The position numbers and the translations under genes were made by a program. The notes under the pieces were generated by a model, which worked only from the letters and a program-made list of their open reading frames with translations, made no database searches and had not been told where the DNA came from. Shown here one piece after another: positions 1-64,000 of a stretch of 64,000 nucleotides of DNA. The stretch is from assembly GCF_014084125.1 (NCBI RefSeq), contig NZ_CP048405.1, positions 3,038,001 to 3,102,000 of the forward strand. Reading direction: 5' to 3'. Positions within the stretch are counted from its first letter, which is position 1, and each line of letters opens with the position of its first letter. Origin of the DNA: Streptacidiphilus sp. PB12-B1b (lineage in GTDB: Bacteria; Actinomycetota; Actinomycetes; Streptomycetales; Streptomycetaceae).

Positions 1-139
1 AGCGTTCTTCGCGGGCTGGACCCTGCTGGAGCCCGGCGTCACGCCCACCCAGCGGTGGCGCCCCGACCCGGAGGACAACCTCGGCGGTATCACCGACGCC
101 GAGGCGTCCTGCTACGCCGCCGTGGCCCGCAAGCCCTGA
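1..139 (+). CDS. SAM-dependent methyltransferase, DUF574 type (3' end only)
   Basis: Only the last 45 codons are present, read from base 2 to the TGA at 137-139. The tail has the order FF-G-L-L-EPGV-P--RWRPD followed by a final YAAVARKP. This matches the C-terminus of the actinobacterial S-adenosylmethionine-dependent methyltransferase family DUF574 (Methyltransf_19), which is abundant in Streptomyces and mostly of unknown substrate. The SAM-binding core lies upstream of the window, so the catalytic part cannot be checked. The call rests on the C-terminal signature alone. Confidence 0.6.
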   Translation, partial: AFFAGWTLLEPGVTPTQRWRPDPEDNLGGITDAEASCYAAVARKP

Positions 140-235
140 CCCGGCGGCGCCGCGCCGCGGAACGCGAGCAGCCCGCAGCCCCCGTGCGGGGACTGCGGGC
201 CGGTGGCCTCGGTGGCCTGGACTACGTGACGGGTG

Positions 236-1063
236 TCACTTCCAGCTGTGGTAGGCGTAGCGGTGGTAGCCGTAGCCCGAGTAGGACGAGTGCGAGTACG
301 CGCTGGTCCAGGCCCAGCGGCCGGAGCCGTTGTAGCCGGTCTGCGAGCCGCTGTCGCCGGAGCCGGTGGACGAGCCGGAGCCGGAGGAGTCGGAACCGGT
401 GCTCGGCTGGGTGGCCGTGCCCGTGTCCTGGCTGCTGGTGGTGGTGCCGGTGGTGCCGGTGCTCGCGGTGGTGCTGCCGGTGGTCGTGGTGGCAGTGGTG
501 CTGGTCGCGGGCGTGGTGGTGGTGCTGGCGGTGCCGGTGATGTTGTTGTAGCGCAGCGGCGTGTAGTCGCTGGTGGGCCAGCCGTCCAGGGAGCTGGCGT
601 CCAGGCTGCCGGTGTAGGTGTTGGTCAGCTCGCTGGGGTTGTTCTCGGCGTAGTAGGTGAAGGTCCCGGCGGACTGGTCGACCCAGCCGCCGAAGAGGAT
701 CACGTGCTCGGCCGTGTAGTCCAGGGCGTCGCCGGGCTGCAGGTCGGAGCTGGCGATCTGGGTGGAGACGCTGGGGAGGGTCTGCGTGACCATGCTGGAG
801 CTGAGGTCCCAGGCCATGGAGACGTAGCCGGAGCAGTCCTCACGGTAGGAGCCGTTGCTGTCCGAGTAGTAGGCGCCCTGGTTGTAGGGCACGCCCTCGC
901 TGACCCAGCTCTGTGCCCGCTGGATGACCTCGTCACGCGAGATGCTGCCGCCCGTCGTGGTGTCGGCGTGGGCGGGGACAGCGGCGAGCAGGGAGGCAGA
1001 GGCAATGGCGGCCCCGACGAGGCCGGACAGGCAGCGGCGCGAGGAGGGCATGTGCATGGGCAT
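236..1063 (-). CDS. Secreted NlpC/P60-like (C40) protein with Ser/Thr-rich tail
   Basis: This 275-residue protein has a Sec signal peptide ending near AHA (residues 31-33). The core (about 45-170) has the order of a C40 cell-wall peptidase: DCSGY supplies the candidate catalytic Cys77, GDAL follows a turn, and AEHVILFGG supplies His120. Residues 175-245 are a low-complexity Thr/Ser/Gly linker, and the last 30 residues are rich in Tyr, Ser and His. Family knowledge suggests cleavage of peptidoglycan stem peptides outside the cell, but the spacing differs from classical NlpC/P60 and the third catalytic residue is not obvious, so it may be inactive. Starts at codons 3 and 5 are also possible. 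It is followed in the same direction by nothing and preceded by a lipoprotein gene. Confidence 0.72.
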   Translation of the reverse strand: MPMHMPSSRRCLSGLVGAAIASASLLAAVPAHADTTTGGSISRDEVIQRAQSWVSEGVPYNQGAYYSDSNGSYREDCSGYVSMAWDLSSSMVTQTLPSVSTQIASSDLQPGDALDYTAEHVILFGGWVDQSAGTFTYYAENNPSELTNTYTGSLDASSLDGWPTSDYTPLRYNNITGTASTTTTPATSTTATTTTGSTTASTGTTGTTTSSQDTGTATQPSTGSDSSGSGSSTGSGDSGSQTGYNGSGRWAWTSAYSHSSYSGYGYHRYAYHSWK

Positions 1064-1120
1064 GGGTGACTCCGGGTTCCGTGGGGGGTGAAACGGGGGG
1101 TGGGGGAGAGCCCCCGCCGA

Positions 1121-1855
1121 CTAGCTCAGCTGTCGGGTGACGGCGCTGAGCAGGGACAGGTCGGCGCGGGTGTCGTAGACGACCGGGTGGGCCGAGGCCC
1201 ACTGGTCGAAGTGGATGACGGCCAGGGTGTCGCCCACCTGTACGGCATAGAGGTGGTCGGTCTGCGGCCCGGCGGCCGACAGACCCTCGACTCCGGTCCA
1301 CTGGCGCGACCAGGCACTGCCGGCGTCGGTCGCCGCGGTACGGGTGACCTTGGCGTCGACGGCGATGTGGGCCGCGGCCTGGAGCGTGCGGGACCGGGTC
1401 TGGCAGCCGTCCATCTGCGACGCCAGGCTGAGCCGCGCGGCGTGCGCGGCGCTGCTGCTGGCGAAGGTGAAGACGTCCTGCTCCGCGGGGGTCTGGAAGG
1501 TGCTGGCGTATGCCTGCTGCTGCCAGGTGACGGCGCCGTGCACAGTGGCGCACTCGTTGACCTGGATGGTTCGTCCGGTCACGGTCTGGGTGCGGGGCGG
1601 GGCGATGGACTGCCACTTCTCGGCGGCGCCGTCGGGGAGCTGGGCGGCGGTGAGCCGGACAGCGGAGACAGGTGACGGTGCGGAGCCGGTGGTGGCCGGG
1701 GGAGCCGTGGCGCCGGTCAGGGCGGCCGCGGCGGTGGGTGAGGCGCTGCTGCATCCGGTGGCGCACACCAGGACGGCCAGCGCGATCAGGGCGCCCACGA
1801 TGCCGAGGACGGCAGGGCGGGCGTGAGTGGTCGCGGGTCGTATGGAGCCGGGCAT
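1121..1855 (-). CDS. Lipoprotein with PknH-like extracellular sensor domain
   Basis: The ATG at 1855 was chosen because the next 30 residues form a lipoprotein signal peptide ending in a CATGC lipobox, preceded by an AGAGG ribosome binding site; a longer reading from 1966 adds a non-signal extension. After an Ala/Thr/Pro linker, the domain (about residues 70-244) shows two-Cys spacing (NECA and DGCQ), a YASTFQTP-like strand and a final YAVQVGDTLAVIHF strand. This resembles the PknH_C sensor-like domain of actinobacterial lipoproteins. It should sit on the outer face of the membrane. Ligand and partner are unknown, and no kinase gene is nearby. Confidence 0.68.
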   Translation of the reverse strand: MPGSIRPATTHARPAVLGIVGALIALAVLVCATGCSSASPTAAAALTGATAPPATTGSAPSPVSAVRLTAAQLPDGAAEKWQSIAPPRTQTVTGRTIQVNECATVHGAVTWQQQAYASTFQTPAEQDVFTFASSSAAHAARLSLASQMDGCQTRSRTLQAAAHIAVDAKVTRTAATDAGSAWSRQWTGVEGLSAAGPQTDHLYAVQVGDTLAVIHFDQWASAHPVVYDTRADLSLLSAVTRQLS

Positions 1856-2547
1856 AGGCAGGCCTCTGGTCGGGGACAGGTGGACACGGCGGCACGGAGG
1901 TGTGGAGATGCCCGGGCGGGGGATGTTTCCTCGCGGGCAACAGCGGGCACCGGACAGGTGTGCCACCGCTGGATCACGCCAGGCGGTCCTGGCGCTGAGT
2001 ACGGCTGTCCTCTGGGTGAGGCGGAGGCCGGTGCTCCGGATTCTTATTGGCTGGTTCGTAGGCTGTCAAGTAATGGTTTTGTGCCTATTTGCCACTCAAA
2101 AGCTACATATCTAAGGCATGTGGGCTTTATGTCCGTTTTACTGGCTTAGCGTGTGAAATGCTCTGCGGGTCGGCGGGGGTGCCGCCGAGGGGGCGGCGAG
2201 GGGTTCCGAGAGGTGTCCGGAGTCCGGGCTGACCCCACTCGGCCATGATCACGGCGGCGGTCGCCATGATCGACGCGGCGGGGCGGCCCCGGAGCGTGCG
2301 GCGGAGCGGCCGGGGGTGGCGATCGGGCCACGGCTGACGGTCCGCTCCGGCTCCGACTCGGCCCCGAGCTGGCCTCCGGCAGCCCCGCGGCGGCCCTCCT
2401 TGCGGTCCACTGCGCCTATTCGGCAAGGCATATGACAATTCATCAGAAATGAAATGTTCCTGCAGAAGTCCGGGCGGGTCGACCCCCGCACGTCTAGTCT
2501 CCTGATCTAGCCGAACCGTGGAGGTTCGATGAAGAGGAGGGAACCGC
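1856..2547. other. Non-coding interval (about 690 bp) between divergent secreted-protein genes
   Basis: No convincing gene is seen. The part at about 2035-2160 is AT-rich for this genome and holds the promoter described at 2040-2069. A second AT-richer patch at 2420-2460 carries a small inverted repeat, TTCAT (2439-2443) with ATGAA (2449-2453), and may hold the promoter of the plus-strand gene. The remainder is GC-rich, and its long open frames lack protein-like composition. Confidence 0.6.
2040..2069 (-). promoter_or_regulatory. Candidate sigma-70-type promoter for the lipoprotein gene
   Basis: On the minus strand a perfect TTGACA (-35, 2064-2069) is followed by a 17-base spacer and TAAGAAT (-10, 2040-2046). 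It lies in an unusually AT-rich patch and points at the lipoprotein gene starting at 1855. The implied transcript would have a leader of about 180 bases. Confidence 0.55.
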
Positions 2548-4815
2548 GTGAAGAGGTCCCGTGCACGTGCGGTGCTGGCGGCGATCGCCCTTGCCGCTGC
2601 TGCCGGCACTGCGGCAGCGCCCGGCGCCGCCGCCGCCCCGGTGGCGCCGGTGGCGTTCACCGCGAACAACCTGCCCACCTGGCAGACCAACGGAGTGGTC
2701 TGGGCGTTAGCCCAGGCCGGTGGCCTGGTCTTCGCCGGAGGCACGTTCACCGCGATCCGGCCGCCGGGCTCGGCCATCGGCGTCAACGAGACGCCCGCAG
2801 CCAACTTCATGGTCCTGGACGCCGCCACCGGCGCCCCGACCGGCTGCCGACTGAACTTCACCGTCAGCAGCGGAACCCCGACCATCCGCGCGCTCGCGGT
2901 CTCGCCCGACGGCCGCACCCTCTACGTCGGCGGGTACTTCGACCACGTCAACAACGCCTACGTGCAGAACCTGGTCGCCATCGACATCGCAAGCTGCAGC
3001 CTGGACACCGGCTTCACCCCGTCCCTCGACGCCACCGTCCGGACCATCCTGCCGACCGGCACCGGGCTCTACGTCGGCGGTGACTTCACCACGGCCGACG
3101 GCGTCGACCGGCAGCACCTGGCTCAGCTGAGCAGCACCGGCGCGCTGACCGCCTGGGCCCCGACGACCGACCAGACCGTCCGCTCGATGGTGCTCTCGCC
3201 GGACGGCAGCGAGGTCGTCGTCGGCGGCGACTTCAACACCCTCAACGGCGGGAACTCGCACGCCCTGGGCATCGTCAACGCCGGCACCGGCGCGACGGTC
3301 AAGGACTACCCGCTCGGCTTCATCGAGCAGAACTCCGTGGTCAAGGACCTCATCAGCGACAGCACCGGCTTCTACACCGCCAACGAGGGCACCGGCGGCG
3401 GCGTCTTCGACGGCCGGATCGCCATCGACTGGTCCACGCTGAACCAGCGCTGGCGCGACACCTGCCTGGGCGCCACCCAGGCCCTCGCCCTGTACGGCGG
3501 CGTCCTCTACGCGGGCTCGCACACCCACGACTGCTCCAGCATGGGCGAGCAGCCGGACGGCCGCCGCCAGCACCTGATCGCCGAGCCCACCAGCACCGGC
3601 ACCGAGCTGGGCTGGGATCCGGACACCAACGACGGGCCGCCCGCCGGCACCACCCTGCCGCCCGGGATACCCCCGGTCGAGGGCGTCGGCCCGCGCGCCA
3701 TGACCATCGCCACCGAGGGCGGCGAGCCCTACCTCTGGGTCTCCGGGGAGTTCACCAGCGTCAACGGCGTCGGCCAGCAGAGCCTGACCCGCTTCGGCAC
3801 CGGACCGGACCTGGCCGCCCCGACCGCGCCCGCGCTGAACGTGGTCCCCGGCAGCAGCCCCGGCCAGCTCCAGGTGCGGGTCCGCACCGCCACCGACGAG
3901 GACGACCCCAGCCTCACCTACAGCATCTACCGGGACGGCGGCAGCACCCCGGTGTGGACCGGCACCGCGAGCTCGCAGTGGTGGTCACGCCCGCAGATCG
4001 GCTTCACCGACACCGGGCTGACCCCCGGCACCGTGCAGGTGTACCAGGTCAAGGTCTCCGACGGGCGGAACACCGCCGTGTCCGGCACCGTCGGCGCCAC
4101 CGTGCCGGGCGGCTCCGACGCCTACGCCGACCAGGTGCTCGCCGACGGCGCCCGGCTGTTCTGGCGCTACGACGGCAATGCCGCCTTCGTCGCGGACACC
4201 TCCGGCGGCGGCCAGACCGGGCTGTTCAACGGCGGCGGGACGCTCAACGCCACCGGCGGTCCGATGACCGGGACGCCGGACGGGAGCATGACCTTCAACG
4301 GCAGCTCCGGCTTCGTCTACGACGAGGTGCAGCAGACCGAGCAGACCAGCTACAGCGCCGAGGTGTGGTTCAAGACGACCACCACCAGGGGCGGCCAGCT
4401 GCTCGACTTCAGCAACAAGCAGACCGCCACCACCACCCGGCCGACCTACGGCGACCACCTGGTCTACCTGACCAACGCCGGGAAGGTCGCCTTCGGCTCC
4501 TACAACTCCGGTACGCACGCCGTGGTTTCGCCCCGGTCCTACAACGACGGCCAGTGGCACCAGGCCGTCGTCACGCAGGGTCCGCACGGGATGAGCCTCT
4601 ATGTCGACGGGGCCCTGGTCGGCAGCGGCACCACCCTGGCGACCAGCAGCTACGTCCCCTACGGGTACTGGCACGTCGGCGGCGACGCGGTGACCGGCTG
4701 GCCGCAGGCGCCCTCCAGCGCCTACTTCGCGGGCTCCATCGCCGAGACCTCCGTCTACCCGACCGTGCTGACGGCCGCCCAGGTCGCCAAGCACTACAGC
4801 CTGCGCACCTCCTGA
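2548..4815 (+). CDS. Secreted beta-propeller / FN3-like / LamG protein
   Basis: The GTG at 2548 follows a GAGGAGGG ribosome binding site and begins a clear Sec signal peptide (residues 1-30, ending AAAAP). Residues about 45-420 contain repeats of the type VGG-F--V-G (YVGGYFDHVNN, YVGGDFTTADG, VGGDFNTLNG, VSGEFTSVNG). These are typical of DUF5122/delta-60 beta-propellers of actinobacterial surface proteins. A fibronectin-III-like segment (about 425-515) follows, then a LamG/concanavalin jellyroll (about 530-750) with the YSAEVWFKTT and GQWHQAVVTQ strands. It is predicted to be extracellular and carbohydrate- or surface-binding. No catalytic residues are evident. It stands alone, followed by a strong hairpin. 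Confidence 0.82.
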   Translation: MKRSRARAVLAAIALAAAAGTAAAPGAAAAPVAPVAFTANNLPTWQTNGVVWALAQAGGLVFAGGTFTAIRPPGSAIGVNETPAANFMVLDAATGAPTGCRLNFTVSSGTPTIRALAVSPDGRTLYVGGYFDHVNNAYVQNLVAIDIASCSLDTGFTPSLDATVRTILPTGTGLYVGGDFTTADGVDRQHLAQLSSTGALTAWAPTTDQTVRSMVLSPDGSEVVVGGDFNTLNGGNSHALGIVNAGTGATVKDYPLGFIEQNSVVKDLISDSTGFYTANEGTGGGVFDGRIAIDWSTLNQRWRDTCLGATQALALYGGVLYAGSHTHDCSSMGEQPDGRRQHLIAEPTSTGTELGWDPDTNDGPPAGTTLPPGIPPVEGVGPRAMTIATEGGEPYLWVSGEFTSVNGVGQQSLTRFGTGPDLAAPTAPALNVVPGSSPGQLQVRVRTATDEDDPSLTYSIYRDGGSTPVWTGTASSQWWSRPQIGFTDTGLTPGTVQVYQVKVSDGRNTAVSGTVGATVPGGSDAYADQVLADGARLFWRYDGNAAFVADTSGGGQTGLFNGGGTLNATGGPMTGTPDGSMTFNGSSGFVYDEVQQTEQTSYSAEVWFKTTTTRGGQLLDFSNKQTATTTRPTYGDHLVYLTNAGKVAFGSYNSGTHAVVSPRSYNDGQWHQAVVTQGPHGMSLYVDGALVGSGTTLATSSYVPYGYWHVGGDAVTGWPQAPSSAYFAGSIAETSVYPTVLTAAQVAKHYSLRTS

Positions 4816-4830
4816 CCCGGCCCCCGGCGC

Positions 4831-4864
4831 GGGCGGTCGGCGGCACCGGGCCCGCCGACCGCCC
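4831..4864 (+). terminator. Hairpin terminator after the propeller/LamG gene
   Basis: There is a perfect 13-bp stem, GGGCGGTCGGCGG (4831-4843) with its complement at 4852-4864, and an 8-base loop. It begins 15 bases after the stop. No T-run follows, as is common for GC-rich actinobacterial terminators. Confidence 0.7.
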
Positions 4865-4894
4865 GGGTGCGGCGAGAAGTCCTAGACTTCCCGT

Positions 4895-5782
4895 ATGCGC
4901 ATGCGTCCGATGATCGACTGGCAGGCCGGCGACGCACACGCGCGGCGGGACGGCAGTCCGGAGGAGGTCGGCCGGCTGCTCGCCGGGCGCGGCGTGGTGG
5001 TGCTCAGCGGCGCCGGGCTGTCCACCGAGTCCGGCATCCCCGACTACCGCGGCGCCACCGGCAGCCTGCGCCGCCACACCCCGATGACCTACCAGGACTT
5101 CGTCGCCGGCGAGGAGGGCCGCCGCCGCTACTGGGCCCGCAGCCACGTCGGCTGGCGCACCATCGCCCGGGCCCGGCCCAACGACGGGCACCGGGCGGTC
5201 GAGGCGCTGCGCCGCTCCGGCCACGTCTCCGGCGTGATCACCCAGAACGTGGACGGCCTGCACCGCGCGGTCGGCACCCACGACGCGGTGGAGCTCCACG
5301 GCGGCCTGGACCGGGTGATCTGCCTCCAGTGCGGACGCACCAGCAGCCGCGAGGAGCTGGACCGGCGGCTGCACGCCGCCAACGGCCCGCTCGGCGCCGG
5401 GGCGGGCCTGCGGACCAACCCGGACGGCGACGTGGAGCTGCCCGAGGAACTGGTCGAGCGGTTCCGGGTCGTGCCCTGCGAGGCCTGCGGCGGCATCCTC
5501 AAGCCGGACGTGGTCTTCTTCGGTGAGAACGTCCCCCAGCCCCGGGTGCAGCAGTGCTACGCGCTGGTGGACTCCGCGAGCGCGCTGCTGGTCCTCGGCT
5601 CCTCGCTGACGGTCATGTCCGGCCTGCGCTTCGTGCGCCGCGCGGCCGGGAACGGCATCCCCGTCGCCATCGTCAACCAGGGCCCGACCCGCGGCGACCG
5701 GTACGCCTCGGTGACCGTCGACCTGCCGCTGGGCGCGGCGCTGACCCGCCTGGCCGCCGAACTGGCGCAGCCGGACCGGTGA
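4895..5782 (+). CDS. Sir2-family NAD-dependent protein deacylase
   Basis: This 295-residue sirtuin has the NAD-binding motif GAGLSTESGIPDYRG (residues 39-53) and TQNVDGLH (116-123). The catalytic His135 lies in the ELHGG motif, and the Zn-binding pairs are CLQC (143-146) and CEAC near residue 200. The reaction is NAD+-dependent removal of acetyl or other acyl groups from protein lysines, giving nicotinamide and O-acyl-ADP-ribose, in the cytoplasm. All hallmark residues are intact. Three in-frame ATGs (codons 1, 3 and 6) lie close together, and the first is used here. It is convergent with the SARP gene downstream and apparently monocistronic. Confidence 0.92.
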   Translation: MRMRPMIDWQAGDAHARRDGSPEEVGRLLAGRGVVVLSGAGLSTESGIPDYRGATGSLRRHTPMTYQDFVAGEEGRRRYWARSHVGWRTIARARPNDGHRAVEALRRSGHVSGVITQNVDGLHRAVGTHDAVELHGGLDRVICLQCGRTSSREELDRRLHAANGPLGAGAGLRTNPDGDVELPEELVERFRVVPCEACGGILKPDVVFFGENVPQPRVQQCYALVDSASALLVLGSSLTVMSGLRFVRRAAGNGIPVAIVNQGPTRGDRYASVTVDLPLGAALTRLAAELAQPDR

Positions 5783-5803
5783 CCCGCCGCCGTCAGCGGG
5801 CGG

Positions 5804-8704
5804 TCAGCGGGTTGGGAGCGGGCGCCCGGTGCGCACCCGGGCCCGCACCCGGCCCGCGTCCGGGTGCCGGATGTCCTGCAGGATCGGCAGCGCGCGCCTC
5901 CGCAGCTCGGCGGCGGCCGGATGCTCGCCCAGCGCCTCGTGCGCGTCCGCCAGCGCCGCCAGCGTCTCGCCGACGTAGTGGCGGTCGCCCAGGCGCTGGA
6001 AGATGCCCAGGGCGCTGCGGTGGGCAGCGAGGGCCTCGGCGTACCTGCCCGAGCCGTGCTGGGCCAGGCCGATGCTGTACCAGGTCTCGGCCTGCCCGAA
6101 CGGGTTGTCGGAGCGCCGGTAGAGGGACAGGGCCAGGCCGCACAGGGTGAGGGCCTTCTCGCAGCAGCCGGTGTGCGTGTGGCAGCGGCCGACGGTGTTC
6201 AGCGCGCCCGCGTAGGCGTCCGGATCGGGGGAGTCGCGCAGCATCCGCAGCGCCAGCGCGGCCTCGGCCATGGCGTCGCCGTGCTTGCCCTGCATGTCCA
6301 GGACCCAGGCGGAGCCCTGGTGGCAGACGCCCCGGCTCAGCGGCCGCCCCAGGGCCTGGAACGTCCTGGCGGCGGACTGGAAGCAGTCGTGCGCCTGCTG
6401 GTACTCGCCCATGCGGCCGTAGCCGTAGCCCAGGGTGCGCTCGGTCAGCGCCTGGGCGAACCGGTCGTCCAGGCGGCAGGCGGCGTCGAAGGCCGTCCGC
6501 TGGACGCGGGCCAGCGAGTGCCAGTGCGCGCTGTGGGCGAGGAAGCCGGTGGCGCAGTAGCCGAGCTGCCAGGCGTGCCGGTCCAGGCCCGCGCCGACGG
6601 CCTGGTCGACGGCGGCGGCCAGCACCGTCCGGTGGGCCCGGCCCCAGGCGTCCGCCTCCTGCGCGTCGGCCGGACGCTCCAGCAGCACCCCCGGCGCCGG
6701 GGCGGGCAGGTCGAGCGCGGTCACCGGCCGGTGCAGCATCCGCAGCGCCCGGTAGGCGGTGTGCAGGTAGTGGTCCAGGATGCGGTGCTCCGCCGCCCGG
6801 CGCGCGCCGTCCGACTCGGTGCGCTCGGCCAGCTCCTCGGCGTAGCTGCGCACCAGGTCGTGGGCGGTGTACCGGCCCGGCAGGGACTCCTCGACCAGGT
6901 GCGCGCGGGCCAGCTCGGCCAGGGCCGCCCCGGCGTCCAGCAGCGGCGTCCCGGCCAGGCTGGCGGCGGCCGCCACCGAGGTGTGCGGGCCCGGCAGCAG
7001 CCCCAGCAGCCGGAACAGCCGCGCGGCCGGGGCCGACAGCCGGGCCAGCGACCAGGAGAAGACCGTCCGCAGATCCGTCGCCGCGTCCCCGGTCTCCAGC
7101 GCCCGCAGCCGCTGACCGGCGTCGCGCAACTGCCCCGCCAGCGCGTTCAGCGGATGCCCCGGCCGGGCCGCGACCCGGGCCGCGACGATGCCCACTGCCA
7201 GCGGCAGCCCCGAGCACGCCGCCAGCAGCTGCTCCGACGCCTCCGGCTCCGCCGCCACCCGGGCCGCGCCGATCCGGTGCACCATCAGCTCCCGGGACTC
7301 CGCCGCCGCCAGCGGCCTCAGCGGGACCACCGCGGCGCCCTCGCCCGCCGCCAGCCCGGTGAGATCGGTGCGGCTGGTCACCAGCACCGCGCAGGCGGAA
7401 CTCCCCGGCAGCAGCGGACGCACCTGGTCGTCGTCGCGCGCGTTGTCCAGCACCACCAGCATCCGCCGGCCCGCCAGCAGGCTCCGGTACAGGGCGGCCT
7501 GCGCCTGCAGGTCGACCGGGCGCTGCGCGGAGCCGACACCCAGTGCGTCCAGCAGACCGCACAGCGCCTCGGCCGGGGCCATCGGGGAGCAGGACGGATC
7601 GAAACCGCGCAGGTTCACGTACAGCTGCCCGTCCGGGAAGTGCCCGGCCGCCCGCTGCGCCCAGTGGACGGCCAGCGCGGTCTTGCCGGTGGCGGCCAGG
7701 CCGCAGACGGCGGCGATCGGCGGCGCGGTGCGCGCGGACCCGCCCGGCCGCTCCCCGGCCGGGGTCAGCTGCGCGTCGAGTATGCGCAGCTCGGCCGCGC
7801 GGCCGACGAAGTACGGCACGGCGGAGGGCAGCTGGCGCGGCGTCGGGGTGCCCGGCGCGGGTACGGCCACGGGCGCGGACGCGGACGCCGGGGCCGGGTC
7901 GGGCGGACGGACGGCGGGTGCGGACGCGGCCGTGCCCCGGTCGAGGTCCAGCGCCGGATCGTGCCGCAGTATCCGCTGGTGCAGGCGTTGCAGCTCCGGG
8001 CCCGGATCCGCGCCCAGTTCGTCCGCCAGGGTGGTGCGGGCGCGTTGGAAGGCGGCCAGGGCGTCGGCGGGACGGCCGCTGCGGTACAGCGCCAGCATCA
8101 GCTGCCCGTGGAAGCCCTCGGCCAGCGGGTGGCGCCGGGTCAGCGCCCGCAGCTCGGGCAGCGCGGCGGCGTGCAGTCCCAGCTGCAGCGTCGCCTGGAC
8201 GTGGTCCTGCACCGCCTGCAGCCGCAGCTCCTCCAGCCGCTGGCGCTCGGCCGGATCCAGCGCCGGGCGCTCGACGTCGGCGACCGGATCGCCGCGCCAC
8301 AGCCCCAGCGCCTCAGCCAGGGTGTCCCGGCCGGAGGCCCACTGGTGGGCGGCGAGCGCCTGCCGGCCCCGCCGGCACAGGTCGGTGAACACCTGGAGGT
8401 CCAGCTCGCCGCTCTCCACCTCCAGCAGGTAGCCGTCCGTGACGGTGCGCAGCCGGGCCGCGCGGTCCGGCCCCAGGCGGCGGCGCAGCCGCAGGACGAA
8501 GTTGTGCACCGAGGCCCGGGCGGACGCCGGCGGCCGGTCGCCCCACAGGACGTCGGCGAGGGCAGTGACGCTCACCGTGCGGTCGGCGTTGAGCAGCAGC
8601 ACCGCCAGCACGGTGCGCGGCAGCACCGCCGAGACGCGCTGGACGGAGCCGTTCTGGTGGAGCGTCACGTCCCCCAGTAAGCCGTAACGGATCGATTCCG
8701 GCAT
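5804..8704 (-). CDS. SARP/AfsR-type transcriptional regulator (HTH-BTAD-NB-ARC-TPR)
   Basis: The ATG at 8704 is preceded by a GGGGGGA ribosome binding site; a reading 12 codons longer is less likely. The 966-residue protein has an OmpR-like winged-helix DNA-binding domain (about 1-95), a bacterial transcriptional activation domain (about 98-245) and an Ala/Pro linker. An NB-ARC/STAND ATPase follows, with Walker A GLAATGKT (335-342) and the VLDNARDDDQ region, then C-terminal TPR repeats (about 650-950). Large SARPs of this build activate antibiotic biosynthesis or developmental genes. No biosynthetic cluster is visible in this window, so the target may be distant. It is most like AfsR/RedD-family proteins, but an orthologue cannot be named from sequence alone. 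Confidence 0.92.
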   Translation of the reverse strand: MPESIRYGLLGDVTLHQNGSVQRVSAVLPRTVLAVLLLNADRTVSVTALADVLWGDRPPASARASVHNFVLRLRRRLGPDRAARLRTVTDGYLLEVESGELDLQVFTDLCRRGRQALAAHQWASGRDTLAEALGLWRGDPVADVERPALDPAERQRLEELRLQAVQDHVQATLQLGLHAAALPELRALTRRHPLAEGFHGQLMLALYRSGRPADALAAFQRARTTLADELGADPGPELQRLHQRILRHDPALDLDRGTAASAPAVRPPDPAPASASAPVAVPAPGTPTPRQLPSAVPYFVGRAAELRILDAQLTPAGERPGGSARTAPPIAAVCGLAATGKTALAVHWAQRAAGHFPDGQLYVNLRGFDPSCSPMAPAEALCGLLDALGVGSAQRPVDLQAQAALYRSLLAGRRMLVVLDNARDDDQVRPLLPGSSACAVLVTSRTDLTGLAAGEGAAVVPLRPLAAAESRELMVHRIGAARVAAEPEASEQLLAACSGLPLAVGIVAARVAARPGHPLNALAGQLRDAGQRLRALETGDAATDLRTVFSWSLARLSAPAARLFRLLGLLPGPHTSVAAAASLAGTPLLDAGAALAELARAHLVEESLPGRYTAHDLVRSYAEELAERTESDGARRAAEHRILDHYLHTAYRALRMLHRPVTALDLPAPAPGVLLERPADAQEADAWGRAHRTVLAAAVDQAVGAGLDRHAWQLGYCATGFLAHSAHWHSLARVQRTAFDAACRLDDRFAQALTERTLGYGYGRMGEYQQAHDCFQSAARTFQALGRPLSRGVCHQGSAWVLDMQGKHGDAMAEAALALRMLRDSPDPDAYAGALNTVGRCHTHTGCCEKALTLCGLALSLYRRSDNPFGQAETWYSIGLAQHGSGRYAEALAAHRSALGIFQRLGDRHYVGETLAALADAHEALGEHPAAAELRRRALPILQDIRHPDAGRVRARVRTGRPLPTR

Positions 8705-8794
8705 GATCCCCCCGATCTGCCAGTGCTGCGGGTCGGCCACCCGCCGTTCGTCTGCATGGTAACCGCTGCCCCCGTCGGCGCGGCCCCGGATTTT

Positions 8795-9253
8795 TCAGGC
8801 GCAGATCCAGCAGTAGAGCCGGAGTCCGCGCGTGACCGCGCGCCCGGCCAGCGCGGACAGCTGCTCCAGGAAGCCGCCCAGCTCCCCGGCGTCGGGCGGC
8901 GAGTGGAAGGCGCCCTCGGTGGCGGCCCAAGCGGCGCCGACGCCGCGCAGCGACGCCGCGTCGGCGGCAGCCAGCGCGTCCCGGAAGGCGTCCGTGAGCG
9001 ACACGACCACCAGGTCGCCGCCCTCGGATATGCCGACCAGGCCGCCGTGCCGTGGCTGCGACCGGATCTCCTCGGCCGGAAGGCCGGTCACCAGCGCCTC
9101 GGCGGGCAGCAGTTCGACCGTCGGGCCGATGCCCTTGGTCTCCACCTGGTCGTAGCCCGAGCCGCTGGGCTCGTCGTCGTCCCGGACGACGGCCCGGAGC
9201 GCGTCGTCGTCGTCAACAGCAGCGAAGTAGCCGTAGAGAACACCCATGGGCAC
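8795..9253 (-). CDS. Hypothetical cytoplasmic protein (about 150 aa)
   Basis: The frame begins GTG CCC ATG, so the start is 9253 (GTG) or 9247 (ATG). The N-terminus (MGVLYGYFAAVDDDDAL) and the acidic, Gly-rich body look like a genuine soluble protein, with no signal peptide or membrane segment. The opening MG-LY-Y-AA-D resembles small actinobacterial hypotheticals, possibly related to DUF1877-type proteins, but the function is not recognised. It lies between the SARP gene and the NlpC/P60 gene on the same strand with about 40-90 base gaps. Confidence 0.65.
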   Translation of the reverse strand: MPMGVLYGYFAAVDDDDALRAVVRDDDEPSGSGYDQVETKGIGPTVELLPAEALVTGLPAEEIRSQPRHGGLVGISEGGDLVVVSLTDAFRDALAAADAASLRGVGAAWAATEGAFHSPPDAGELGGFLEQLSALAGRAVTRGLRLYCWICA

Positions 9254-9292
9254 AGCCTTGCACCCGCCACTGACAACGCGTCCGGCGGAGGG

Positions 9293-10033
9293 TCAGCCGC
9301 GCGCGTGCTCCCGCGCCCGCCGGAGCAGGACGGCCGGCTGCCGCAGGGCCGGGCGGTCGTGGCGCCGGACCGGCGCGCTGCGCAGCAGGCCGCCCGGCAC
9401 CTGGAGCGGCACCGGACGGGCTGCGGCCACCAGCTGCGGCCCCCACAGCGGGTCGTGGGCCACGTCGGGCAGGACGGTCACCACCGTCCCGGTGTGCTCG
9501 GCATGGATCATCGCGCCGTTGCCCGCGTAGATGCCGACGTGGTGCACCGGCCCGCCCCGGCCGGCGAAGAACAGCAGGTCGCCCGGGATGACCTGGTCCA
9601 GCGGGATGCGTCGGCCGACCGCCAGCTGGGCCACGCTGTAGTGCGGCAGCGCCACCGCACCCTCGGTGGCCTGGTACCAGGCGTAGCGGGCCAGCCCGCT
9701 GCAGTCGAAGCCGACGGTGTGGTCGGCCATGCAGACGCCGTCCAGGTAGCCGTTGACGCCGTCGCAGAAACCGAGGGTCGGCCCGTCGAAGCTGCCGCCG
9801 CCCCACGCGTACGGCGTGCCCAGCCGATCCAGTGCCGCCACCACCACCCGTTCGCCGGTGATCCGCTCGGCCGTGGTCGCCACCGCGGCGGACCGGGCAG
9901 GGGCCGCCGTCGCGGCCGGACCGGCCAGCAGGACCAGCGGGAACAGCAGGGCGAGCACCGGGGCGACGGTACGGACCAGCGAGGACCGGCGGAGGCGCGG
10001 CGCGGACGAGGTGATCACCCGTCGATTGGACAC
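9293..10033 (-). CDS. Secreted NlpC/P60 (C40) cell-wall hydrolase
   Basis: The GTG at 10033 is preferred because an upstream extension would overlap the neighbouring membrane-protein gene and lacks signal-peptide character. From here a positively charged n-region and a long hydrophobic stretch (VAPVLALLFPLVLLAG) form a signal peptide. The catalytic domain has TPYAWGG, FDCSGLARYAW (nucleophile Cys), PGDLLFF and HHVGIYAG (His), then a HAEHTG segment. This is the normal order for D,L-endopeptidases that cut peptidoglycan stem peptides outside the cell. An insertion rich in Gly, Asp and Cys between AWGGG and FDCSG is longer than in typical members. It is 49 bases downstream of the MAB_1171c-type gene, so co-transcription is possible. 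Confidence 0.85.
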   Translation of the reverse strand: MSNRRVITSSAPRLRRSSLVRTVAPVLALLFPLVLLAGPAATAAPARSAAVATTAERITGERVVVAALDRLGTPYAWGGGSFDGPTLGFCDGVNGYLDGVCMADHTVGFDCSGLARYAWYQATEGAVALPHYSVAQLAVGRRIPLDQVIPGDLLFFAGRGGPVHHVGIYAGNGAMIHAEHTGTVVTVLPDVAHDPLWGPQLVAAARPVPLQVPGGLLRSAPVRRHDRPALRQPAVLLRRAREHARG

Positions 10034-10082
10034 CGCCCCCGGGCGTGCGGCGGGTTCCGACTCGCCGCCCCGCGCGGGTTCG

Positions 10083-11159
10083 TCAGACCGGCGTACGGCC
10101 GGTGCGGCGCAGGGCGGCCGCCGCCCGCAGCAGGCTGTCGGTCTCCGCCTCCAGGCTCGCCGGCTCGGCGCCGCCGCCCGCGCGGTGGCCGCCCGGCACC
10201 GCCGGAACGGCCTGCGCCGCACCGCCCGGCGGCCGGGCCCGCTGCCCGTCGCGGATCTCGATGACCCGGCGGTAGAGCGCGAACTGGGCGTCCCGGGGCG
10301 GCAGCCAGGCCAGCCAGCGGGGCGAGGGCGCGCGCAGCGCGATGTCCGGCAGGGAGTCGTAGGAGGCCCGCCACAGCGGCCCCAGGGCGAGGTACCGCCG
10401 GTAGTCCGTCAACCACCGCCCCGCGCGCCGGAACACCGGCGGCCACAGGCTGACCGTGCCCCCGCACACGGCCAGCGCGATGCAGGCCAGCCCCAGCACT
10501 CCGGAGACCAGGTCCTCCCCGCCGTTCTGGACGCCGCTGCGCAGGATGTCCACCACGTCGTCCACGCCCCAGGCCGCCCAGACCGCGCCGACGACCGCGC
10601 TCGCCTTCAGCACCGCCAGGCCCTGCCGCAGCTGGCACGGCGCCATGGCCCGGGCACAGCGGTCCAGGGCGAGCACGAAGACCGCCAGGCAGAAGCAGGT
10701 GTATCCGGCGGTCAGCGCGTCATGGCCGGCCAGCAGCAGCCGACCGGCTGCCCCGTTCACCGCCTCGGCGTTGCCCACCTCGCTGGTGCGGGCGAGCAGG
10801 AACAGCAGGGCCGAGACCACGATCGGCCACCGGCTGCGCCCGGTCCGGCGCGGTGCGCGCCGCGCAGCCAGGCCCGGGGTCGCGGTCGGCAGGGCGTCGG
10901 CCAGCAGCGCCAGCGAGCGGACCGCCGCCATCCGCAGCAGATCGCCCAGCAGCACCCCGGAGTTGCCGACCGGGGAGGCGCGGTCCAGCAGCGCCACCGT
11001 GGCCGGAGCGGACACCACCATGGCGGCCGCCTGGGTCAGCGCGAACCAGGTGCCGTGCCGGACCGTCAGGGCGATGCCCGCATGCCTGGCCACGACGAAG
11101 CGCGAGGCCCCGAGCAGCGCCACCATCAGGGCCGACGCGAAGACCAGGGTGTCATCCAC
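10083..11159 (-). CDS. MAB_1171c-family multi-pass membrane protein
   Basis: This 358-residue protein begins at a GTG that overlaps the upstream ImmA/IrrE gene by 8 bases. The first 240 residues hold about six to seven hydrophobic helices (for example FALTQAAAMVVSAPATVALL and WPIVVSALLFLLA). The cytoplasmic C-terminal part has the conserved stretch LWP--FRRAGRWLTDYRRYLALGPLWRA--D--P-IAL and an RRVIEIRDG motif. This layout is characteristic of the MAB_1171c (DUF6545) putative transporters that follow XRE and ImmA genes in many Streptomyces. Function is unknown. The conserved RRVIEIRD tail suggests a regulatory rather than purely transport role (inference). Confidence 0.8.
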   Translation of the reverse strand: MDDTLVFASALMVALLGASRFVVARHAGIALTVRHGTWFALTQAAAMVVSAPATVALLDRASPVGNSGVLLGDLLRMAAVRSLALLADALPTATPGLAARRAPRRTGRSRWPIVVSALLFLLARTSEVGNAEAVNGAAGRLLLAGHDALTAGYTCFCLAVFVLALDRCARAMAPCQLRQGLAVLKASAVVGAVWAAWGVDDVVDILRSGVQNGGEDLVSGVLGLACIALAVCGGTVSLWPPVFRRAGRWLTDYRRYLALGPLWRASYDSLPDIALRAPSPRWLAWLPPRDAQFALYRRVIEIRDGQRARPPGGAAQAVPAVPGGHRAGGGAEPASLEAETDSLLRAAAALRRTGRTPV

Positions 11160-11685
11160 GGTCGCCGCCGGGCGGCCCGAGGCCGAGCAGGCCGCGCAGC
11201 GGCAGGCTCTGCGCCTCCGGCAGCACCGGCTCCGGCGCGGCGCTTCGGGCCCGGCACAGGATCAGCGACGCCAGCAGCTCGGCCTCCTGCTCCTGGGGCT
11301 GCGAGTAGACGGTCCGGCCCAGCACCCGGTTGATCAGGGCCGGCGGCAGCTGCGGCAGCAGCCCGGCCGCCTCGACCCCGGTGGCCAGGGGCGCCGTGTG
11401 GTGCCCGCAGAGCAGGTGCGCGATCTCGTGCAGCAGGATGTGCTGCTGGTGCAGCGGCGAGGTGTCGTCCGCATAGAGGATGTAGTCGACGTCGTCGGTG
11501 GTGGCCAGCAGTCCGCAGGGAGCGTGCGGCCGGGTGGCCATCGGGATGACGTCGATCCGCCGTCCGCGTTCGGCGGCCACCGCCTCGATGAACCGGTCCA
11601 GGTCGAAGGGGACCGGCAGCGGCAGCGCGTCGGCCAGGCGGCGGCACCGGCGGCGCAGCTGCCGGTACCCGCGATCGCCCCGCAC
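11152..11685 (-). CDS. ImmA/IrrE-family zinc metallopeptidase
   Basis: This 177-residue protein starts at a GTG with a strong GGGAGGAG ribosome binding site. The HEIAH motif (residues 86-90) inside an ILLHEIAHLLCGHH helix gives the two Zn-binding histidines and catalytic Glu, and a downstream QEQEAELLASLIL helix supplies the third ligand. ImmA/IrrE proteases usually cleave a partner XRE repressor, and such a gene (11725-12162) lies 39 bases upstream on the same strand. The 3' end overlaps the membrane-protein gene, so the three form an operon. Substrate and inducing signal are unknown. Confidence 0.88.
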   Translation of the reverse strand: MRGDRGYRQLRRRCRRLADALPLPVPFDLDRFIEAVAAERGRRIDVIPMATRPHAPCGLLATTDDVDYILYADDTSPLHQQHILLHEIAHLLCGHHTAPLATGVEAAGLLPQLPPALINRVLGRTVYSQPQEQEAELLASLILCRARSAAPEPVLPEAQSLPLRGLLGLGPPGGDRG

Positions 11686-11724
11686 CCGCGTCTCCTCCCA
11701 CCGGCCGGCGTCAGCCCGGCCGGG

Positions 11725-12162
11725 CTACTCCGCTGCGGCCTGCGGGGGCTGGCGCCGCAGCGCCTCGCGCCGACCGATAATGTCGATCAGCTCACTGACC
11801 GTGTCAAGGGCCTCGGGGGAGAGGTTGACCGCGCGCAGGGCGACGCTGCGCACACCGGCGTCGCGCAGGGCGCCCAGCAGCCGCAGCTGGTCGGCGATCT
11901 CGGCGGCCTGGTCGTCGTCGAAGAAGTACGCGGGCGGCACCTGGAAGAACCCGGCCAGCGCTTCGAGGTGCCGCTTGGTCGGGTTGTCCCGGCGGCCGCT
12001 GCGCAGCTGCCACAGGTACGTCGCCGAGAAGCTCTCGCCGGTCGCCTCCCGGCAGGCCCGGGCGGCCTCCTCGTTGCTGTACGGCGTGCCGTCCGGACGG
12101 TGCACCACGTCGAACAGCCGGTCGATCTTCTGTGCCAGCGACAGCGGACCCACGGCGTCCAC
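11725..12162 (-). CDS. XRE-family helix-turn-helix regulator
   Basis: The GTG at 12162 is chosen because GGAGGGGG lies just upstream; the open frame continues further but is not protein-like. The 145-residue protein has an N-terminal HTH (about 5-75) with SATYLWQLRSGRRDNPTKRHLEALAGFF in two segments as recognition and stabilising helices. A PPAYFFDD loop follows, then an Arg-rich C-terminal helical region. This is the standard Streptomyces XRE protein paired with ImmA/IrrE. It probably represses its own operon and is the candidate substrate of the adjacent protease. It is divergent from the oxidoreductase gene at 12359. Confidence 0.86.
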   Translation of the reverse strand: MDAVGPLSLAQKIDRLFDVVHRPDGTPYSNEEAARACREATGESFSATYLWQLRSGRRDNPTKRHLEALAGFFQVPPAYFFDDDQAAEIADQLRLLGALRDAGVRSVALRAVNLSPEALDTVSELIDIIGRREALRRQPPQAAAE

Positions 12163-12358
12163 CAACCCCCTCCAGCCCGGTGCAGCGCGGATGAACGGCT
12201 GACACACCCGGACGAGTCTAGCCACTCGCCGCCGATCCCGGCCGGGGCGGCCCCGATCGGCCGCACCGGGGAACAACACCCGGGCCGGCGGCGGTTGTCG
12301 GCCTTGCCGGCTGTCCGAGCCGGAGCGTGTCGGGTGCGACGTGTGGAAGGAGCGGGCC

Positions 12359-13210
12359 ATGGGTGCAGGCGTCGGTGCGGAGCGGGGCACGGTCGGCGTA
12401 TGGCGGCACGGCGGCGGGCTGACGCCCGGGCTGGCGGTGGAGCTGGAGCGCCTCGGCTACGGCAGGATCTGGATCGGCGGCTCGCCCTCCGGCGACCTCC
12501 AGGGGGCCGAGCAACTCCTGGACGCCACCTCGACCATCGGCCTGGCCACCGGGATCGTCAACATCTGGCAGGACGACGCGGTCACCGTCGCCGCCTCGTT
12601 CCGGAGGCTGGAGGAGCGCCACCCGGGGCGGTTCCTGCTCGGCATCGGCGCGGGCCACCGCGAGGCGATCGGCGACCGGTACGTCCGCCCCTACGACGCC
12701 CTGGTCGAGTACCTGGACGTGCTGGACGCCGAGGGCGTGCCGCAGCAGCGGCGGGTGCTGGCCGCGCTCGGCCCGCGGGTGCTGCGGCTGGCCGGCGAAC
12801 GGGCCGGCGGCGCCCACCCGTACCTGGTCACCCCGGAGCACACCCGGCAGGCCCGGACGGCCCTGGGCCCGGGCCGGCTGCTGGCCCCGGAGCAGAAGGT
12901 GGTCCTGGAGGCCGACCCCCAGCGGGCCCGGGCCGTCGCCCGGCCCCGGGTCGCCTCGCCCTACCTGCAACTGGCCAACTACACCGGCAACCTGCGCCGC
13001 CTCGGCTGGAGCGAGGCGGATCTGGCGGGGGAGGGCAGCGACGCCCTCGTCGACGCGCTCGTCGCGCACGGCACCACCGAGCAGGCGGCGCTGGGCGTCC
13101 GGGCCCACCTCGACGCCGGGGCCGACGAGGTCGCCGTGCAACTCCTCACCGCCGAGGACGCCCCGGCCGAGCCCGGGTTCCGGGCCCTGGCCGAGGCGCT
13201 CTGGGGCTGA
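12359..13210 (+). CDS. LLM-class F420-dependent oxidoreductase (TIGR03620-like)
   Basis: The ATG at 12359 follows AAGGAG with proper spacing. The 283-residue TIM-barrel protein has IWIGGSPSGDL, the strand TIGLATGIVNIW and the segment RHPGRFLLGIGAGH typical of luciferase-like monooxygenases. Residues 115-150 (PYDALVEYLDVLDAEGVP) match the subfamily with a conserved Y--L--YLD-LD motif. In actinomycetes this subfamily generally uses deazaflavin F420 to oxidise or reduce an unknown small molecule. It stands alone, divergent from the XRE gene. Confidence 0.85.
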   Translation: MGAGVGAERGTVGVWRHGGGLTPGLAVELERLGYGRIWIGGSPSGDLQGAEQLLDATSTIGLATGIVNIWQDDAVTVAASFRRLEERHPGRFLLGIGAGHREAIGDRYVRPYDALVEYLDVLDAEGVPQQRRVLAALGPRVLRLAGERAGGAHPYLVTPEHTRQARTALGPGRLLAPEQKVVLEADPQRARAVARPRVASPYLQLANYTGNLRRLGWSEADLAGEGSDALVDALVAHGTTEQAALGVRAHLDAGADEVAVQLLTAEDAPAEPGFRALAEALWG

Positions 13211-13225
13211 CCCTCCGGCGCGCGG

Positions 13226-14098
13226 TCAGTCGTACTGCCGGGCCATGGCGCCGACCTGCGCGGCATCCGCGACCACCGGCCCGCCGTCGACCGGTCCGGC
13301 GGCGTCGGCCGGGCGCTGGATGTCGCTGCGGGTGACGGTCACATACCCGACCAGGAGGATGATCACCACGGACGCGGCGGCGGCGACCGTGCCGTCGCCG
13401 TAGCCCAGTCCGCCGATCGAGGCGGGCTTGCCGGCGTAGTCGGCGAAGGACGCCCCCAGCGGCCGGGTGACCACGTAGGCGAACCAGAACGCCGGCACCG
13501 GGTTCATCCGCAGCTTCCACCAGGCCGCCAGCGGCACCGCAATGAGGACCAGGAAGGCCAGCCCGGAGTCGCGGAAGCCCAGGTCCAGTGTGGTCGCGGA
13601 GAAGTCCCCGAGCGCGGTGCCCAGGGCGAACGTCGCCAGCACCGTGCACCAGTAGTAGACCTCGCGGCGGCGGGTGGTGATGCTGTGGATCGACAGCGTC
13701 CCCTCACTGCGGTGCCACAGCACCAGGACGGCGGCGAGGAACAGCGCGTACAGGGCCGTCGTGGCGTAGTAGGGCAGGCCGAGCACCACATGCAGGCCGT
13801 CGGCGGCCATGGTGCCGAAGACGGCCACCATCACCGCGGCGAACCAGTACACGGCGGCGACATAGCGCCGGGTGCGGAACTGCAGCCACAGCGCGAAGCC
13901 GAAACCGCCCACGCCGACCAGGCCCGCCACCGCCGCGTTGCCGTTCGCCAGGAAGTCGGACGTCGCCTCGCCCATGCCGGTGGTCAGGATCTTGATGACC
14001 CAGAAGAGTGCGGTGATCTCCGGGACCTTCGCGGCCAGCGGCTCGCGCCTCGACCTCGACCTCGCCCTCGCCCTCGACGGATTGACCGAACCTGGCAT
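13226..14098 (-). CDS. COG4705-family multi-pass membrane protein
   Basis: The ATG at 14098 has a GAGAGGA ribosome binding site. After a basic N-terminal segment, the 290-residue protein holds about eight transmembrane helices. Repeated motifs include VPEITALFWVIKILTTGMGE, YYWCTVLATFALGTALGDF, and WFAYVVTRPLGASFADY. The GE-TSD and ALGD--A acidic residues inside membrane helices and the internal duplication are typical of the COG4705 membrane-anchored family. That family is common in bacteria and of unknown function. Transport of a cation or small solute is only inference. Confidence 0.82.
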   Translation of the reverse strand: MPGSVNPSRARARSRSRREPLAAKVPEITALFWVIKILTTGMGEATSDFLANGNAAVAGLVGVGGFGFALWLQFRTRRYVAAVYWFAAVMVAVFGTMAADGLHVVLGLPYYATTALYALFLAAVLVLWHRSEGTLSIHSITTRRREVYYWCTVLATFALGTALGDFSATTLDLGFRDSGLAFLVLIAVPLAAWWKLRMNPVPAFWFAYVVTRPLGASFADYAGKPASIGGLGYGDGTVAAAASVVIILLVGYVTVTRSDIQRPADAAGPVDGGPVVADAAQVGAMARQYD

Positions 14099-14255
14099 GA
14101 CGTCCTCTCGTACGGCTGGTGCTGCGGCTGCCGCGGACCGCACCCCCCGCGCCGGCGGCTGCCGCCGACGGCCGAGGCGGAACCGTCCACACCGTCCACA
14201 CCGCCACCCTGGCCAACCGCCCCCCGGCGGCGCGTCCGCCTGCTGCAGCGACCGC

Positions 14256-14277
14256 GCCTACTGCGCCCGCAGTAGGC
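14256..14277. repeat. Perfect 22-base inverted repeat
   Basis: GCCTACTGCG (14256-14265) and its exact complement (14268-14277) are separated by two bases. It lies between the 3' end of the Hsp70-like gene (14370) and the start of the COG4705 gene (14098), both read leftward. It could terminate the first or be an operator for the second. The 2-base centre favours a dimeric-protein site. Confidence 0.5.
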
Positions 14278-14369
14278 TGCGGCCACCGGTACGTCCAGCG
14301 CAGCACGGGCGGATCGGCCTCGGGTAGCGCCCGGTCCGTCGGCGGTCGGCCCCGGCCGTGCTGCGCGGC

Positions 14370-16127
14370 TCAGGAGGCGGCCTGCATGTGCGCCTGCGTG
14401 ATGACGCCCCCGACCACGGTGTAGGTGCCGGTGAACTGCTTCACGCTGCCGTCGGCCTGCGTGGCTGTCAGATCGACGTCGGCCACCGTGGGGCTCTCGT
14501 CCTGAATGATCGCGTCGTCGTGGACGGTGCCGGACAGGCCGGAGACGAAGGTGGCGTAGTCGCTGTTCAGGTTCTTGGCGCCCAACTGCCATGCCTGCTG
14601 GTAGTCGTGGCTGTTGATCGCGGCGAAGTACGCATCGAGCACGGCGGCGGGCGTGCCCGCCGAGGGGGAGGACGAGACGGTGGGCGAGGGCGAGGCGGAC
14701 GCCGAGGGGCTCCCGGTGAGGCCGGTGGGCGCGGCCGGTTGCGGGAGCGCGGCGGAGACGCTCACCGGCGGCGCGGCCTGCGGCGTCCGGTGCGGGCCGG
14801 TGTGCCCGCCGTGGCCGTTCAGCAGCGTGAACGAGAGCACGCCGCCCGCTGCAGCGGCCACCACGATCGCGGCGGGCAGCCACATTCCGCGCCGCCTGCC
14901 GCGCCCCGGCGGGACGTCGGGCGGCCCGTCCCGGTACGGGGCCGGCAGGTCGGAGAGCGCCGTGTGCAGCAGCCCGGCCGAGCCGCCGGGCGCGGCCACG
15001 TCCGGGACCGCGGGGACCGGGGCGAACGGAAAGGCGTGCAGGGGCTGGGTCTCGGCCGTGTCCTCGGCCTGCGGTGCGGCGGTGAGCGGTGCGGCCTTCC
15101 CCAGCACCACCGTCGCGGCTCCGGCTTCGAGGGCGGGCTCGGGCGCCTGTACGGGGGGCGTCGGGCGGAGGAGGGCCACTGTCCGGCCGTCGGTGTCACT
15201 GTCGGTGGCGTCGGTCGGGGAGGCGAGCGCCGCCGCGGTCGTGGCTCTGCCCATCAGCGCGGCGGCTGCCAGGGTGGCTGCGGCCAGCGCCGCCGCCGGG
15301 TCGACCGTCGGCCCGTCGCCGCCCGCCGGTGCGGTGCGCGGTGCGGGCACGGTGAGCGGGCCGGGCGGCGTCTGCGTGGGGCCGAGTCTGGACTCGGCGT
15401 CGTCCGCCGCTATCAGTGCCCCCAGCACCGCCGCCGTGTCCGGCCGGTCGGTGACGAAGGCGGTCAGCCCCAGCGACCGCCTCACCCGCGTGGCCGCGCC
15501 GGGGAGCCGTGCCGCGTCGCCGGTCAGGTAGACCGCCGCCAGCTCGCCCGTGCGCAGCCGGGCCTGTTCCACCAGCGCCGCCAGCTCCGACACGATCCGG
15601 GCCCGTGCGGCTTCCTGGGCAGCTTCCTCGGCGGCCGGGCCCTCGCCGGTGGACGGCAGCGCCGGGGAGGTGCCCTGGAACACCGGTGTCGGCCCGGCGG
15701 CGGTGTTGCGGACCAGGGCCACCGCCACCGACCCCGGCCGGGCGTCGTAGACGGCGACGCAGGTGGACTCCGGCAGCGCCAGCCGGGCCCGGAAGTAGCG
15801 GGCCAAAGCCGTCGGCGCCGCCACGAAGACGGGCGGGGGCAGATCGGCGGCCAGCGCCTGGCGGCGCGCCGCCTCGAACTGCGCCTCGTCCCAGCCCAGC
15901 GGATGCACCACGGCCACCCGGCCGGGCCCGCCGCCGCCGTGCCGGGCCGCCCCGGACTCGGCGGCGCACCGCAGCAAAGCGCCCAGCCGCTCCGCCTCCC
16001 CGGCGGCCGGGTCGGGTGGCGCGGTCCGGAATCCGGACACGTCCACCGGCTTCAACCGGCCGTCCGCACCGGCGGCGGCGCAGGGCAGCGCGGCGGTCGG
16101 ATCGACCGCGAGTTCCCAGCGTGTCAT
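14370..16127 (-). CDS. Membrane-anchored Hsp70/actin-like ATPase-fold protein with C-terminal NTF2-like domain
   Basis: Residues 1-260 have the order of an Hsp70/actin nucleotide-binding fold: WELAVD at the N-terminus, RVAVVHPLGWDEAQ, TALARYFRARL, CVAVYDARPGSVAVALV (phosphate-2-like), ELAAVYLTGDAARLPG (adenosine-like) and a final DTAAVLGALIA helix. The phosphate loops are degenerate compared with DnaK, so ATPase activity is uncertain. A Pro/Ala-rich linker, one transmembrane helix (MWLPAAIVVAAAAGGVLSF, near 415) and a Ser/Thr-rich extracellular stalk follow. The C-terminus (about 490-585) is NTF2-like (AVLDAYFAAINSHDYQQAWQ). It is the last gene of a three-gene minus-strand cluster, 48 bases after the small Asn-motif gene. 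No substrate-binding domain of classical Hsp70 is present. Confidence 0.75.
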   Translation of the reverse strand: MTRWELAVDPTAALPCAAAGADGRLKPVDVSGFRTAPPDPAAGEAERLGALLRCAAESGAARHGGGGPGRVAVVHPLGWDEAQFEAARRQALAADLPPPVFVAAPTALARYFRARLALPESTCVAVYDARPGSVAVALVRNTAAGPTPVFQGTSPALPSTGEGPAAEEAAQEAARARIVSELAALVEQARLRTGELAAVYLTGDAARLPGAATRVRRSLGLTAFVTDRPDTAAVLGALIAADDAESRLGPTQTPPGPLTVPAPRTAPAGGDGPTVDPAAALAAATLAAAALMGRATTAAALASPTDATDSDTDGRTVALLRPTPPVQAPEPALEAGAATVVLGKAAPLTAAPQAEDTAETQPLHAFPFAPVPAVPDVAAPGGSAGLLHTALSDLPAPYRDGPPDVPPGRGRRRGMWLPAAIVVAAAAGGVLSFTLLNGHGGHTGPHRTPQAAPPVSVSAALPQPAAPTGLTGSPSASASPSPTVSSSPSAGTPAAVLDAYFAAINSHDYQQAWQLGAKNLNSDYATFVSGLSGTVHDDAIIQDESPTVADVDLTATQADGSVKQFTGTYTVVGGVITQAHMQAAS

Positions 16128-16175
16128 CGCTTCTGTCCCCCCTCGTGCGTTCGGTGCCTGTCGGCTCGGCCGGGC

Positions 16176-16643
16176 TCAGCCGCCGAACAGCTTCAGCACC
16201 ACGGCCTGCAACTGGGCCAGTGAGCCGACCAGCGCCGTCGCCGTCGTCGCCAGGGCCCCGCCGCCGGAGGCCACGGACGTCACGGCGGCCAGCGCGTCCA
16301 CCACCATCGACACCCGGCGGCGGATGACGCCGGCCCCGGGGGAGTCCTTCCCGGTCTCGGCCTCGACGCGGGCGAGGTGCTCCTCGGCGTCCTCGGCGTC
16401 CTCCTCCGCGATCGCGTCGGGGGCGTCGGCGCGCAGCCGGGTCAGGGACTGGCGCACCTCCTCCAGCACGGCTCTGAGATCCGCCAGGGTCACCTCCTCC
16501 GGCAGCGTGGAGGGGCTGGCCGGGGCGATGGTCTGCACGATCCGGTTGTTCGAACCGGCGGCCATGTTGCCGTTGTTGGGCGAGTTCTGGTTGACGATGC
16601 CGGACTGGTTGGTCCAGTTCGGTTCGGGCGCGTCGGCGTGCAC
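16176..16643 (-). CDS. Small Asn-motif protein with helical C-terminus, function unknown
   Basis: This 155-residue protein starts at a GTG with GGAGGGGG six bases upstream. Residues 8-38 form an Asn/Gln/Gly-rich motif (PNWTNQ, GIVNQNSPNNGNMAAGSNNR) that recurs at the C-terminus of the next upstream protein. Residues 50-105 are highly charged and likely coiled coil (RAVLEEVRQSLTRLR, DAEDAEEHLARVEAE). The C-terminal 45 residues are Ala/Val/Leu-rich and could be an amphipathic or membrane-associated helical hairpin. No known enzyme motif is seen. Its position between a multi-pass membrane protein and a membrane-anchored Hsp70-like protein suggests an adaptor (inference). Confidence 0.72.
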   Translation of the reverse strand: MHADAPEPNWTNQSGIVNQNSPNNGNMAAGSNNRIVQTIAPASPSTLPEEVTLADLRAVLEEVRQSLTRLRADAPDAIAEEDAEDAEEHLARVEAETGKDSPGAGVIRRRVSMVVDALAAVTSVASGGGALATTATALVGSLAQLQAVVLKLFGG

Positions 16644-16697
16644 GGAGTCCCCCTCCGGTCGGTTGGCGGTACGGCGCTGCGGGGCGGTGCGCGGCGG

Positions 16698-18521
16698 TCA
16701 GAGCAGCTGGCTCTGCCGCACCGTGTTGCCCTGGCCCGCCGCCTGGTTGCCCCAGTTGGGCGAGTCGACGTTCTGGATGCCCGCGCCGGTGTTGAGGTTC
16801 ATCGTCCCGGCGAAGACGAACTGCGCGGCCTGCTCGAACTCCGAGGTGTCGTAGCCGGTGCGGCGCAGCTCGGCGACGACCGCGGTGAAGGCGCGCTCCC
16901 GCACGCTGGTGAAGAAGCGGCGTACGTCCAGCTCCTGGAACAGCTGCTGGTAGTGCGGTTCGGCGCCGAGCTCGCGCAGGCTGAGCTGCGGACCGTGGTC
17001 GACCGGGCGGCCGAGCGCGGTCATCCGCCGGTACCAGCGCTGCCGGTTGCCGGTGCGCACGGCCGTCCGGATCATCGCCCACGGCTCCCACAGCGAGGTG
17101 GTGACGTCCAGGGCGAAGGCGCGCAGGGCGCCCCAGAGCACGGCGAGGCCGTCCGGCCAGGGCTCCGGCGGCACGATGTCGTCCACCGCCCGGTAGCGCT
17201 CGGCCACCGGCGGCAGCAGGAAGGCTATGCCCTCGACCTGCAGCAGCCCGCCCTGGACGTTGGCGCGCAGGAACATCGCGGCGACGATCTGGTTCTCCCA
17301 GAGCTCGGCGCGGACCTCCAGGTAGTGCCGGATCCGCTCGTGCGAACCGAGGTCCAGCAGGTTGGCCCAGGCCGGGGCGAGGGACTGCACGCCGGTTGCC
17401 GGGTCCTGCACGCTCAGTGCGCCGTACCACTCGTTGCGCGCCTCCCGGCGCCGACCGCTGCGGAACACCCGGTCGCGCACCGTCAGTTGGTGCAGCAGAT
17501 CACCCGGATACAACTCGCCCCGGGAGAGCTGCCCCAACCCCTCGGCGATGCACGCGTGCACGGCGGGCAGTTCGAGCGCGTCGGCGGCGCTGCCGTCGGC
17601 GCGGTGCTGCGGGCCGGGACGCAACTCGATCGGGAACGACCAGCCCTCGGCCTCCAGTCGCATGCCGGCGCCGACGAAGGGGGAGAAGTCGCTGTACAGC
17701 GTCTCCGCCTCGGAGGGACGCTCGACCAGGCGCGCGAAGACGTGCGCCAGGCTCGGGAAGCTGCGCGCGTAGTCCTCCTGGACCGGGTGGTGCAGCGCGG
17801 CCAGGCGCTGTCGGCGCCGGTAGCGCAGCAGCGCCCCGACGGCTATCCACAGGGCGAGCAGGACCAGGACGCCCAGCAGCGTCGGGTTCTCCGTGGAACC
17901 GCCGCCGCTGCCGAAGCCCGACCCGGACCCGGACCCCGACCCGCCGAAGTACTCACCGGACGAGCCGCCGTCGGAGGAGGACGACGAGTGGCTGATCGCG
18001 GCGACGACCAGGGAGATCACCCCGGCCAGGAAGAGGCTGCACAGGGCGGCGGCGACCAGGCCCCGGCGGAGCAGCACCTTCCACGCCGTGCCCGGAGGCA
18101 GTCGCCGTCGGGAAAAGATCGGCCCCAGCGACCAGGTGAAACCGCGTACCACCAGGATCAGCGCCAGATCGATGATCACATCGGCCCGGGCCAGCGCCAG
18201 GCCCACCACACCGATCAGGATGACCAGACCGCCCGCGACCGCTCCCTCGCGGCGCGCCCGCAGGCAGGCCGCCAGCACCGCCGCCATGTCGACGCCCGGG
18301 GACGCGGCCGGGATCCGGTGCTGCTCCTCGACCAGTTCGGAGATGGCCGCCTTGCGGAAGGCCCGGTCGAGGTAGGCCGCCGCGCACAGATGGCGGGTGG
18401 CGTCCCCGCCGGCGGGCCCGGCCTGGTAGCCGAGCAGGTCGGTGGCGGTGAACCGGCCGCTCTCGGCCCCTGCCCCCCGCTGGTTCGGCTGTGGTGTGGC
18501 TGCACCCGCTAACGTGCCCAT
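16698..18521 (-). CDS. Large multi-pass membrane protein of unknown function
   Basis: The ATG at 18521 has a GGGGGG ribosome binding site; the frame extends nine codons upstream. The 607-residue protein has an N-terminal cytoplasmic segment (1-95) and transmembrane helices near 98-135 and 160-185. A Ser/Gly-rich extracytoplasmic loop (SSSSSDGGSSGEYFGGSGSG) and another helix near 220-240 follow. The 370-residue cytoplasmic part is rich in Arg and aromatic residues (SFPSLAHVFARLV, LYSDFSPFVGAG). The last 35 residues carry the Asn motif GIQNVDSPNWGNQAAGQGN, matching the N-terminus of the following gene product. No family is recognised. The gene is 54 bases upstream of the small Asn-motif gene and starts the cluster. 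Confidence 0.75.
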   Translation of the reverse strand: MGTLAGAATPQPNQRGAGAESGRFTATDLLGYQAGPAGGDATRHLCAAAYLDRAFRKAAISELVEEQHRIPAASPGVDMAAVLAACLRARREGAVAGGLVILIGVVGLALARADVIIDLALILVVRGFTWSLGPIFSRRRLPPGTAWKVLLRRGLVAAALCSLFLAGVISLVVAAISHSSSSSDGGSSGEYFGGSGSGSGSGFGSGGGSTENPTLLGVLVLLALWIAVGALLRYRRRQRLAALHHPVQEDYARSFPSLAHVFARLVERPSEAETLYSDFSPFVGAGMRLEAEGWSFPIELRPGPQHRADGSAADALELPAVHACIAEGLGQLSRGELYPGDLLHQLTVRDRVFRSGRRREARNEWYGALSVQDPATGVQSLAPAWANLLDLGSHERIRHYLEVRAELWENQIVAAMFLRANVQGGLLQVEGIAFLLPPVAERYRAVDDIVPPEPWPDGLAVLWGALRAFALDVTTSLWEPWAMIRTAVRTGNRQRWYRRMTALGRPVDHGPQLSLRELGAEPHYQQLFQELDVRRFFTSVRERAFTAVVAELRRTGYDTSEFEQAAQFVFAGTMNLNTGAGIQNVDSPNWGNQAAGQGNTVRQSQLL

Positions 18522-18697
18522 GACTGATCGCCCCCCGGGATCGCGCACGGCGTGCTGAAAGAAGGACCCATTCCCCAGATGCGGTCGAATCCTGGCTCAA
18601 GACTAGGGTTTTCGGCCGCTTGCTGCAGAGAGTTTCAGCCGAACCCTCCGGAAAATCATGACCTGTCCCGCAATGGCGCTGATGCGGTGACGACCGG

Positions 18698-19119
18698 TCA
18701 GTTACCGCCCCGGTCCAGGGATTCGCGGATCCGACGGGAGGGGGTGAAGGTGTAGAGGTCGAGGATGTCGGGGGTCGGGGCCAGGCCGGGCCCGCCGGAG
18801 CGGACCCAGGCGGCGATGTCGGCGGCGGCGCCGGGGTCGTTGACCAGGCCGAGCCAGACCGGTCGTCCGCCCGCCCGGCGGCCCTCGGGGAGGGCTGGAC
18901 GACCATCACGTTGGCGTGCTCGCAGGCGTCCAGGCAGTCGACGCGCCGGACCAGGGCGGTTCCGGCCAGGGCCGTGCGCAGTTCGGCCAGTTGGGCGTCG
19001 TGGTCCAGGCGCGGGATCTTCGGGGTGCCGCAGCAGCAGTCCCGGCACACCGTCACCGTGCAGCGTGCCGGGGCCGCGGGTGCGGTGGTGCGGCCGGGTA
19101 TGCGGGCGGTGCGGCTCAT
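18698..19119 (-). pseudogene. (2Fe-2S) ferredoxin-domain protein interrupted by a -1 frameshift
   Basis: The first frame from ATG 19119 gives VTVCRDCCCGTPKIPRLDH and VDCLDACEHANVMVVQPSP, the Cys pattern of the short actinobacterial 2Fe-2S ferredoxin-domain proteins. The continuation GRRAGGRPVWLGLVND, AAWVRSGGPG and LYTFTPSRRIRESL, which belongs to the same family, is in another frame ending at 18698. The two join if one C is added to the C-run at 18887-18890, giving QPSPEGRRAGG. The intact protein would be about 140 residues, the usual length. Either this is a sequencing error or a recent inactivation. It would be a cytoplasmic electron carrier or metal-binding protein of unknown partner. Confidence 0.75.
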
Positions 19120-19202
19120 CGTTCGTCCTTCGTGCAGGCAGCGGTCCCGCAGGATTCTCGCAGCCTGCGGCGTCCGCGACGGCCACGCCTCGAAGCCGCC
19201 CG

Positions 19203-19234
19203 CCTGACCCCAGGGCGGCGGCTCCGGGGTCAGG
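19203..19234 (-). terminator. Hairpin terminator after the roadblock-like gene
   Basis: There is a perfect 9-bp stem, CCTGACCCC (19203-19211) with GGGGTCAGG (19226-19234), and a 14-base loop. It lies 35 bases beyond the stop of the minus-strand gene at 19270-19644. Confidence 0.6.
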
Positions 19235-19269
19235 GGGCGGCTTCGGGACGCTCACCGGGCTTGCGTGCG

Positions 19270-19644
19270 TCAGACGTCGAGATTGCGTTCGATCTGCTGC
19301 AGCTGACGCCGGGCCATGGCCAGGTTGGAGCGGTTCCGGTCCAGGGCCAGGTAGAGGAACAGGCCGCTGCCGTTGCGCGAGGTCAGCGGCCGGATCAGGT
19401 GGTACTGGCCGGAGAGCGTGATGAGGATGTCCTCGATCGTCTCGTTGTGGAGGTTCAGCATCTCCATGGTGCGCATCTTGGCCCGGACCACGTCCGTGTT
19501 GCCTGCGGCGGCGGCTGTCAGGTCAAGGTCCCTGCCGCCGCCGAGGATGCCCAGGGCCAGGCCGCTGGTGACGTCCACCAGGGCGACGCCCAGGGCGCCC
19601 TCGATGGTCATGATCTCTTTGAGTGCAATGTCGGTGCTTCCCAT
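19270..19644 (-). CDS. Roadblock/LC7-like small protein
   Basis: This 124-residue protein begins at ATG 19644. The opening STDIALKEIMTIEGALGVALVD, the segment AAAGNTDVVRAKMRTMEML, the strand IEDILITLSGQYHLIRPL and the tail GLFLYLALDRNRSNLAMAR follow the alpha-beta pattern of bacterial roadblock-like proteins. Such proteins are numerous in Streptomyces. Related ones act with Ras-like GTPases (conservon-type systems) or in development. No GTPase gene is adjacent, so the partner is unknown. It is soluble, with no signal peptide. Confidence 0.75.
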   Translation of the reverse strand: MGSTDIALKEIMTIEGALGVALVDVTSGLALGILGGGRDLDLTAAAAGNTDVVRAKMRTMEMLNLHNETIEDILITLSGQYHLIRPLTSRNGSGLFLYLALDRNRSNLAMARRQLQQIERNLDV

Positions 19645-19807
19645 GGCCGGTCACACTATGCGTCCATCTGCTCACAGAGACCAGAAGTCGAAGAACTGTG
19701 CGGTCCGGCTGCCGTCCGTGTACAGTGCCGCCTTCACTCCCACGGGTGTTGCTGTGGACGCATGTTGACGACAGCTCCGGCAGATCGGGCCGGTTCCGGC
19801 CCCCGGC

Positions 19808-20425
19808 TCAGGCGGCGGTGGCGGTGGTGGTGGTGCTGCGTCCGGCCGCGAAGACCGCCGCCTGCTGCGCGACCCGGCGGCCGAGGTGCTCGGCGGTCGC
19901 GGTGTCGGCCTTGTGCACGGCCTCCGGGCCCTGGTCGCCGTTGGTCTGGGCGCCCGCGCCGAGGAAGAAGCCGAGCCGGTTGAGGTCGTTCTCCGACGCC
20001 TCGGAGGTGTTCCAGCCCGGGTGCAGGCCCAGGTTGACCCAGGTCATGCCGTGCTGTGCGGCCAGGACGCTGAAGAACTGCAGGGTGTGCAGCTTGTCGC
20101 CGCTCTTGGAGCCGGAGTTGGTGAAGCCCGCGGCCAGCTTGTCCCGCCAGGCGGCGGTGAACCAGCGCTTGGAGGAGTCCTCGGCGAACTGGTGGAAGGC
20201 GCCGGAGGCGGTGCCCATGTAGGTGGGGGAGCCGAAGACGATGGCGTCTGAGGCGTCCAGCAACTCCCACTGGGCGTCGGTGATCTCGTCCACCTTGATC
20301 AGGTGGACGGTGGCGCCGGCGTCGGCGGCGCCGTCGCGCACGGCCTCGGCCAGGACGGCGGTGTGGCCGTAACCGGAGTGGTAGGCGACGGAGATGACGG
20401 GGCTGGGCACGGCGGGGCTGGGCAT
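19808..20425 (-). CDS. Flavodoxin-fold NAD(P)H:quinone oxidoreductase, WrbA-like
   Basis: This 205-residue protein has the FMN phosphate-binding loop YHSGYGHTAVLAEAV (residues 15-29), the FGSPTYMGTASGAFHQF loop and the late WVNLGLHPGW and LGAGAQTNGD segments. These follow the WrbA/flavodoxin pattern. It should bind FMN and reduce quinones by two electrons, protecting against redox stress, in the cytoplasm. It is divergent from the HxlR regulator at 20544, with a two-copy operator-like repeat between them, so it is very likely the regulated target. The Thr-rich C-terminus is variable. Confidence 0.9.
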   Translation of the reverse strand: MPSPAVPSPVISVAYHSGYGHTAVLAEAVRDGAADAGATVHLIKVDEITDAQWELLDASDAIVFGSPTYMGTASGAFHQFAEDSSKRWFTAAWRDKLAAGFTNSGSKSGDKLHTLQFFSVLAAQHGMTWVNLGLHPGWNTSEASENDLNRLGFFLGAGAQTNGDQGPEAVHKADTATAEHLGRRVAQQAAVFAAGRSTTTTATAA

Positions 20426-20486
20426 AGAGGGCTCCTGGATCGGGCGGTCGATGGGTCGGCGCTGGGCCTGCTCTCACCATGGCAGT

Positions 20487-20517
20487 AACTTTTCGAAAGC
20501 GCAAACTTTTCGAAAGT
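20487..20517. promoter_or_regulatory. Twin operator-like direct repeat between flavodoxin and HxlR genes
   Basis: AACTTTTCGAAAG occurs at 20487-20499 and again at 20504-20516, a 17-base period, and each copy contains the palindrome TTTCGAAA. The placement between the divergent HxlR and flavodoxin genes suits binding of HxlR dimers controlling both promoters. Confidence 0.65.
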
Positions 20518-20543
20518 GCAGCGCCAGGGGTACCCTTCCCTGT

Positions 20544-20960
20544 ATGGAGACCGAGCAGGCACAGCGGCGCAGTCGCCCGGACGCGGGATCGTCCGAGGAC
20601 CACTTCGACGTCTTCGCCTGCGCCTGCCCCTCGCGGCCGACCCTGGAGCACATCACCGGGCGCTGGGGCGTGCTGACCCTCGGCGGCCTGGCCCAAGGAC
20701 CGCTGCGCTTCAACGAACTCGCGCGCAGAGTCGACGGCGTGAGCCAGAAGATGCTCTCGCAGACGCTCCAGGCCCTGGAGCGGGACGGCTTCGTGGAGCG
20801 CGAGGTGCTGGCCACTCTTCCGCCGCACGTCGTCTACCGGCTCACTCCGGTCGGCGTCGCGGTCGCGGACAAGCTCATGGGGCTGATCGCCGACCTGGAG
20901 GCGCTGATGCCCCAGGTGCTGGACGCGCAGGCGCGCTACGACGGGCGCGAGGCGGACTGA
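20544..20960 (+). CDS. HxlR-family winged-helix redox-type regulator
   Basis: This 138-residue protein starts at ATG 20544. CACPSRPTLEHITGRWGVLTL contains the Cys pair (CAC) near the N-terminus, common in thiol-sensing HxlR proteins. LRFNELARRVDGVSQKMLSQTLQALERDGFV forms the winged helix across two segments, followed by VVYRLTPVG. HxlR/HypR/QorR regulators sense aldehydes, disulfide stress or quinones and control a neighbouring oxidoreductase. The divergent WrbA-like gene fits exactly. The repeats at 20487-20517 are the probable binding sites. Confidence 0.9.
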   Translation: METEQAQRRSRPDAGSSEDHFDVFACACPSRPTLEHITGRWGVLTLGGLAQGPLRFNELARRVDGVSQKMLSQTLQALERDGFVEREVLATLPPHVVYRLTPVGVAVADKLMGLIADLEALMPQVLDAQARYDGREAD

Positions 20961-21171
20961 CCGGCCGGGGTCGGACGCCGCGCCGGGCGGCCTTGGGACG
21001 GTAGTGCGTGCCCGGGCCGGGCGCGGGTGGCGCGGGTCCGGGGTGTGTTCGGGTGAAGGCCCGCCGAGCAGGGCCTTCGGGGTCCGCTCGCAGTGGTCGT
21101 CGGGGTTGCTCGCCCGGGTTGCTCAGGGGGCGCCGGGGCCGCCGGTGCGGCCTCCCGTCGTCCGGGTGCGG

Positions 21172-21420
21172 TCAGCCGAAGGCCAGTGCCAGGCCGACCA
21201 GGCCGAAGAAGATGCCGCTGAGGGCAAGGCTGATGACCACCATCACCACGGCCAGGACCAGCAGCTGCCAGGCGCGGACGGCGAACGCGCGGGCGCCGCT
21301 CGGCGCGGGCTCGGCGGCGGGCTGCCCCCGGCGCCGGGAGCGCGGCGGCGGTACCGGCCCGCGCCCGGGGGTCGGCTGGCCGGGCGTCGGCCGGGTGGGT
21401 TGCCTGGAGGGGGTAGCCAT
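21172..21420 (-). CDS. Small Pro-rich single- or double-pass membrane protein
   Basis: This 82-residue protein has residues 1-45 rich in Pro, Arg and Thr, and residues 50-82 form one long or two short hydrophobic helices (AWQLLVLAVVMVVISLAL, IFFGLVGLALAF). It is a typical Streptomyces small membrane protein with a disordered cytoplasmic N-terminus. Function is unknown. It is convergent with the HxlR gene and ends about 210 bases from it. Confidence 0.6.
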   Translation of the reverse strand: MATPSRQPTRPTPGQPTPGRGPVPPPRSRRRGQPAAEPAPSGARAFAVRAWQLLVLAVVMVVISLALSGIFFGLVGLALAFG

Positions 21421-21778
21421 GTCTCAGTCTCCGATGGTCCGATGTCTCCGTCAGGGGCGGGTGTGGGCCGGGCGCTGTCCCACACACGTACTGCTCTCCA
21501 TCACATGATCTATATCAGACGCGCCTCGGGGCCGGTCCCGCCCCTCGATTCCGGGCCGCCCGCGCACCGACGGAGGCGGTCGCCGCACGACCGAAACCGA
21601 GGGCGGTCCCGCTGCCCCGCCGCCGAACGCTCCAGTGCGCCGCTGTGCTGACGACACGCCAGCACTATCACCATAAGTGATCATATGGTTACAACACAGT
21701 ACTCTCGGCTCCAGCATGAGAAGCCTGCTGAGCGCTGCCGTGACCTCGATGCCGACCGGTGGCTCCCGGCGTCGAGTG
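21421..21778. other. Non-coding interval with AT-rich palindromes upstream of the lipase gene
   Basis: About 360 bases contain no convincing gene. Two AT-rich patches stand out. At 21506-21517 TGAT and ATCA flank four bases. At 21667-21681 ATCAC and GTGAT flank five bases. These are candidate operator or promoter elements for the lipase gene. Confidence 0.45.
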
Positions 21779-23095
21779 ATGGGAAAGCTGATGAGAGCCT
21801 GGCTACGGGCAGTCACTGCGGCTGCGCTTGCCACCCCCCTCGCCCTGGCGGGGCTGGGCACGGCCGCCGCTGCGCGGGGGATCGACCGTCCACCGTCGGC
21901 GCAGTGCGCTCCCGGCGTACGCGTCGGGCCGGACGGCGCGGCCTTCTACACCCCCCCGACGCCGCTCCCCCGGGGGCGGCACGGTGACGTGATCTGGGCC
22001 CGCCGCGTCGTCGGGCCCGCCCACGCCCAGGCGTGCCGCATCCTCTACCTGTCCACCCTGCACGACGGCAAGCCGGTCGCCGTCTCTGGCCTGGTCGTCT
22101 GGCCGGACGGCGCGGCGCCCGCCGCCGGGCGCAATGTGGTGGCCTGGGCCCACGGCACCGTCGGCGGACCGCGCCAGTGCGCGCCCTCGGCCGCGCCGTT
22201 CCCGGCCCAGAACCTGGTCGACTACTTCACCTACAAGAGCCCGTACTCGATCGACGTCGGGGTTCCGGCCCTGACCTCGTTCCTGGCCGCCGGTGACGCC
22301 GTGGTGGCCACCGACTACCAGGGCCTCGGGACGCCGGGCATCCACCAGTACGTGGTCGCCGCGACCGAGACGCACAACGTGCTGGACTCGGTGCTGGCCG
22401 CGCGTCGGCTCCAGCCGGTGCACGCGGGCCGCCGCCTGGCCGTCCTCGGCTGGTCCCAGGGCGGTGGAGCGGCGCTGTTCATCGGTCAGACCATCCGCGG
22501 GTACACCCCGGAGCTGGGCCTGGTGGGCGTCGCCGCCCTGGCGCCCGCGGCGGACCTGGGCCCGCAGTTCGCCGGGCACGTCCTGCCCGGGCCGCGCAAC
22601 GCCTCCTCCCCGGCGCACAGCGCCGCGCTGCGGGTCAACGTCTACCGGGGCTTCCTGGCCGCCTACCCCGAGCTGCGGGCCACCGACGTGCTCAAGCCGG
22701 CCGGCCTGCAGGCGCTGAAGGGCGACGGCACCGCCTGCCTCGAACACTTCGCGGACGTCGTCCAGAGCAACGTGGCCGACGTGCACAAGCTGCACACGCT
22801 GTTCAAGCCGGTACGCGACGTGCCCGAGGCGTGGACCCGGCGCTTCCAGGAGAACACCGCGGGCTACGCCACCACGGTGGCGCCGGTGCTGGTCATGCAG
22901 GGCACCGCGGACACCGTCATCAACCCGCACTCCACCACCCAGTACGTCAAGCGCGCCTGCACCTTCCGCCAGCCGGTGGAGTACACCACCTACAAGGGGG
23001 CGACGCACAACACCATCCCCTTCACGGCCCAGCAGGAGTACGTGTCGTGGATCGCGGAGCGGTTCGCCGGCCGCGCCGCGCCCTCGAACTGCTGA
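21779..23095 (+). CDS. Secreted lipase/esterase (secretory lipase family, alpha/beta hydrolase)
   Basis: The ATG at 21779 (or 21791) gives an arginine-bearing n-region and hydrophobic signal peptide ending near TAAAA; a longer open frame upstream lacks signal character. The mature enzyme has VVAWAHGTVGG (oxyanion-region HG), TDYQGLG, the nucleophile elbow GWSQGGGAA, the acid-loop VMQGTADTVINP and the His region GATHNTIPF. This is the complete catalytic order of the secretory lipase family (LIP), about 430 residues after processing. It should hydrolyse lipid esters outside the cell. It is monocistronic, followed by about 300 bases before the SAV_915 gene. Confidence 0.88.
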   Translation: MGKLMRAWLRAVTAAALATPLALAGLGTAAAARGIDRPPSAQCAPGVRVGPDGAAFYTPPTPLPRGRHGDVIWARRVVGPAHAQACRILYLSTLHDGKPVAVSGLVVWPDGAAPAAGRNVVAWAHGTVGGPRQCAPSAAPFPAQNLVDYFTYKSPYSIDVGVPALTSFLAAGDAVVATDYQGLGTPGIHQYVVAATETHNVLDSVLAARRLQPVHAGRRLAVLGWSQGGGAALFIGQTIRGYTPELGLVGVAALAPAADLGPQFAGHVLPGPRNASSPAHSAALRVNVYRGFLAAYPELRATDVLKPAGLQALKGDGTACLEHFADVVQSNVADVHKLHTLFKPVRDVPEAWTRRFQENTAGYATTVAPVLVMQGTADTVINPHSTTQYVKRACTFRQPVEYTTYKGATHNTIPFTAQQEYVSWIAERFAGRAAPSNC

Positions 23096-23397
23096 CCCGT
23101 AACCACCGCGCGATCCGGCACGCCGCGACGGCCGCACCGCCGACCGGGCCCCCGCCGGGCCCGGCCGACCGGTGCGGCCGCCGCGCGCGACGGCGGTCAC
23201 CGGCCCGGAAGCAGCGCGACAACATCGGCCCGGCCGGCGTCAGGAACGCGTCATGGCCCAGGGGCGGCCCCGGAACTGCGGGAACAGTGTCGGTGACGCA
23301 CCCCGGCCGACCACGGAAGGCCGAGGGACGAACGCCTCCGCACCGGGAGGCGGTGACATGGCGACAGAGCGACATGGCGACCTGGAGGGCAGCAGCG
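23096..23397. other. Non-coding interval between lipase and SAV_915-type genes
   Basis: About 300 GC-rich bases with no recognisable gene, RNA or strong hairpin. The only clear element is a GGAGG ribosome binding site near 23383 for the next gene. Confidence 0.4.
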
Positions 23398-23763
23398 ATG
23401 ACGCACCTGAGTGAGGACGACGCCGGGCCGGACGAAGCCCGCCCGGCCGGGCTGCTCTGCGTCCCGGTCCGGTCGGGGCCCGTCGGCGACATGCTCCGCC
23501 TGTTCCGCACGCCGCTCGGCGGCCGGACGGCGGTCGGTTTCACCAACGAGCAGCGGCTCACCGCCGTGCTCGGGCCCACCCAGCAGCATGTCGAGCTGTC
23601 CGCCTCGGCGCTGCGGGGCCTGACCGCGCCACTGGGCGTCACCGAGCTGACGATCGACCCGCAGCTGGCGGCCGCTCCGGTGGCGGCCCTGGGCGATCCG
23701 TCGGCCTGGCAGGGCTGCCGCGCGAGCGCCGCGTCCCGGGCTGCCCACCTGCCCACCGGCTGA
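23398..23763 (+). CDS. SAV_915-family (SseB-like) protein
   Basis: The ATG at 23398 follows GGAGG with suitable spacing. The 121-residue protein has LLCVPVRSG, RLFRTPLGGRTAVGFT and QRLTAVLGPTQQHVELS, then LGVTELTIDPQL. This is the conserved core of the SAV_915 family of small actinobacterial proteins related to SseB N-terminal domains. Function is unknown. It is convergent with and only 8 bases from the MarR gene. Confidence 0.78.
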   Translation: MTHLSEDDAGPDEARPAGLLCVPVRSGPVGDMLRLFRTPLGGRTAVGFTNEQRLTAVLGPTQQHVELSASALRGLTAPLGVTELTIDPQLAAAPVAALGDPSAWQGCRASAASRAAHLPTG

Positions 23764-23771
23764 GGAGGCCG

Positions 23772-24224
23772 TCAGACCGCTGACGTACCGGCCACCAGGG
23801 AGCCGGCCAGCCGGGACAGCTGGGAGCGCTCCTCGTCGTCGAGGCCCGCGGCGAGGTCCTGGATCCGCCGACCGGCGTCGGCGGTGACCGCGAGGGCCAG
23901 GTCCACGCCCTGCGGGGTCAGCGACACCCGGACCGCCCGGCCGTCGTGCGGGGAGGCGGCCCGGCGGACCAGGCCGCGCCGCTCGGCCCGGTCGACCAGC
24001 CCGGTCATGCTGGATTTGTCCAGGCCCAGGTGCCGGGCCAGCTCCTGCATACCGGGCTCACGGTCGCGCAGGACGCCGAGCAGGCGCAGTTGGACGATCG
24101 ACAGCCCGTGTTCGGCGGCGACCTGCCCCAGCGTGCCCTGGACCAGGAACGACAGCTGGACCAGGCCGTCAACGATGCCCAGATCGTTGGCGGCGGGGTC
24201 GGTGGGAGCGGTTTCTGCGGCCAT
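23772..24224 (-). CDS. MarR-family transcriptional regulator
   Basis: The ATG at 24224 starts a 150-residue protein. LSIVQLRLLGVLRDREPGMQELARHLGLDKSSMTGLVDRAERRGLV (read in parts) forms the winged helix-turn-helix, with the wing at VRRAASPHDGRAVRVSLTP, and flanking helices provide the dimer interface. MarR proteins usually repress a divergent gene and release DNA on binding phenolics or oxidants. Here the divergent target is the quinone oxidoreductase-like gene at 24301, and symmetric sites lie between them. Confidence 0.9.
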   Translation of the reverse strand: MAAETAPTDPAANDLGIVDGLVQLSFLVQGTLGQVAAEHGLSIVQLRLLGVLRDREPGMQELARHLGLDKSSMTGLVDRAERRGLVRRAASPHDGRAVRVSLTPQGVDLALAVTADAGRRIQDLAAGLDDEERSQLSRLAGSLVAGTSAV

Positions 24225-24243
24225 GGGCTCATCGTACTTGACG

Positions 24244-24284
24244 TAGTACGTGGAACAAATTAATTTGGTTTGTGTCACGTACTA
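24244..24284. promoter_or_regulatory. Nested palindromes between MarR and oxidoreductase genes
   Basis: TAGTACGTG (24244-24252) is repeated in inverted form as CACGTACTA (24276-24284). Between them sits a perfect 12-base palindrome, CAAATTAATTTG (24256-24267). Size and symmetry fit MarR operators, and the region must hold both divergent promoters. Confidence 0.65.
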
Positions 24285-24300
24285 AGCCTGAGGAGGCACC

Positions 24301-25266
24301 ATGCACGCCGCCGTCGTCCGCTCGTTCGACCACCCGCCCCGCTACGAGGAGTTCGCCACCCCCCAGCCCAAAGGCGACCAGGTGCTGGTCGACGTCCTCG
24401 CCGCCGGGCTCCACCCCCGGGTCCGCTCCGGGGCCAACGGCACCCACTACACCAGCGACGGAACGCTGCCGATGATCCCCGGCGTCGATGCCGTGGGCCG
24501 GCTGGCCAACGGCCGGCGGGTCTACTTCGTGGCCGACGACGACGCCCCCGGCACCATGGCCGAGCAGGCGCTGCTCGACCCGCGCCGCGCCGTCCCGCTG
24601 CCGGAGAACGCCGACCCGGCCACCGTCGCCGCCGCGATGAACCCGGCCATGTCCTCCTGGGTGGCGCTGCGCCGCAGGATCTCCTTCCAGCCCGGGCAGA
24701 GCGTGCTAGTGCTCGGCGCCACCGGCAACGCCGGGCAGATGGCCGTGCAGATCGCCCGCCACCTGGGCGCGGACCAGGTGGTCGCCGCCGGGCGCGACCC
24801 GCAGCGGCTGGAGCTGCTGCCCGGCCTCGGCGCCACCACGGTCGTCCCGCTGGGCGGCGACGACCCGGCGCAGGCCGCCGAGCGGCTCGGCAAGGCCGCC
24901 GCCGACGTGGACGTGGTCATCGACTACACCTGGGGCCGGGTCACCGAGCTGGCCATCCCGACGGTGATCACCCACCGCGCCGAGCGCAGCGCGCCGCTGG
25001 ACTGGATCCAGATCGGCTCCATGGCCGGGCCGGACCTCACCCTGCCCTCGTTCGTGCTGCGCGCGGCCAACCTGCGGATCATGGGCAGCGGCCAGGGCTC
25101 GCTCACCGCCGCCGGGATTGTCGCCGAACTGCCCTCGCTGATCGAGCAGTTGGTGGCGGGCACGATCACCGCCGACGCGCTGCCGGTGCCGCTGTCCGAG
25201 GTCGAGCAGGCGTGGACCGCGCCCGCCGGGCCCGGCCGACGGATCGTGTTCACCCCCTCCGTCTAG
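24301..25266 (+). CDS. Quinone oxidoreductase-like medium-chain dehydrogenase/reductase
   Basis: A GAGGAGG ribosome binding site precedes the ATG. The 321-residue protein has the MDR N-terminal GroES-like fold (VLVDVLAAGLHPRVR, IPGVDAVGRLANGRRVYF) and a Rossmann domain with LVLGATGNAGQMAVQIARHLGA. It lacks the structural and catalytic Zn cysteines, placing it with NADPH-dependent quinone reductase/enoyl reductase-type enzymes. It probably reduces reactive quinones or enones. Divergence from MarR with an operator between suggests induction by such compounds. Confidence 0.88.
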   Translation: MHAAVVRSFDHPPRYEEFATPQPKGDQVLVDVLAAGLHPRVRSGANGTHYTSDGTLPMIPGVDAVGRLANGRRVYFVADDDAPGTMAEQALLDPRRAVPLPENADPATVAAAMNPAMSSWVALRRRISFQPGQSVLVLGATGNAGQMAVQIARHLGADQVVAAGRDPQRLELLPGLGATTVVPLGGDDPAQAAERLGKAAADVDVVIDYTWGRVTELAIPTVITHRAERSAPLDWIQIGSMAGPDLTLPSFVLRAANLRIMGSGQGSLTAAGIVAELPSLIEQLVAGTITADALPVPLSEVEQAWTAPAGPGRRIVFTPSV

Positions 25267-25281
25267 CCGGGCGCGGCCAGG

Positions 25282-26493
25282 TCAGCCGATGGTCCAGATC
25301 TGGTTGGCCTGACCGCTGGTGTCGCAGTCCCAGATCTGCAGCGGGGTGCTGTCGGCGGTGGCCTGGCCGGTGACGTCCAGGCACTTGCCGGAGTTGGTGT
25401 TGACGATGTCGCCCAGGGAGTTGACGGTCCACTGCTGCGCGCCGGTGCCGTTGCAGTCGTAGATCTGCACCGGAGTGCCGTCGGCGGTGCCCGCGCCGGT
25501 GACGTCCAGGCACTTGCCCGAGTTCGGGTTGACGAAGGTGTTGCCCACGTGCTGCCACTGCTGGGCGCCGGTGCCGTTGCAGTCGTAGATCTGCACCGGC
25601 GTGGAATCGGCCGTCCCGGCCGCCCGGACGTCCAGGCAGCGGCCGCTGCCCTGGCCGACGACGGTGGTCGCGGAGCCGCTGCCCCCGCCGCCGCCGGAGG
25701 AGGCCGCGCCGGCGTTCACCGAGAAGGTGTTGACGCCCAGGCCGGCGCCGCCGACCCAGGGCTCGAAGCCGAACTGGACGCTGGTCATGTACCAGGCCGG
25801 GTTCAGGTAGCCACGGGCGGCGGAGTCGCCGGTGAAGTCCTTGAGGTGGAGGTTCAGCGCGTTGGCGCCGGTCTGCCGGACGTACGAGACGACGTTCCAG
25901 GTGATGCCGCCGTTGGACAGCGGTCCCTCCCAGACGTCCCAGACCGCTCCGGCGAGGTCGGCGGTGCCGACCTTGGAGCCGACCGGATTGGAGCCGCCGA
26001 GGTGGTTGCCCCAGATCATCAGCTCGGCGCCGTTGTTCTGCCCGGACGGATCGGGGCTGGTGTCGAACCAGACGTCGTAGGAGGCGTCCCAGGTGCCGCT
26101 GTTGACCGTGTTGAAGCTGACGCTGGTCTGCGGGTCCTGGAAGGCGGAGACCTGGAGCGGCATGCCGCTGTTGCTGGTGCAGGCCCCGTAGTGGCAGCCC
26201 GCGTAGATGGACGGGTAGGCGCCGGGTGCGCCGTTGTCCGGCAGGTTGTGGTTGGCGGTGGTGATCGAGAAGCCGGTGGAGGTGACGTCCAGGCACTGCG
26301 GGGTGGTGTCGCCCCACTCGTTGTTCTGCACGATGTACGCGCCGCCCTGGATCTGGGCGGTGCCGTACTGGTCGCACACCTGGGTGTCGGCCCGGGCTGC
26401 GGGGGCCGCCAGCAGCGGCAGCAACGCGCAGACCACGGCCAGGACGACGGCCCTGGCGGTGGAGCGCAGGGCCGGCAGGGATTGCAGGTTCAT
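25282..26493 (-). CDS. Secreted GH12 endoglucanase with C-terminal ricin-type CBM13
   Basis: The signal peptide spans residues 1-35 (cleavage near ARA-DT). Residues 37-262 match glycoside hydrolase family 12: VCDQYGTAQIQGGAYIVQNNEWG, the nucleophile Glu157 in AELMIW and the acid/base Glu244 in FGFEPWVGG. GH12 enzymes cleave beta-1,4-glucan. A Gly/Ser linker leads to a CBM13 beta-trefoil (about 275-403) with three QIYDCNGTGAQQW-type repeats. All key residues are intact. Two CebR-type boxes lie upstream, so expression is likely induced by cellobiose or cello-oligosaccharides. Confidence 0.9.
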   Translation of the reverse strand: MNLQSLPALRSTARAVVLAVVCALLPLLAAPAARADTQVCDQYGTAQIQGGAYIVQNNEWGDTTPQCLDVTSTGFSITTANHNLPDNGAPGAYPSIYAGCHYGACTSNSGMPLQVSAFQDPQTSVSFNTVNSGTWDASYDVWFDTSPDPSGQNNGAELMIWGNHLGGSNPVGSKVGTADLAGAVWDVWEGPLSNGGITWNVVSYVRQTGANALNLHLKDFTGDSAARGYLNPAWYMTSVQFGFEPWVGGAGLGVNTFSVNAGAASSGGGGGSGSATTVVGQGSGRCLDVRAAGTADSTPVQIYDCNGTGAQQWQHVGNTFVNPNSGKCLDVTGAGTADGTPVQIYDCNGTGAQQWTVNSLGDIVNTNSGKCLDVTGQATADSTPLQIWDCDTSGQANQIWTIG

Positions 26494-26526
26494 GACATCA
26501 GACTCCTTGCGAGGGTGGGATCGAGA

Positions 26527-26550
26527 GCTTCTGGGAGCGCTCCCAGAAGC
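26527..26550. promoter_or_regulatory. CebR operator, 24-base perfect palindrome
   Basis: TGGGAGCGCTCCCA (26532-26545) is the consensus CebR box of Streptomyces cellulose genes, and symmetry extends to 26527-26550. It is 34 bases upstream of the GH12 start codon, a position suited to repression. Confidence 0.85.
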
Positions 26551-26604
26551 GCCGTGCGTGGGACGGAGACCTGTCCGCTGGGTCTACGAGCCCGGAGGCC
26601 CCGC

Positions 26605-26618
26605 CGGGAGCGCTCCCA
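26605..26618. promoter_or_regulatory. Second CebR box
   Basis: CGGGAGCGCTCCCA differs from the consensus by one base. It lies 73 bases (about seven helical turns) further upstream of the GH12 gene than the first box. Confidence 0.78.
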
Positions 26619-27010
26619 GCGAGTCGTCACACTAGGCTCACCGTTCGGGCCGTGTACAGATGTACGGCGGGGCTTTCTGTGAGGCCCCCCGCTGCGGGCC
26701 GGATGTGCCCTGTGGGCGAATTCTCCCTTCACTTCATGAACGCAGAAAGGTGTCTTGACGGAGCATCAGCGACAGTGCGTCAATGGCTGCTGCCGACCGC
26801 CGCGGCCCGCCGGGAGCCGCAGGCGACCGGCCCGGACCGGTCGGACGGGCAGGCCGGGGGGTTCGGACCTACGGTGAGAGAGGAGCAGGCCGCAGGCCGC
26901 GGTCCGGGGCGCCGTCGGGCTCCCCGCCCGGGGCCGGGCGCCGGTGCAAGCCCGGGCGCAGGCGCGGCCGGGGCCGCTCGGGCCCGCGCACCCCGGCGGA
27001 AGGACCTGTC

Positions 27011-28426
27011 ATGGCGACCGTCACCGACCTCATCCGGGCCGGGCACCGGCACCTGTCCGTGCAGGACCGCGCCGCCAGGGGGAGGGCGGCCAGGGGCAGG
27101 GCGCCCCGGTCGAGCCACGCGGAGTTCGCGCCGTCGCCGAAGCGCGCCGACCCGCTGGCGATCATCGCGCGGCAGTCCGCGACCAGGCTGCCGGAGCTGG
27201 TGCCGATCCGCTACGACCGGATGACCGAGTCCCCGTTCCGCTTCTACCGCGGCGCGGCCGCAATCATGGCCGCCGACCTCGCCCCCACCCCGACCAGCGG
27301 CATCCGCGCCCAGCTCTGCGGCGATGCCCACCTGCTGAACTTCCGGCTGCTGGCCTCCCCGGAACGCCACCTGATGTTTGACATCAACGACTTCGACGAG
27401 ACCCTGCCGGGCCCCTGGGAGTGGGACGTCAAGCGGCTGGCGGCCAGCCTGGTGATCGCCGGGCGGGCCAACGGCTTCACCGACACCGAGCGGGCCGACA
27501 TCGTCCGCGCCACCGTACGCTCCTACCGCGAGCGGATGCGCGGCTTCGCCGGGATGGGCAACCTGGACGTCTGGTACGCCTCCGTCGACATGGAGCGGTT
27601 GCGTACGCTCCAGGCCGACCAGCTGGGCAAGCGCCGGCGCCGGCTCCTGTCCGAGGCCATGGACCAGGCGCGCTCCCGGGACAGCCTGCAGGCGTTCGCC
27701 AAACTGACCCGGGTGGTCGGCGGCGAGCGCCGGTTCGTCGCCGACCCGCCGCTGGTGGTGCCGATCGGCGATCTGCTGCCGGAGCTGGAGCGGGCCGACT
27801 TCGAACAGCAGCTGCGCGGGCTGATCGAGAGCTACGGCCGCACCCTCAGGGCCGACCACCAGCACCTGCTGCGGCAGTTCCGGCTGGTGGACCTGGCCCG
27901 CAAGGTGGTGGGCGTCGGCAGCGTCGGCACCCGCTGCTGGATCGTGCTGCTGCTGGGCCGCGACGACGAGGATCCGCTGATCCTCCAGGTCAAGGAGGCC
28001 GACCGGTCGGTGCTGGCCGAGTACGTCGGCGACAGCGCCTACGAGGAGCAGGGCGAGCGGGTGGTCAGCGGCCAGCGGCTGATGCAGGCCACCAGCGACA
28101 TCTTCCTGGGCTGGCAGCGGGCCCAGGGCATCGACGGCGGGGTCCGCGACTTCTACGTCCGCCAGCTGCGCGACTGGAAGGGCATCGCCCAGCCGGAGGA
28201 CATGCTGCCAGAGGGCATGCTGCTGTTCGGGGAGATCTGCGGGGCCACCCTCGCCCGCGCCCACGCCCGCTCCGGGGACCGTGTGGCGATCGCCGCCTAC
28301 CTGGGCCGCAGCGAGGTGTTCGACCAGGCCCTGGCCCGGTTCGCGGAGCTCTACGCCGACCAGAACGAGCGCGACCACCAGGCCCTGGTCGACTCGGTCA
28401 ACGGCGTTCCGCCCGGCATCGCCTGA
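27011..28426 (+). CDS. DUF2252 family protein
   Basis: This 471-residue soluble protein starts at ATG 27011 after GGAAGGA. It shows the DUF2252 signature: MTESPFRFYRGAAAIMAADL, QLCGDAHLLNFRLLASPER, FDINDFDETLPGPWEWDVKRLAASL, VGVGSVGTRCWIVLLLG and LILQVKEADRSVL. The kinase-like pattern (GDAH--NF, DINDFDE) suggests a distant protein-kinase/aminoglycoside phosphotransferase-like fold, but the function of the family is not established. It is monocistronic with a terminator hairpin just after the stop. Confidence 0.9.
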   Translation: MATVTDLIRAGHRHLSVQDRAARGRAARGRAPRSSHAEFAPSPKRADPLAIIARQSATRLPELVPIRYDRMTESPFRFYRGAAAIMAADLAPTPTSGIRAQLCGDAHLLNFRLLASPERHLMFDINDFDETLPGPWEWDVKRLAASLVIAGRANGFTDTERADIVRATVRSYRERMRGFAGMGNLDVWYASVDMERLRTLQADQLGKRRRRLLSEAMDQARSRDSLQAFAKLTRVVGGERRFVADPPLVVPIGDLLPELERADFEQQLRGLIESYGRTLRADHQHLLRQFRLVDLARKVVGVGSVGTRCWIVLLLGRDDEDPLILQVKEADRSVLAEYVGDSAYEEQGERVVSGQRLMQATSDIFLGWQRAQGIDGGVRDFYVRQLRDWKGIAQPEDMLPEGMLLFGEICGATLARAHARSGDRVAIAAYLGRSEVFDQALARFAELYADQNERDHQALVDSVNGVPPGIA

Positions 28427-28431
28427 CCGGG

Positions 28432-28458
28432 GGCGCGGGGCCCGTCCCGGCCCGCGCC
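28432..28458 (+). terminator. Hairpin terminator after DUF2252 gene
   Basis: GGCGCGGG (28432-28439) pairs perfectly with CCCGCGCC (28451-28458) around an 11-base loop, beginning 6 bases after the stop. Confidence 0.6.
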
Positions 28459-28571
28459 GCTCACACCGCCCGCGCCGCGCCGAGGAAGGGCCGGGTGCCG
28501 CCGGGCGGGGCCGCCGTCTCAAATGATGTGGGATGGCAGCACCCACCCAGGCGAGCGCGGAAGGGCAGTCG

Positions 28572-29969
28572 ATGGCCGGTCAGCAGGACATGCCCCCAGA
28601 TCGGCCCGGCGACGAGGCGGACATCTCCCGCTTCGGCTACGAGCAGCAGCTGCGCCGGAGCCTGCGCCTGCGTGACCTGCTGATCTACGGCATGGTCTTC
28701 ATGGTGCCGATCGCGCCGTTCGCCATCTTCGGCGTGGTCTTCGACCTGTCCAAGGGGATGGTCGCGCTCACCTACCTCGTCGGCCTGGTGGCCATGCTGT
28801 TCACCGCGCTGTCCTACCGGGCCATGTCCCGGGAGTTCCCGATCGCGGGCTCGGTCTACACCTACGTGGGGCGCGGGCTCAGCCCCGAGGCGGGGTTCCT
28901 GGCCGGGTGGGCCATCCTGCTGGACTACCTGCTCGTGCCGACGCTGCTGTACGTCTCCGGGGCGGTGGCGCTGCAGACGGTGGTGTCCGGCGTCCCGCAG
29001 TGGCTGTGGATCACCGTGTTCGTGGTGTTCAACACCCTGGTCAACCTGCTCGGCATCCGTACCACGGCGACCATGAACAAACTGTTCCTGCTGGCCGAAC
29101 TGGTGGTGCTGGCCCTCTTCGTGGGGCTGAGCACCTCGGCGATCGCCCGCGGGGTGGGCGGAGCGCACTGGAGCCTGGACCCGCTCTACAACCCGAAGGT
29201 GATCTCCGCCGGGCTGGTGTTCTCGGCGCTGTCCGTGGCCGCGCTCTCCTTCCTCGGCTTCGACGCCATCTCCACGCTCGCCGAGGAGGTCCAGGGCGGG
29301 CCCCGGGTGGTCGGCCGCGCCACGGTGCTCTCGCTGTGCCTGGTGGCGGCGCTGTTCGTCGTGCAGACGTACCTGGCCGCGCTGCTGCTGCCCGGGCAGA
29401 CCGCCCTGTCCGGGCAGTCCGCGGAGAACACCGCCTTCTACGACGTGGCCCGGACCGCCGGCGGGGTCTGGTTCAAGGACGTGGTGGCGGTCACCAGCGC
29501 GCTGGCGGCAGCCGTGGCCAACGCGCTGGTGGCCCAGGCCGCCACCTCCAGGCTGCTGTTCTCGATGGCCAGGGACGGCCGGCTGCCGCGCTTCCTGGCG
29601 CATGTGCACCCCACGCGGCGGGTGCCGGACCGGGCCGTGCTGCTGGTCGCCGTGCTCAGCCTGGCGCTGGGGCTCGCCCTGGTCGGCCAGGTGGCGCTGC
29701 TGTCGTCGCTGGTGAACTTCGGTGCGCTGTTCTCGTTCCTGCTGCTGCACCTGTCGGTCGGCTTCTACTTCCTGGTCCGCCGACGGCAGCGCAGCTACGG
29801 CATGCACCTGGTGGTCCCGCTGATCGGCTTCGTGATCATCGGCTACGTGCTGTACCACGCGAGCGCCCACGCCCAGATCGGCGGCTGCTGCTGGCTGGCC
29901 GTCGGCATCGCCGTCCTCGTCGTCCGGCGGCGCAGGGGCGGGCCGGTCGAGCTGAAGCTGGACGTCTGA
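28572..29969 (+). CDS. APC-superfamily amino-acid permease
   Basis: The ATG at 28572 is preferred because GGAAGGG lies six bases upstream; an earlier ATG at 28533 lacks a site. The 465-residue integral membrane protein has about twelve hydrophobic helices. It has the APC helix-1 break MVPIAPFAIFGVV, the helix-2/3 segment FPIAGSVYTYVGRGLSPEAGFLAGW and ALSFLGFDAISTLAEEV in helix 6. It probably imports an amino acid or polyamine with H+ or Na+. Substrate cannot be assigned, and no metabolic genes are linked. Confidence 0.88.
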   Translation: MAGQQDMPPDRPGDEADISRFGYEQQLRRSLRLRDLLIYGMVFMVPIAPFAIFGVVFDLSKGMVALTYLVGLVAMLFTALSYRAMSREFPIAGSVYTYVGRGLSPEAGFLAGWAILLDYLLVPTLLYVSGAVALQTVVSGVPQWLWITVFVVFNTLVNLLGIRTTATMNKLFLLAELVVLALFVGLSTSAIARGVGGAHWSLDPLYNPKVISAGLVFSALSVAALSFLGFDAISTLAEEVQGGPRVVGRATVLSLCLVAALFVVQTYLAALLLPGQTALSGQSAENTAFYDVARTAGGVWFKDVVAVTSALAAAVANALVAQAATSRLLFSMARDGRLPRFLAHVHPTRRVPDRAVLLVAVLSLALGLALVGQVALLSSLVNFGALFSFLLLHLSVGFYFLVRRRQRSYGMHLVVPLIGFVIIGYVLYHASAHAQIGGCCWLAVGIAVLVVRRRRGGPVELKLDV

Positions 29970-30001
29970 GGCTCCGCCGCCGCCCGGCGGGGCGGGGCGG
30001 G

Positions 30002-31414
30002 TCAGACGGTGAACTGGACGGCCTCCAGCCACAGCGAGTTGTCCAGCGTCCCGCCGAAGATGTAGCTGCCCGGCTTGTCGCAGCCCAGGCCCTGCCAACT
30101 GCCGCCGTGGACAATGGTGTTCTGGCAGACGGAGCCGTTGCCCACATTGATGGCGAAGCCCATCATCGGCAGCGGGTCGACGGTGCCGCCGATGTACAGG
30201 TCGATGCCGTCGACCGACGCGTGCCACTTGCTGTTCCACCCCGTGTCCTGGAGGAAGGCGTTGGCCGCGGTGCCGTTGACGCCGGAGACGGCGATGTCGA
30301 GCGAGTCGATGGGCCGGTTCTGCCCGGTCGTCCCGGCCATGGTGCCGTCGCAGACCGGGTCCTGCCAGCCGATGCCCACCACGTAGGCCCGGTAGCAGAT
30401 GTGCCGCCCGGGGCTCTGCGCGGCCAGCAGCTTGACCGCGGTGGCCGCGGTGTCGGCCGGGGGCTTGGGCGACGGCTTCGAACCGCCGCCGCCTCCGCTC
30501 CCGCCGCTCCCGCCGCCGTCGCCGCCGGAGGGTGGGGTGGTCGCCGGGGCTGCCGCCGCCGTGGTCGGCGGAGGGGTGGGCGCGGTCGTGGGCGGGCTCG
30601 GCACGGGCGTGGGGGCGGTGGTCGGACTGGTGATGGTGCTGACGGCGGCCTGCGGCATCGCCTGGGCCAGGCTGGTCACATGCGGCGAGTAGCTCAGCCA
30701 CAGCGCCACCGCCGCCGCGCCTAGGGCGAGCAGCAGGGCGGCGAACCCGGCGAGCCAGCGCGGCAGCAGGTTGCGCTGCACGTAGACGCCGTCGACGTCC
30801 AGGGGCGTGGCCCCCGAACGGCGCACCGAGAGCCGGTACGGCCGCTGCTGTTTGCTGCCCAGCCAGATGATCTGACGGGGCTTCAGCGTGGCTCTGACGA
30901 AGGCCGCGCGCCCCGGCTCGATCTGGATGTTGGCCGGGCGCATCTCGTACGAGAGTTGGCCGCCGTTGTCGTTGCCGGTGACCGAGGCCGTCATCCTGGT
31001 GTTGCCCAGGTTGTCGACGGCGAGCCGGGGCCGCCCCCGGAAGCGCCCCTTGACCGTGGGCGGCACCAACTCGGCCCGCACCTCGGTGAACGGCGTGATG
31101 GTGACGTTCCCCTCGGGCACGGTCGTGGCCTCGGGGTGCTCCGTGGAGACGATCTGGACGGCGTACGGGTTGGGCCCGGCCGTGGCGTCCGGGGAGCGCG
31201 GCGGTGCGATGGTGAGCTGGACGGTCCCGGTGGTGCCCGGGTAGAGCCGGATGGTCGGCGGCTCGACGGTGGTGTACGGCGCGATGTCGCCCACCGGGAC
31301 GAAGCGGTACTCGTCCACCACGTCACTGGTGTTGCGCACCCGCAGGCGCACGACGGCGGTGCTGCCGGGGTCAACGGTGGTGGACGCGGGTTCGAGGGAG
31401 GTCCATATGCTCAC
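30002..31414 (-). CDS. Membrane protein with intracellular Ig-like region and extracellular ChW repeats
   Basis: This 470-residue protein has residues 1-215 as two beta-sandwich (NEW3/Ig-like) domains with the segments VVRLRVRNTSDVVDEYRF, TVQLTIAPPRS and RRPRLAVDNLGNT-like strands. One transmembrane helix (about 218-240) follows, then a Pro/Thr- and Gly/Ser-rich stalk. The C-terminus holds three clostridial hydrophobic W (ChW) repeats, such as YVVGIGWQDPVCDGTMAGTTGQ. There is no cleavable signal peptide, so it is a type II protein with the ChW part outside. ChW repeats bind surface or carbohydrate ligands in other bacteria. Partner and role here are unknown. It stands alone between convergent permease and exporter genes. 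Confidence 0.8.
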   Translation of the reverse strand: MSIWTSLEPASTTVDPGSTAVVRLRVRNTSDVVDEYRFVPVGDIAPYTTVEPPTIRLYPGTTGTVQLTIAPPRSPDATAGPNPYAVQIVSTEHPEATTVPEGNVTITPFTEVRAELVPPTVKGRFRGRPRLAVDNLGNTRMTASVTGNDNGGQLSYEMRPANIQIEPGRAAFVRATLKPRQIIWLGSKQQRPYRLSVRRSGATPLDVDGVYVQRNLLPRWLAGFAALLLALGAAAVALWLSYSPHVTSLAQAMPQAAVSTITSPTTAPTPVPSPPTTAPTPPPTTAAAAPATTPPSGGDGGGSGGSGGGGGSKPSPKPPADTAATAVKLLAAQSPGRHICYRAYVVGIGWQDPVCDGTMAGTTGQNRPIDSLDIAVSGVNGTAANAFLQDTGWNSKWHASVDGIDLYIGGTVDPLPMMGFAINVGNGSVCQNTIVHGGSWQGLGCDKPGSYIFGGTLDNSLWLEAVQFTV

Positions 31415-31596
31415 GGGGGCACGCTACCAAGCCTGCCTGAGCCGCGGGGAGCGGCGGGTTCCGGATGCCCTCGGCGGCAGGCGGAATGACTGTCCGTCAG
31501 GTGCGGGACATCGGCTGCGCCGCCAACTTGCCGATGCGGCAGGCGATTACGGCGCGGATTCCGGCGATCGGGAACAGCCGGTCACTGGCTCCCGGT

Positions 31597-33807
31597 TCAG
31601 CTGTGGCCGTCCGGGGCGGACTCGACCGAGAAGTTGGGGATGATCCGGTCCAGGCGGGCCGGCATGGACCAGTTGGCCGGGCCGATCAGGTGCATCAGCG
31701 CGGGGACCAGCAGGCCCCGGATGATCAGGGCGTCGACCAGCACCGCGAAGGCCAGGCCGAAGCCGAACTCCTTGAGGATCCGGTCGTCGCCGAGCAGGAA
31801 CGAACCGAAGACCAGGATCATGATCCCGGCCGCCGCCGCGATGATCCGGCCGCTCTTGGCCTGGCCGAACCGCACCGCCTGGTGGTTGTGGCGCACGGCC
31901 TGCCCGCGCAGCGCCACCGCGTCCCCCGCGAGCGGGTCGCGGGCGTGGTGCCACTCCTCCTGCATCCGGCTGACCAGGTACACCTCGTAGTCCATGGAGA
32001 GCCCGAAGAGCACGGAGAACAGCAGCACCGGGATGAAGGCGTCGACCGGGCCGGTACCGGTCAGGCCGATGACCGAGCCGCCCCAGCCCCAGGTGAAGAC
32101 GGCGTTCAGCGCGCCCAGGGCCGCGCCCACGGAGAGCAGGTTCATGACCGCCGCCACCAGCGGGATCAGCAGGCTGCGGAAGACGGCCACCAGCAGCAGG
32201 AACGCCAGCACCACGACCACGGCGATGAAGACCGGCAGCTTCTGGCTCAGCACCCGGGAGAAGTCGATGTTCGTCGGAGTGACCCCGCCGACGTGGATGG
32301 CGAGGCCGTTCCCGGCCTCGGCCGGCGGCACCAGGTCGTCGCGGATGGTGGAGACCAGGGCCACCGTGCCCTTGGTGCCCGGACCGGTGGTCGGGTACAG
32401 GACGGCGAGCACGACCCTGCCGTTGGGCGACAGCTGCGCGGGCGTCACCGTCGCCACCCCGGGGGTGCGGGCCGCCGTGGCCAGGAACCGGTTGAACGCC
32501 GCGACGTCGGCGGCCGAGCCGACCTCGCTGGTCAGCTGGAAGGGGCCGTTGAAGCCGGGGCCGAAGCCCTGCGCCAGGGCGGTGTACGCCTGGTAGGTGG
32601 TGGAGGACTTGGGGTCGTTGCCGGCGCCGGCGGAGCCGAGCCGCAGGCTGAAGGTGGGCAGCGCGATCAGCACCACCAGCGCCAGCGAGCCCAGCGCCAC
32701 CCACACCCGGCGGGCCTCGACGAACGAGGCCCAGCGCAGCCAGAAGCCGGCCGCGTCGGTGGAGGCCGGGCCGGCCGCCGCCAGCGTGGCGCGCTCGCGC
32801 CGGGAGAGCGCCTTGGGCCCGAGGAAGCCGAGCATGGCGGGCAGCAGCGTCAGCGAGGTGGCCATGGTCAGCGCGACGGTCAGGGCCGAGGCCGCCGACA
32901 GGCCGTAGAGGAAGTCGATGCCGAGCGCGAACTGGCCCAGCAGCGCGATGCACACCGTGATCCCGGCGAACAGCACGGTGCGGCCCGAGGTGTTCACCGC
33001 CTCGACCGCCGCGTCCCGGTAGCTCCGGCCCGCCTTCACCGCGCTGCGGTGCCGGCTGATGATGAACAGGCCGTAGTCGACGCCCACGCCGAGCCCGATC
33101 AGGACGGCCAGGTCGGTGGAGACGCTCGGGGTGTCCATGCCGTGCGAGATCAGGCTGATCAGCGAGGTGCCGATGAGCAGCGCGACGATGGTGGTCAGCA
33201 GCGGCATCAGCGAGCCGAAGACGGCTCCGCCGAAGACCGTCAGCAGGACCACCAGGGCGGCGACCACGCCGACCGCGATGGACAGGCCCGGGCCCGAGGA
33301 CTCCTCGTTGGAGATCGACTGGCCGCCGAGGGAGACGTGCACATGTGGCCCGTCGGCGCTCTCGGCGGCGTCGATCAGGTTCCTGGCGTCGGACTTGGTG
33401 ACCTCGGCGGCCTTCTTGGCCCAGGTCACCCGGGCGAACGCGATCGTGCCGTCCCGGCTGATCTGCCCGGCTCCGGCCGCGCTGTACGGGCTGACCACGG
33501 ACTCCACCCCGGGCACTGCCGCCGCCTTGGCCAGGGCGGCGGTCACCGGCACCCGGACCACGGCGGAGCGGACGTTGGCCCCGCCGGTGGCCCGGACCAC
33601 GATCTGGTCGCCCTCGCCGGCGGCCGCCGGGAAGTTCTCGGTGAGCAGCGTCACCGCGGCCTGCGAGTCGGTGCCCGGCAGGCTCACGCTCTCGTTGAAG
33701 CTGCTGCCGACGGCGTGGCTGAGCGCGAGCGTGACGACGACGGCCAGCAGCCAGAAGGTCAGCACGCGGGTGCGGTGATCGAAGCACCACCGGGCGATGC
33801 GGGGCAC
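31597..33807 (-). CDS. MMPL/RND-family transporter
   Basis: The GTG at 33807 follows GGGAGA; an ATG 13 codons upstream has no visible site. The 736-residue protein has two halves, each with one helix, a large extracytoplasmic domain and five helices. The family motif occurs as GLGVGVDYGLFI in the first half and FGLSMDYEVYLVSRMQEE in the second. MMPL proteins export lipids, glycolipids or drugs using proton motive force. Streptomyces members often accompany regulators, but here the neighbouring LysR gene (136 bases upstream, same strand) is more likely linked to the NmrA gene. Substrate unknown. Confidence 0.92.
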   Translation of the reverse strand: MPRIARWCFDHRTRVLTFWLLAVVVTLALSHAVGSSFNESVSLPGTDSQAAVTLLTENFPAAAGEGDQIVVRATGGANVRSAVVRVPVTAALAKAAAVPGVESVVSPYSAAGAGQISRDGTIAFARVTWAKKAAEVTKSDARNLIDAAESADGPHVHVSLGGQSISNEESSGPGLSIAVGVVAALVVLLTVFGGAVFGSLMPLLTTIVALLIGTSLISLISHGMDTPSVSTDLAVLIGLGVGVDYGLFIISRHRSAVKAGRSYRDAAVEAVNTSGRTVLFAGITVCIALLGQFALGIDFLYGLSAASALTVALTMATSLTLLPAMLGFLGPKALSRRERATLAAAGPASTDAAGFWLRWASFVEARRVWVALGSLALVVLIALPTFSLRLGSAGAGNDPKSSTTYQAYTALAQGFGPGFNGPFQLTSEVGSAADVAAFNRFLATAARTPGVATVTPAQLSPNGRVVLAVLYPTTGPGTKGTVALVSTIRDDLVPPAEAGNGLAIHVGGVTPTNIDFSRVLSQKLPVFIAVVVVLAFLLLVAVFRSLLIPLVAAVMNLLSVGAALGALNAVFTWGWGGSVIGLTGTGPVDAFIPVLLFSVLFGLSMDYEVYLVSRMQEEWHHARDPLAGDAVALRGQAVRHNHQAVRFGQAKSGRIIAAAAGIMILVFGSFLLGDDRILKEFGFGLAFAVLVDALIIRGLLVPALMHLIGPANWSMPARLDRIIPNFSVESAPDGHS

Positions 33808-33942
33808 GGGGTCTCCCAGTCGGATGGGCGCATGCCCGAGCGGCACGGGGCGGGTATGAAGACCTACCCGTCACCGGCCCACCCGCACGGCACTTCACTC
33901 GAACGGACGTCCGCGGCGCCCGGCCCGGCTGCCCGCCCCCGG

Positions 33943-34776
33943 TCAGTCGGCGGACACCGACCGCTGCGGTCCGTGTGCCAGCGTCTCCGCCGCCACCGCC
34001 ATGAAGTCCAGCACCAGCGGCTCCCGCCGGTCCTCCGCCACGACCAGGCAGGTCTCCACCGGTTCGGCGTCCGTCACCGGGAGGTGGACCAGATCGGGGC
34101 GGGAGTACGACTCGGCGACGCTCCGGGGCACCACGGCGACGCCGTGCCCGGCGGCGACGAGCTCGAACTTCTCCTCGACCGAGGAGGTCCGCCGGGCGCG
34201 CGCGTCCAGGATCTCCTGCTCGTCGAGATCCGCCCAGCTCAGCTCCGTGCGCCGGGCCAGCGGATGGCCCACCGGCAGGCAGGCGGCCTTGGGGTCGCTG
34301 CCGATCGGGACGACCCGCAGCCCGGTGTCGTCGAACGGCCGCCGCAGGTAGCCGACGTGCGCCCGGCCGTCCCGCAGCGGCGCGTCCTGCTCCCACCAGC
34401 GCAGGTGGAACAGCTCGATGGCGACATCGGCGTGCTCCGCGGTGAATGCCCGGACCGCCTCGGAGACGTGCAGCCCGGGCGCGAAGGCGACCACCAGCCG
34501 CCGTACCCCCCGGTGGGTGTCGTGGACCCGCCGCACGGCGGCGTCCACCGTCGCAAACACCGCGCGCGCCTCCTCGTGCAGCTGCTCGCCCGCGGCCGTG
34601 AGCTGCACGCTGCGGGTGGTCCGCACCAGCAGCGCGCACCCCAGCTCCTGCTCCAGCGAGCGGATCTGCCGGCTGAGCACGGGCTGCGCGATGTACAGCT
34701 GCTCGGCGGCCCGGCCGAAGTGCCGGTGCTCGGCGACGGCGGCGAAGTACCGCAGCTTGCGCAGATCCAGATCCAT
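33943..34776 (-). CDS. LysR-family transcriptional regulator
   Basis: This 277-residue protein has the N-terminal HTH RKLRYFAAVAEHRHFGRAA and LYIAQPVLSRQIRSLEQELG, the linker helix, and a C-terminal periplasmic-binding-like effector domain. It is divergent from the NAD(P)H-binding oxidoreductase at 34845, with 68 bases between the start codons, so it probably controls that gene and itself. A CAAT/ATTG pair in that gap has a T-N11-A-like form. The effector is unknown. Confidence 0.9.
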   Translation of the reverse strand: MDLDLRKLRYFAAVAEHRHFGRAAEQLYIAQPVLSRQIRSLEQELGCALLVRTTRSVQLTAAGEQLHEEARAVFATVDAAVRRVHDTHRGVRRLVVAFAPGLHVSEAVRAFTAEHADVAIELFHLRWWEQDAPLRDGRAHVGYLRRPFDDTGLRVVPIGSDPKAACLPVGHPLARRTELSWADLDEQEILDARARRTSSVEEKFELVAAGHGVAVVPRSVAESYSRPDLVHLPVTDAEPVETCLVVAEDRREPLVLDFMAVAAETLAHGPQRSVSAD

Positions 34777-34844
34777 ACCCCAAGGGTATCAATCGACGTC
34801 CAGAGGTATTGGACGCCGCCCGGGGACCGCCGCACGATGGACTC

Positions 34845-35738
34845 ATGATCGTCATCACGACGCCCACGGGCGACATCGGCAGCCGGCTCCTCACCGACCT
34901 CCTCGACCACCCCTCCGGTGGGGAGGACCTCCGCGTCATCGTGCGCGACCCCGCCAAGCTCCCCGACGCGGTCCGCACCCGCGTCGACGTCGTCACCGGC
35001 TCGCACGGCGACGCCGACACCGTCGACCGGGCCTTCGCCGGAGCGGACGCCGTCTTCTGGGTCGCCCCGCCGGACCGCCGGGCCGCCAGCCTGGAGGCGG
35101 TCTACTCCGGATTCACCCGGGCCGCCGCGCGGGCGTTCACCGACCACGGCGTCAGCCACGTCGTCGGCGTCTCGGCCCTCGGCCGGGGCACCCCCGTCGC
35201 CGACCGCGCCGGGCTGGTCACCGCCTCGCTGGCCATGGACGACCTGATCGCAGGCACGGGCGTGGCCTACCGCGCCCTGGCCAATCCCTCGTTCATGGAC
35301 AACCTGCTGCGCCAGGTGGAATCGATCCGGGAGGCCGGCGTCTTCACCGACACCGCCGCACCCGACCGCAAGGCCCCGACGGCCGCCACCCGCGACATCG
35401 CCGCGGCCGCCGCCGGGCTGCTGCTCGACCGCTCCTGGACCGGCACCGGCAGTGTCGCCGTCCTCGGCCCGGAGGACCTCTCGCAGCTGGACATGGCGCG
35501 CATCATGTCCGAGGTGCTCGGCAAGCCCGTGCGCTACCAGCGGCAGTCGCTGGAGGACCTCCGCTCGGACATGGTCGGCTGGGGGGTCGCCCCGGCGTTC
35601 GCGGACGGCATGGTCGAGATGATGAGCGCCAAGGACGAGGGCCTCGACGCCGGTGTGCCGCGCACCCCGGAGACGGCCGGCTCGACCACCTTCCGGCAGT
35701 GGTGCGGGGAGGTGCTCCGACCCGCCGTCCTCGGCTGA
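34845..35738 (+). CDS. NmrA-like NAD(P)H-binding oxidoreductase
   Basis: The ATG at 34845 begins IVITTPTGDIGSRLLTDLL, an N-terminal dinucleotide-binding loop (TPTGDIG) of the atypical short-chain dehydrogenase/NmrA type. ADAVFWVAPPD and VVGVSALGRG are the following strands, and LANPSFMDNLLRQ sits in the substrate region. No Tyr-x3-Lys catalytic motif is clear, as is usual in this family, which includes NAD(P)-sensing proteins and quinone reductases of the QorB type. It is a 297-residue cytoplasmic protein, probably regulated by the divergent LysR gene. Confidence 0.88.
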   Translation: MIVITTPTGDIGSRLLTDLLDHPSGGEDLRVIVRDPAKLPDAVRTRVDVVTGSHGDADTVDRAFAGADAVFWVAPPDRRAASLEAVYSGFTRAAARAFTDHGVSHVVGVSALGRGTPVADRAGLVTASLAMDDLIAGTGVAYRALANPSFMDNLLRQVESIREAGVFTDTAAPDRKAPTAATRDIAAAAAGLLLDRSWTGTGSVAVLGPEDLSQLDMARIMSEVLGKPVRYQRQSLEDLRSDMVGWGVAPAFADGMVEMMSAKDEGLDAGVPRTPETAGSTTFRQWCGEVLRPAVLG

Positions 35739-35916
35739 CGCCGCCCGCGCCCGCCGCAAGCCCCAGCAGCAGCGCCTCCACCCGCTCCGGGAGCGGGCGC
35801 AGCGGCGGGTCGCCGGGGTCGTGGAGGGCTCGCAGCAGGGGCGTGGTGTGGGGCACGCGGTCAGGGTAGCCGTACGGCCGGGCCCGGTTGTCGGACCCGC
35901 GTTCCAGGGTGCGGGC

Positions 35917-36318
35917 ATGGCAGAGAAACCCAGTACGAGATGGCGGGGAGGCGTCGCCCGGCAGGCGGCGGAGGTGGCGGCGGGGAGGCTGGACGTGGAC
36001 AGCGCGCATATGGCGAGCCTCTTCCCCGAGGCGCTGCTGTCCGCGACCGACGCGGTCCTGGCCGCGTTCGAGGCCGACCTCGCCCGGCTCGACGACCCCC
36101 GGGACGCCGAGGTCCTGGGCGCCGTCGAGCGCGTGGTGCTCGCCCTCAACCGCGTCAACGACGCCCACCACGGCGCGGCCTACGAGACCGCCGAACGGGA
36201 GGACCTCTGCCAGTACCTCGACGACTCCCTGGAGGAGCACGGCATCGACGTCCCCGCCCTCACCGCGCGCCACGGCCTGGGCCCCGGCGAACTCACCGAC
36301 CGCTGGCGCGACTGGTGA
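35917..36318 (+). CDS. Small acidic hypothetical protein
   Basis: The C-terminal 100 residues look genuine: LLSATDAVLAAFEADLARL, VERVVLALNRVNDAHHGAAYET, EDLCQYLDDSLEEHGIDV. This is an all-helical acidic protein of the kind found near many Streptomyces accessory genes. ATG 35917 gives 133 residues, and ATG 36010 gives 102. Neither has a strong ribosome binding site. No function is recognised. It is convergent with the phosphoketolase gene, 33 bases away. Confidence 0.6.
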   Translation: MAEKPSTRWRGGVARQAAEVAAGRLDVDSAHMASLFPEALLSATDAVLAAFEADLARLDDPRDAEVLGAVERVVLALNRVNDAHHGAAYETAEREDLCQYLDDSLEEHGIDVPALTARHGLGPGELTDRWRDW

Positions 36319-36351
36319 CCGTCCCCCGAGTCGCCTGGGCCCGTGCCGGGG

Positions 36352-38723
36352 TCAGGTGGTCCAGGTCCAGTCGGTGACCTCGGGGAGGTCGGTGCCGTGG
36401 GCGCGGATCCAGTCGTGGTGGCGCTGCCGGGTGTCCACCATCTGCTGGCGTACGGTGGCGGCGCGGACGGCCAGGCCGGGGACGCGGTCGATGACGTCCA
36501 TGACCAGGCGGTAGCGGTCGAGGTCGTTGCGGACCACCATGTCGAACGGGGTGGTGGTGGTCCCGGACTCCTTGTAGCCGCGGACGTGCAGGTGGGGGTG
36601 GTTGGTGCGGCGGTAGGCGAGCCGGTGGATCAGCCAGGGGTAGCCGTGGTACGCGAAGATGACCGGCTTGTCGGGGGTGAACAGGGCGTCGTACTCGCTG
36701 TCGGGCATGCCGTGCGGATGCTCCTCGGCGGGCATCAGCCGGGCGATGTCGACCACGTTGACCACCCGCACCGCCAGCTCGGGCAGGTGGGTGCGGAGCA
36801 GGTCGGCGGCGGCCATGACCTCCTGGGTGGGCACGTCTCCGGCGCAGGCCAGGACCACGTCCGGCTCCCGGGTGCCGTCCTCGGTGCCGGCCCAGTCCCA
36901 GATGCCGGCGCCGCGCGCGCAGTGGGCGCGGGCCTGGTCCATGGTCAGCCAGTCGAAGCAGGGCTGCTTGCCGGCCACCACCACGTTGACGTAGTCGCGG
37001 CTGCGCAGCACGTGGTCGGCGACCGAGAGCAGGGTGTTGGTGTCCGGCGGGAAGTAGACGCGCACGGCCTGCGGGCTCTTGTTCAGGACGTGGTCCACGA
37101 AGCCCGGGTCCTGGTGCGAGAAGCCGTTGTGGTCCTGGCGCCAGACGTGCGAGGTGAGCAGGTAGTTGAGCGAGGCGACCGGCGCGCGCCAGGTCAGCTC
37201 GCGGGTGGTGCGCAGCCACTTGATGTGCTGGTTGACCATGGAGTCGACGATGTGGACGAACGCCTCGTAGCAGGAGAAGAGGCCGTGCCGGCCGGTCAGC
37301 AGATAGCCCTCCAGCCAGCCCTGGCAGGTGTGTTCGGAGAGGATCTCCATCACCCGGCCGTCGCGGGCCAGGTGCTCGTCCACCGGCAGCACCTGCGCCT
37401 GCCATGCCTTGCCGGTGGCCTGGTAGACGGCCTGGAGCCGGTTGGAGGCGGTCTCGTCCGGGCCGACGATGCGGAAGTCGCGGCGGGCGGCGGTCTCCGC
37501 CATGACCTGCTCCAGCAGGTCGCCCAGGACCCGGGTGGGCTCGTGCAGGGTGGCGCCGGGCTTGTCGACCAGCACCGCGTGCAGCTCCAGATCGGGCAGC
37601 GGCAGGTCGCGCAGCAGCAGGCCGCCGTTGGCGTGCGGGTTGGCGCCCGGCCGCCGGGCGCCCTGCGGGACGCACTCCAGCACCTGGGCGCGCGGGCGGC
37701 CGTCCTGGTCGAACAACTCCTCGGGCGGTACGAGCGCAGCCAGGCCTCCAACTGGGCCAGGTGCTCCAGGTTCTCGCGCATGCCGTCCAGCGGCACCTGG
37801 TGGGCCCGCCAGGTGCCCTCGACCGGCAGGCCGTCGACCACGGCGGGGCCGGTCCAGCCCTTGGGGGTGCGCAGCACGATCATCGGCCAGTGCGGACGTT
37901 CGGTGCTGTCGCCGCGGCGGGCGCCGTCCTGGATGGCCGCGATCCGCTCCAGGGCGATGTCCATGGCGGCGGCCATGGCACGGTGCACGGCGTGCGGGTC
38001 GTCGCCGGTGACGTGCAGCGGGTCGTGGCCGTAGCCGCGCAGCAGCTCGTCGAGCTCGGCCTCGGGGATGCGGGCCAGCACCGTCGGGTTGGCGATCTTG
38101 TAGCCGTTGAGGTGCAGGATCGGCAGGACCGCGCCGTCGTGGACCGGGTCCAGGAACTTGTTGGAGTGCCAGGAGGCCGCCAGCGGACCGGTCTCGGCCT
38201 CGCCGTCGCCAATGACGCAGGCCACCAGCAGCCCCGGGTTGTCCAGGGCGGCACCGTAGGCGTGGGACAGCGAGTAGCCCAGCTCACCGCCCTCGTGGAT
38301 GGAGCCGGGCGTCTCCGGCGCGACATGGCTGGGCACCCCGCCGGGGAAGGAGAACTGCCGGAACAGCCTGGCCATCCCGGGGCCGTCCCGGGTGATGTCC
38401 GGGTAGGTCTCGGTGTAGCTGCCCTCCAGCCAGGAGTTGGCCAGCACCGCCGGGCCGCCGTGGCCCGGGCCCCAGACGCAGATGGCGTCCAGATCCCGCG
38501 CGCTGATCACCCGGTTCAGGTGGGTGTACACCAGGTTCAGGCCCGGCGAGGTGCCCCAGTGGCCCAGCAGCCGGGGCTTGATGTGCTCGAGGCGCAGCGG
38601 CTCGCGCAGCAGCGGGTTGGCCATCAGGTAGATCTGCCCGGCCGCCAGGTAGTTCGCGGCACGCCAGTGCGCGTCCAGCGCCTGGACCTCGGCGTCCGAG
38701 ATGCCGATGACGGTGTCGTTCAT
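36352..38723 (-). pseudogene. xfp: Phosphoketolase split by a single-base frameshift
   Basis: From ATG 38723 (with GAGGGAG upstream) the first frame encodes [25 protein letters not shown], the thiamine-diphosphate site GDGEAETGP and [11 protein letters not shown], up to AWLRSYRP. The family then continues in the -1 frame as [17 protein letters not shown] through [18 protein letters not shown] to 36352. Adding one C to the run at 37723-37725 (giving [10 protein letters not shown]) restores about 790 codons, the normal length. Intact Xfp cleaves xylulose 5-phosphate or fructose 6-phosphate with phosphate to acetyl-phosphate in the phosphoketolase pathway. No acetate kinase gene is adjacent. Sequencing error and genuine inactivation are both possible. 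Confidence 0.88.
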
Positions 38724-39454
38724 GGTCGGTTCGCTCCCTCGGGGCGGACGTTCCTGCGGGGTGGATCGGGGTCTGCCGCCAGACTGCTCCGCGCCGCCCG
38801 GCTCCCACCAGGGCCGAACAGTCCCCGCCCGCCCGCCGCGCGCCGGGACCGACGGCCCTGACCACGACGGTCCCCCGCCGCCGCACCCCCTGCCACCGCT
38901 ACCCGCCGAACGGCCGCCACCCCGCACCGACAGCGGCCGTCGACGCGGTGCTGACGCTCCGACGCGCGGTGGCGGTGACCGTGGTATGCGCCGGTGCGGT
39001 GTGCGGTGTGCGGGGTCGGGAGCAACCGGTGACCGCGAGCGCGGTGCAGGCGCGTGAGATGCGCAGGTGAGGGGACGGAGGTGGTGGGGGTGCGAAGCGG
39101 GGGTGGTCGGTGGGGGTCACTCCATCGGGTGATGTCGGGGGTGGCGGGCCGTTGGCGGGGGTGTCGGGGACGAAGGCCATGGGAGGGTTTCCGTCGTCAC
39201 GGCGCGGGGGCCGGTGTCGAGAGGCGGGAGCGACGATCATGGCCGAGGCGACGGCGGGGCCCGCGCTGCGGCGGCCCGGGGGCGGTGGCCGCTGAGCGGC
39301 TCGACCGCGTACCCCGGGGCCGGTTGCGTCCCCGACGGCCCGGGACGACGTCCCATCGGCGAGCTGGGCCCCCGCCGCACCCGTTACGCCCTGTGGCGCA
39401 CGGCCGACACGTCCGCCGCGCCGCCGGGGGCGTCCGCCGAGCTGGAGACCTGCC
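38724..39454. other. Non-coding interval (about 730 bp) with a strongly G-rich strand
   Basis: No supported gene. At about 39070-39180 the plus strand carries several runs of four to five G separated by short spacers, a possible G-quadruplex-forming tract. Short open frames on both strands have biased, non-protein-like composition. The last bases contain the GGAG site of the hydrolase gene. Confidence 0.45.
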
Positions 39455-40381
39455 GTGACCACAGTGAGCGCCCCCTACGAAGAAGCCCTGACCCGGACCT
39501 TCCACGGTCACACCTACCGGGCCCGGGTGATCCGCCGGCGGGACGCGCGGACCGCGCCCATCGTCCTGATCGGCGGCGCGTTCCAGAACCAGTACGCCTG
39601 GGGCCGGGTGGAACGCGGGCTGCTGGGCACGGCCGACCTGATCACCGTCGACCTCCCGGGTGCGGGCGACGCCGACCCGCTGCCGGCCGGCTACGGCCTG
39701 GACTTCCTGACGGCGGCCTTGGACGACCTGCTGACGTCCGTCCTCGGCGACGCCCCGGTGAACGTCGTCGGAGCCTCCTACGGCAGCGCCGTCGCGCACC
39801 GCTGGGTACGGGAGAACCAGGAGCGGACGGTGCGGCTGGTCCTGATCGGGACGATGTCCCGGCTGCCCGAGGAGGTCCGCGCCCGGATGCGGCACAGCCT
39901 GCACCAGCTGCGGTACGGCAGCCGCGGCGACTTCGTCGACAGCGTTCTGAACGCCATGATGTGCCTGGCGCCGGGGGTGGCCATCATGCGCCGGGCCGCG
40001 GTCGTCCGCTGCCTGACGGCCGCGCTGGACCAGCTCAGCGACGCCGGAGCGGCCCAGTACGTGCAGAACACCCGGAGGCTGCTCGACCACCGCGAGCAGG
40101 CCGCCGCTGCCGAGGTGCGCGTCCCGGTCCTGGTGGCCACCGGCGAGCACGACCCGCTGACCACGCCCGGCCTGAACCGCGAGGCCGCCGAGGGCTGCGC
40201 CGACGCGCACTTCACCACCATCCGGGACGCCGACCACCTGGTCCACCTCGAGCGGCCGGCGGAGGTCGTGGACCTGGTGGCGCGCTTCCTCACCGGCCAG
40301 TCCCTCGACGGCCTGGACTACTGCCACCCGGTCGAGCGCCTCGGCAGCCCGTCCGGGCTGCTGGACAGGCAGGGCCGCTGA
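39455..40381 (+). CDS. Alpha/beta hydrolase
   Basis: The GTG at 39455 follows GGAGACC. The 308-residue protein has the oxyanion region VLIGGAFQNQYAWGRVE, DLPGAGDAD, the nucleophile elbow GASYGS (Ser108), the acid in VATGEHDPLT and His in RDADHLVHLE. A catalytic triad is complete. The lid (about residues 130-200) is helical and has no special feature. It is cytoplasmic and its substrate is unknown. Members with this GAFQNQY start often sit in accessory metabolic clusters of Streptomyces. It is followed by an AT-rich gap and the antiporter gene. Confidence 0.85.
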   Translation: MTTVSAPYEEALTRTFHGHTYRARVIRRRDARTAPIVLIGGAFQNQYAWGRVERGLLGTADLITVDLPGAGDADPLPAGYGLDFLTAALDDLLTSVLGDAPVNVVGASYGSAVAHRWVRENQERTVRLVLIGTMSRLPEEVRARMRHSLHQLRYGSRGDFVDSVLNAMMCLAPGVAIMRRAAVVRCLTAALDQLSDAGAAQYVQNTRRLLDHREQAAAAEVRVPVLVATGEHDPLTTPGLNREAAEGCADAHFTTIRDADHLVHLERPAEVVDLVARFLTGQSLDGLDYCHPVERLGSPSGLLDRQGR

Positions 40382-40511
40382 CGACCGCCTGGTCGGGATA
40401 TTAAAGAGTTGATAAAGTACGGCCCAGGTGTGCCGGGAAGTCTGGTCGGCGCGGGGGACGGCCGGTCGCGGTGTGCGGCGGCGCCCCCGGGAGTGGATCA
40501 GAGGTGTGCCG

Positions 40512-42071
40512 ATGCGCGCGGTCGGGACTGTTCTCGCCCTGGTGGTGCTGGCGACCGTCGTGGCCACCGGCGCCCGCCGCTGGCGGATCCCCGCGCCGTC
40601 CCTGCTGGTCATCGCCGGGCTCGCGGTGGCCCTGGTGCCGGGAACCCCGGCCCTGCACATCGCTCCGCAGACCATCGGCCTGGTGGTGCTGCCGCCGCTG
40701 CTGTACGCCTCCGCCGAGGAGCTGTCGCTGCGCGACCTGCGCACCGTGTGGCGGCCGGTGACGCTGCTGGCGTTCGGCCTGGTCCTGGCCTCCGCGGCGG
40801 CGGTGGCGGCGCTCGCGGGGGTGCTCACCCCGCTGGACGGCGCCATGGCCTTCGTCCTGGGCGCGGTCCTGGCCAGCACCGACCCGGTCGCGGTCACCGC
40901 GCTCGGGCGGCGGCTGTCGCTGCCGGGCCGGGTGCAGGTGCTGGTGCAGGCCGAGAGCCTGTTCAACGACGCCACCTCGCTGGTGCTGTTCAAGGTCGCG
41001 CTGAGCTTCGCGGTGGCGTCCGGCGCCGTCGGCTGGGGCACGGCGGGCGGCGAGTTCGTGCTGCTCGCCGGGGGCGGCAGCCTGATCGGCGCGGCCGTCG
41101 CCGGGCTGGTGGTGCTGATCCGGCGCCGGACCGCCGATCCGGTGCTGGAGACGGTGATCGCCCTGGCCACCCCGTACGGCGCGTACCTGCTGGCCGAGTC
41201 CGTCCACGCCTCGGGGGTCACCGCGGTGGTGGTGGCGGGCGTGCTGCTCGGCGGTTCGGGGCACCGGCTGTCGGACGCCCGGATCCGGCTCCAGGTGGGC
41301 GCGGTGTACGCGGTGGTGGTGTTCGGCTTGGAGAGCGTGGTGTTCAGCATCGTCGGCCTGGAACTGCCCACGCTGGTACGCGCCCTGCCCGGCGGCAGCG
41401 GCCTGTGGCCGTTGCAGGCCGCCGGTCTGGCCGCCGCGCTGATCGTGATGCGCAGCCTGTGGATGCTGCCCCTGTCCGCCGCCGTCGACCCCGGCCGCAG
41501 CAGGCCCTCGATCCCGGTGGCGGGGGTGCTGACCTGGGCCGGGACCAGGGGGGTGATGCCGCTGGCCGCCGCGCTGTCCATCCCGCTGGCCGCCGACGAC
41601 GGCAGGACGCTGCCGGGGCGGGCACTGGTGCTGGTGCTGACCACGGCCGTGGTCGTGTTCACCCTGATCGTCCAGGGGCTGAGCCTGGCCGGGGTGGTCA
41701 ACCGCTCCGGGCTGGCCGTGGAGCCCGAGCACACCCTCCGCGAGGAGGCGCAGGCCCGCCAGGCGTTGGCCCGCGCGGGCCTGGCCCACCTGGCCCAGGT
41801 CGAGGACCTGGAGAGCGTCCCCGAACCCGTCCTGGACCGGACCCGGCGCATCCTCAGGGCCCGGCTGGACCACGCTCAGGAACAGGCCGAGGAACCGAGC
41901 CCGGAGGGCACCCCGCTGCTGGCCGCCTACCGGGGCCTGCGCCGCGAGGTGATCGCCGTCCAGAGCGCCGAGTTGCGTCGGCTGTACGACCAGCACCGGG
42001 TCAGCGACGCCACCCGGCGGGCCCTGCAGCACGACCTGGATCTGGAGGAGGCGGGCATGGGTGCCGGCTGA
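40512..42071 (+). CDS. CPA1-type Na+/H+ antiporter
   Basis: The ATG at 40512 is favoured by AGAGGTG upstream. The 519-residue protein has about twelve helices with the NhaP/NHE signatures ASTDPVAVTAL (the ion-binding TDPVA region) and AESLFNDATSLVLF (the ND motif), then an extended cytoplasmic tail rich in Arg and Glu helices. It should exchange Na+ or K+ for H+ and help pH or salt homeostasis. It is monocistronic with a strong bidirectional hairpin overlapping its stop. Confidence 0.9.
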   Translation: MRAVGTVLALVVLATVVATGARRWRIPAPSLLVIAGLAVALVPGTPALHIAPQTIGLVVLPPLLYASAEELSLRDLRTVWRPVTLLAFGLVLASAAAVAALAGVLTPLDGAMAFVLGAVLASTDPVAVTALGRRLSLPGRVQVLVQAESLFNDATSLVLFKVALSFAVASGAVGWGTAGGEFVLLAGGGSLIGAAVAGLVVLIRRRTADPVLETVIALATPYGAYLLAESVHASGVTAVVVAGVLLGGSGHRLSDARIRLQVGAVYAVVVFGLESVVFSIVGLELPTLVRALPGGSGLWPLQAAGLAAALIVMRSLWMLPLSAAVDPGRSRPSIPVAGVLTWAGTRGVMPLAAALSIPLAADDGRTLPGRALVLVLTTAVVVFTLIVQGLSLAGVVNRSGLAVEPEHTLREEAQARQALARAGLAHLAQVEDLESVPEPVLDRTRRILRARLDHAQEQAEEPSPEGTPLLAAYRGLRREVIAVQSAELRRLYDQHRVSDATRRALQHDLDLEEAGMGAG

Positions 42072-42096
42072 GCGCGCGTCGCAGCGCTCAGCCGGC
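42063..42096. terminator. Bidirectional hairpin terminator
   Basis: GCCGGCTGAGCGC (42063-42075) and its perfect complement (42084-42096) make a 13-bp stem with an 8-base loop. It overlaps the antiporter stop codon and lies between convergent genes. Confidence 0.78.
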
Positions 42097-42134
42097 GGTT
42101 TCACGGGCGGGGCGGTGCCCCTACCAGGTCCGGG

Positions 42135-44057
42135 TCACGGGTAGGAGACCACGTCGCTGGGCCCGCCGAAGGCCGAACTCACCGGCGCGCCGGTACCGTT
42201 GACGACGGAGTCGATGCCGCCGGAGCCGGTGAGGAAGACCGACAGCAGGTCGTGGAACTGGACGCCGGGGGTGTCCGGTGCCTGGAACGCCATGGCGTTG
42301 TGGATGTCGACGCCCTGGTCGAAGTAGGAGTAGCTGCCCATCCCGTAGCCCTGGAACGAGGTGACGCTGTTCGGGATGTAGAACGCCGGGTAGCCGTCCT
42401 GGGTCGGTGTGGCCATCCACGCCGCCTGGTTGGGCACCTCGTACGGGTTCTCGTTCTGGTAGAAGACCACGGTGCCGTGCTGGCCGTTCCAGACGGTCTC
42501 GTCCCGCTGGTAGTGCTCGACCGCCAGGCCGTAGGCGGTCACGTGGTCGCCGTTGACGACGACGCCGGTGGCGCCCTGGTCGGAGGTCCAGGAGCCGGCG
42601 CCCGCGCCGTGGTCGGCCCGCCAGGCCCACACGTCGTCGATCAGCGAGTTGTTGATGTCGTCGACGAAGCTGGTCGCCGCCGTGCCCGCCTCGGCGCCGC
42701 CGACCCGGAAGTAGACGTCGTCCACGCTCACCGGATCGGCGATGTCCCGCGCCGAGGAGTTGCCGCTGCCGCTGTCCGCGCTGCCGAGTTGGAGCAGCGC
42801 CGGGGTGCTGACCGGGCCCGCGTCGAAGATGAGGCCGGAGACGTTGACGCCGCGCACGTCGGCCACGCGCATGGTGGTCCTGCGCGTGGTCGGGATGAGC
42901 GTGGGGAAGCCCAGGCCGATGACCTTGGTGTCGTGCGCGGTCACGTCGATGCTCTGCGGGACGTCGTAGACGCCCGGGGTGAACAGCAGGTTCTTCCCGT
43001 GGTCCAGTGCGGTGTTGATCTGGGCCACCGTGGTCCCGGGCCGGGCCACGAAGAAGGAGCTGAGCGGCAGCGAGGCCCCCGGGGTGCCGGCGGCGGTCCA
43101 GCCGGCTCCGCTGGAGTTGCTCTGCACCGAGGGGACGAACACGTTGTAGTGGCCGGATGAGTCCAGGTACAGGTACGGCTCCTCCTGCGTCCTCGGGCAG
43201 GTGGCCAGCGTGGTGTAGGAGCTGGGGCCGCCGCTGTCGCCGGAGTTGCCGGCGAAGCTCTGCGCGGGGGCGCCCTGGTCGCCGCAGAAGACCTGGTTCC
43301 ACACGGCGTTGGACCAGCCGTCCAGGTCGCTGTCCCTGGTGATGTACTGCTGCTGCGAGCCGTTGACGACGGTGCCGCCGGTGAACTCCGAGTCGGCGAT
43401 GAAACCGCCGCTGGCGTAGTCGGGCGAACCGTTGCAGTAGTCCATCAGGCTGACATTGCCGTTGATGTGCACCCGGCGCAGCGGCGACGCCTGCGAGCTG
43501 GCCCAGAACTCGGTGTCGGCGGAGCAGCCGGAGCCCCCGGCGACGTTCACCGTCAGATTGCTGACGGAGCGCCAGAAGTTGTCTGTGGCATTGCAGTTGG
43601 TGCTGCTGCCGTCGCACTGGTTGTAGGTGTCGACCGAGCCGTTGATCACCACGTCGCCCGGATCGCGGCCCAGACCGGCCACGCTGGTGTAGTAGCCGAC
43701 CTGGAAGACCAGCGGGTCGGCGGCGGAGCCGTAGGTGCCCGGGGCGAACAGCAGCGCGTACCGCTGCGTGCCGAACTGGTTGCCCACCTGCTGGGCCGCG
43801 ATGCTGTCCAGGGTGGCCTGGATGGAGCTCTGCGACATGCTCGGGGTGAACACATAGGTGTCGGGGCCGAGGACGCCGCCGTCCGTGGAGGGGGCGACCG
43901 CGGCGGCCGGCCGGGTGATCAGCGGCGCTGCTCCGGCGGTGCTCGCGGGGGCGACGGCGAGGGCCAGCAGCCCGGCCACCCCTGCCAGTGCGTATCCCAA
44001 CCGCCGCGCCCCGCGCGGTCCGTAGCGTGCGGTGGCTTCTGCGGAGCGTGTGGACAT
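42135..44057 (-). CDS. Secreted right-handed beta-helix protein
   Basis: The ATG at 44057 has AGGAAAGG upstream and starts a long signal peptide (RLGYALAGVAGLLALAVAP, cleavage near AGA-AP). The 640-residue protein has YALLFAPGTYGSAADPL, VGYYTSVAGLGRDPGDVVINGS, DNFWRSVSNLTV and a second set near 400 (KNLLFTPGVYDVPQSI, VIGLGFPTLIPT). These two pectin-lyase-like coils are as in GH55-like and related polysaccharide-active beta-helix proteins. Family members in Streptomyces are often labelled adenylyl cyclase or coagulation factor 5/8 proteins without evidence. It is probably extracellular and polysaccharide-binding or -degrading. Catalytic residues cannot be assigned. Confidence 0.8.
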   Translation of the reverse strand: MSTRSAEATARYGPRGARRLGYALAGVAGLLALAVAPASTAGAAPLITRPAAAVAPSTDGGVLGPDTYVFTPSMSQSSIQATLDSIAAQQVGNQFGTQRYALLFAPGTYGSAADPLVFQVGYYTSVAGLGRDPGDVVINGSVDTYNQCDGSSTNCNATDNFWRSVSNLTVNVAGGSGCSADTEFWASSQASPLRRVHINGNVSLMDYCNGSPDYASGGFIADSEFTGGTVVNGSQQQYITRDSDLDGWSNAVWNQVFCGDQGAPAQSFAGNSGDSGGPSSYTTLATCPRTQEEPYLYLDSSGHYNVFVPSVQSNSSGAGWTAAGTPGASLPLSSFFVARPGTTVAQINTALDHGKNLLFTPGVYDVPQSIDVTAHDTKVIGLGFPTLIPTTRRTTMRVADVRGVNVSGLIFDAGPVSTPALLQLGSADSGSGNSSARDIADPVSVDDVYFRVGGAEAGTAATSFVDDINNSLIDDVWAWRADHGAGAGSWTSDQGATGVVVNGDHVTAYGLAVEHYQRDETVWNGQHGTVVFYQNENPYEVPNQAAWMATPTQDGYPAFYIPNSVTSFQGYGMGSYSYFDQGVDIHNAMAFQAPDTPGVQFHDLLSVFLTGSGGIDSVVNGTGAPVSSAFGGPSDVVSYP

Positions 44058-44295
44058 GCCACGCCTTTCCTGCTGTCGGCGCCCTGGTGTCGTCGGTGCA
44101 GGGCGGTCAGATGGGGTGACGGTCCGTCGGAGGTGCACACGACCCCCTTAGTTCAGGCTGTGATTTAACCCTGGCGGGCCAGGGGCGTCAACCGTTCCCG
44201 CATGCGCGCCCGGACGCGGGCACGGAGAACTACCATGCCCCCGTACGCCACTTCCGCACATCCGGCATCGTTCTTCCGATCGGAGCAGGAAACCC

Positions 44296-45315
44296 ATGTG
44301 GACAGCCGGAATAGCCTGGGACGGCGCCGGGTACCAGATCGCCTGCCTGCACGCCGACGGCCGGGCCGTCCCGGCGTCGCGCTTCCGGGCCAACGACATC
44401 ACGGGCATGGTCGCCCACCTGCACGCCGTCTGCGGTACCGGGGTGACCTGCGTGGTCGACAGCACCAACGGGCTGCTCGACGGCCCGCTGCGCGACGCCG
44501 GCCTGCGGGTGCTGCGCGCGGACCCGTGGGAGCTGCCCGCGCGTCCGGCCGGCGGCTCGGTGCCCGCGCACCTGCTGGCCCGACGCGGAGCCGCCGCCGA
44601 GGGGCGGCTGGCCGAGACGGACACCCGGTCCGGCTCGCTCAAGGGCCGTGACCTGGACGACATGTACCGCACCAGCGCGACGATCGCCGAGGCCCTGGCC
44701 CGTGAGGGACGCTGCCTGAAGCGCGGCCCGGCCCACCTGCGCCAGGTCGCGCTCACCTTCGACGACGGACCCGGCGGGGCCGACACCGGGCGCATCCTCG
44801 ACGTACTGCGCGACTACGGCGTTCCGGCGACCTTCTTCTGCGTCGGTCTGCACGCCCAGGCCGAGCCCGCCACCGTGGCCCGCATCGCCGACGAGGGCCA
44901 CGCCATCGGCAACCACACCTGGTCGCACCCCTTCCTGCCGGACCTGACGCGGGACGAGGTGCTGTTCCAACTCGACGCCACCGCACGGGCGATCGCCGAC
45001 GTCACCGGGCAACAGCCCACCCTGGTACGGCCGCCCTACGGCGCGCAGACCCCGGACTCCATGGCATGGGTGGCGGACCACGGGCTGACCACCGTCCTGT
45101 GGGGCCAGGACACCAACGACTGGTCGCAGCCGGGTGCCGAGGCGATCCGGGCCAATGCGCTGACCGGGATCGGCAACGGCTCGGTGGTGCTGATGCACGA
45201 CGCCGGTGGCGACCGATCGCAGACCGTCGCCGCCCTGCCCGGCGTCATCGAAGCCCTCCTGGCTGATGGCTACAGCCTGGTGACGGTTGATCAGATGCTG
45301 ACGGGCGGGGCCTGA
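44296..45315 (+). CDS. Polysaccharide deacetylase with N-terminal RNase H-like domain
   Basis: This 339-residue protein follows GGAGCAGG. The C-terminal 190 residues are a NodB domain: TFDDGP (Asp156, Asp157), GNHTWSH (metal-binding His pair), VRPPYGAQTP, the DTNDWS segment and VLMHDAGG. All five NodB motifs are present, predicting Zn-dependent N- or O-deacetylation of chitin-like or peptidoglycan sugars. Residues 1-85 (GIAWDGAGYQIACLHADG, CVVDSTNGLLDGPLRDAG, RADPWEL) resemble the RNase H-like fold found in IS110 transposases and similar proteins. There is no signal peptide, which is odd for a cell-wall enzyme. It is convergent with a second NodB gene 19 bases away. Confidence 0.85.
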   Translation: MWTAGIAWDGAGYQIACLHADGRAVPASRFRANDITGMVAHLHAVCGTGVTCVVDSTNGLLDGPLRDAGLRVLRADPWELPARPAGGSVPAHLLARRGAAAEGRLAETDTRSGSLKGRDLDDMYRTSATIAEALAREGRCLKRGPAHLRQVALTFDDGPGGADTGRILDVLRDYGVPATFFCVGLHAQAEPATVARIADEGHAIGNHTWSHPFLPDLTRDEVLFQLDATARAIADVTGQQPTLVRPPYGAQTPDSMAWVADHGLTTVLWGQDTNDWSQPGAEAIRANALTGIGNGSVVLMHDAGGDRSQTVAALPGVIEALLADGYSLVTVDQMLTGGA

Positions 45316-45318
45316 GAA

Positions 45319-45349
45319 TCAGGGAGTGGTGAATTCAGGGAGTGGTGAA
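45319..45349. repeat. Tandem duplication of 15 bases at the end of the second deacetylase gene
   Basis: TCAGGGAGTGGTGAA occurs at 45319-45333 and again at 45335-45349. The copy inside the gene carries the TCA that is the TGA stop of the minus-strand deacetylase, and the other copy lies just beyond it. Confidence 0.8.
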
Positions 45350-46258
45350 GGTGTAGCCGGCGGCGAGCAGCCGGGGGAGCCAGATCCTCATCGCGGCGAC
45401 CGTCTGCGAGCGGTCGCCGCCGCCGTCGTGGTCCAGGATGATCGAACCGGTGTGGGTGTGACTCATGACGCTGCGCACGATGCTCGACACGCCGGGCCGG
45501 GCCCAGTCGCGCGGATCGACGGACCAGTCCAGCGGACGCAGACCGGCACTGGCCGCGGCCTCGAAGACGGTGTGGTTCCACGCGCCGTAGGGCGCACGGT
45601 ACATGGTCGCGGTGATGCCGACGTCCGCCATGGCCTGGTTGGTGCGGTCGATCTCGTCGGTGACCGCCTTCAGGCTCAACTTGGTCTGGTCCGCGTGGTC
45701 CCAGGTGTGGTTGGTGATGCGGTGCCCGGCCGCGGCCACCTCCTTGACGATACCGGCGTACTGGGCTATCTGCTGGCCCAGCATGCAGAAGGTCGCGGTT
45801 ATCCGGTGCTCGCGGAGAATCTCCAGGATCTGCGCGGTGTACTGGCTCGGTCCGTCGTCCAAGGTGAGGGCGATGACTTTCGGTCCGGCGTCCACGTAGT
45901 ACTGCGGTTTGCTCTGCACCGGGATCGGAGCGCGGTGCGGCACCGGCTTCGACGGGCGCGGGGTGGGCACCTTCGCACCGGCCGACGGCGCAGGGGGCGC
46001 CGAAGGAGACGAGGGGGAGGAGCGGACGACGGCGATCGGGGCGGTGGAGGCACCCGCCTTCACCGCCGTGCCGCCGCCTCCACACCCGCTGAGCAGGGTC
46101 ACTCCGGCAACGGACAGCATGACCCGCCGGGACACCTGCCCCCCGGTCAGCCCCGCGCCGCCGCCCGGGTCGGCCAGCACGTCCGCGTACGCGCGGTCCG
46201 CCTCGGCGAGTTCGGCGCTGCGTCGGGTCCGTCCGCCGCCCATCCTGATTTCTGCCAT
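45335..46258 (-). CDS. Lipoprotein polysaccharide deacetylase (NodB)
   Basis: This 307-residue protein has a 40-residue hydrophilic N-terminus before SRRVMLSVAGVTLLSGC, a Tat-like double-Arg signal with lipobox LLSGC. A Ser/Pro linker follows, then a NodB domain: LTLDDGPS, ITNHTWDH, YRAPYGAWN, LDWSVDPRDW and ILDHDGGG. The metal ligands and the catalytic Asp are present. It should deacetylate cell-wall or capsular polysaccharide at the outer membrane face. The long N-terminal extension before the signal is unusual, and a start at codon 6 is possible. It is convergent with the other NodB gene. Confidence 0.85.
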   Translation of the reverse strand: MAEIRMGGGRTRRSAELAEADRAYADVLADPGGGAGLTGGQVSRRVMLSVAGVTLLSGCGGGGTAVKAGASTAPIAVVRSSPSSPSAPPAPSAGAKVPTPRPSKPVPHRAPIPVQSKPQYYVDAGPKVIALTLDDGPSQYTAQILEILREHRITATFCMLGQQIAQYAGIVKEVAAAGHRITNHTWDHADQTKLSLKAVTDEIDRTNQAMADVGITATMYRAPYGAWNHTVFEAAASAGLRPLDWSVDPRDWARPGVSSIVRSVMSHTHTGSIILDHDGGGDRSQTVAAMRIWLPRLLAAGYTFTTP

Positions 46259-46960
46259 GTCGCTGTACCAGTATCCGTCTCACCGCCCGAGGCCCGGGGC
46301 GTGTGCCGATATCGCTCAGATGTGCCAGTCATCTGATCGGTAGGACGTTGCCGCGGGTGGGTTGGTTGGCGGACGTACAGGAAACTTTGAGAAAGCAGCC
46401 GAACGGCGGGGGTGGGCCGTTCAGTACGGCTGCCGGGGTGCGTCCGGGCGGCGAGAACGGCGATGTCGTCCTCCGGTTCCTCGGTGACCAGCTGGGACAC
46501 GAGCGCGTCCAGCAGCGTCTCCAGGTCCTCGGTGACGGACAGCTGCGTGCGCGCCAGACGGGCCAGGGAGGCGTCGATGTCCTCGCCGCGCCGCTCCACC
46601 AGGCCGTCGGTGTACATCAGCAGCACCTCGCCCGGGTTGAAGGAGCGGGTCACCGACTCGTACCCCACCGAACCCGGTGCCCAGCGGCGGCCCGACCGGG
46701 AACTCCAGGAGCTCGCCGACGCCGTCGGCGGTGAAGACGGCGGGCGGCAGGTGCCCGGCGGCGGCGAAGGTGCAGCGGCCGCGTGCCGGATCCAGCAGCG
46801 CCAGCAGGCATGTGGCCGGGCGTCCGGTGTCGGCCTGCGTGATCAGCCTGTCCACCTGGCGCAGGATGCGGTGCGGGGGCAGGTCGGTGCCGGCCGGTGG
46901 AACAGCGTGGTGGCCGACGCGGCTTCACCCGCCCCATGCGCTGGCCCGCAGTGGTGGAGA
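46147..46960 (-). pseudogene. Decayed PP2C/SpoIIE-type phosphatase fragment
   Basis: Pieces of a PP2C phosphatase lie in different frames. HGAGEAASATTLF is near 46950, and DLPPHRILRQVDRL, then FAAAGHLPPAVF and FPVGPPLG lie at about 46680-46900. GYESVTRSFNPGEVLLMYTDGLVERR and EEPEDDIAVLAA lie at about 46444-46668. The last shift is at a run of four C at 46663-46666, and a further shift is near 46890. The 5' half of the gene is missing, and the last open frame overruns into the deacetylase gene. Streptomyces PP2C proteins act on anti-sigma-factor antagonists, but this copy appears non-functional. Confidence 0.72.
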
Positions 46961-47121
46961 CATTGGCCGGACAGGGCGTGCGGAGGATCAGTATCGTCGG
47001 TCGGGACCGACTGCTGCGCCGACCCAAGTGCACAGTCGAGAACCTCGCCGCGACCACGATCGAACCGGAGTCGGCTCTGAAGCCCAGAAGCTGACGCACC
47101 GGTACCGGAAGGCCAGACCAC

Positions 47122-47988
47122 GTGACGAACAGCAGCACCAGCGGACCTTGCGGCGCCCTCCTCGCCACCAGCGACCTGCACATCAGCTACCCGGAGAACC
47201 GCGACATCGTCCGGGAGCTGCGGCCCCGGACCCCGCAGGACTGGCTGATCGTCGCCGGCGACATCGGCGAGGTCGTCGAGGAGATCGAGTGGACGCTCGG
47301 CCTGCTCAGCGAGCGCTTCGCCGCCGTCGTCTGGGCGCCGGGCAACCACGAGCTGTGGACCCACCCCTCGGACCGGGTGACGCTGCGCGGCGTCGAGCGC
47401 TACCAGCACCTGGTGCAGATATGCCGCCGGCTCGGCGTGCACACCCCCGAGGACCCGTACCCGCTCTGGCCCGGCCCCGACGGCCCGGTGCGGATCGCCC
47501 CGCTGTTCATCGGCTACGACTACACCTTCCGACCGGCCGGCACCGCCACCAAGGAGGAGGCCCTGGCCCGCGCCCACGAGACCGGCGTGGTCTGCTCCGA
47601 CGAGTACCTGCTGCACCCCGACCCCTACCCGAGCCGCGAGGCGTGGTGCGCCGCCCGGGTGGCCGCGACCGAACAGCGCCTCGCCGCCTGCGATCCGGCC
47701 GTGCCGACCGTGCTGGCCAACCACTACCCGCTGGTGCGCCAGCCCACCGACGTCCTGTACTACCCCGAGTTCGCGCAGTGGTGCGGCACCACGGCCACCG
47801 CCGACTGGCACACCCGGTTCAACGTGGCCGCCGTCGTCTACGGCCACCTGCACATCCCCCGGGTCACCCACTACGACGGCGTCCGCTTCGAGGAGGTCTC
47901 GGTGGGCTACCCGCGCGAGTGGCGCCGCCGGGGCGACCGGGCGCCGTCCGGACTGCGCCAGATCCTGCCCGAGGCGACCACCCGTTGA
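47122..47988 (+). CDS. Metallophosphoesterase
   Basis: This 288-residue protein starts at GTG 47122. It has the calcineurin-like signature DLHISYPEN, VAGDIGEVVEEIEW, APGNHELW, LANHYPL and YGHLHIPR in order, giving all metal ligands of a dinuclear metal centre. It probably hydrolyses a phosphoester (nucleotide or protein). It is cytoplasmic. In many Streptomyces this gene directly precedes a phosphopantetheinyl transferase gene. Here its stop codon overlaps the TTG start of what looks like the remnant of one (47985). Confidence 0.9.
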   Translation: MTNSSTSGPCGALLATSDLHISYPENRDIVRELRPRTPQDWLIVAGDIGEVVEEIEWTLGLLSERFAAVVWAPGNHELWTHPSDRVTLRGVERYQHLVQICRRLGVHTPEDPYPLWPGPDGPVRIAPLFIGYDYTFRPAGTATKEEALARAHETGVVCSDEYLLHPDPYPSREAWCAARVAATEQRLAACDPAVPTVLANHYPLVRQPTDVLYYPEFAQWCGTTATADWHTRFNVAAVVYGHLHIPRVTHYDGVRFEEVSVGYPREWRRRGDRAPSGLRQILPEATTR

Positions 47989-48302
47989 TCGAAGACATCC
48001 TTCCCGACGCGGTCGTGTCGGCCGAGAGCCGCGCGCAGCACGAACCGCCCGCACCGCCGACCAGGGCGCCCCGGACGCCGCAACGGACGCCGCAACGGAC
48101 GCCGCCACCGAAACCGACGCCGCCACCAAGACCGCTCGCGCGCCCGGTCAGCGCCGCGCGGAGCCGGCCCGGCGCTCCTGATCGGCCGCGCCCGGAGCCC
48201 CGGAGCCCCGGAGCTCCGGAGCCCCCGGCGCGGCGCCCCGCTCCGCTCAGGCCGCTGCCGCCGCCGGTGCTGCCGAGGCCGCCCGGGTCGGCGGCGGGGT
48301 GA
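47985..48302 (+). pseudogene. Remnant of a 4'-phosphopantetheinyl transferase (N-terminus only)
   Basis: TTG 47985 overlaps the metallophosphoesterase stop (TTGA). The first 14 residues, IEDILPDAVVSAES, match the start of Sfp-type phosphopantetheinyl transferases (IE-LLP-AV--AE). After residue 15 the frame runs into low-complexity Pro/Arg/Thr repeats with no transferase motifs, ending at 48302. Sequence from about 48030 on appears unrelated, so the gene is cut by a deletion or rearrangement. Only the N-terminal resemblance and its position support this. Confidence 0.45.
48075..48098. repeat. Short 12-base tandem repeat in low-complexity DNA
   Basis: ACGCCGCAACGG occurs twice in direct succession, followed by a degenerate third copy (ACGCCGCCACCG). 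It lies just after the truncated phosphopantetheinyl transferase remnant. Confidence 0.7.
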
Positions 48303-49620
48303 GCCTGGACGCGGTCACCTGGCAGACCACGACCGCCACGATCACCAGCGGCATCACCGTCACCCCGTCCGATCCCAGCAGCAGCGTGGCCAGCAGCACG
48401 GCCGTCATCGGCAGCCGCAGCAGGGCGACCGACAGCGCTCCCATGCCCATGGCCGCCCCGGCGATGACCGGCAGCCCGGGCAGGTGGGCGAGCAGGATGC
48501 CGCCGGTCGCGCCCAGGAACAGCGCCGGGAAGATGGGGCCGCCCCGGAAGGCCGCCAGCGAGGCCGCGTAGCCGAGCCACTTGCAGGCGAGCAGCAGCGC
48601 CAGCGCCCCGACCGTGTAGTCCGCCTGGTGCAGCAGCAGGTGCGGCAGGGCGCTCTGGCCGGAGAACAGCACCTCGGACGAAGACATCCCGCTGCCCTCG
48701 GCGTACGCGATGGCGAGCCCGGCCACGGCCAGCCCCGCGAGCGGCGTCAGCAGCAGCCGTCGGCGGTTCACCCGGGGCTGGACGAGCAGCGCCAGCCGCC
48801 GTACGCCGGTGCCGACGAACGCCGCGGCCACCCCGATGACCAGCGCCCAGCCGAACTGCGCCACATTGGGGTGGCCGATCTCGGGCAGCTTCGGGATGGA
48901 CAGGGTGCCCGCCCCGAGCCCGGTCCAGGAGCCGAGGCCGATGAAGACCAGGTCGCCGAGCCCGGCCGCCAGCAGCCCCGGCAGCAGCACGATCCCGAGC
49001 GTCGCGCCGCCCAGTCCGGACGCCTCCATCAGCAGGAAGGCGCCGATCAGCGGCGAGCCGAGCAGGGCGCTGACGGCGGCGAAGCTGCCTGCCGCCCCGA
49101 CCACCGCCTGCACCTTGGCGTCGGTGCCCGGCCGGATCAGGCGTACGGCGTACACGGCCAGACCGCCGCCCAGCGCGATCAGCGGGGCCTCGGGCCCGAT
49201 CACCGCGCCGAGGCAGAGCGAGGCCAGGGCCGCCAGCAGAATGCCGGGCAGTTCCTCGGCGGGCGCGACGCCGCCCGTGGACAGCCCCTCGGCCGGCTGG
49301 TGGCCGCCGTTGCCGGGCAGGTACTGGACGGAGCAGCCGACCAGCAGCCCGGCTGCTCCCAGCAGCGGCAGCGGCCACCACACCGGCGCCCCGTGGAAGC
49401 CGAGATCCCGGGGCAGATCCGTGTACAGCAGCTTCTGGAGCTGGTCGACCGCCTGGAGGAAGCCGTACGCGCCCGCCGACAGCAGGACGCCGAGCACCCC
49501 CGCGAGCACCAGCAGCACCGGATACCCCTTGGCCCGCAGGGGCGCGAAGGGGTCGGCCGGCCGCGCCGCGGAGGCGCCGCCTGGGGGTACGTCCGATGAC
49601 ACCACGTCGCCTGACACCAC
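48247..49620 (-). CDS. ClC-family chloride channel or H+/Cl- exchanger
   Basis: This 457-residue protein has the selectivity-filter motifs LGAVIGPEAPLIALGGG (the GxEGP-like segment, here GPEAP) and a late GGPIFPALFLGA (GxFxP-type), with about eighteen helices. The GSPLIG segment lies between them. The glutamate gate of exchangers corresponds to the Glu in GPEAP. It should conduct or exchange chloride. The start region holds four in-frame GTG codons created by a 15-base tandem repeat, with GGAGG 4-7 bases upstream of the first two. Confidence 0.9.
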   Translation of the reverse strand: MVSGDVVSSDVPPGGASAARPADPFAPLRAKGYPVLLVLAGVLGVLLSAGAYGFLQAVDQLQKLLYTDLPRDLGFHGAPVWWPLPLLGAAGLLVGCSVQYLPGNGGHQPAEGLSTGGVAPAEELPGILLAALASLCLGAVIGPEAPLIALGGGLAVYAVRLIRPGTDAKVQAVVGAAGSFAAVSALLGSPLIGAFLLMEASGLGGATLGIVLLPGLLAAGLGDLVFIGLGSWTGLGAGTLSIPKLPEIGHPNVAQFGWALVIGVAAAFVGTGVRRLALLVQPRVNRRRLLLTPLAGLAVAGLAIAYAEGSGMSSSEVLFSGQSALPHLLLHQADYTVGALALLLACKWLGYAASLAAFRGGPIFPALFLGATGGILLAHLPGLPVIAGAAMGMGALSVALLRLPMTAVLLATLLLGSDGVTVMPLVIVAVVVCQVTASRLTPPPTRAASAAPAAAAA

Positions 49621-49626
49621 GTCGCC
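49597..49626. repeat. 15-base tandem repeat across the ClC start codon
   Basis: TGACACCACGTCGCC occurs at 49597-49611 and 49612-49626. It duplicates GTG start codons (49620, 49617, 49605, 49602), so copy-number change would move the N-terminus relative to the ribosome binding site. Confidence 0.8.
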
Positions 49627-49757
49627 TCCACCGCGCTGTGCTCCTGCCGACTCTCGGTCGATGGTGACAGCCTGATGCCGAGATACCCGGCATTTCGCAT
49701 GTCCGCGCAGGTCAGCGTGGTAGGTGTGGGCCCGTCGGGGCGCCGTGGCCGGGCGCC

Positions 49758-50444
49758 CTAGAGGTCGAGCAGCTCCTCGTGGAAGCCGCCGAAGCCGCCC
49801 TCGCGGTCGATCAGGTGGACCTCCAGGATCCAGTGGGCCCGGTGCCCGGCGCGGTCGGTGCGGCGCATGGGCCCGTCGCTGCCGGGGGCGATGTACGACT
49901 GGATCCGGTCCCCGTCGATCAGCTCGTGCGGGAACTCGCCCACCAGGTGCCCGGAGTGGGTGTGGCCGAAGGTCCAGCCCGCCGCCTCGGACAGCCGCAC
50001 CACCTCGGCGTACAGCTCCTCGCCGGTGATGTCCGGCCGGGCCTCGAAGTAGCGCCGCCCGGCCGCGAAGACCTCGGGCAGGTCATCGCGCAGTCGGTGC
50101 TTGACCGGGTCGTCGCCGAGGACGAAGGTGCGCCCGAAGTCGGCCTCCCACTCCTCGAAGAGCGGGCCGAAGTCGGCGAAGACGATGTCGTCCTCCGCGA
50201 GGACGCGGTCCGGCGGGTTCTCCCGGTAGGGGAGCAGGGTGTTCGGGCCGGAGCGGATGATCCGCTTGTGCCAGTAGCGCTTCACGTCGAACATCTCGTT
50301 GGCCAGGTCGCGGACGCGGTCGCTCACCGCCCGCTCGCTCTGCCCGGGGGTGATCAGCTCGCGGCGCTCCAGCTCGGCGAACAGCTCAACGGCCTTGGCC
50401 TGCGCGTCCAGCAGCTTCTCGGCACGCGTCGTCTCCTCATGCAT
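49758..50444 (-). CDS. M24-family (aminopeptidase P-like) metallopeptidase
   Basis: The ATG at 50444 starts a 228-residue protein containing only the pita-bread catalytic domain: DIVFADFGPLFEEWEADFGRT (two Asp ligands), GHTHSGHLVGEFPHE (His), HWILEVHLID (Glu) and GFHEELL (Glu). All five metal ligands are present. The substrate may be a dipeptide or an amide-type conjugate, and M24-fold proteins also include non-peptidase amidases. A hairpin separates it from the flavin-reductase gene (50520-51008), so it is probably transcribed separately. Confidence 0.85.
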   Translation of the reverse strand: MHEETTRAEKLLDAQAKAVELFAELERRELITPGQSERAVSDRVRDLANEMFDVKRYWHKRIIRSGPNTLLPYRENPPDRVLAEDDIVFADFGPLFEEWEADFGRTFVLGDDPVKHRLRDDLPEVFAAGRRYFEARPDITGEELYAEVVRLSEAAGWTFGHTHSGHLVGEFPHELIDGDRIQSYIAPGSDGPMRRTDRAGHRAHWILEVHLIDREGGFGGFHEELLDL

Positions 50445-50489
50445 GGGCCCGACCCTAGGGCCGGGCCCATGCACCGGCAAACACATTTC

Positions 50490-50504
50490 CCGGGGCGCCC
50501 CCGG
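50490..50504 (-). terminator. Hairpin terminator after the flavin-reductase gene
   Basis: CCGGGG (50490-50495) pairs with CCCCGG (50499-50504) around a 3-base loop. On the minus strand the stem is followed by a mixed A/T-richer stretch, and it starts 16 bases past the stop. Confidence 0.5.
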
Positions 50505-50519
50505 AGGCCCCGGACGCCC

Positions 50520-51008
50520 TCAGGCGGAGAGCCGGCGGAAGCCGCTGGCGTGGAAGACCAGCGGCGGGACGGCCGGATCGGCGTCCAGCTCGTGCACCCG
50601 CAGCAGCACGATGTCGTGGTCGCCCGCCCGGATCACCTGCTCGACGCTGCAGTCCAGCCACGCGCCGGCGTCCTCCAGCAGGACCGCGCCGTCGGCGGTG
50701 GCGCGCCAGTCCAGCGACGCGAACCGGTCCGGGCCGCGCCCGGCCAGCTGTCGGCAGGCCCGCTCCTGGTGCGCGCCGAGGACGCTGACGCCCAGCCGTC
50801 CGCGGCCGCGCAGCACCGGCCAGGTGGACGAGGTGTGCGCGACGCAGACCGAGACCAGCGGCGGATCGAGCGACACCGAGGTGAAGGAGCTGGCGGCGAT
50901 GCCGACCGGTCTGCCGTCGACCAGCGCGGCGACCGCGGTCACCCCGGTCGGGAAGGCGCCGAAGACGCGCCGCAGCTGCTCCGGGTGCAGGGCCTGGTCG
51001 ACGCTCAT
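50520..51008 (-). CDS. Flavin reductase (HpaC/FRP-like)
   Basis: The ATG at 51008 overlaps the stop of the preceding gene (ATGA), implying translational coupling. The 162-residue protein has the flavin-reductase core: RRVFGAFPTGVTAVAAL, GIAASSFTSVSLDPPLVSVCV, the segment LGVSVLGAHQ, ASLDW and a late LVFHASGF. It should use NAD(P)H to supply reduced FMN or FAD to a two-component monooxygenase. The adjacent luciferase-like monooxygenase (51540-52745) is the natural partner. It is the last gene of the minus arm. Confidence 0.88.
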   Translation of the reverse strand: MSVDQALHPEQLRRVFGAFPTGVTAVAALVDGRPVGIAASSFTSVSLDPPLVSVCVAHTSSTWPVLRGRGRLGVSVLGAHQERACRQLAGRGPDRFASLDWRATADGAVLLEDAGAWLDCSVEQVIRAGDHDIVLLRVHELDADPAVPPLVFHASGFRRLSA

Positions 51009-51517
51009 GAGACCACCCGGACCGGTTCGGCGCCCAGGCTCGCCGCCACCTGCGGCCGTGCCGCTGTCAGCCACTTCTCCAGCTCCTCGGAGGCGGTGTA
51101 GTCCGCGTCCAGCAGGAACAGGCCCCGGGTCGGAACGGTGGCGCCCAGCTCCACCAGCACGGGCTTGAGCTGCAGCTCGGCCGCCAGCGAGTGCCGCCAG
51201 TGCGCGCCCAGCAGCAGCGGCACGGCGGTCACCCCGGCCAGCGAGCCGGAGCCGAGGCCGTCCAGGAACAGCTTCAGCAGCCCGGTGTAGGACGCCTTGT
51301 AGGTGGGGCTGGCGACCACCAGCAGGCTCGCGCCCTGGACCTCGGCGGCGGCCTCGGCCACCCGCGGGTCCTGCGGGTCGAACAGGGCCGGCCCGAGGTC
51401 GGCCAGCTCCACGGTGCGGTCGGGTTGACGGTCCGTCAGTCTCCCGGCGACCAGCTCGGCCGCCTCCCGGGTGCGGGACTGCGGCCTGGGGTTGCCGACG
51501 AGGACGACGACGCTCAC
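51005..51517 (-). CDS. NADPH-dependent FMN reductase (SsuE-like)
   Basis: This 170-residue flavodoxin-like reductase starts MSVVVLVGNPRPQSRTREAAEL (FMN phosphate-binding loop) and contains LVVASPTYKASYTGLLKLFLD (the SPTY motif) and VTAVPLLLGAHWRHS. This matches the SsuE/Msu FMN-reductase family that delivers FMNH2 to alkanesulfonate or other C-S cleaving monooxygenases. It lies between the monooxygenase and the second flavin reductase, overlapping the latter by 4 bases. The operon is downstream of a SAM-IV-like riboswitch. Confidence 0.88.
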   Translation of the reverse strand: MSVVVLVGNPRPQSRTREAAELVAGRLTDRQPDRTVELADLGPALFDPQDPRVAEAAAEVQGASLLVVASPTYKASYTGLLKLFLDGLGSGSLAGVTAVPLLLGAHWRHSLAAELQLKPVLVELGATVPTRGLFLLDADYTASEELEKWLTAARPQVAASLGAEPVRVVS

Positions 51518-51539
51518 GGGGTGCTCCTTCGGTGCGGTT

Positions 51540-52745
51540 TCACGGCGTGCGGACGGCGGTGGTGCGGGCGGACGCCGGTCGGGGTCCGGCCTCCTGCGGG
51601 GCCTCCGGATGGGCGGAGGCGGAGGCGGCGTCGGTGTCGGTGTCGGAGCGGGCGGTGTCGGTGTCGGAGCGGGCGGTGTCGGTGTCGGCGGGGTCGACCG
51701 GGGCCCAGGGCCACGGCGGGTCGGGGATGTCGCGGCGCAGCACCGGGGCGACGGCGGACTGGAACAGCTCCAGCGAGTCGCGGTGCTGCGCGGTGGTCAG
51801 CCCGCCCGGCTCGGCGTGCAGGTGCAGCACGCTGTGGCCGAACTGCTCGTGGTAGCGGTGCACCTTGTCGATGATCTGCTCCGGGCTGCCGATCAGGGCG
51901 GAGCTGCGTTCGACGAAGTCCTCCAGGGTGGCGAACACCGGCTCCAGGCCCTGCCGCCGGTGGAAGCCCAGGTAGCCCTCGAAGACCGGCCGGTAGTCGG
52001 CGAGGGCCTGCTGCGAGGTCGGCGCGGCGTAGAAGCCGGCCGTGCCCGCGCCCACCGCGGCCTGCGCCGGGTCGTGCCCGTAGTGCTCCCAGCGCTCGCG
52101 GTAGTAGCGGACGAGGGCGGCGTAGGGCTCGATCGTGTTGGTCACGTTGGCGGAGAACAGCGGATCGCCGTAGCGGGCGGCCAGGTCCACCGACTCGCGA
52201 CTGGTGGCGCTGCCGTGCCAGACCCGGACCGGCCGCTGGTACGGCCGGGGCCAGACCTCCGCGTCCAGCAGCGCCGGACGGAACTTCGGCGAGGCGGTGA
52301 CCTTGTCGTTGCGCCAGATCTCCCGGAACAGCTGGTACGACTCGGCGTTGCGGTCCCACTGGTCCTCGGGGGTGACCTGGAACAGTTCGCGCTGGGCGGT
52401 GCCGTTGCCCTTGCCGATGATCAGCTCCAGCCGGCCGCCGGAGAGGTGGTCCAGGGTGGCGTAGTCCTCGTAGGCGCGGACCGGGTCCAGCAGGCTCAGC
52501 GTGGTGACCGCGGTGAACAGCCTGATCCGCCGGGTGAGCGCGGCGACATGGCTGAGGACGACGGTGGGGGAGGAGGAGATGAACGGGCGCTCGTGCCGCT
52601 CGCCGACGCCGAACCCGTCGAAGCCCAGCTGCTCGGCGAGCAGCGCGCTGTCGACCACCTGCCGGAAGCGCTCCTGGGTGGACGGCTGGACGCCGGTGAC
52701 CGGGTCGGGCGCGTGCACGATCAGGGTGATGGCGATGAACTTCAT
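51540..52745 (-). CDS. LLM-class FMN-dependent monooxygenase (organosulfur island, minus arm)
   Basis: The ATG at 52745 follows GGGGGC; the frame extends upstream but is not protein-like. The 401-residue TIM-barrel protein has GFDGFGVGERHERPFISSSPTVVLSHVAALT, RAYEDYATLDHLSGGRLELIIGKG and ALIGSPEQIIDKVHRYHE in the order of luciferase-like monooxygenases (read in parts). The C-terminal tail contains tandem DTDTARS repeats. It is followed by SsuE-like and HpaC-like flavin reductases, giving a two-component system. It resembles the monooxygenases of S-alkyl-cysteine and sulfonate salvage operons. It is controlled by the riboswitch and leader peptide at 53028-53240. Confidence 0.88.
   Translation of the reverse strand: MKFIAITLIVHAPDPVTGVQPSTQERFRQVVDSALLAEQLGFDGFGVGERHERPFISSSPTVVLSHVAALTRRIRLFTAVTTLSLLDPVRAYEDYATLDHLSGGRLELIIGKGNGTAQRELFQVTPEDQWDRNAESYQLFREIWRNDKVTASPKFRPALLDAEVWPRPYQRPVRVWHGSATSRESVDLAARYGDPLFSANVTNTIEPYAALVRYYRERWEHYGHDPAQAAVGAGTAGFYAAPTSQQALADYRPVFEGYLGFHRRQGLEPVFATLEDFVERSSALIGSPEQIIDKVHRYHEQFGHSVLHLHAEPGGLTTAQHRDSLELFQSAVAPVLRRDIPDPPWPWAPVDPADTDTARSDTDTARSDTDTDAASASAHPEAPQEAGPRPASARTTAVRTP
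51634..51685. repeat. 21-base tandem repeat in the monooxygenase tail
   Basis: A 21-base unit encoding DTDTARS occurs at 51634-51654 and 51655-51675, followed by a partial third copy. It lies in the disordered C-terminal tail and keeps the reading frame. Confidence 0.75.
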
Positions 52746-53027
52746 GCCGCTGCCCCCGGTATCCCGTGGATGCCGGTCACGGCGGCTGCGCCCGGCGGCG
52801 GCAACGGTGGTGCGGTGCGGTGCGGTTGGGGCATGGGAGGTCGCTTCCTGCTCGGGCGGAGGGGGGTGCCACCGGGGCTGCGGGCATGCCGGACGGAACC
52901 TGCGCCGGGCGGTGGCCCGGGGCAGCGTCGGCGGGGGAGGGTTCGGCGAGGGGGAGGGGGCCGGCGGGGGCGGCACGCGGCGCAGCGGTGTGCGGCGGCT
53001 GCCGGGTGAGCCGGACGGAGCCGGGGC

Positions 53028-53108
53028 TCAGGCCGCCGTACAGAGGGCGCTGGAGATGCGCTGCAGATCGATGTGACGACGCGAGTAGGTACCGATGGCT
53101 CGACGCAC
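53028..53108 (-). CDS. Cys-containing leader peptide (26 aa), minus arm
   Basis: GTG 53108 to TGA 53028-53030 encodes 26 residues ending RRHIDLQRISSALCTAA, with AGGAGGGG six bases upstream. The RRHIDL...SSALC pattern is that of the short putative leader peptides found before sulfur genes in actinobacteria, where cysteine codons near the end are thought to sense cysteine supply. It lies about 20 bases downstream of the riboswitch and 280 bases upstream of the monooxygenase gene. It is too short for routine gene finding. The role as an attenuator is inference from family knowledge. Confidence 0.85.
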   Translation of the reverse strand: MRRAIGTYSRRHIDLQRISSALCTAA

Positions 53109-53129
53109 GGCGGTCCCCTCCTGCTCGAT

Positions 53130-53240
53130 CTCGCGCTTGCGGACACCGGTTCGGCTCCGCCGGGTCGTCACCTGGAGCACCCCGCCGCGCAGGAGGGTTG
53201 CTGGTCAGCCAGCCAGGGCTTGCCGCTGACGCTCGTTACC
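53130..53240 (-). ncRNA. SAM-IV-like (SAM-I/IV clan) riboswitch, minus arm
   Basis: Read on the minus strand: GGTAACGAGCGTCAG, AAGCCCTGGCTGG, CTGACCAGCAACCCTCC, GCGGCGGGGTGCTCCAGG and GTGACGACC, in the order of the SAM-I/IV aptamer (GCAACCCTCC core, GGGTGC, GTGANGACC closing strand). A hairpin (53139-53143 with 53156-53160) then leads into AAGCGCGAG, which is also conserved in the plus copy. GTCAG/CTGAC replaces ATCAG/CTGAT of the plus copy, a compensatory change. It should turn the downstream monooxygenase operon off when S-adenosylmethionine is plentiful. Confidence 0.88.
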
Positions 53241-53360
53241 TCTCCCCAACGTAACTCCGCAGGCGCCCCGAACACAATCCCCCCAGGTGGGCCGTGGGCG
53301 GCGGGGTCCGAACCGTGGACGGGCATTGCCGAAAGCCGGTGGAGCGGATAACTTGTGCCC

Positions 53361-53470
53361 TGGTTATGAGCATCAGTGTCAAGCCCTGGCTTGCTGATCG
53401 GCAACCCTCCCACGCGGCGGGGTGCTCCAGGTGACGACCCGACAGGACGCAGCCGTCCTGTAAGCGCGAG
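53361..53470 (+). ncRNA. SAM-IV-like (SAM-I/IV clan) riboswitch, plus arm
   Basis: The order GGTTATGAGCATCAG, AAGCCCTGGCTTG, CTGATCGGCAACCCTCC, GCGGCGGGGTGCTCCAGG and GTGACGACC matches the SAM-IV aptamer of actinobacteria. P1 pairs GGTT with GACC. P2 pairs ATCAG with CTGAT. A 7-bp hairpin (53442-53448 with 53455-53461) is followed by AAGCGCGAG, which is shared with the minus copy. It precedes the leader peptide at 53497 and the transporter operon, which should be repressed by high S-adenosylmethionine. Confidence 0.9.
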
Positions 53471-53482
53471 CCCCACGGGGGC
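53470..53482 (+). promoter_or_regulatory. GC hairpin next to the leader-peptide ribosome binding site
   Basis: GCCCC (53470-53474) can pair with GGGGC (53478-53482), ending 3-4 bases before the GAGGAGG site of the leader peptide. It could couple ligand state to leader translation, but this is inference. Confidence 0.4.
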
Positions 53483-53496
53483 CTGAGGAGGGCGAG

Positions 53497-53640
53497 GTGA
53501 TCCGCATGCAGGTACGCACCACCGGCGACGGCGGCACGCCGCGCCCGTACGGCTTCGGCCGGCTCAGGGTCGCCCGGCGCCATGTCGACCTGCTGCGGGT
53601 GAGCAGCGCGCTGTGTCCGGGGACGTCCGCGGTCTGTTGA
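53497..53640 (+). CDS. Cys-containing leader peptide, plus arm
   Basis: GTG 53497 (or ATG 53506), just after GAGGAGG, opens a 44-47-residue frame containing RLRVARRHVDLLRVSSALC and ending GTSAVC before TGA 53638-53640. The RRHVDLLRVSSALC core is the classic actinobacterial sulfur-related leader peptide, as in the minus-arm peptide, with a second Cys as the last residue. It lies 26 bases after the riboswitch and 133 bases before the first transporter gene. Ribosome stalling at Cys codons would be a second, cysteine-responsive control (inference). Confidence 0.82.
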   Translation: MIRMQVRTTGDGGTPRPYGFGRLRVARRHVDLLRVSSALCPGTSAVC

Positions 53641-53773
53641 CCGCCCGCGCCGTACGGCGTTGCACGCCGTCGGCCCTGCCCGGACCCGCCCGCTCACCCC
53701 CGCACGCCGCCACGCCGCCATGTCCCCACCATGGCGTGGTGCTGCACTTCCCTGGGACGGAAAGCACACCCTC

Positions 53774-54763
53774 ATGAGCAGTTCTGAAACCTCCGCGCGG
53801 CCGTCCGCCGTGCCCGAACCACCGCCGCCGGCGGCCCCGCAGGCCGGGACCGGCGGCCGTCCCGACCTCGATCAGCTGCTCGACGCGAAGCCGGTACCGC
53901 TGCGCCGCCCCGGCCAGTGGGCCTCCGCCCTGGTCCTGCTGGTCCTGTTCGCCATGTTCGTGCACACGGTGCTGACCAACAGCCGGTTCCAGTGGGGCAC
54001 CGTGGGGGACTACTTCCTCAACGCCTCGATCCTGCACGGGCTGGAGCTGACGCTCTGGCTCACCGCGGCGGTGATGGCCACCGGCTACCTGCTCGGGGTG
54101 GGCGTCGCCGCCATGCGGCTCTCCCGGAACCCGGTCCTGCGCTCGCTCAGCTTCGGCTTCGTCTGGCTGGTACGCTCCGTCCCGCTGCTGGTCCAGCTGC
54201 TCTTCTGGTACGAACTGGCCTCGCTGTACCCGCAGTTGTCGCTGGGCATCCCCTTCGGCCCGGAGTTCGCCACGGCCCGGACGGCGCACCTGTTCAGCGG
54301 GATCCTGGCCGCCTTCGTCGGGCTCAGCCTGGACGTCGCGGCCTTCTCCTCGGAGATCATCCGGGGCGGCATCCTGTCGGTGGAGCACGGCCAGACCGAG
54401 GCGGCCCAGGCACTGGGCCTCGGCAACGCCCGGATCTTCCGCCGGATCGTGCTCCCGCAGGCGATGCCGGCCATCGTCCCGGCCACCGGCAACCTGCTGA
54501 TCGGAATGCTCAAGGCCACCTCCATCGTCAGCGTCATCGCGGTCCAGGACCTGCTCTACTCAGCGCAGTTGATCTACAATCAGAACTTTTTGATCGTCCC
54601 GCTGCTGCTGGTGGCGACGCTCTGGTACATCATCCTCACCACGCTGCTGTCGATCGGGCAGTTCTTCGTCGAGCGGTACTACGCCCGGGGCAGCAACCGC
54701 ACCGCGCGCAAGGGGTTCTGGGCGGTCGTCCGGGCCAATGTGCCGCTGGTGGGCCTCTCATGA
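53774..54763 (+). CDS. Polar amino-acid-type ABC permease (cassette 1)
   Basis: The ATG at 53774 follows GGAAAG. The 329-residue protein has a disordered Pro-rich N-terminus, then about six helices. It has the permease EAA motif [28 protein letters not shown] (read in parts) and the segment [20 protein letters not shown] of the HisM/GlnP family. It forms the membrane channel with the ATPase encoded immediately downstream, overlapping by 4 bases (ATGA). With the lipoprotein encoded by 55641 it should import an amino acid or organosulfur compound; the riboswitch points to a sulfur source. Confidence 0.9.
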
Positions 54764-55533
54764 GCGCCACCGCCGAACCGCTGGTGCGGATCAGGGGCCT
54801 GCGCAAGAGCTTCGGCGCCACCGCGGTGCTGGACGGGGTGGACCTGGACGTACGCCGGGGCGAGGTCGCCGTCCTGCTCGGGCCCTCCGGCTCCGGCAAG
54901 TCCACCCTGCTGCGCAGCGTCAACCACCTGGAGAGGCCCGACGCGGGCTTCGTCGAGGTCGGCGGCGAGATCATCGGCTACCGCTACCAGGGCGGCAGGC
55001 TGCACGAGTTGGGCCACCGGGCGATCACCCGGCAGCGGGCCCGGGTGGGCATGGTGTTCCAGCAGTTCCACCTCTTCCCGCACCTGACCGTGCTGGACAA
55101 CCTCGTCGAGGCCCCGGTCGCCGTGCACGGCGTGCCGCGGAAGCAGGCGGCGGCCCGGGCCCGCGAGCTGTTGGACCGGGTCGGCCTGGCCGGGCGCGAA
55201 GGCGCTTACCCCCGACAGCTGTCCGGCGGCCAGCAGCAGCGGGTGGCCATCGCCCGGGCCCTGGCGATGGAGCCGGAGCTGCTGCTGTTCGACGAGCCCA
55301 CCAGCGCCCTCGACCCCGAACTGGTCGGGGAGGTCCTCGCAGTGATCAAGGACCTCGCCGACAGCGGGATGACCATGATCGTGGTCACCCATGAGATCGG
55401 CTTCGCCCGCGAGGTCGCCGACACCGTGGTCTTCCTGGACGGCGGCCGGATCATCGAATCCGGCGCCCCCGGGGAGGTCCTGACCGAGCCGCGCCACGAG
55501 CGGGCCCGCGCCTTCCTGTCCGCGGTCCTCTGA
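54760..55533 (+). CDS. Amino-acid-type ABC transporter ATPase (cassette 1)
   Basis: This 257-residue protein has Walker [10 protein letters not shown], the Q-loop [14 protein letters not shown], the signature [15 protein letters not shown], Walker [15 protein letters not shown] and the switch His in VVTHEIGFA. This is a standard polar amino-acid uptake ATPase (GlnQ/HisP type). It is translationally coupled to the permease gene and very similar to the second cassette ATPase (57653-58441). Confidence 0.95.
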
Positions 55534-55640
55534 CCCCCCTCCCTTCACCGGCGGCAGCGCCCTTCCGGGCCACCCGCTTGCCCTGTGACGAACCGTCACC
55601 TACCTGCCACGCACCCTCGAAAGCCCCGAAAGGAACTCCC

Positions 55641-56645
55641 GTGACGACCGACGGACGCCCTGCCCGCCACGTCTCGCGTACGGCTCTGACCGCGACCGCC
55701 GCCGCTGCCGTCCTCGCCCTGCTCGCCGCCTGCGGTTCCGGCTCCGGCAGCGCCACCACGGCCGCGGCAGCCCCGGCGGTGTCCGGCCCGGCCTCCGCCG
55801 CGCCCGCGGCGGCGTCCACGGCGATCCCCGCCGAGGACGTGGTCTCCGGCATCCAGGCCGACCCCGCCCTGCGGGCCGAGCTGCCCGCGGCGGTGCGCAG
55901 CCGAGGCACCCTCATCCTGGGCACCACCCAGGCCGTGGGCACCTCCAATCTGCCGCACGCGGGCCAGGACGCCACCGGGAAGACCGTCGGCCTGGACGTC
56001 GACCTGAGGGACGCGGTCGCCAAGGTGCTCGGCATCGGCTGGGACGTGCAGTACGGCACCTTTCCCACCGTCATCCCCGGTGTGCAGAACGGGAAGTACG
56101 ACGTCGGTCAGGACAACTTCGGTGCCACCAAGGCCCGGGAGAAGATCGTCGACTTCGCCACCTACCTGGACGACGGCCAGTCCTTCCTGGGCGCCAAGAG
56201 CATTCCGACCGACTCGGTGACCGGCCTCACCGACCTCTGCGGCTACAACGTGGCCACCAGCCCCGGCTCCACCTTCCAGCAGATCCTCACCGACGGCGCC
56301 GCCAAGTGCGCCGCCGCCGGCAAGAGCCCCTACAAGGTGCAGTACTTCTCCGACACCGCGCCGATCTTCCTCGGGCTGGCCAACGGCAAGGAGGACATCT
56401 ACTTCGGCCCGACGCTGAGCCTCAAGTACGAGGCGCTGCACCTGGCGGGGCCCAAGTACCTCGGCCAGATCAGCACCACGCCGGTCGGCTTCGTCACCGC
56501 CAAGGGGTCACCGGTCGCCAAGGCGCTGAGCGACGCCGTCAACAAGCTGATCGCAAGCGGCGACTACGCCCGGATCCTGGCCAAGTGGGGCGTCACCGGC
56601 AGCGGGGTCACCACGTCCGTCGTCAACCCGCCCACCACCTTCTGA
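55641..56645 (+). CDS. Solute-binding lipoprotein of amino-acid ABC transporter (cassette 1)
   Basis: The GTG at 55641 follows AAAGGAA. The signal peptide ends in the lipobox LLAACG, giving a lipoprotein tethered outside the membrane. The mature domain is a family 3 binding protein: GTLILGTTQAVGTSNLPHAG, VGLDVDLRDAVAKVLG, VQNGKYDVGQDNFGATKAREKIVDF and a final SGDYARILAKWGV. It captures the substrate for the cassette-1 permease. Substrate not assignable from sequence; cystine, methionine derivatives or other organosulfur amino acids fit the context. Confidence 0.92.
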   Translation: MTTDGRPARHVSRTALTATAAAAVLALLAACGSGSGSATTAAAAPAVSGPASAAPAAASTAIPAEDVVSGIQADPALRAELPAAVRSRGTLILGTTQAVGTSNLPHAGQDATGKTVGLDVDLRDAVAKVLGIGWDVQYGTFPTVIPGVQNGKYDVGQDNFGATKAREKIVDFATYLDDGQSFLGAKSIPTDSVTGLTDLCGYNVATSPGSTFQQILTDGAAKCAAAGKSPYKVQYFSDTAPIFLGLANGKEDIYFGPTLSLKYEALHLAGPKYLGQISTTPVGFVTAKGSPVAKALSDAVNKLIASGDYARILAKWGVTGSGVTTSVVNPPTTF

Positions 56646-56660
56646 CCGGGGGAGCCCGAC

Positions 56661-57656
56661 ATGTCCGACCCCGTACCCGCGGTCTCGACCGCGCAGAGAC
56701 CGGCCGCCGCCGCGCCCCGCCCGGCGCCGGTGCAGCAACCGGCGACCGCGCAACGGGTCGTGCCGCTGCGCCACCCGGGGCGCTGGATCGCCTCGCTGGT
56801 GGTGCTGGTGCTCGCCGCCCAGTTCGCGCACGGGCTGGTGAGCAACCCCTTCTACCAGTGGGGCCGGTTCGACTACTGGTTCCTGCGCCCGGTGATCCTG
56901 CGCGGCCTGGGCGTGACGCTTCAAGTCACCGCACTGAGCGCGGTGTTCGGCCTGGCCGGCGGCGTCCTGCTGGCGCTGGCCCGGCAGTCCCGCAGCCCGG
57001 TGCTGCGGGCGGTCAGCTGGGTGTACATCTGGCTGTTCCGCTCGGTGCCGCTGATCGTGGTGCTGCTGATCCTGTACAACTTCAGCGCGCTGTACAAGAC
57101 GCTCAGCCTCGGCGTGCCGTTCGGCCCCGGCTTCGTGCACTTCGGCGAGTCCTCGCTGGCGACCGAGCTGGTCATCGCCACGCTGGGGTTGAGCCTCAGC
57201 GAGGCGGCCTACGCGGCCGAGGTGGTGCGCTCCGGCATCCTCTCGGTCGACCAGGGCCAGCACGAGGCCGCCGCCGCGCTCGGGCTGCCCAAGGGCTACC
57301 AGTTCCGCCGGATCGTGCTGCCGCAGGCCCTGCGAGCCATCGTCCCGGCCTATGTGAACCAGCTGATCGGGCTGGTCAAGGGCACCTCGCTGGTCTTCTA
57401 CGTCTCACTGCTGGACCTCTTCGGCGAGGTGCAGAACATGGGCAGCACCTATCCGGGCGACGTGGTGCCGCTGCTGATGGTGGCCACCGTCTGGTACGTG
57501 ATCCTGACCAGCGTGGTGTCGGTGGTGCAGTTCTACGTGGAGCGCTACTACTCCCGTGGCGCGCTGCGGACGATCCCGCCGACCCCCCTGCAGAAGCTGC
57601 GCGCCGGCGTCCGCCGACTGCGCGAGCGCGCCGAACTCGGAACGGTGAACGGATGA
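56661..57656 (+). CDS. Polar amino-acid-type ABC permease (cassette 2)
   Basis: This 331-residue permease begins 15 bases after the cassette-1 binding-protein gene. It has an Ala/Pro-rich N-terminus, about five to six helices, [21 protein letters not shown] and the EAA motif [21 protein letters not shown]. It overlaps the next ATPase gene by 4 bases, the same arrangement as cassette 1. It is a paralogue of the protein at 53774-54763. Confidence 0.9.
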
Positions 57657-58441
57657 GCACTCCCACTCTCGCCCCGGCCGAGGCCGCCGCCGTGGAGGTC
57701 CGCGGCGCGCACAAGTGGTACGGGGCGCACCGCGTGCTGGACGGGGTCGACCTCACCGTCCAGCCGGGCCAGGTCGCGGTGATTCTCGGGCCGTCCGGCT
57801 CGGGCAAGTCCACGCTGCTGCGCGCGGTCAACCACCTGGAGAAGCTCGACGTCGGCCATGTCAGCGTCAACGGCGAACTGATCGGGGTGCGCCGGCACGG
57901 GGAGCGGCTCAAGGAGCTGAGCGAGCGGGCCATCCTGGCGCAGCGGCGTGGGATCGGCTTCGTCTTCCAGGGCTTCAACCTCTTCCCGCACCTGACCGCG
58001 CTGGAGAACGTCACCGCCGCGCCGGTGGCGACCGGCCGCGCCACCAGGGAGGAGGCCCGCGCCTTCGCGCTGGAGCTGCTCGACCGGGTCGGGCTCGCCG
58101 ACAAGGCCGACGCCTATCCGCGCCAGCTCTCCGGCGGCCAGCAGCAGCGGGTGGCCATCGCCCGGGCGCTGGCCCAGCGGCCGGGCGTGATCCTCTTCGA
58201 CGAGCCGACCTCCGCGCTCGACCCGGAACTGGTCGGCGAGGTGCTGTCCGCCATCAAGGACCTGGCGCGCGGCGGAACCACGCTGATCGTGGTCACCCAT
58301 GAGATCGGCTTCGCCCGCGAGGTCGCCGACCTGGTCGTCTTCCTCGACGGCGGCCGGATCGTCGAGCAGGGAGCCCCGGCCGAGGTGCTGGACAACCCGC
58401 AGCACCCGCGCACCCGGGAGTTCCTGAGCAAGGTGCTCTGA
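57653..58441 (+). CDS. Amino-acid-type ABC transporter ATPase (cassette 2)
   Basis: This 262-residue protein has Walker [11 protein letters not shown]-loop [14 protein letters not shown], signature [16 protein letters not shown], Walker [14 protein letters not shown] and the switch VVTHEIGFA. It is nearly co-linear with the cassette-1 ATPase, especially over the last 120 residues, indicating duplication. It energises the permease encoded just upstream. Confidence 0.95.
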
Positions 58442-58522
58442 ACCCTCTTCCCCCGAACCCGCTTTCCTGCCCGCCATACCCGACCTGTCCGCCACACCCG
58501 AACCAGCAACCCCAGGAGAACC

Positions 58523-59560
58523 ATGTCCCGCGCCGCCTTCAGACGCGTCCGTATCCTCCCCGCCGGATTGGCTCTGCTCACCCTCGCCGGGGGCCTGACC
58601 GGCTGCGCGAGCAGCTCCACCGCCAGCACCGCCGCCGCCGGCAAGGGTGCCGCCGCGCCCGCCGGCAGCACCACCGTCGACGTCGGCGCCCTGTCCAACG
58701 GTGCGGCGACGCCGGTGGCGCTCACCGTCCCCGAGGTGGCCTCGATCCGAGCCGAGCTGCCCGCCTCCGTGGTCAGCGGCGGAACGCTGGCCATCGGCGT
58801 CGGCATGCTGCCCGCCGGCTCGCCGCCGCTGGGCTTCGTCGGCTCCGACCAGTCGACCCTCACCGGCTCCGAGCCCGACCTCGGCCGCCTGGTCGCGGCG
58901 GTGTTCGGGCTCAAGCCGGTGTTGAACAATTCGACCTGGGACAACCTGTTCGTCGGCATCGACAGCGGGAAGAACCAGCTGGGCTTCTCCAACATCACCG
59001 ACACCGAGCAGCGCAAGACCAAGTACGACTTCGCCTGCTACCGGCAGGACAACGTCGGCTTCGAGGTCCTCAAGAGCAGCAGCTGGCAGTTCGACGGCAC
59101 CGCCGAAAGCCTCGCCGGGAAGACCGTGGCCGTGTCTGCGGGCACCAACCAGGAGAAGATCCTGGAAGCCTGGCAGGCCACGCTCAAGAGCCAGGGCAAG
59201 ACGCTGACCATCAAGTACTACCCCGACGCCAACTCCACCTATCTGGCCCTGGATTCGGGCAAGATCGACGCCTACTTCGCCCCCAACCCCAGCGTCGCCT
59301 ACCACGTCAGGCTCACCGCGAGCACGCCGAACCCGACCCGCAGCGCGGGCAAGTACTCCGGGGCCGGGGCCACCCTGCAGGGGCTGATCTGCGCCACCAC
59401 CAAGAAGGGCGACGGGCTGGCGCAGCCGGCCGCCGACGCCATCAACTACCTGATCAAGAACGGCGACTACGCCAAGTGGCTGGCCGCCTGGAACCTCAGC
59501 AACGAGGCCGTCGCCAGCTCGCTGGTCAACCCGCCCGGCCTGCCGCTGAGCAACACCTGA
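58523..59560 (+). CDS. Solute-binding lipoprotein of amino-acid ABC transporter (cassette 2)
   Basis: This 345-residue protein has a signal peptide ending LTGCASS (lipobox). The binding-protein domain has GGTLAIGVGMLPAGSPPLGFVG, EPDLGRLVAAVFGLKPV, IDSGKNQLGFSNITDTEQRKTKYDFACYRQD and NGDYAKWLAAWNL. It is distinct in detail from the cassette-1 protein, so the two cassettes may differ in specificity. AGGAGA precedes the ATG. Confidence 0.92.
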   Translation: MSRAAFRRVRILPAGLALLTLAGGLTGCASSSTASTAAAGKGAAAPAGSTTVDVGALSNGAATPVALTVPEVASIRAELPASVVSGGTLAIGVGMLPAGSPPLGFVGSDQSTLTGSEPDLGRLVAAVFGLKPVLNNSTWDNLFVGIDSGKNQLGFSNITDTEQRKTKYDFACYRQDNVGFEVLKSSSWQFDGTAESLAGKTVAVSAGTNQEKILEAWQATLKSQGKTLTIKYYPDANSTYLALDSGKIDAYFAPNPSVAYHVRLTASTPNPTRSAGKYSGAGATLQGLICATTKKGDGLAQPAADAINYLIKNGDYAKWLAAWNLSNEAVASSLVNPPGLPLSNT

Positions 59561-59652
59561 CACCCGGCCGCGACGCCGCCCCGGCCTTGACCGCCGTCTC
59601 CGTTCCCGCCGATCCCCGACCACCGATCCCGACCCGAGAGGACGACAGCACC

Positions 59653-60858
59653 GTGGCAGACGCCGGAGCAGTGGCCGGAGACGAGCACCCCCGCAGCGGC
59701 GCCCGCCCGCCGACGGCCTTCCACTGGTTCCTGCCGACCGGTGGGGACGGCCGACGGCTGGGCGGTTCCGTGCACGGCCTGGGCATCGGCGCGGCCGGAA
59801 CCGGCGCGGACGGCAGCGGGGACGGCAGCGGGGACGGAACCGTCGGCGGCGCGGGCGGCGCGGCCGCACGGCGGGGCACGGGGGAGCGCCCCGCCGATCT
59901 GGGCTACCTCACGCAGCTGGCCGAGGCCGCCGACCAGCTCGGCTACGAGGGCGTGCTGACGCCCACCGGGGCGCACTGCGAGGACGCCTGGATCGTCACC
60001 GCCGCGCTGATCGCCCGGACCAGGCGGCTGAAGTTCCTGGTCGCCTTCCGGCCCGGCCTGGTCGAGCCCGCCCTCGCCGTCCAGACCGCGGCCACCTTCC
60101 AGCGCCTCTCGCAGGGGCGGCTGCTGCTCAATGTGGTGGTGGGCGGCAGCGACGCCGAGCAGCGCGGCTACGGCGACCGGCTCGGCCACGACGAGCGCTA
60201 CGCCAGGGCCGGGGAGTTCCTGGACGTGGTCCGGGCCTCCTGGAGCGGCGCGCCCTTCGACCACGAGGGCGCGTACTACCGGCTGCAGGGCGCGTAGCTG
60301 CGCCGCCCGCCGGAGCCCGCCCCGGCGGTGTACGTCGGCGGCTCCTCCGAACCGGCCCTGGCCGTGGCCGCCCGGCACGCCGACACCTACCTGACCTGGG
60401 GCGAGCCGGTGCCGCTGGTCGCCGAGAAGATCGCCCGGGTGCGCGAGCGGGCCGAGGCCGCCGGCCGGACGCCGCGGTTCGGGCTGCGCATCCACGTGCT
60501 CAGCCGTGACACCGCGGCCCGGGCCTGGGCGGACGCCGACGCGCTGATCACCGGACTGGACGACCGGGCGATCGCGGACGGCCAGCGGCGGCTGCGGGCG
60601 CTGGACTCCGAGGGCCAGCGCCGGATGCTGGCGCTGCACGGAGGCTCCCGCGACCGGCTGCTGGTCGCGCCCAACCTCTGGGCCGGGATCGGCCTGGTCC
60701 GCGGCGGTGCGGGGACGGCGCTGGTGGGCAGCCACGACGAGGTCGCCGAGCGGATCGCCGAGTATCGTGCCGCTGGCGTCGACGAGTTCGTCCTCTCCGG
60801 CTACCCGCACCTGGAGGAGGCGTACACCTTCGCCGAATGCGTCCGCCCGCTGCTCTGA
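59653..60858 (+). pseudogene. SsuD-like FMN monooxygenase with in-frame TAG
   Basis: The GTG at 59653 follows GAGAGGA. FHWFLPTGGDGR near the start, then GYEGVLTPTGAHCEDAW, LKFLVAFRPGLVEPALAVQ, QGRLLLNVVVGGSDAEQRGYGD and YAGGSSEPA-like [15 protein letters not shown] and TYLTWGEPV are the alkanesulfonate monooxygenase (SsuD) order. The codon after YYRLQGA is TAG (60295-60297). The same frame continues to 60858, so a single base change has split the gene after about 214 codons. Intact SsuD would oxidise sulfonates to aldehyde and sulfite with FMNH2. A Gly-rich insertion near residues 35-75 is unusual. Sequence error, real nonsense mutation or readthrough cannot be separated. Confidence 0.8.
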
Positions 60859-60908
60859 CGATCCATCACTTCTCGCTGCCTGCAACCCCTTCACCGGAAA
60901 GGCCCGTC

Positions 60909-61544
60909 ATGCCCGTCGAGTCCCTCGGCACCGCCGCCACCGACGGCAGCCCGCAGACCCGTTCCCGCACCGGGGCCGCCACCGCGCCCCGGCCCGGGGA
61001 GCACGGGCTCGAGGTGCGCCCGGCGGTGCTGTCGGATCCGCTGGTCCAGCCGCTGCTGCGGGAGCTGGAGTACGAGTACAGCACCCGCTACCCCGCGCTG
61101 GCCGACGCCGGCCGCGAGCTGGAGCGCTACCCGGCCGAGGAGTTCGAGCCCGCCCACGGCGGCCTGCTGGTCCTGCTGCTGGAGGCGGGCGAGCCGGTCG
61201 CGGGCGGGGCGTACCGCCGCTACGACCCGCGCACCGCCGAGCTGAAGCGGATCTGGACGCACAGTGCGCACCGGCGGCGCGGCCTGGCCCGGCGGGTGGT
61301 GCGGGAGCTGGAGCTGGCCGCCGAGGCGGCCGGGTACCAGCGGGTCTACCTGACCACCGGCCCGCGCCAGCCCGAGGCCAAGGGCCTGTACCTGGCCACC
61401 GGCTACACCGCGCTGTTCGACGTCGAGGCCGACCCGGAGAGCCTGGGCGGCCCGCTGCCCTTCGCCAAGTCGCTGACCGGCGCCGAGGCGGTGCGTCCCG
61501 AGGACTTCCGGCCGACGCCCCGGGTCGACTTCGGCAGCCGGTAG
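60909..61544 (+). CDS. GNAT-family N-acetyltransferase
   Basis: The ATG at 60909 follows GGAAAGG, 50 bases after the monooxygenase gene. The 211-residue protein has the acetyl-CoA-binding motif WTHSAHRRRGLARRVVRELELAA (Q/RxxGxG/A type) and GYQRVYLTTGPRQPEAKGLYLATGYTA. The linkage to sulfur transporters and monooxygenases resembles SnaA/YtmI enzymes that N-acetylate S-alkyl-cysteines before oxidative C-S cleavage. It may therefore acetylate an imported organosulfur amino acid (inference). It is probably the last gene of the plus arm. Confidence 0.88.
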   Translation: MPVESLGTAATDGSPQTRSRTGAATAPRPGEHGLEVRPAVLSDPLVQPLLRELEYEYSTRYPALADAGRELERYPAEEFEPAHGGLLVLLLEAGEPVAGGAYRRYDPRTAELKRIWTHSAHRRRGLARRVVRELELAAEAAGYQRVYLTTGPRQPEAKGLYLATGYTALFDVEADPESLGGPLPFAKSLTGAEAVRPEDFRPTPRVDFGSR

Positions 61545-61577
61545 CCGCCGCGCACCGGACAGGGCCTTAAAGAGACG

Positions 61578-61590
61578 AGACGTTGCGTCT
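61578..61590. promoter_or_regulatory. Inverted repeat upstream of the O-methyltransferase gene
   Basis: AGACG (61578-61582) and CGTCT (61586-61590) flank three bases, starting 24 bases before the ATG at 61602, in an AT-richer patch. It resembles a TetR-type operator. A TetR gene lies at the end of the window, but linkage is unproven. Confidence 0.45.
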
Positions 61591-61601
61591 AGCCTAGGGC
61601 T

Positions 61602-62252
61602 ATGACGAACTCCTTGAGCTCTCCCTCCCTTCAGGCTGTGCTGGACCGGCTGTTCGCCGCGGCCGACCGCGACGACGACACCCCCGCCCCGTGGCCCGCG
61701 GGGGTGTCGTACGAGTCCGCCTCCGCGCAGCAGCGGGCGGAGATCATGCAGGACGTGTACATGCCGATCTCGGCTCAGGGCGGCAACCTGCTCTACGCCC
61801 TCGCGCGCTCCTGCCGCCCGCAGACCGTGGTCGAGTTCGGCACCTCCTTCGGCATCTCCACGATCTACCTGGCCGCCGCGGTGACCGACAACGGCGCCGG
61901 ACACGTCTTCAGCACCGAGCTCAGCGCCGCCAAGGTCCAGGCCGCACGGGCCAACCTGGACGCGGCCGGGGTGGGCGGCGCCGCCACCATCCTGCCCGGC
62001 GACGCCCTGGCCACCCTGGCGGAGATCCCCGGCCCCGTCGGCCTGGTGCTGCTGGACGGCTGGAAGGACCTCTACCTGCCGGTGCTCAAGCTGCTCGAGG
62101 ACCGGCTCAGCCCCGGTGCGCTGGTGGTGGCCGACGACATCACCCTCGCCGGCACCGCCCCCTACCTCGCCCATGTCCGCGACCCGGCCAACGGCTACGT
62201 CAACGCCACCTTCCCGGTCGAGGACGGGATGGAGATCAGCTGCCGCGTCTGA
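61602..62252 (+). CDS. Class I SAM-dependent O-methyltransferase
   Basis: This 216-residue protein has VVEFGTSFGISTIYLAAAV (SAM-binding motif I), HVFSTELSAAKVQAARANLDAAG (motif II), GLVLLDGWKDLYLPVLKLLEDRLSPGALVVADD (metal-binding Asp and catalytic region) and a following THIRDPA-like HVRDPANGYVNATFP. This is the catechol/caffeoyl-CoA O-methyltransferase-like fold. Substrate unknown. It is close to the MFS and TetR genes downstream and has a palindrome in its promoter, so a small detoxification or secondary-metabolite module is possible. Confidence 0.9.
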   Translation: MTNSLSSPSLQAVLDRLFAAADRDDDTPAPWPAGVSYESASAQQRAEIMQDVYMPISAQGGNLLYALARSCRPQTVVEFGTSFGISTIYLAAAVTDNGAGHVFSTELSAAKVQAARANLDAAGVGGAATILPGDALATLAEIPGPVGLVLLDGWKDLYLPVLKLLEDRLSPGALVVADDITLAGTAPYLAHVRDPANGYVNATFPVEDGMEISCRV

Positions 62253-62411
62253 CCTCAGGCGCCATGGAGCCGCCCGCGGTGCGGCAGCGAGCCGGGCAGG
62301 CCCGAGAATGTTCCCGGTGACCCCCGGGCTCCTGTCCGCGCCCGGGGCGGCGCACCTTCTTTTCCGACGTCGACCGGGGCGCGACCGTGCCCTCCAGGGA
62401 GCTGAGCACTG

Positions 62412-63782
62412 ATGTGTGCGGCCTGCGGTATACCCACCCACATCCTCGAATCCGAGGCCCCGCCACCGGCCCCGGCGCCGGTGCCCGGGCCGGCGGCCTC
62501 GCGGAAGTTCGCCGCGCTGCGCAACCGCGACTGCCGCCCCTACCTGATCGGCGCCGCCCTGGCGATGATGGCCGACAACATCGAACACGTCATCACCTAC
62601 TGGGTGCTGTGGCAGAAGTTCCACTCGGTGGCGCTGACCGGCTTCGAAGTGGTCAGCCACTGGGTGCCGTTCCTGCTGTTCTCGGTGTACTTCGGCTCGC
62701 TGGCCGACCGCTACGACTGCCGTCGGCTGATCCAGGGCGCCCAGGTCCTGTTCATGCTCGTCTCCGCCGCCTGGGGCGTGCTGTTCCTGACCGGCTCGCT
62801 CCAGGTGTGGGAGGCGTGCGTGCTGCTGGTCCTGCACGGCTGCGCCGGATCCCTGTGGGGGCCGGGGGAGCAGCTGATGCTGCACGACTTCGTCGGCCGG
62901 GAGGACCTCCCCAGCGCGGTGCGGCTCAATGCCACCTTCCGCAGCCTGGGCATCCTGTTCGGGCCGGTCGTCGGCTCCGCGCTGCTGCTGGGGCTCGGCC
63001 CCACCGCCGGGATCTTCGCCAACATCGCCTTCTACCTGCCGCTGACGCTGTTCCTGTTCCGTACCCGCTTCACCGGGCACCTGCGCGACGGCGTGGTCGC
63101 CCGGGCGCGCGTGGGCATGCTGGACTCGCTGCGGGTCTTCCGCGACGTCCGCTCCGACCGCACCCTGGTCAGCATGATCATCCTGGCCGGACTGGGCTCG
63201 TTCTTCGTCGGCGCGTCGCTGCAGACGTCCATGCCGATCTTCGCCCACGACCTCGGCGCGGGCGGCGCCGGGCTGGCCTACGGCTCGCTGCTGTTCGCCA
63301 ACGGCGCCGGCGGGGTGATCGGCGGGATCCTGCTGGAGGCCACCGGCCGGATCAGGCCGAACGTGCCGGTCGCCGTCGCCAGCACCGCCGTCTACGGCCT
63401 GACCGTGCTGGTCTTCGCGGTCACCTCCAGCTACCTGCTGGCGCTGCTGATGCTGCTGGTCAGCGGGGTGGCCAACCTGGCGTCCATGTCCATCGGGCAG
63501 ACCGTGGTGCAGCTGCGCGCCCCGGCCGCCGACCGCGGCCGCATCGTCGGCCTGTACGGCGTGTCCGCCAACGGGCTGCGCGCGGGCAGCGGCTTCACCG
63601 TGGGCCTGCTCGGCGCCGCCGTCGGCGTGCACGTCTCGCTCGGCGTCAGCGCCGCGGCCCTGTGCGCGGGCACCGCCGCGGCGGGCTACCTCGCGCTGCG
63701 CGACCGCAGTGACGGCAGCGGCCTCGGCGACCGCAGTGACACCGGTGACCGCAGCGCCCTGAGCGGACAGGCCGGTGCGTAG
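62412..63782 (+). CDS. MFS transporter, EntS-like
   Basis: GGGAG precedes ATG 62412. The 456-residue protein has twelve hydrophobic helices, the signature LADRYDCRRLIQGAQ between helices 2 and 3 and RLNATFRSLGILFGPVVGSALL. This is the MFS_3 group that includes siderophore and drug exporters. The N-terminus carries CAACG close to the start, a Cys pair not typical of the family. The C-terminus has short GDRSD-type repeats. It probably exports a small molecule; substrate unknown. It is 48 bases upstream of the TetR gene. Confidence 0.88.
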   Translation: MCAACGIPTHILESEAPPPAPAPVPGPAASRKFAALRNRDCRPYLIGAALAMMADNIEHVITYWVLWQKFHSVALTGFEVVSHWVPFLLFSVYFGSLADRYDCRRLIQGAQVLFMLVSAAWGVLFLTGSLQVWEACVLLVLHGCAGSLWGPGEQLMLHDFVGREDLPSAVRLNATFRSLGILFGPVVGSALLLGLGPTAGIFANIAFYLPLTLFLFRTRFTGHLRDGVVARARVGMLDSLRVFRDVRSDRTLVSMIILAGLGSFFVGASLQTSMPIFAHDLGAGGAGLAYGSLLFANGAGGVIGGILLEATGRIRPNVPVAVASTAVYGLTVLVFAVTSSYLLALLMLLVSGVANLASMSIGQTVVQLRAPAADRGRIVGLYGVSANGLRAGSGFTVGLLGAAVGVHVSLGVSAAALCAGTAAAGYLALRDRSDGSGLGDRSDTGDRSALSGQAGA

Positions 63783-63828
63783 AGTCGACGCGTACCGCAG
63801 CAGCGGACGCGGCTGACAAGGAGGAGAC

Positions 63829-64000
63829 ATGGGGCACCCGCACCGTGGCAACCGGCACGGGCGCAGCGAACAGGCCCGGGAGGCGGTCCTGGAGGCCGCC
63901 GACGGGCTGCTGGTCGAGAAGGGCTTCGCCAGCGTCACGATGGAGGGCATCGCCACGAGCGCGGGCGTCGCCAAGCAGACCATCTACCGCTGGTGGAAGA
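63829..64000 (+). CDS. TetR-family regulator (5' end only)
   Basis: AAGGAGGAG lies just upstream of ATG 63829. The 57 visible residues include AREAVLEAADGLLVEKGFASVTMEGIATSAGVAKQTIYRWW (read in parts), the complete TetR helix-turn-helix with the invariant G--T--Y-WW end. The ligand-binding part lies beyond the window. It probably controls the upstream exporter and methyltransferase genes. Confidence 0.9.
   Translation, partial: MGHPHRGNRHGRSEQAREAVLEAADGLLVEKGFASVTMEGIATSAGVAKQTIYRWWK

Follow-up and report, generated by a model that had tools for sequence, protein, structure and literature searches.

Can one leader RNA read both ends of the methionine-cysteine route? This question is raised by an intergenic region of Streptacidiphilus sp. 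PB12-B1b within the 64,000-nucleotide stretch of DNA that we analyzed (the window). The region lies between the start of a monooxygenase gene (52745, - strand) and the start of an ABC permease gene (53774, + strand) and holds two divergent SAM-IV aptamers. The first-pass annotation had read each arm as a SAM-I/IV aptamer, a hairpin and a short cysteine-containing peptide. Riboswitches and leader-peptide attenuators are mostly regarded as separate devices, and a conserved stack would show a single leader that senses the two metabolites together. The aptamers and their parts were located as follows.

53362..53472, + strand: SAM-IV aptamer, right arm (cmscan RF00634, 96.2 bits, E 2.7e-16)
53442-53461, + strand: P5 hairpin of the right-arm SAM-IV aptamer
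53462-53470, + strand: tail AAGCGCGAG of the right-arm SAM-IV aptamer
53128..53240, - strand: SAM-IV aptamer, left arm (cmscan RF00634, 92.7 bits, E 1.7e-15)
53138-53130, - strand: tail of the left-arm SAM-IV aptamer

The covariance search of both strands confirmed two divergent SAM-IV aptamers. Both scores (96.2 bits on the + strand, 92.7 bits on the - strand) exceed the RF00634 gathering score of 38 bits, and both arms align to positions 1-116 of the 116-position model. SAM-I (RF00162) was unlisted even at E<=1; the tool reports only the best among overlapping matches of one clan, so a weaker SAM-I match at the aptamers may still exist. By covariance score the window aptamers are SAM-IV, and binding of SAM is predicted from this identity. 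Three SAM-IV matches occur in the whole genome.

The hairpin and AAGCGCGAG had been taken for a third part of the leader. Alignment to the Rfam model placed this sequence at the P5 hairpin and the 3' tail of SAM-IV, and an independent third hairpin was rejected. We counted the unit as two parts because both elements fall inside the 116-position model. The aptamers had also been called near-identical, and the two arms turned out to be 80.2% identical. The covariation noticed in their stems is real. It was counted in 44 of the 79 leader-bearing aptamers described below, using a structure that includes pairing between the tail and the P3 loop. In this alignment 96.9% of the cells pair and 7 pairs are changed on both sides. 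The double-change cells numbered 74 versus 25.6 in shuffles, and pairing dropped to 28-48% in slid controls. The tail-to-P3 pseudoknot was paired in 98.9% of the cells with zero double changes, so that it is backed by its presence and not by covariation. This pseudoknot is absent from the Rfam structure line, and we take it to be a regular feature of SAM-IV.

Downstream of the aptamers, the following leader elements were found.

53486..53491, + strand: Shine-Dalgarno AGGAGG of the right leader, read from the sequence, 13 nt past the aptamer
53497..53640, + strand: right leader ORF, start GTG 53497 or ATG 53506, stop TGA 53638, core RRHVDLLRVSSALC
53614..53616, + strand: right leader, terminal conserved Cys codon (TGT)
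53117..53122, - strand: Shine-Dalgarno AGGAGG of the left leader, read from the sequence, 5 nt past the aptamer
53028..53108, - strand: left leader ORF VRRAIGTYSRRHIDLQRISSALCTAA, 26 aa
53040..53042, - strand: left leader, terminal conserved Cys codon (TGT)

A short ORF with RRH(I/V)DL...SSALC thus follows each aptamer on the same strand, as had been annotated. Both peptides exceed the curated cut-off (27 bits) of the NF042934 family ("putative leader peptide"), with 30.8 bits for the right and 31.4 bits for the left leader. The cut-off of NF042936 (Ms4527A leader, 45 bits) was not reached by the window peptides (24.5 and 22.4 bits). With our own leader HMM, the right leader scored 34.0 bits and the left leader 41.8 bits. 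Seven NF042934 matches above the cut-off were found in the genome, of which 2 lie behind SAM-IV. The spacing, described as the same in both arms, is different: the RRH core starts 46 nt past the left aptamer and 102 nt past the right one. Counted from the GTG start, the left peptide has 26 aa and the right one 47 aa. The interval first drawn around the unit (53130-53640) truncates the left leader, which runs from 53108 to 53028 on the - strand.

The operons behind the two leaders consist of the following genes.

51540..52745, - strand: luciferase-like FMN monooxygenase, CE1758-like, left operon gene 1 (TIGR04036, 246 bits, below the cut-off of 479.1)
51005..51517, - strand: NADPH-dependent FMN reductase, SsuE-like (TIGR03567, 92.6 bits, below the cut-off of 164.05)
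53774..54763, + strand: amino-acid ABC transporter permease, right operon gene 1 (best NCBIfam match cystine permease, sub-cut-off)
54760..55533, + strand: ABC transporter ATPase (best match L-cystine TcyN, sub-cut-off)
55656..56645, + strand: ABC solute-binding protein, amino-acid type (assigned start tentative; sub-cut-off matches)
56661..57656, + strand: second ABC permease
57653..58441, + strand: second ABC ATPase
58523..59560, + strand: second solute-binding protein (best match cystine-binding, sub-cut-off)

The right operon carries two ABC systems of the amino-acid type; their permeases and ATPases are closest to cystine transporters, all at sub-cut-off scores. Judged from these matches, both window operons probably serve organic-sulfur scavenging. 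An alkanesulfonate monooxygenase-like ORF was also seen at 59476-60297 (+ strand). Only positions 19-156 of the 346-position model match before the stop, and this ORF may be interrupted or continued in another frame.

SAM-IV was present in 14/14 genomes of the genus and in 118/121 genomes of the family sample. It falls into two classes. Copies of the first precede a cysteine-desulfurase-like gene (Aminotran_5; representative L205), and the second consists of secondary copies. The secondary set held 89 copies, that is, 33 of the 47 genus-set matches and 56 of the 97 family-set matches. Left out before the first count were 14 copies of 132-137 nt in the genus set and, in the family set, 40 copies judged to be of the desulfurase class by score and length, plus 1 sub-cut-off partial match. 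The leader HMM was grown from 50 leaders found by regular expression, and 600 nt after each aptamer were searched. A leader was found downstream on the same strand in 79 of the 89 secondary copies and on the reverse strand in 0 of this first set; since the HMM was built from these 79, only the held-out copies and two misfiled ones are independent of it, and since the sequences are related, the counts are not independent trials. Among the held-out secondary copies 16 of 19 had the leader, two of them in G131 from another family of the order, and the three misses were all on one contig of G153.

The desulfurase class was checked with 72 copies, namely the set-aside copies and 18 further class members. 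None of the 66 copies with a desulfurase-like motif within 1,500 nt had a leader. The two misfiled copies (G063 C35 and G120 1912124) were among the 72 and carry the leader, both with TGT. The other four copies without the motif comprised one at a contig end, one with a class-like next ORF and two unassigned. Conversely, 3 of the 10 misses in the secondary set (G063, G120 and one G027 copy) sit before a desulfurase-like gene. We kept the value of 79/89 as first counted, despite the misfiled copies. With the leader in 95 of 108 secondary SAM-IV copies, the stacked unit cannot be called uncommon. In other actinobacteria, the stack was present in at least 1 among the 120 pattern-selected contigs listed, that of Streptomyces sp. 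SID3212; one strict pattern was used, and this is no census. The leader also exists by itself. We examined 35 NF042934-type leaders without SAM-IV nearby (34 of the 117 family matches and one weaker match), many of which are orthologues (loci among L262-L271 and L311-L338).

Target genes were surveyed by scanning one representative per downstream cluster. The representatives included luciferase-like monooxygenases, amino-acid-type ABC permease, binding protein and ATPase, and GST C-terminal-domain proteins. Peptide-type ABC parts, an NMT1-type binding protein, GNAT, FAD-oxidoreductase and DUF1684 proteins were also found. In four genomes (G006, G012, G074 and G092; L195, L196, L238 and L240) the stack precedes polyketide synthase genes, and in three of these four a large LuxR-type regulator accompanies the polyketide synthase. 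This stack position is a hint that sulfur may control a biosynthetic cluster.

The leader core behaves as a coding sequence. In frame, 44% of the pairwise codon differences were synonymous, and the shifted frames gave 17% and 8%. The terminal conserved Cys was encoded by TGT in 66/66 leaders that have Cys there (first set, 41 genomes), in 15/15 held-out leaders and in 35/35 leaders with no SAM-IV match nearby. In 280 neighbouring ORFs, only 15% of the Cys codons were TGT (n=546). Elsewhere in the first-set leaders, counted from position -30 onward, Cys was TGC in 58 and TGT in 16 cases; in the leader-only set it was TGC in 29 and TGT in 5. Because the leaders within each set are related to one another, the codon counts too are no independent trials. 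A single tRNA with the anticodon GCA reads both Cys codons. The fixed UGU makes the sensing step testable by one synonymous change. A second rare-codon preference was observed at the conserved core Asp, which was GAT in 34/79 leaders versus 5% in neighbouring ORFs.

The recurrence of the stack in dozens of related bacteria suggests that these operons read two sulfur signals before they are switched on. The proposal that the stack reads both ends of the methionine-cysteine route held in part. The SAM-IV identity, a translated-looking leader and a link to Cys are supported by the scores, the coding signature, the UGU codon and the targets, and the sensing steps are put forward here as a model. 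Two sensors would act in series on each operon. The SAM-IV aptamer at the 5' end would read SAM, and the leader ribosome-binding site would be the first element that it can reach. Behind the HIDL core the ribosome would meet a single rare UGU, at which charged tRNA-Cys would be read, the nascent peptide probably helping. When sulfur is plentiful, the leader would be either uninitiated (SAM bound) or read through (Cys present), and the C-rich RNA behind it would be left open. Once exposed, this RNA would allow the operon to be shut off by Rho or by downstream structure. When SAM and Cys are both low, the ribosome would initiate the leader, stall at or near the UGU and cover the C-rich RNA, and the scavenging genes would be made. 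For the window we give this two-input switch, with SAM as the gate on leader translation, the UGU as the point where the leader reads Cys-tRNA, and Rho possibly involved, a probability of about 0.48, just short of even. Its extension to the family is tentative: the riboswitch output might generally be translation of a Cys-sensing leader, with one fixed UGU as detector, so that scavenging loci and some polyketide synthase loci would stay closed unless SAM and charged tRNA-Cys are both low.

A start codon and a Shine-Dalgarno sequence were recognized in 58/79 leaders, 12-54 nt past the aptamer (median 34). With only 5 nt between the left aptamer and its Shine-Dalgarno sequence, the nearest possible riboswitch output is initiation of the leader. 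A simple scan of 52700-53850 found 0 terminator-like sites, so the intrinsic terminator of a classical attenuator was not seen there. No sigma70-type promoter was found by simple scan either. The RNA past each leader is rich in C and poor in G.

53641..53760, + strand: C-rich, G-poor stretch, right, possible Rho loading region (C/(C+G) of 0.67 in the first 80-nt window and 0.64 in the second)
52908..53027, - strand: C-rich, G-poor stretch, left, possible Rho loading region (C/(C+G) of 0.70 in the first 80-nt window and 0.71 in the second)

The median C/(C+G) in the 120 nt past the leader stop was 0.617. In comparison, it was 0.506 in the leaders, 0.487 in the aptamers, 0.500 upstream of the aptamer and 0.518 in other intergenic DNA. 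A weaker bias also occurs after the other SAM-IV class (0.560), which is a point against the model. The C-rich RNA past the leader suggests a Rho step, which would fit the one suggested for mycobacterial Cys leaders that have no terminators (PMC1262725).

Instead of acting in series, the two modules may be independent. SAM-IV alone would then act on transcription or RNA stability, the leader would respond separately to Cys, and their adjacency would be additive. Each module is indeed found alone, SAM-IV in the 66/66 desulfurase-class copies and the leader in the 35 leader-only cases and at mixed loci (see below). In S. clavuligerus, moreover, a premature transcript arises from a SAM-IV located upstream of an aminotransferase class-V gene (PMC8269248). 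However, the 5-nt gap of the left arm is too short for a separate expression platform, and the lack of intrinsic terminators in the scanned 52700-53850 points the same way. We consider independence of the two elements unlikely, while giving it more weight than the readings below.

The gate may also work in the opposite direction. Without SAM, CCCUCC of the aptamer would hide the leader Shine-Dalgarno sequence; SAM would free it, and leader translation would repress the downstream gene. In the predicted free fold of the left arm, CCCUCCUGC pairs with GCAGGAGGG and hides the leader Shine-Dalgarno sequence. Its mean unpaired probability increased from 0.01 to 0.34 when the aptamer was forced, and that of the right arm from 0.30 to 0.45. 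The left-arm fold would thus hide the site in the absence of SAM, opposite to the direction of the proposed gate. A repressive uORF beside a riboswitch is also known from M. tuberculosis metE (PMC11260477). But CCCUCC belongs to the aptamer itself, and the pairing is not conserved. Over the 79 leaders, P3-to-Shine-Dalgarno complementarity was 5.97 bp in own pairs versus 5.93 bp in swapped pairs, which is no gain, and a conserved P3-to-Shine-Dalgarno switch was rejected as a family feature. We regard the reversed gate as improbable.

The Cys codon itself may be merely part of a stall motif, with the leader acting as an arrest peptide that senses something besides the charging of tRNA-Cys. The HIDL core is conserved beyond the needs of a codon counter. 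Classical attenuators carry a run of codons for the amino acid that they sense; no such run was found: from core to stop, 51 of the 79 leaders contain one Cys, 20 contain two, 6 contain three and 2 (G049 C2 and G055 C28) contain none. The terminal Cys at +10 is absent in 13/79 leaders, all upstream of GST-like genes, so stalling at a Cys codon cannot be general. Against the arrest peptide stand the UGU, fixed wherever a terminal Cys occurs, and the targets, which fit sulfur use. This explanation seems to us about as improbable as the reversed gate. Among the GST-linked leaders (L190, L242, L244, L234 and others), 13/14 were without the terminal Cys and ended in ...HIDLLRVCSAY, ...SSAY or similar. 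Finally, long chance frames are common in such GC-rich DNA (47 ORFs of >=100 aa over 47000-60000), but that the short ORFs are chance frames is scarcely credible in view of their strand-specific recurrence, the success with held-out copies, the frame-specific synonymous change and the NF042934 matches.

Both modules of the two-input switch are already known, and joint action of a riboswitch with a uORF is known for B12. Mycobacterial polycysteine uORFs, reportedly leaderless according to the title of the 2020 work of Canestrari, likewise are short Cys-coding leaders; our leaders mostly have a single Cys and begin downstream of an aptamer. The window aptamers agree with SAM-IV (RF00634) in the full-length match, in P1-P5 with the tail and in covariation. 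The NF042934 (cis_reg_atten) and NF042936 (Ms4527A) families share the (I/V)DL...C core with our leaders, which differ in lying behind a riboswitch. In the reannotation of S. lividans, one SAM-IV is given, before a cysteine desulfurase, and 0/8 leader peptides are called cysteine-dependent, though the MetL sequence contains cysteines (PMC8079986). The available text on the SAM-IV copies located ahead of one enzyme gene in S. lividans and S. clavuligerus describes no leader peptide (PMC8079986, PMC8269248), whereas here the leader is the first likely frame.

Mycobacterial Cys-coding uORFs before Cys-related genes have been assigned to translation attenuation (PMC13236596). In M. tuberculosis, metE and ppe2 each combine a B12 riboswitch and a translated uORF in one leader. 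These riboswitches bind B12, one of the uORFs is located inside the metE aptamer, and amino-acid sensing by the uORF is undescribed in the text available (PMC11260477). The tandem attenuators of Salmonella mgtCBR also place two control elements in one leader; these are two leader ORFs, and a SAM aptamer is absent from the account available (PMC3641672). The Rhodobacterales cysS attenuator uORFC-8-2 likewise has conserved uORF Cys codons, but unlike here they are two in tandem, UGC is dominant and an intrinsic terminator is present (PMC8632094). Among the matches listed in open-licence PMC text, we recognized no report of a SAM-IV and leader stack or of the fixed UGU.

The mirrored pair had been thought to result from inverted duplication. 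The arms are 80% identical to each other and about 90-91% identical to their nearest counterparts elsewhere (the left aptamer 90.4% to the left arm of G084, the right aptamer 91% to the ABC arm of G011). A recent inverted duplication in this genome was rejected, because each arm is closer to the counterparts of other species than to its partner; at five divergent loci elsewhere, moreover, SAM-IV stands on one arm only (see below). In G003, G005 and G011 the arms of the pair are 89-91% identical, and local conversion is possible there. Divergent SAM-IV pairs were also found in G000, G003, G005, G008, G011, G028, G084, G087, G153 and G157, though the leader is missing from some arms (in G087 from the minus arm, in G153 from both arms of the C346 pair). 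At the latter locus (L298, G153:C346), a span of about 1 kb holds three SAM-IV matches, including a divergent pair, and the leader is absent.

Mixed arrangements were found as well. Five divergent loci (two in G002 and one each in G001, G006 and G007) have a leader behind SAM-IV on one arm and, on the opposite arm, a leader that lacks SAM-IV. Each mixed locus has one SAM-IV match; at G002 C127, the opposite leader scores under the family cut-off. Natural loci with one or both modules are ready-made controls. From the mixed loci, the SAM-IV aptamer looks like an optional module placed ahead of the leader.
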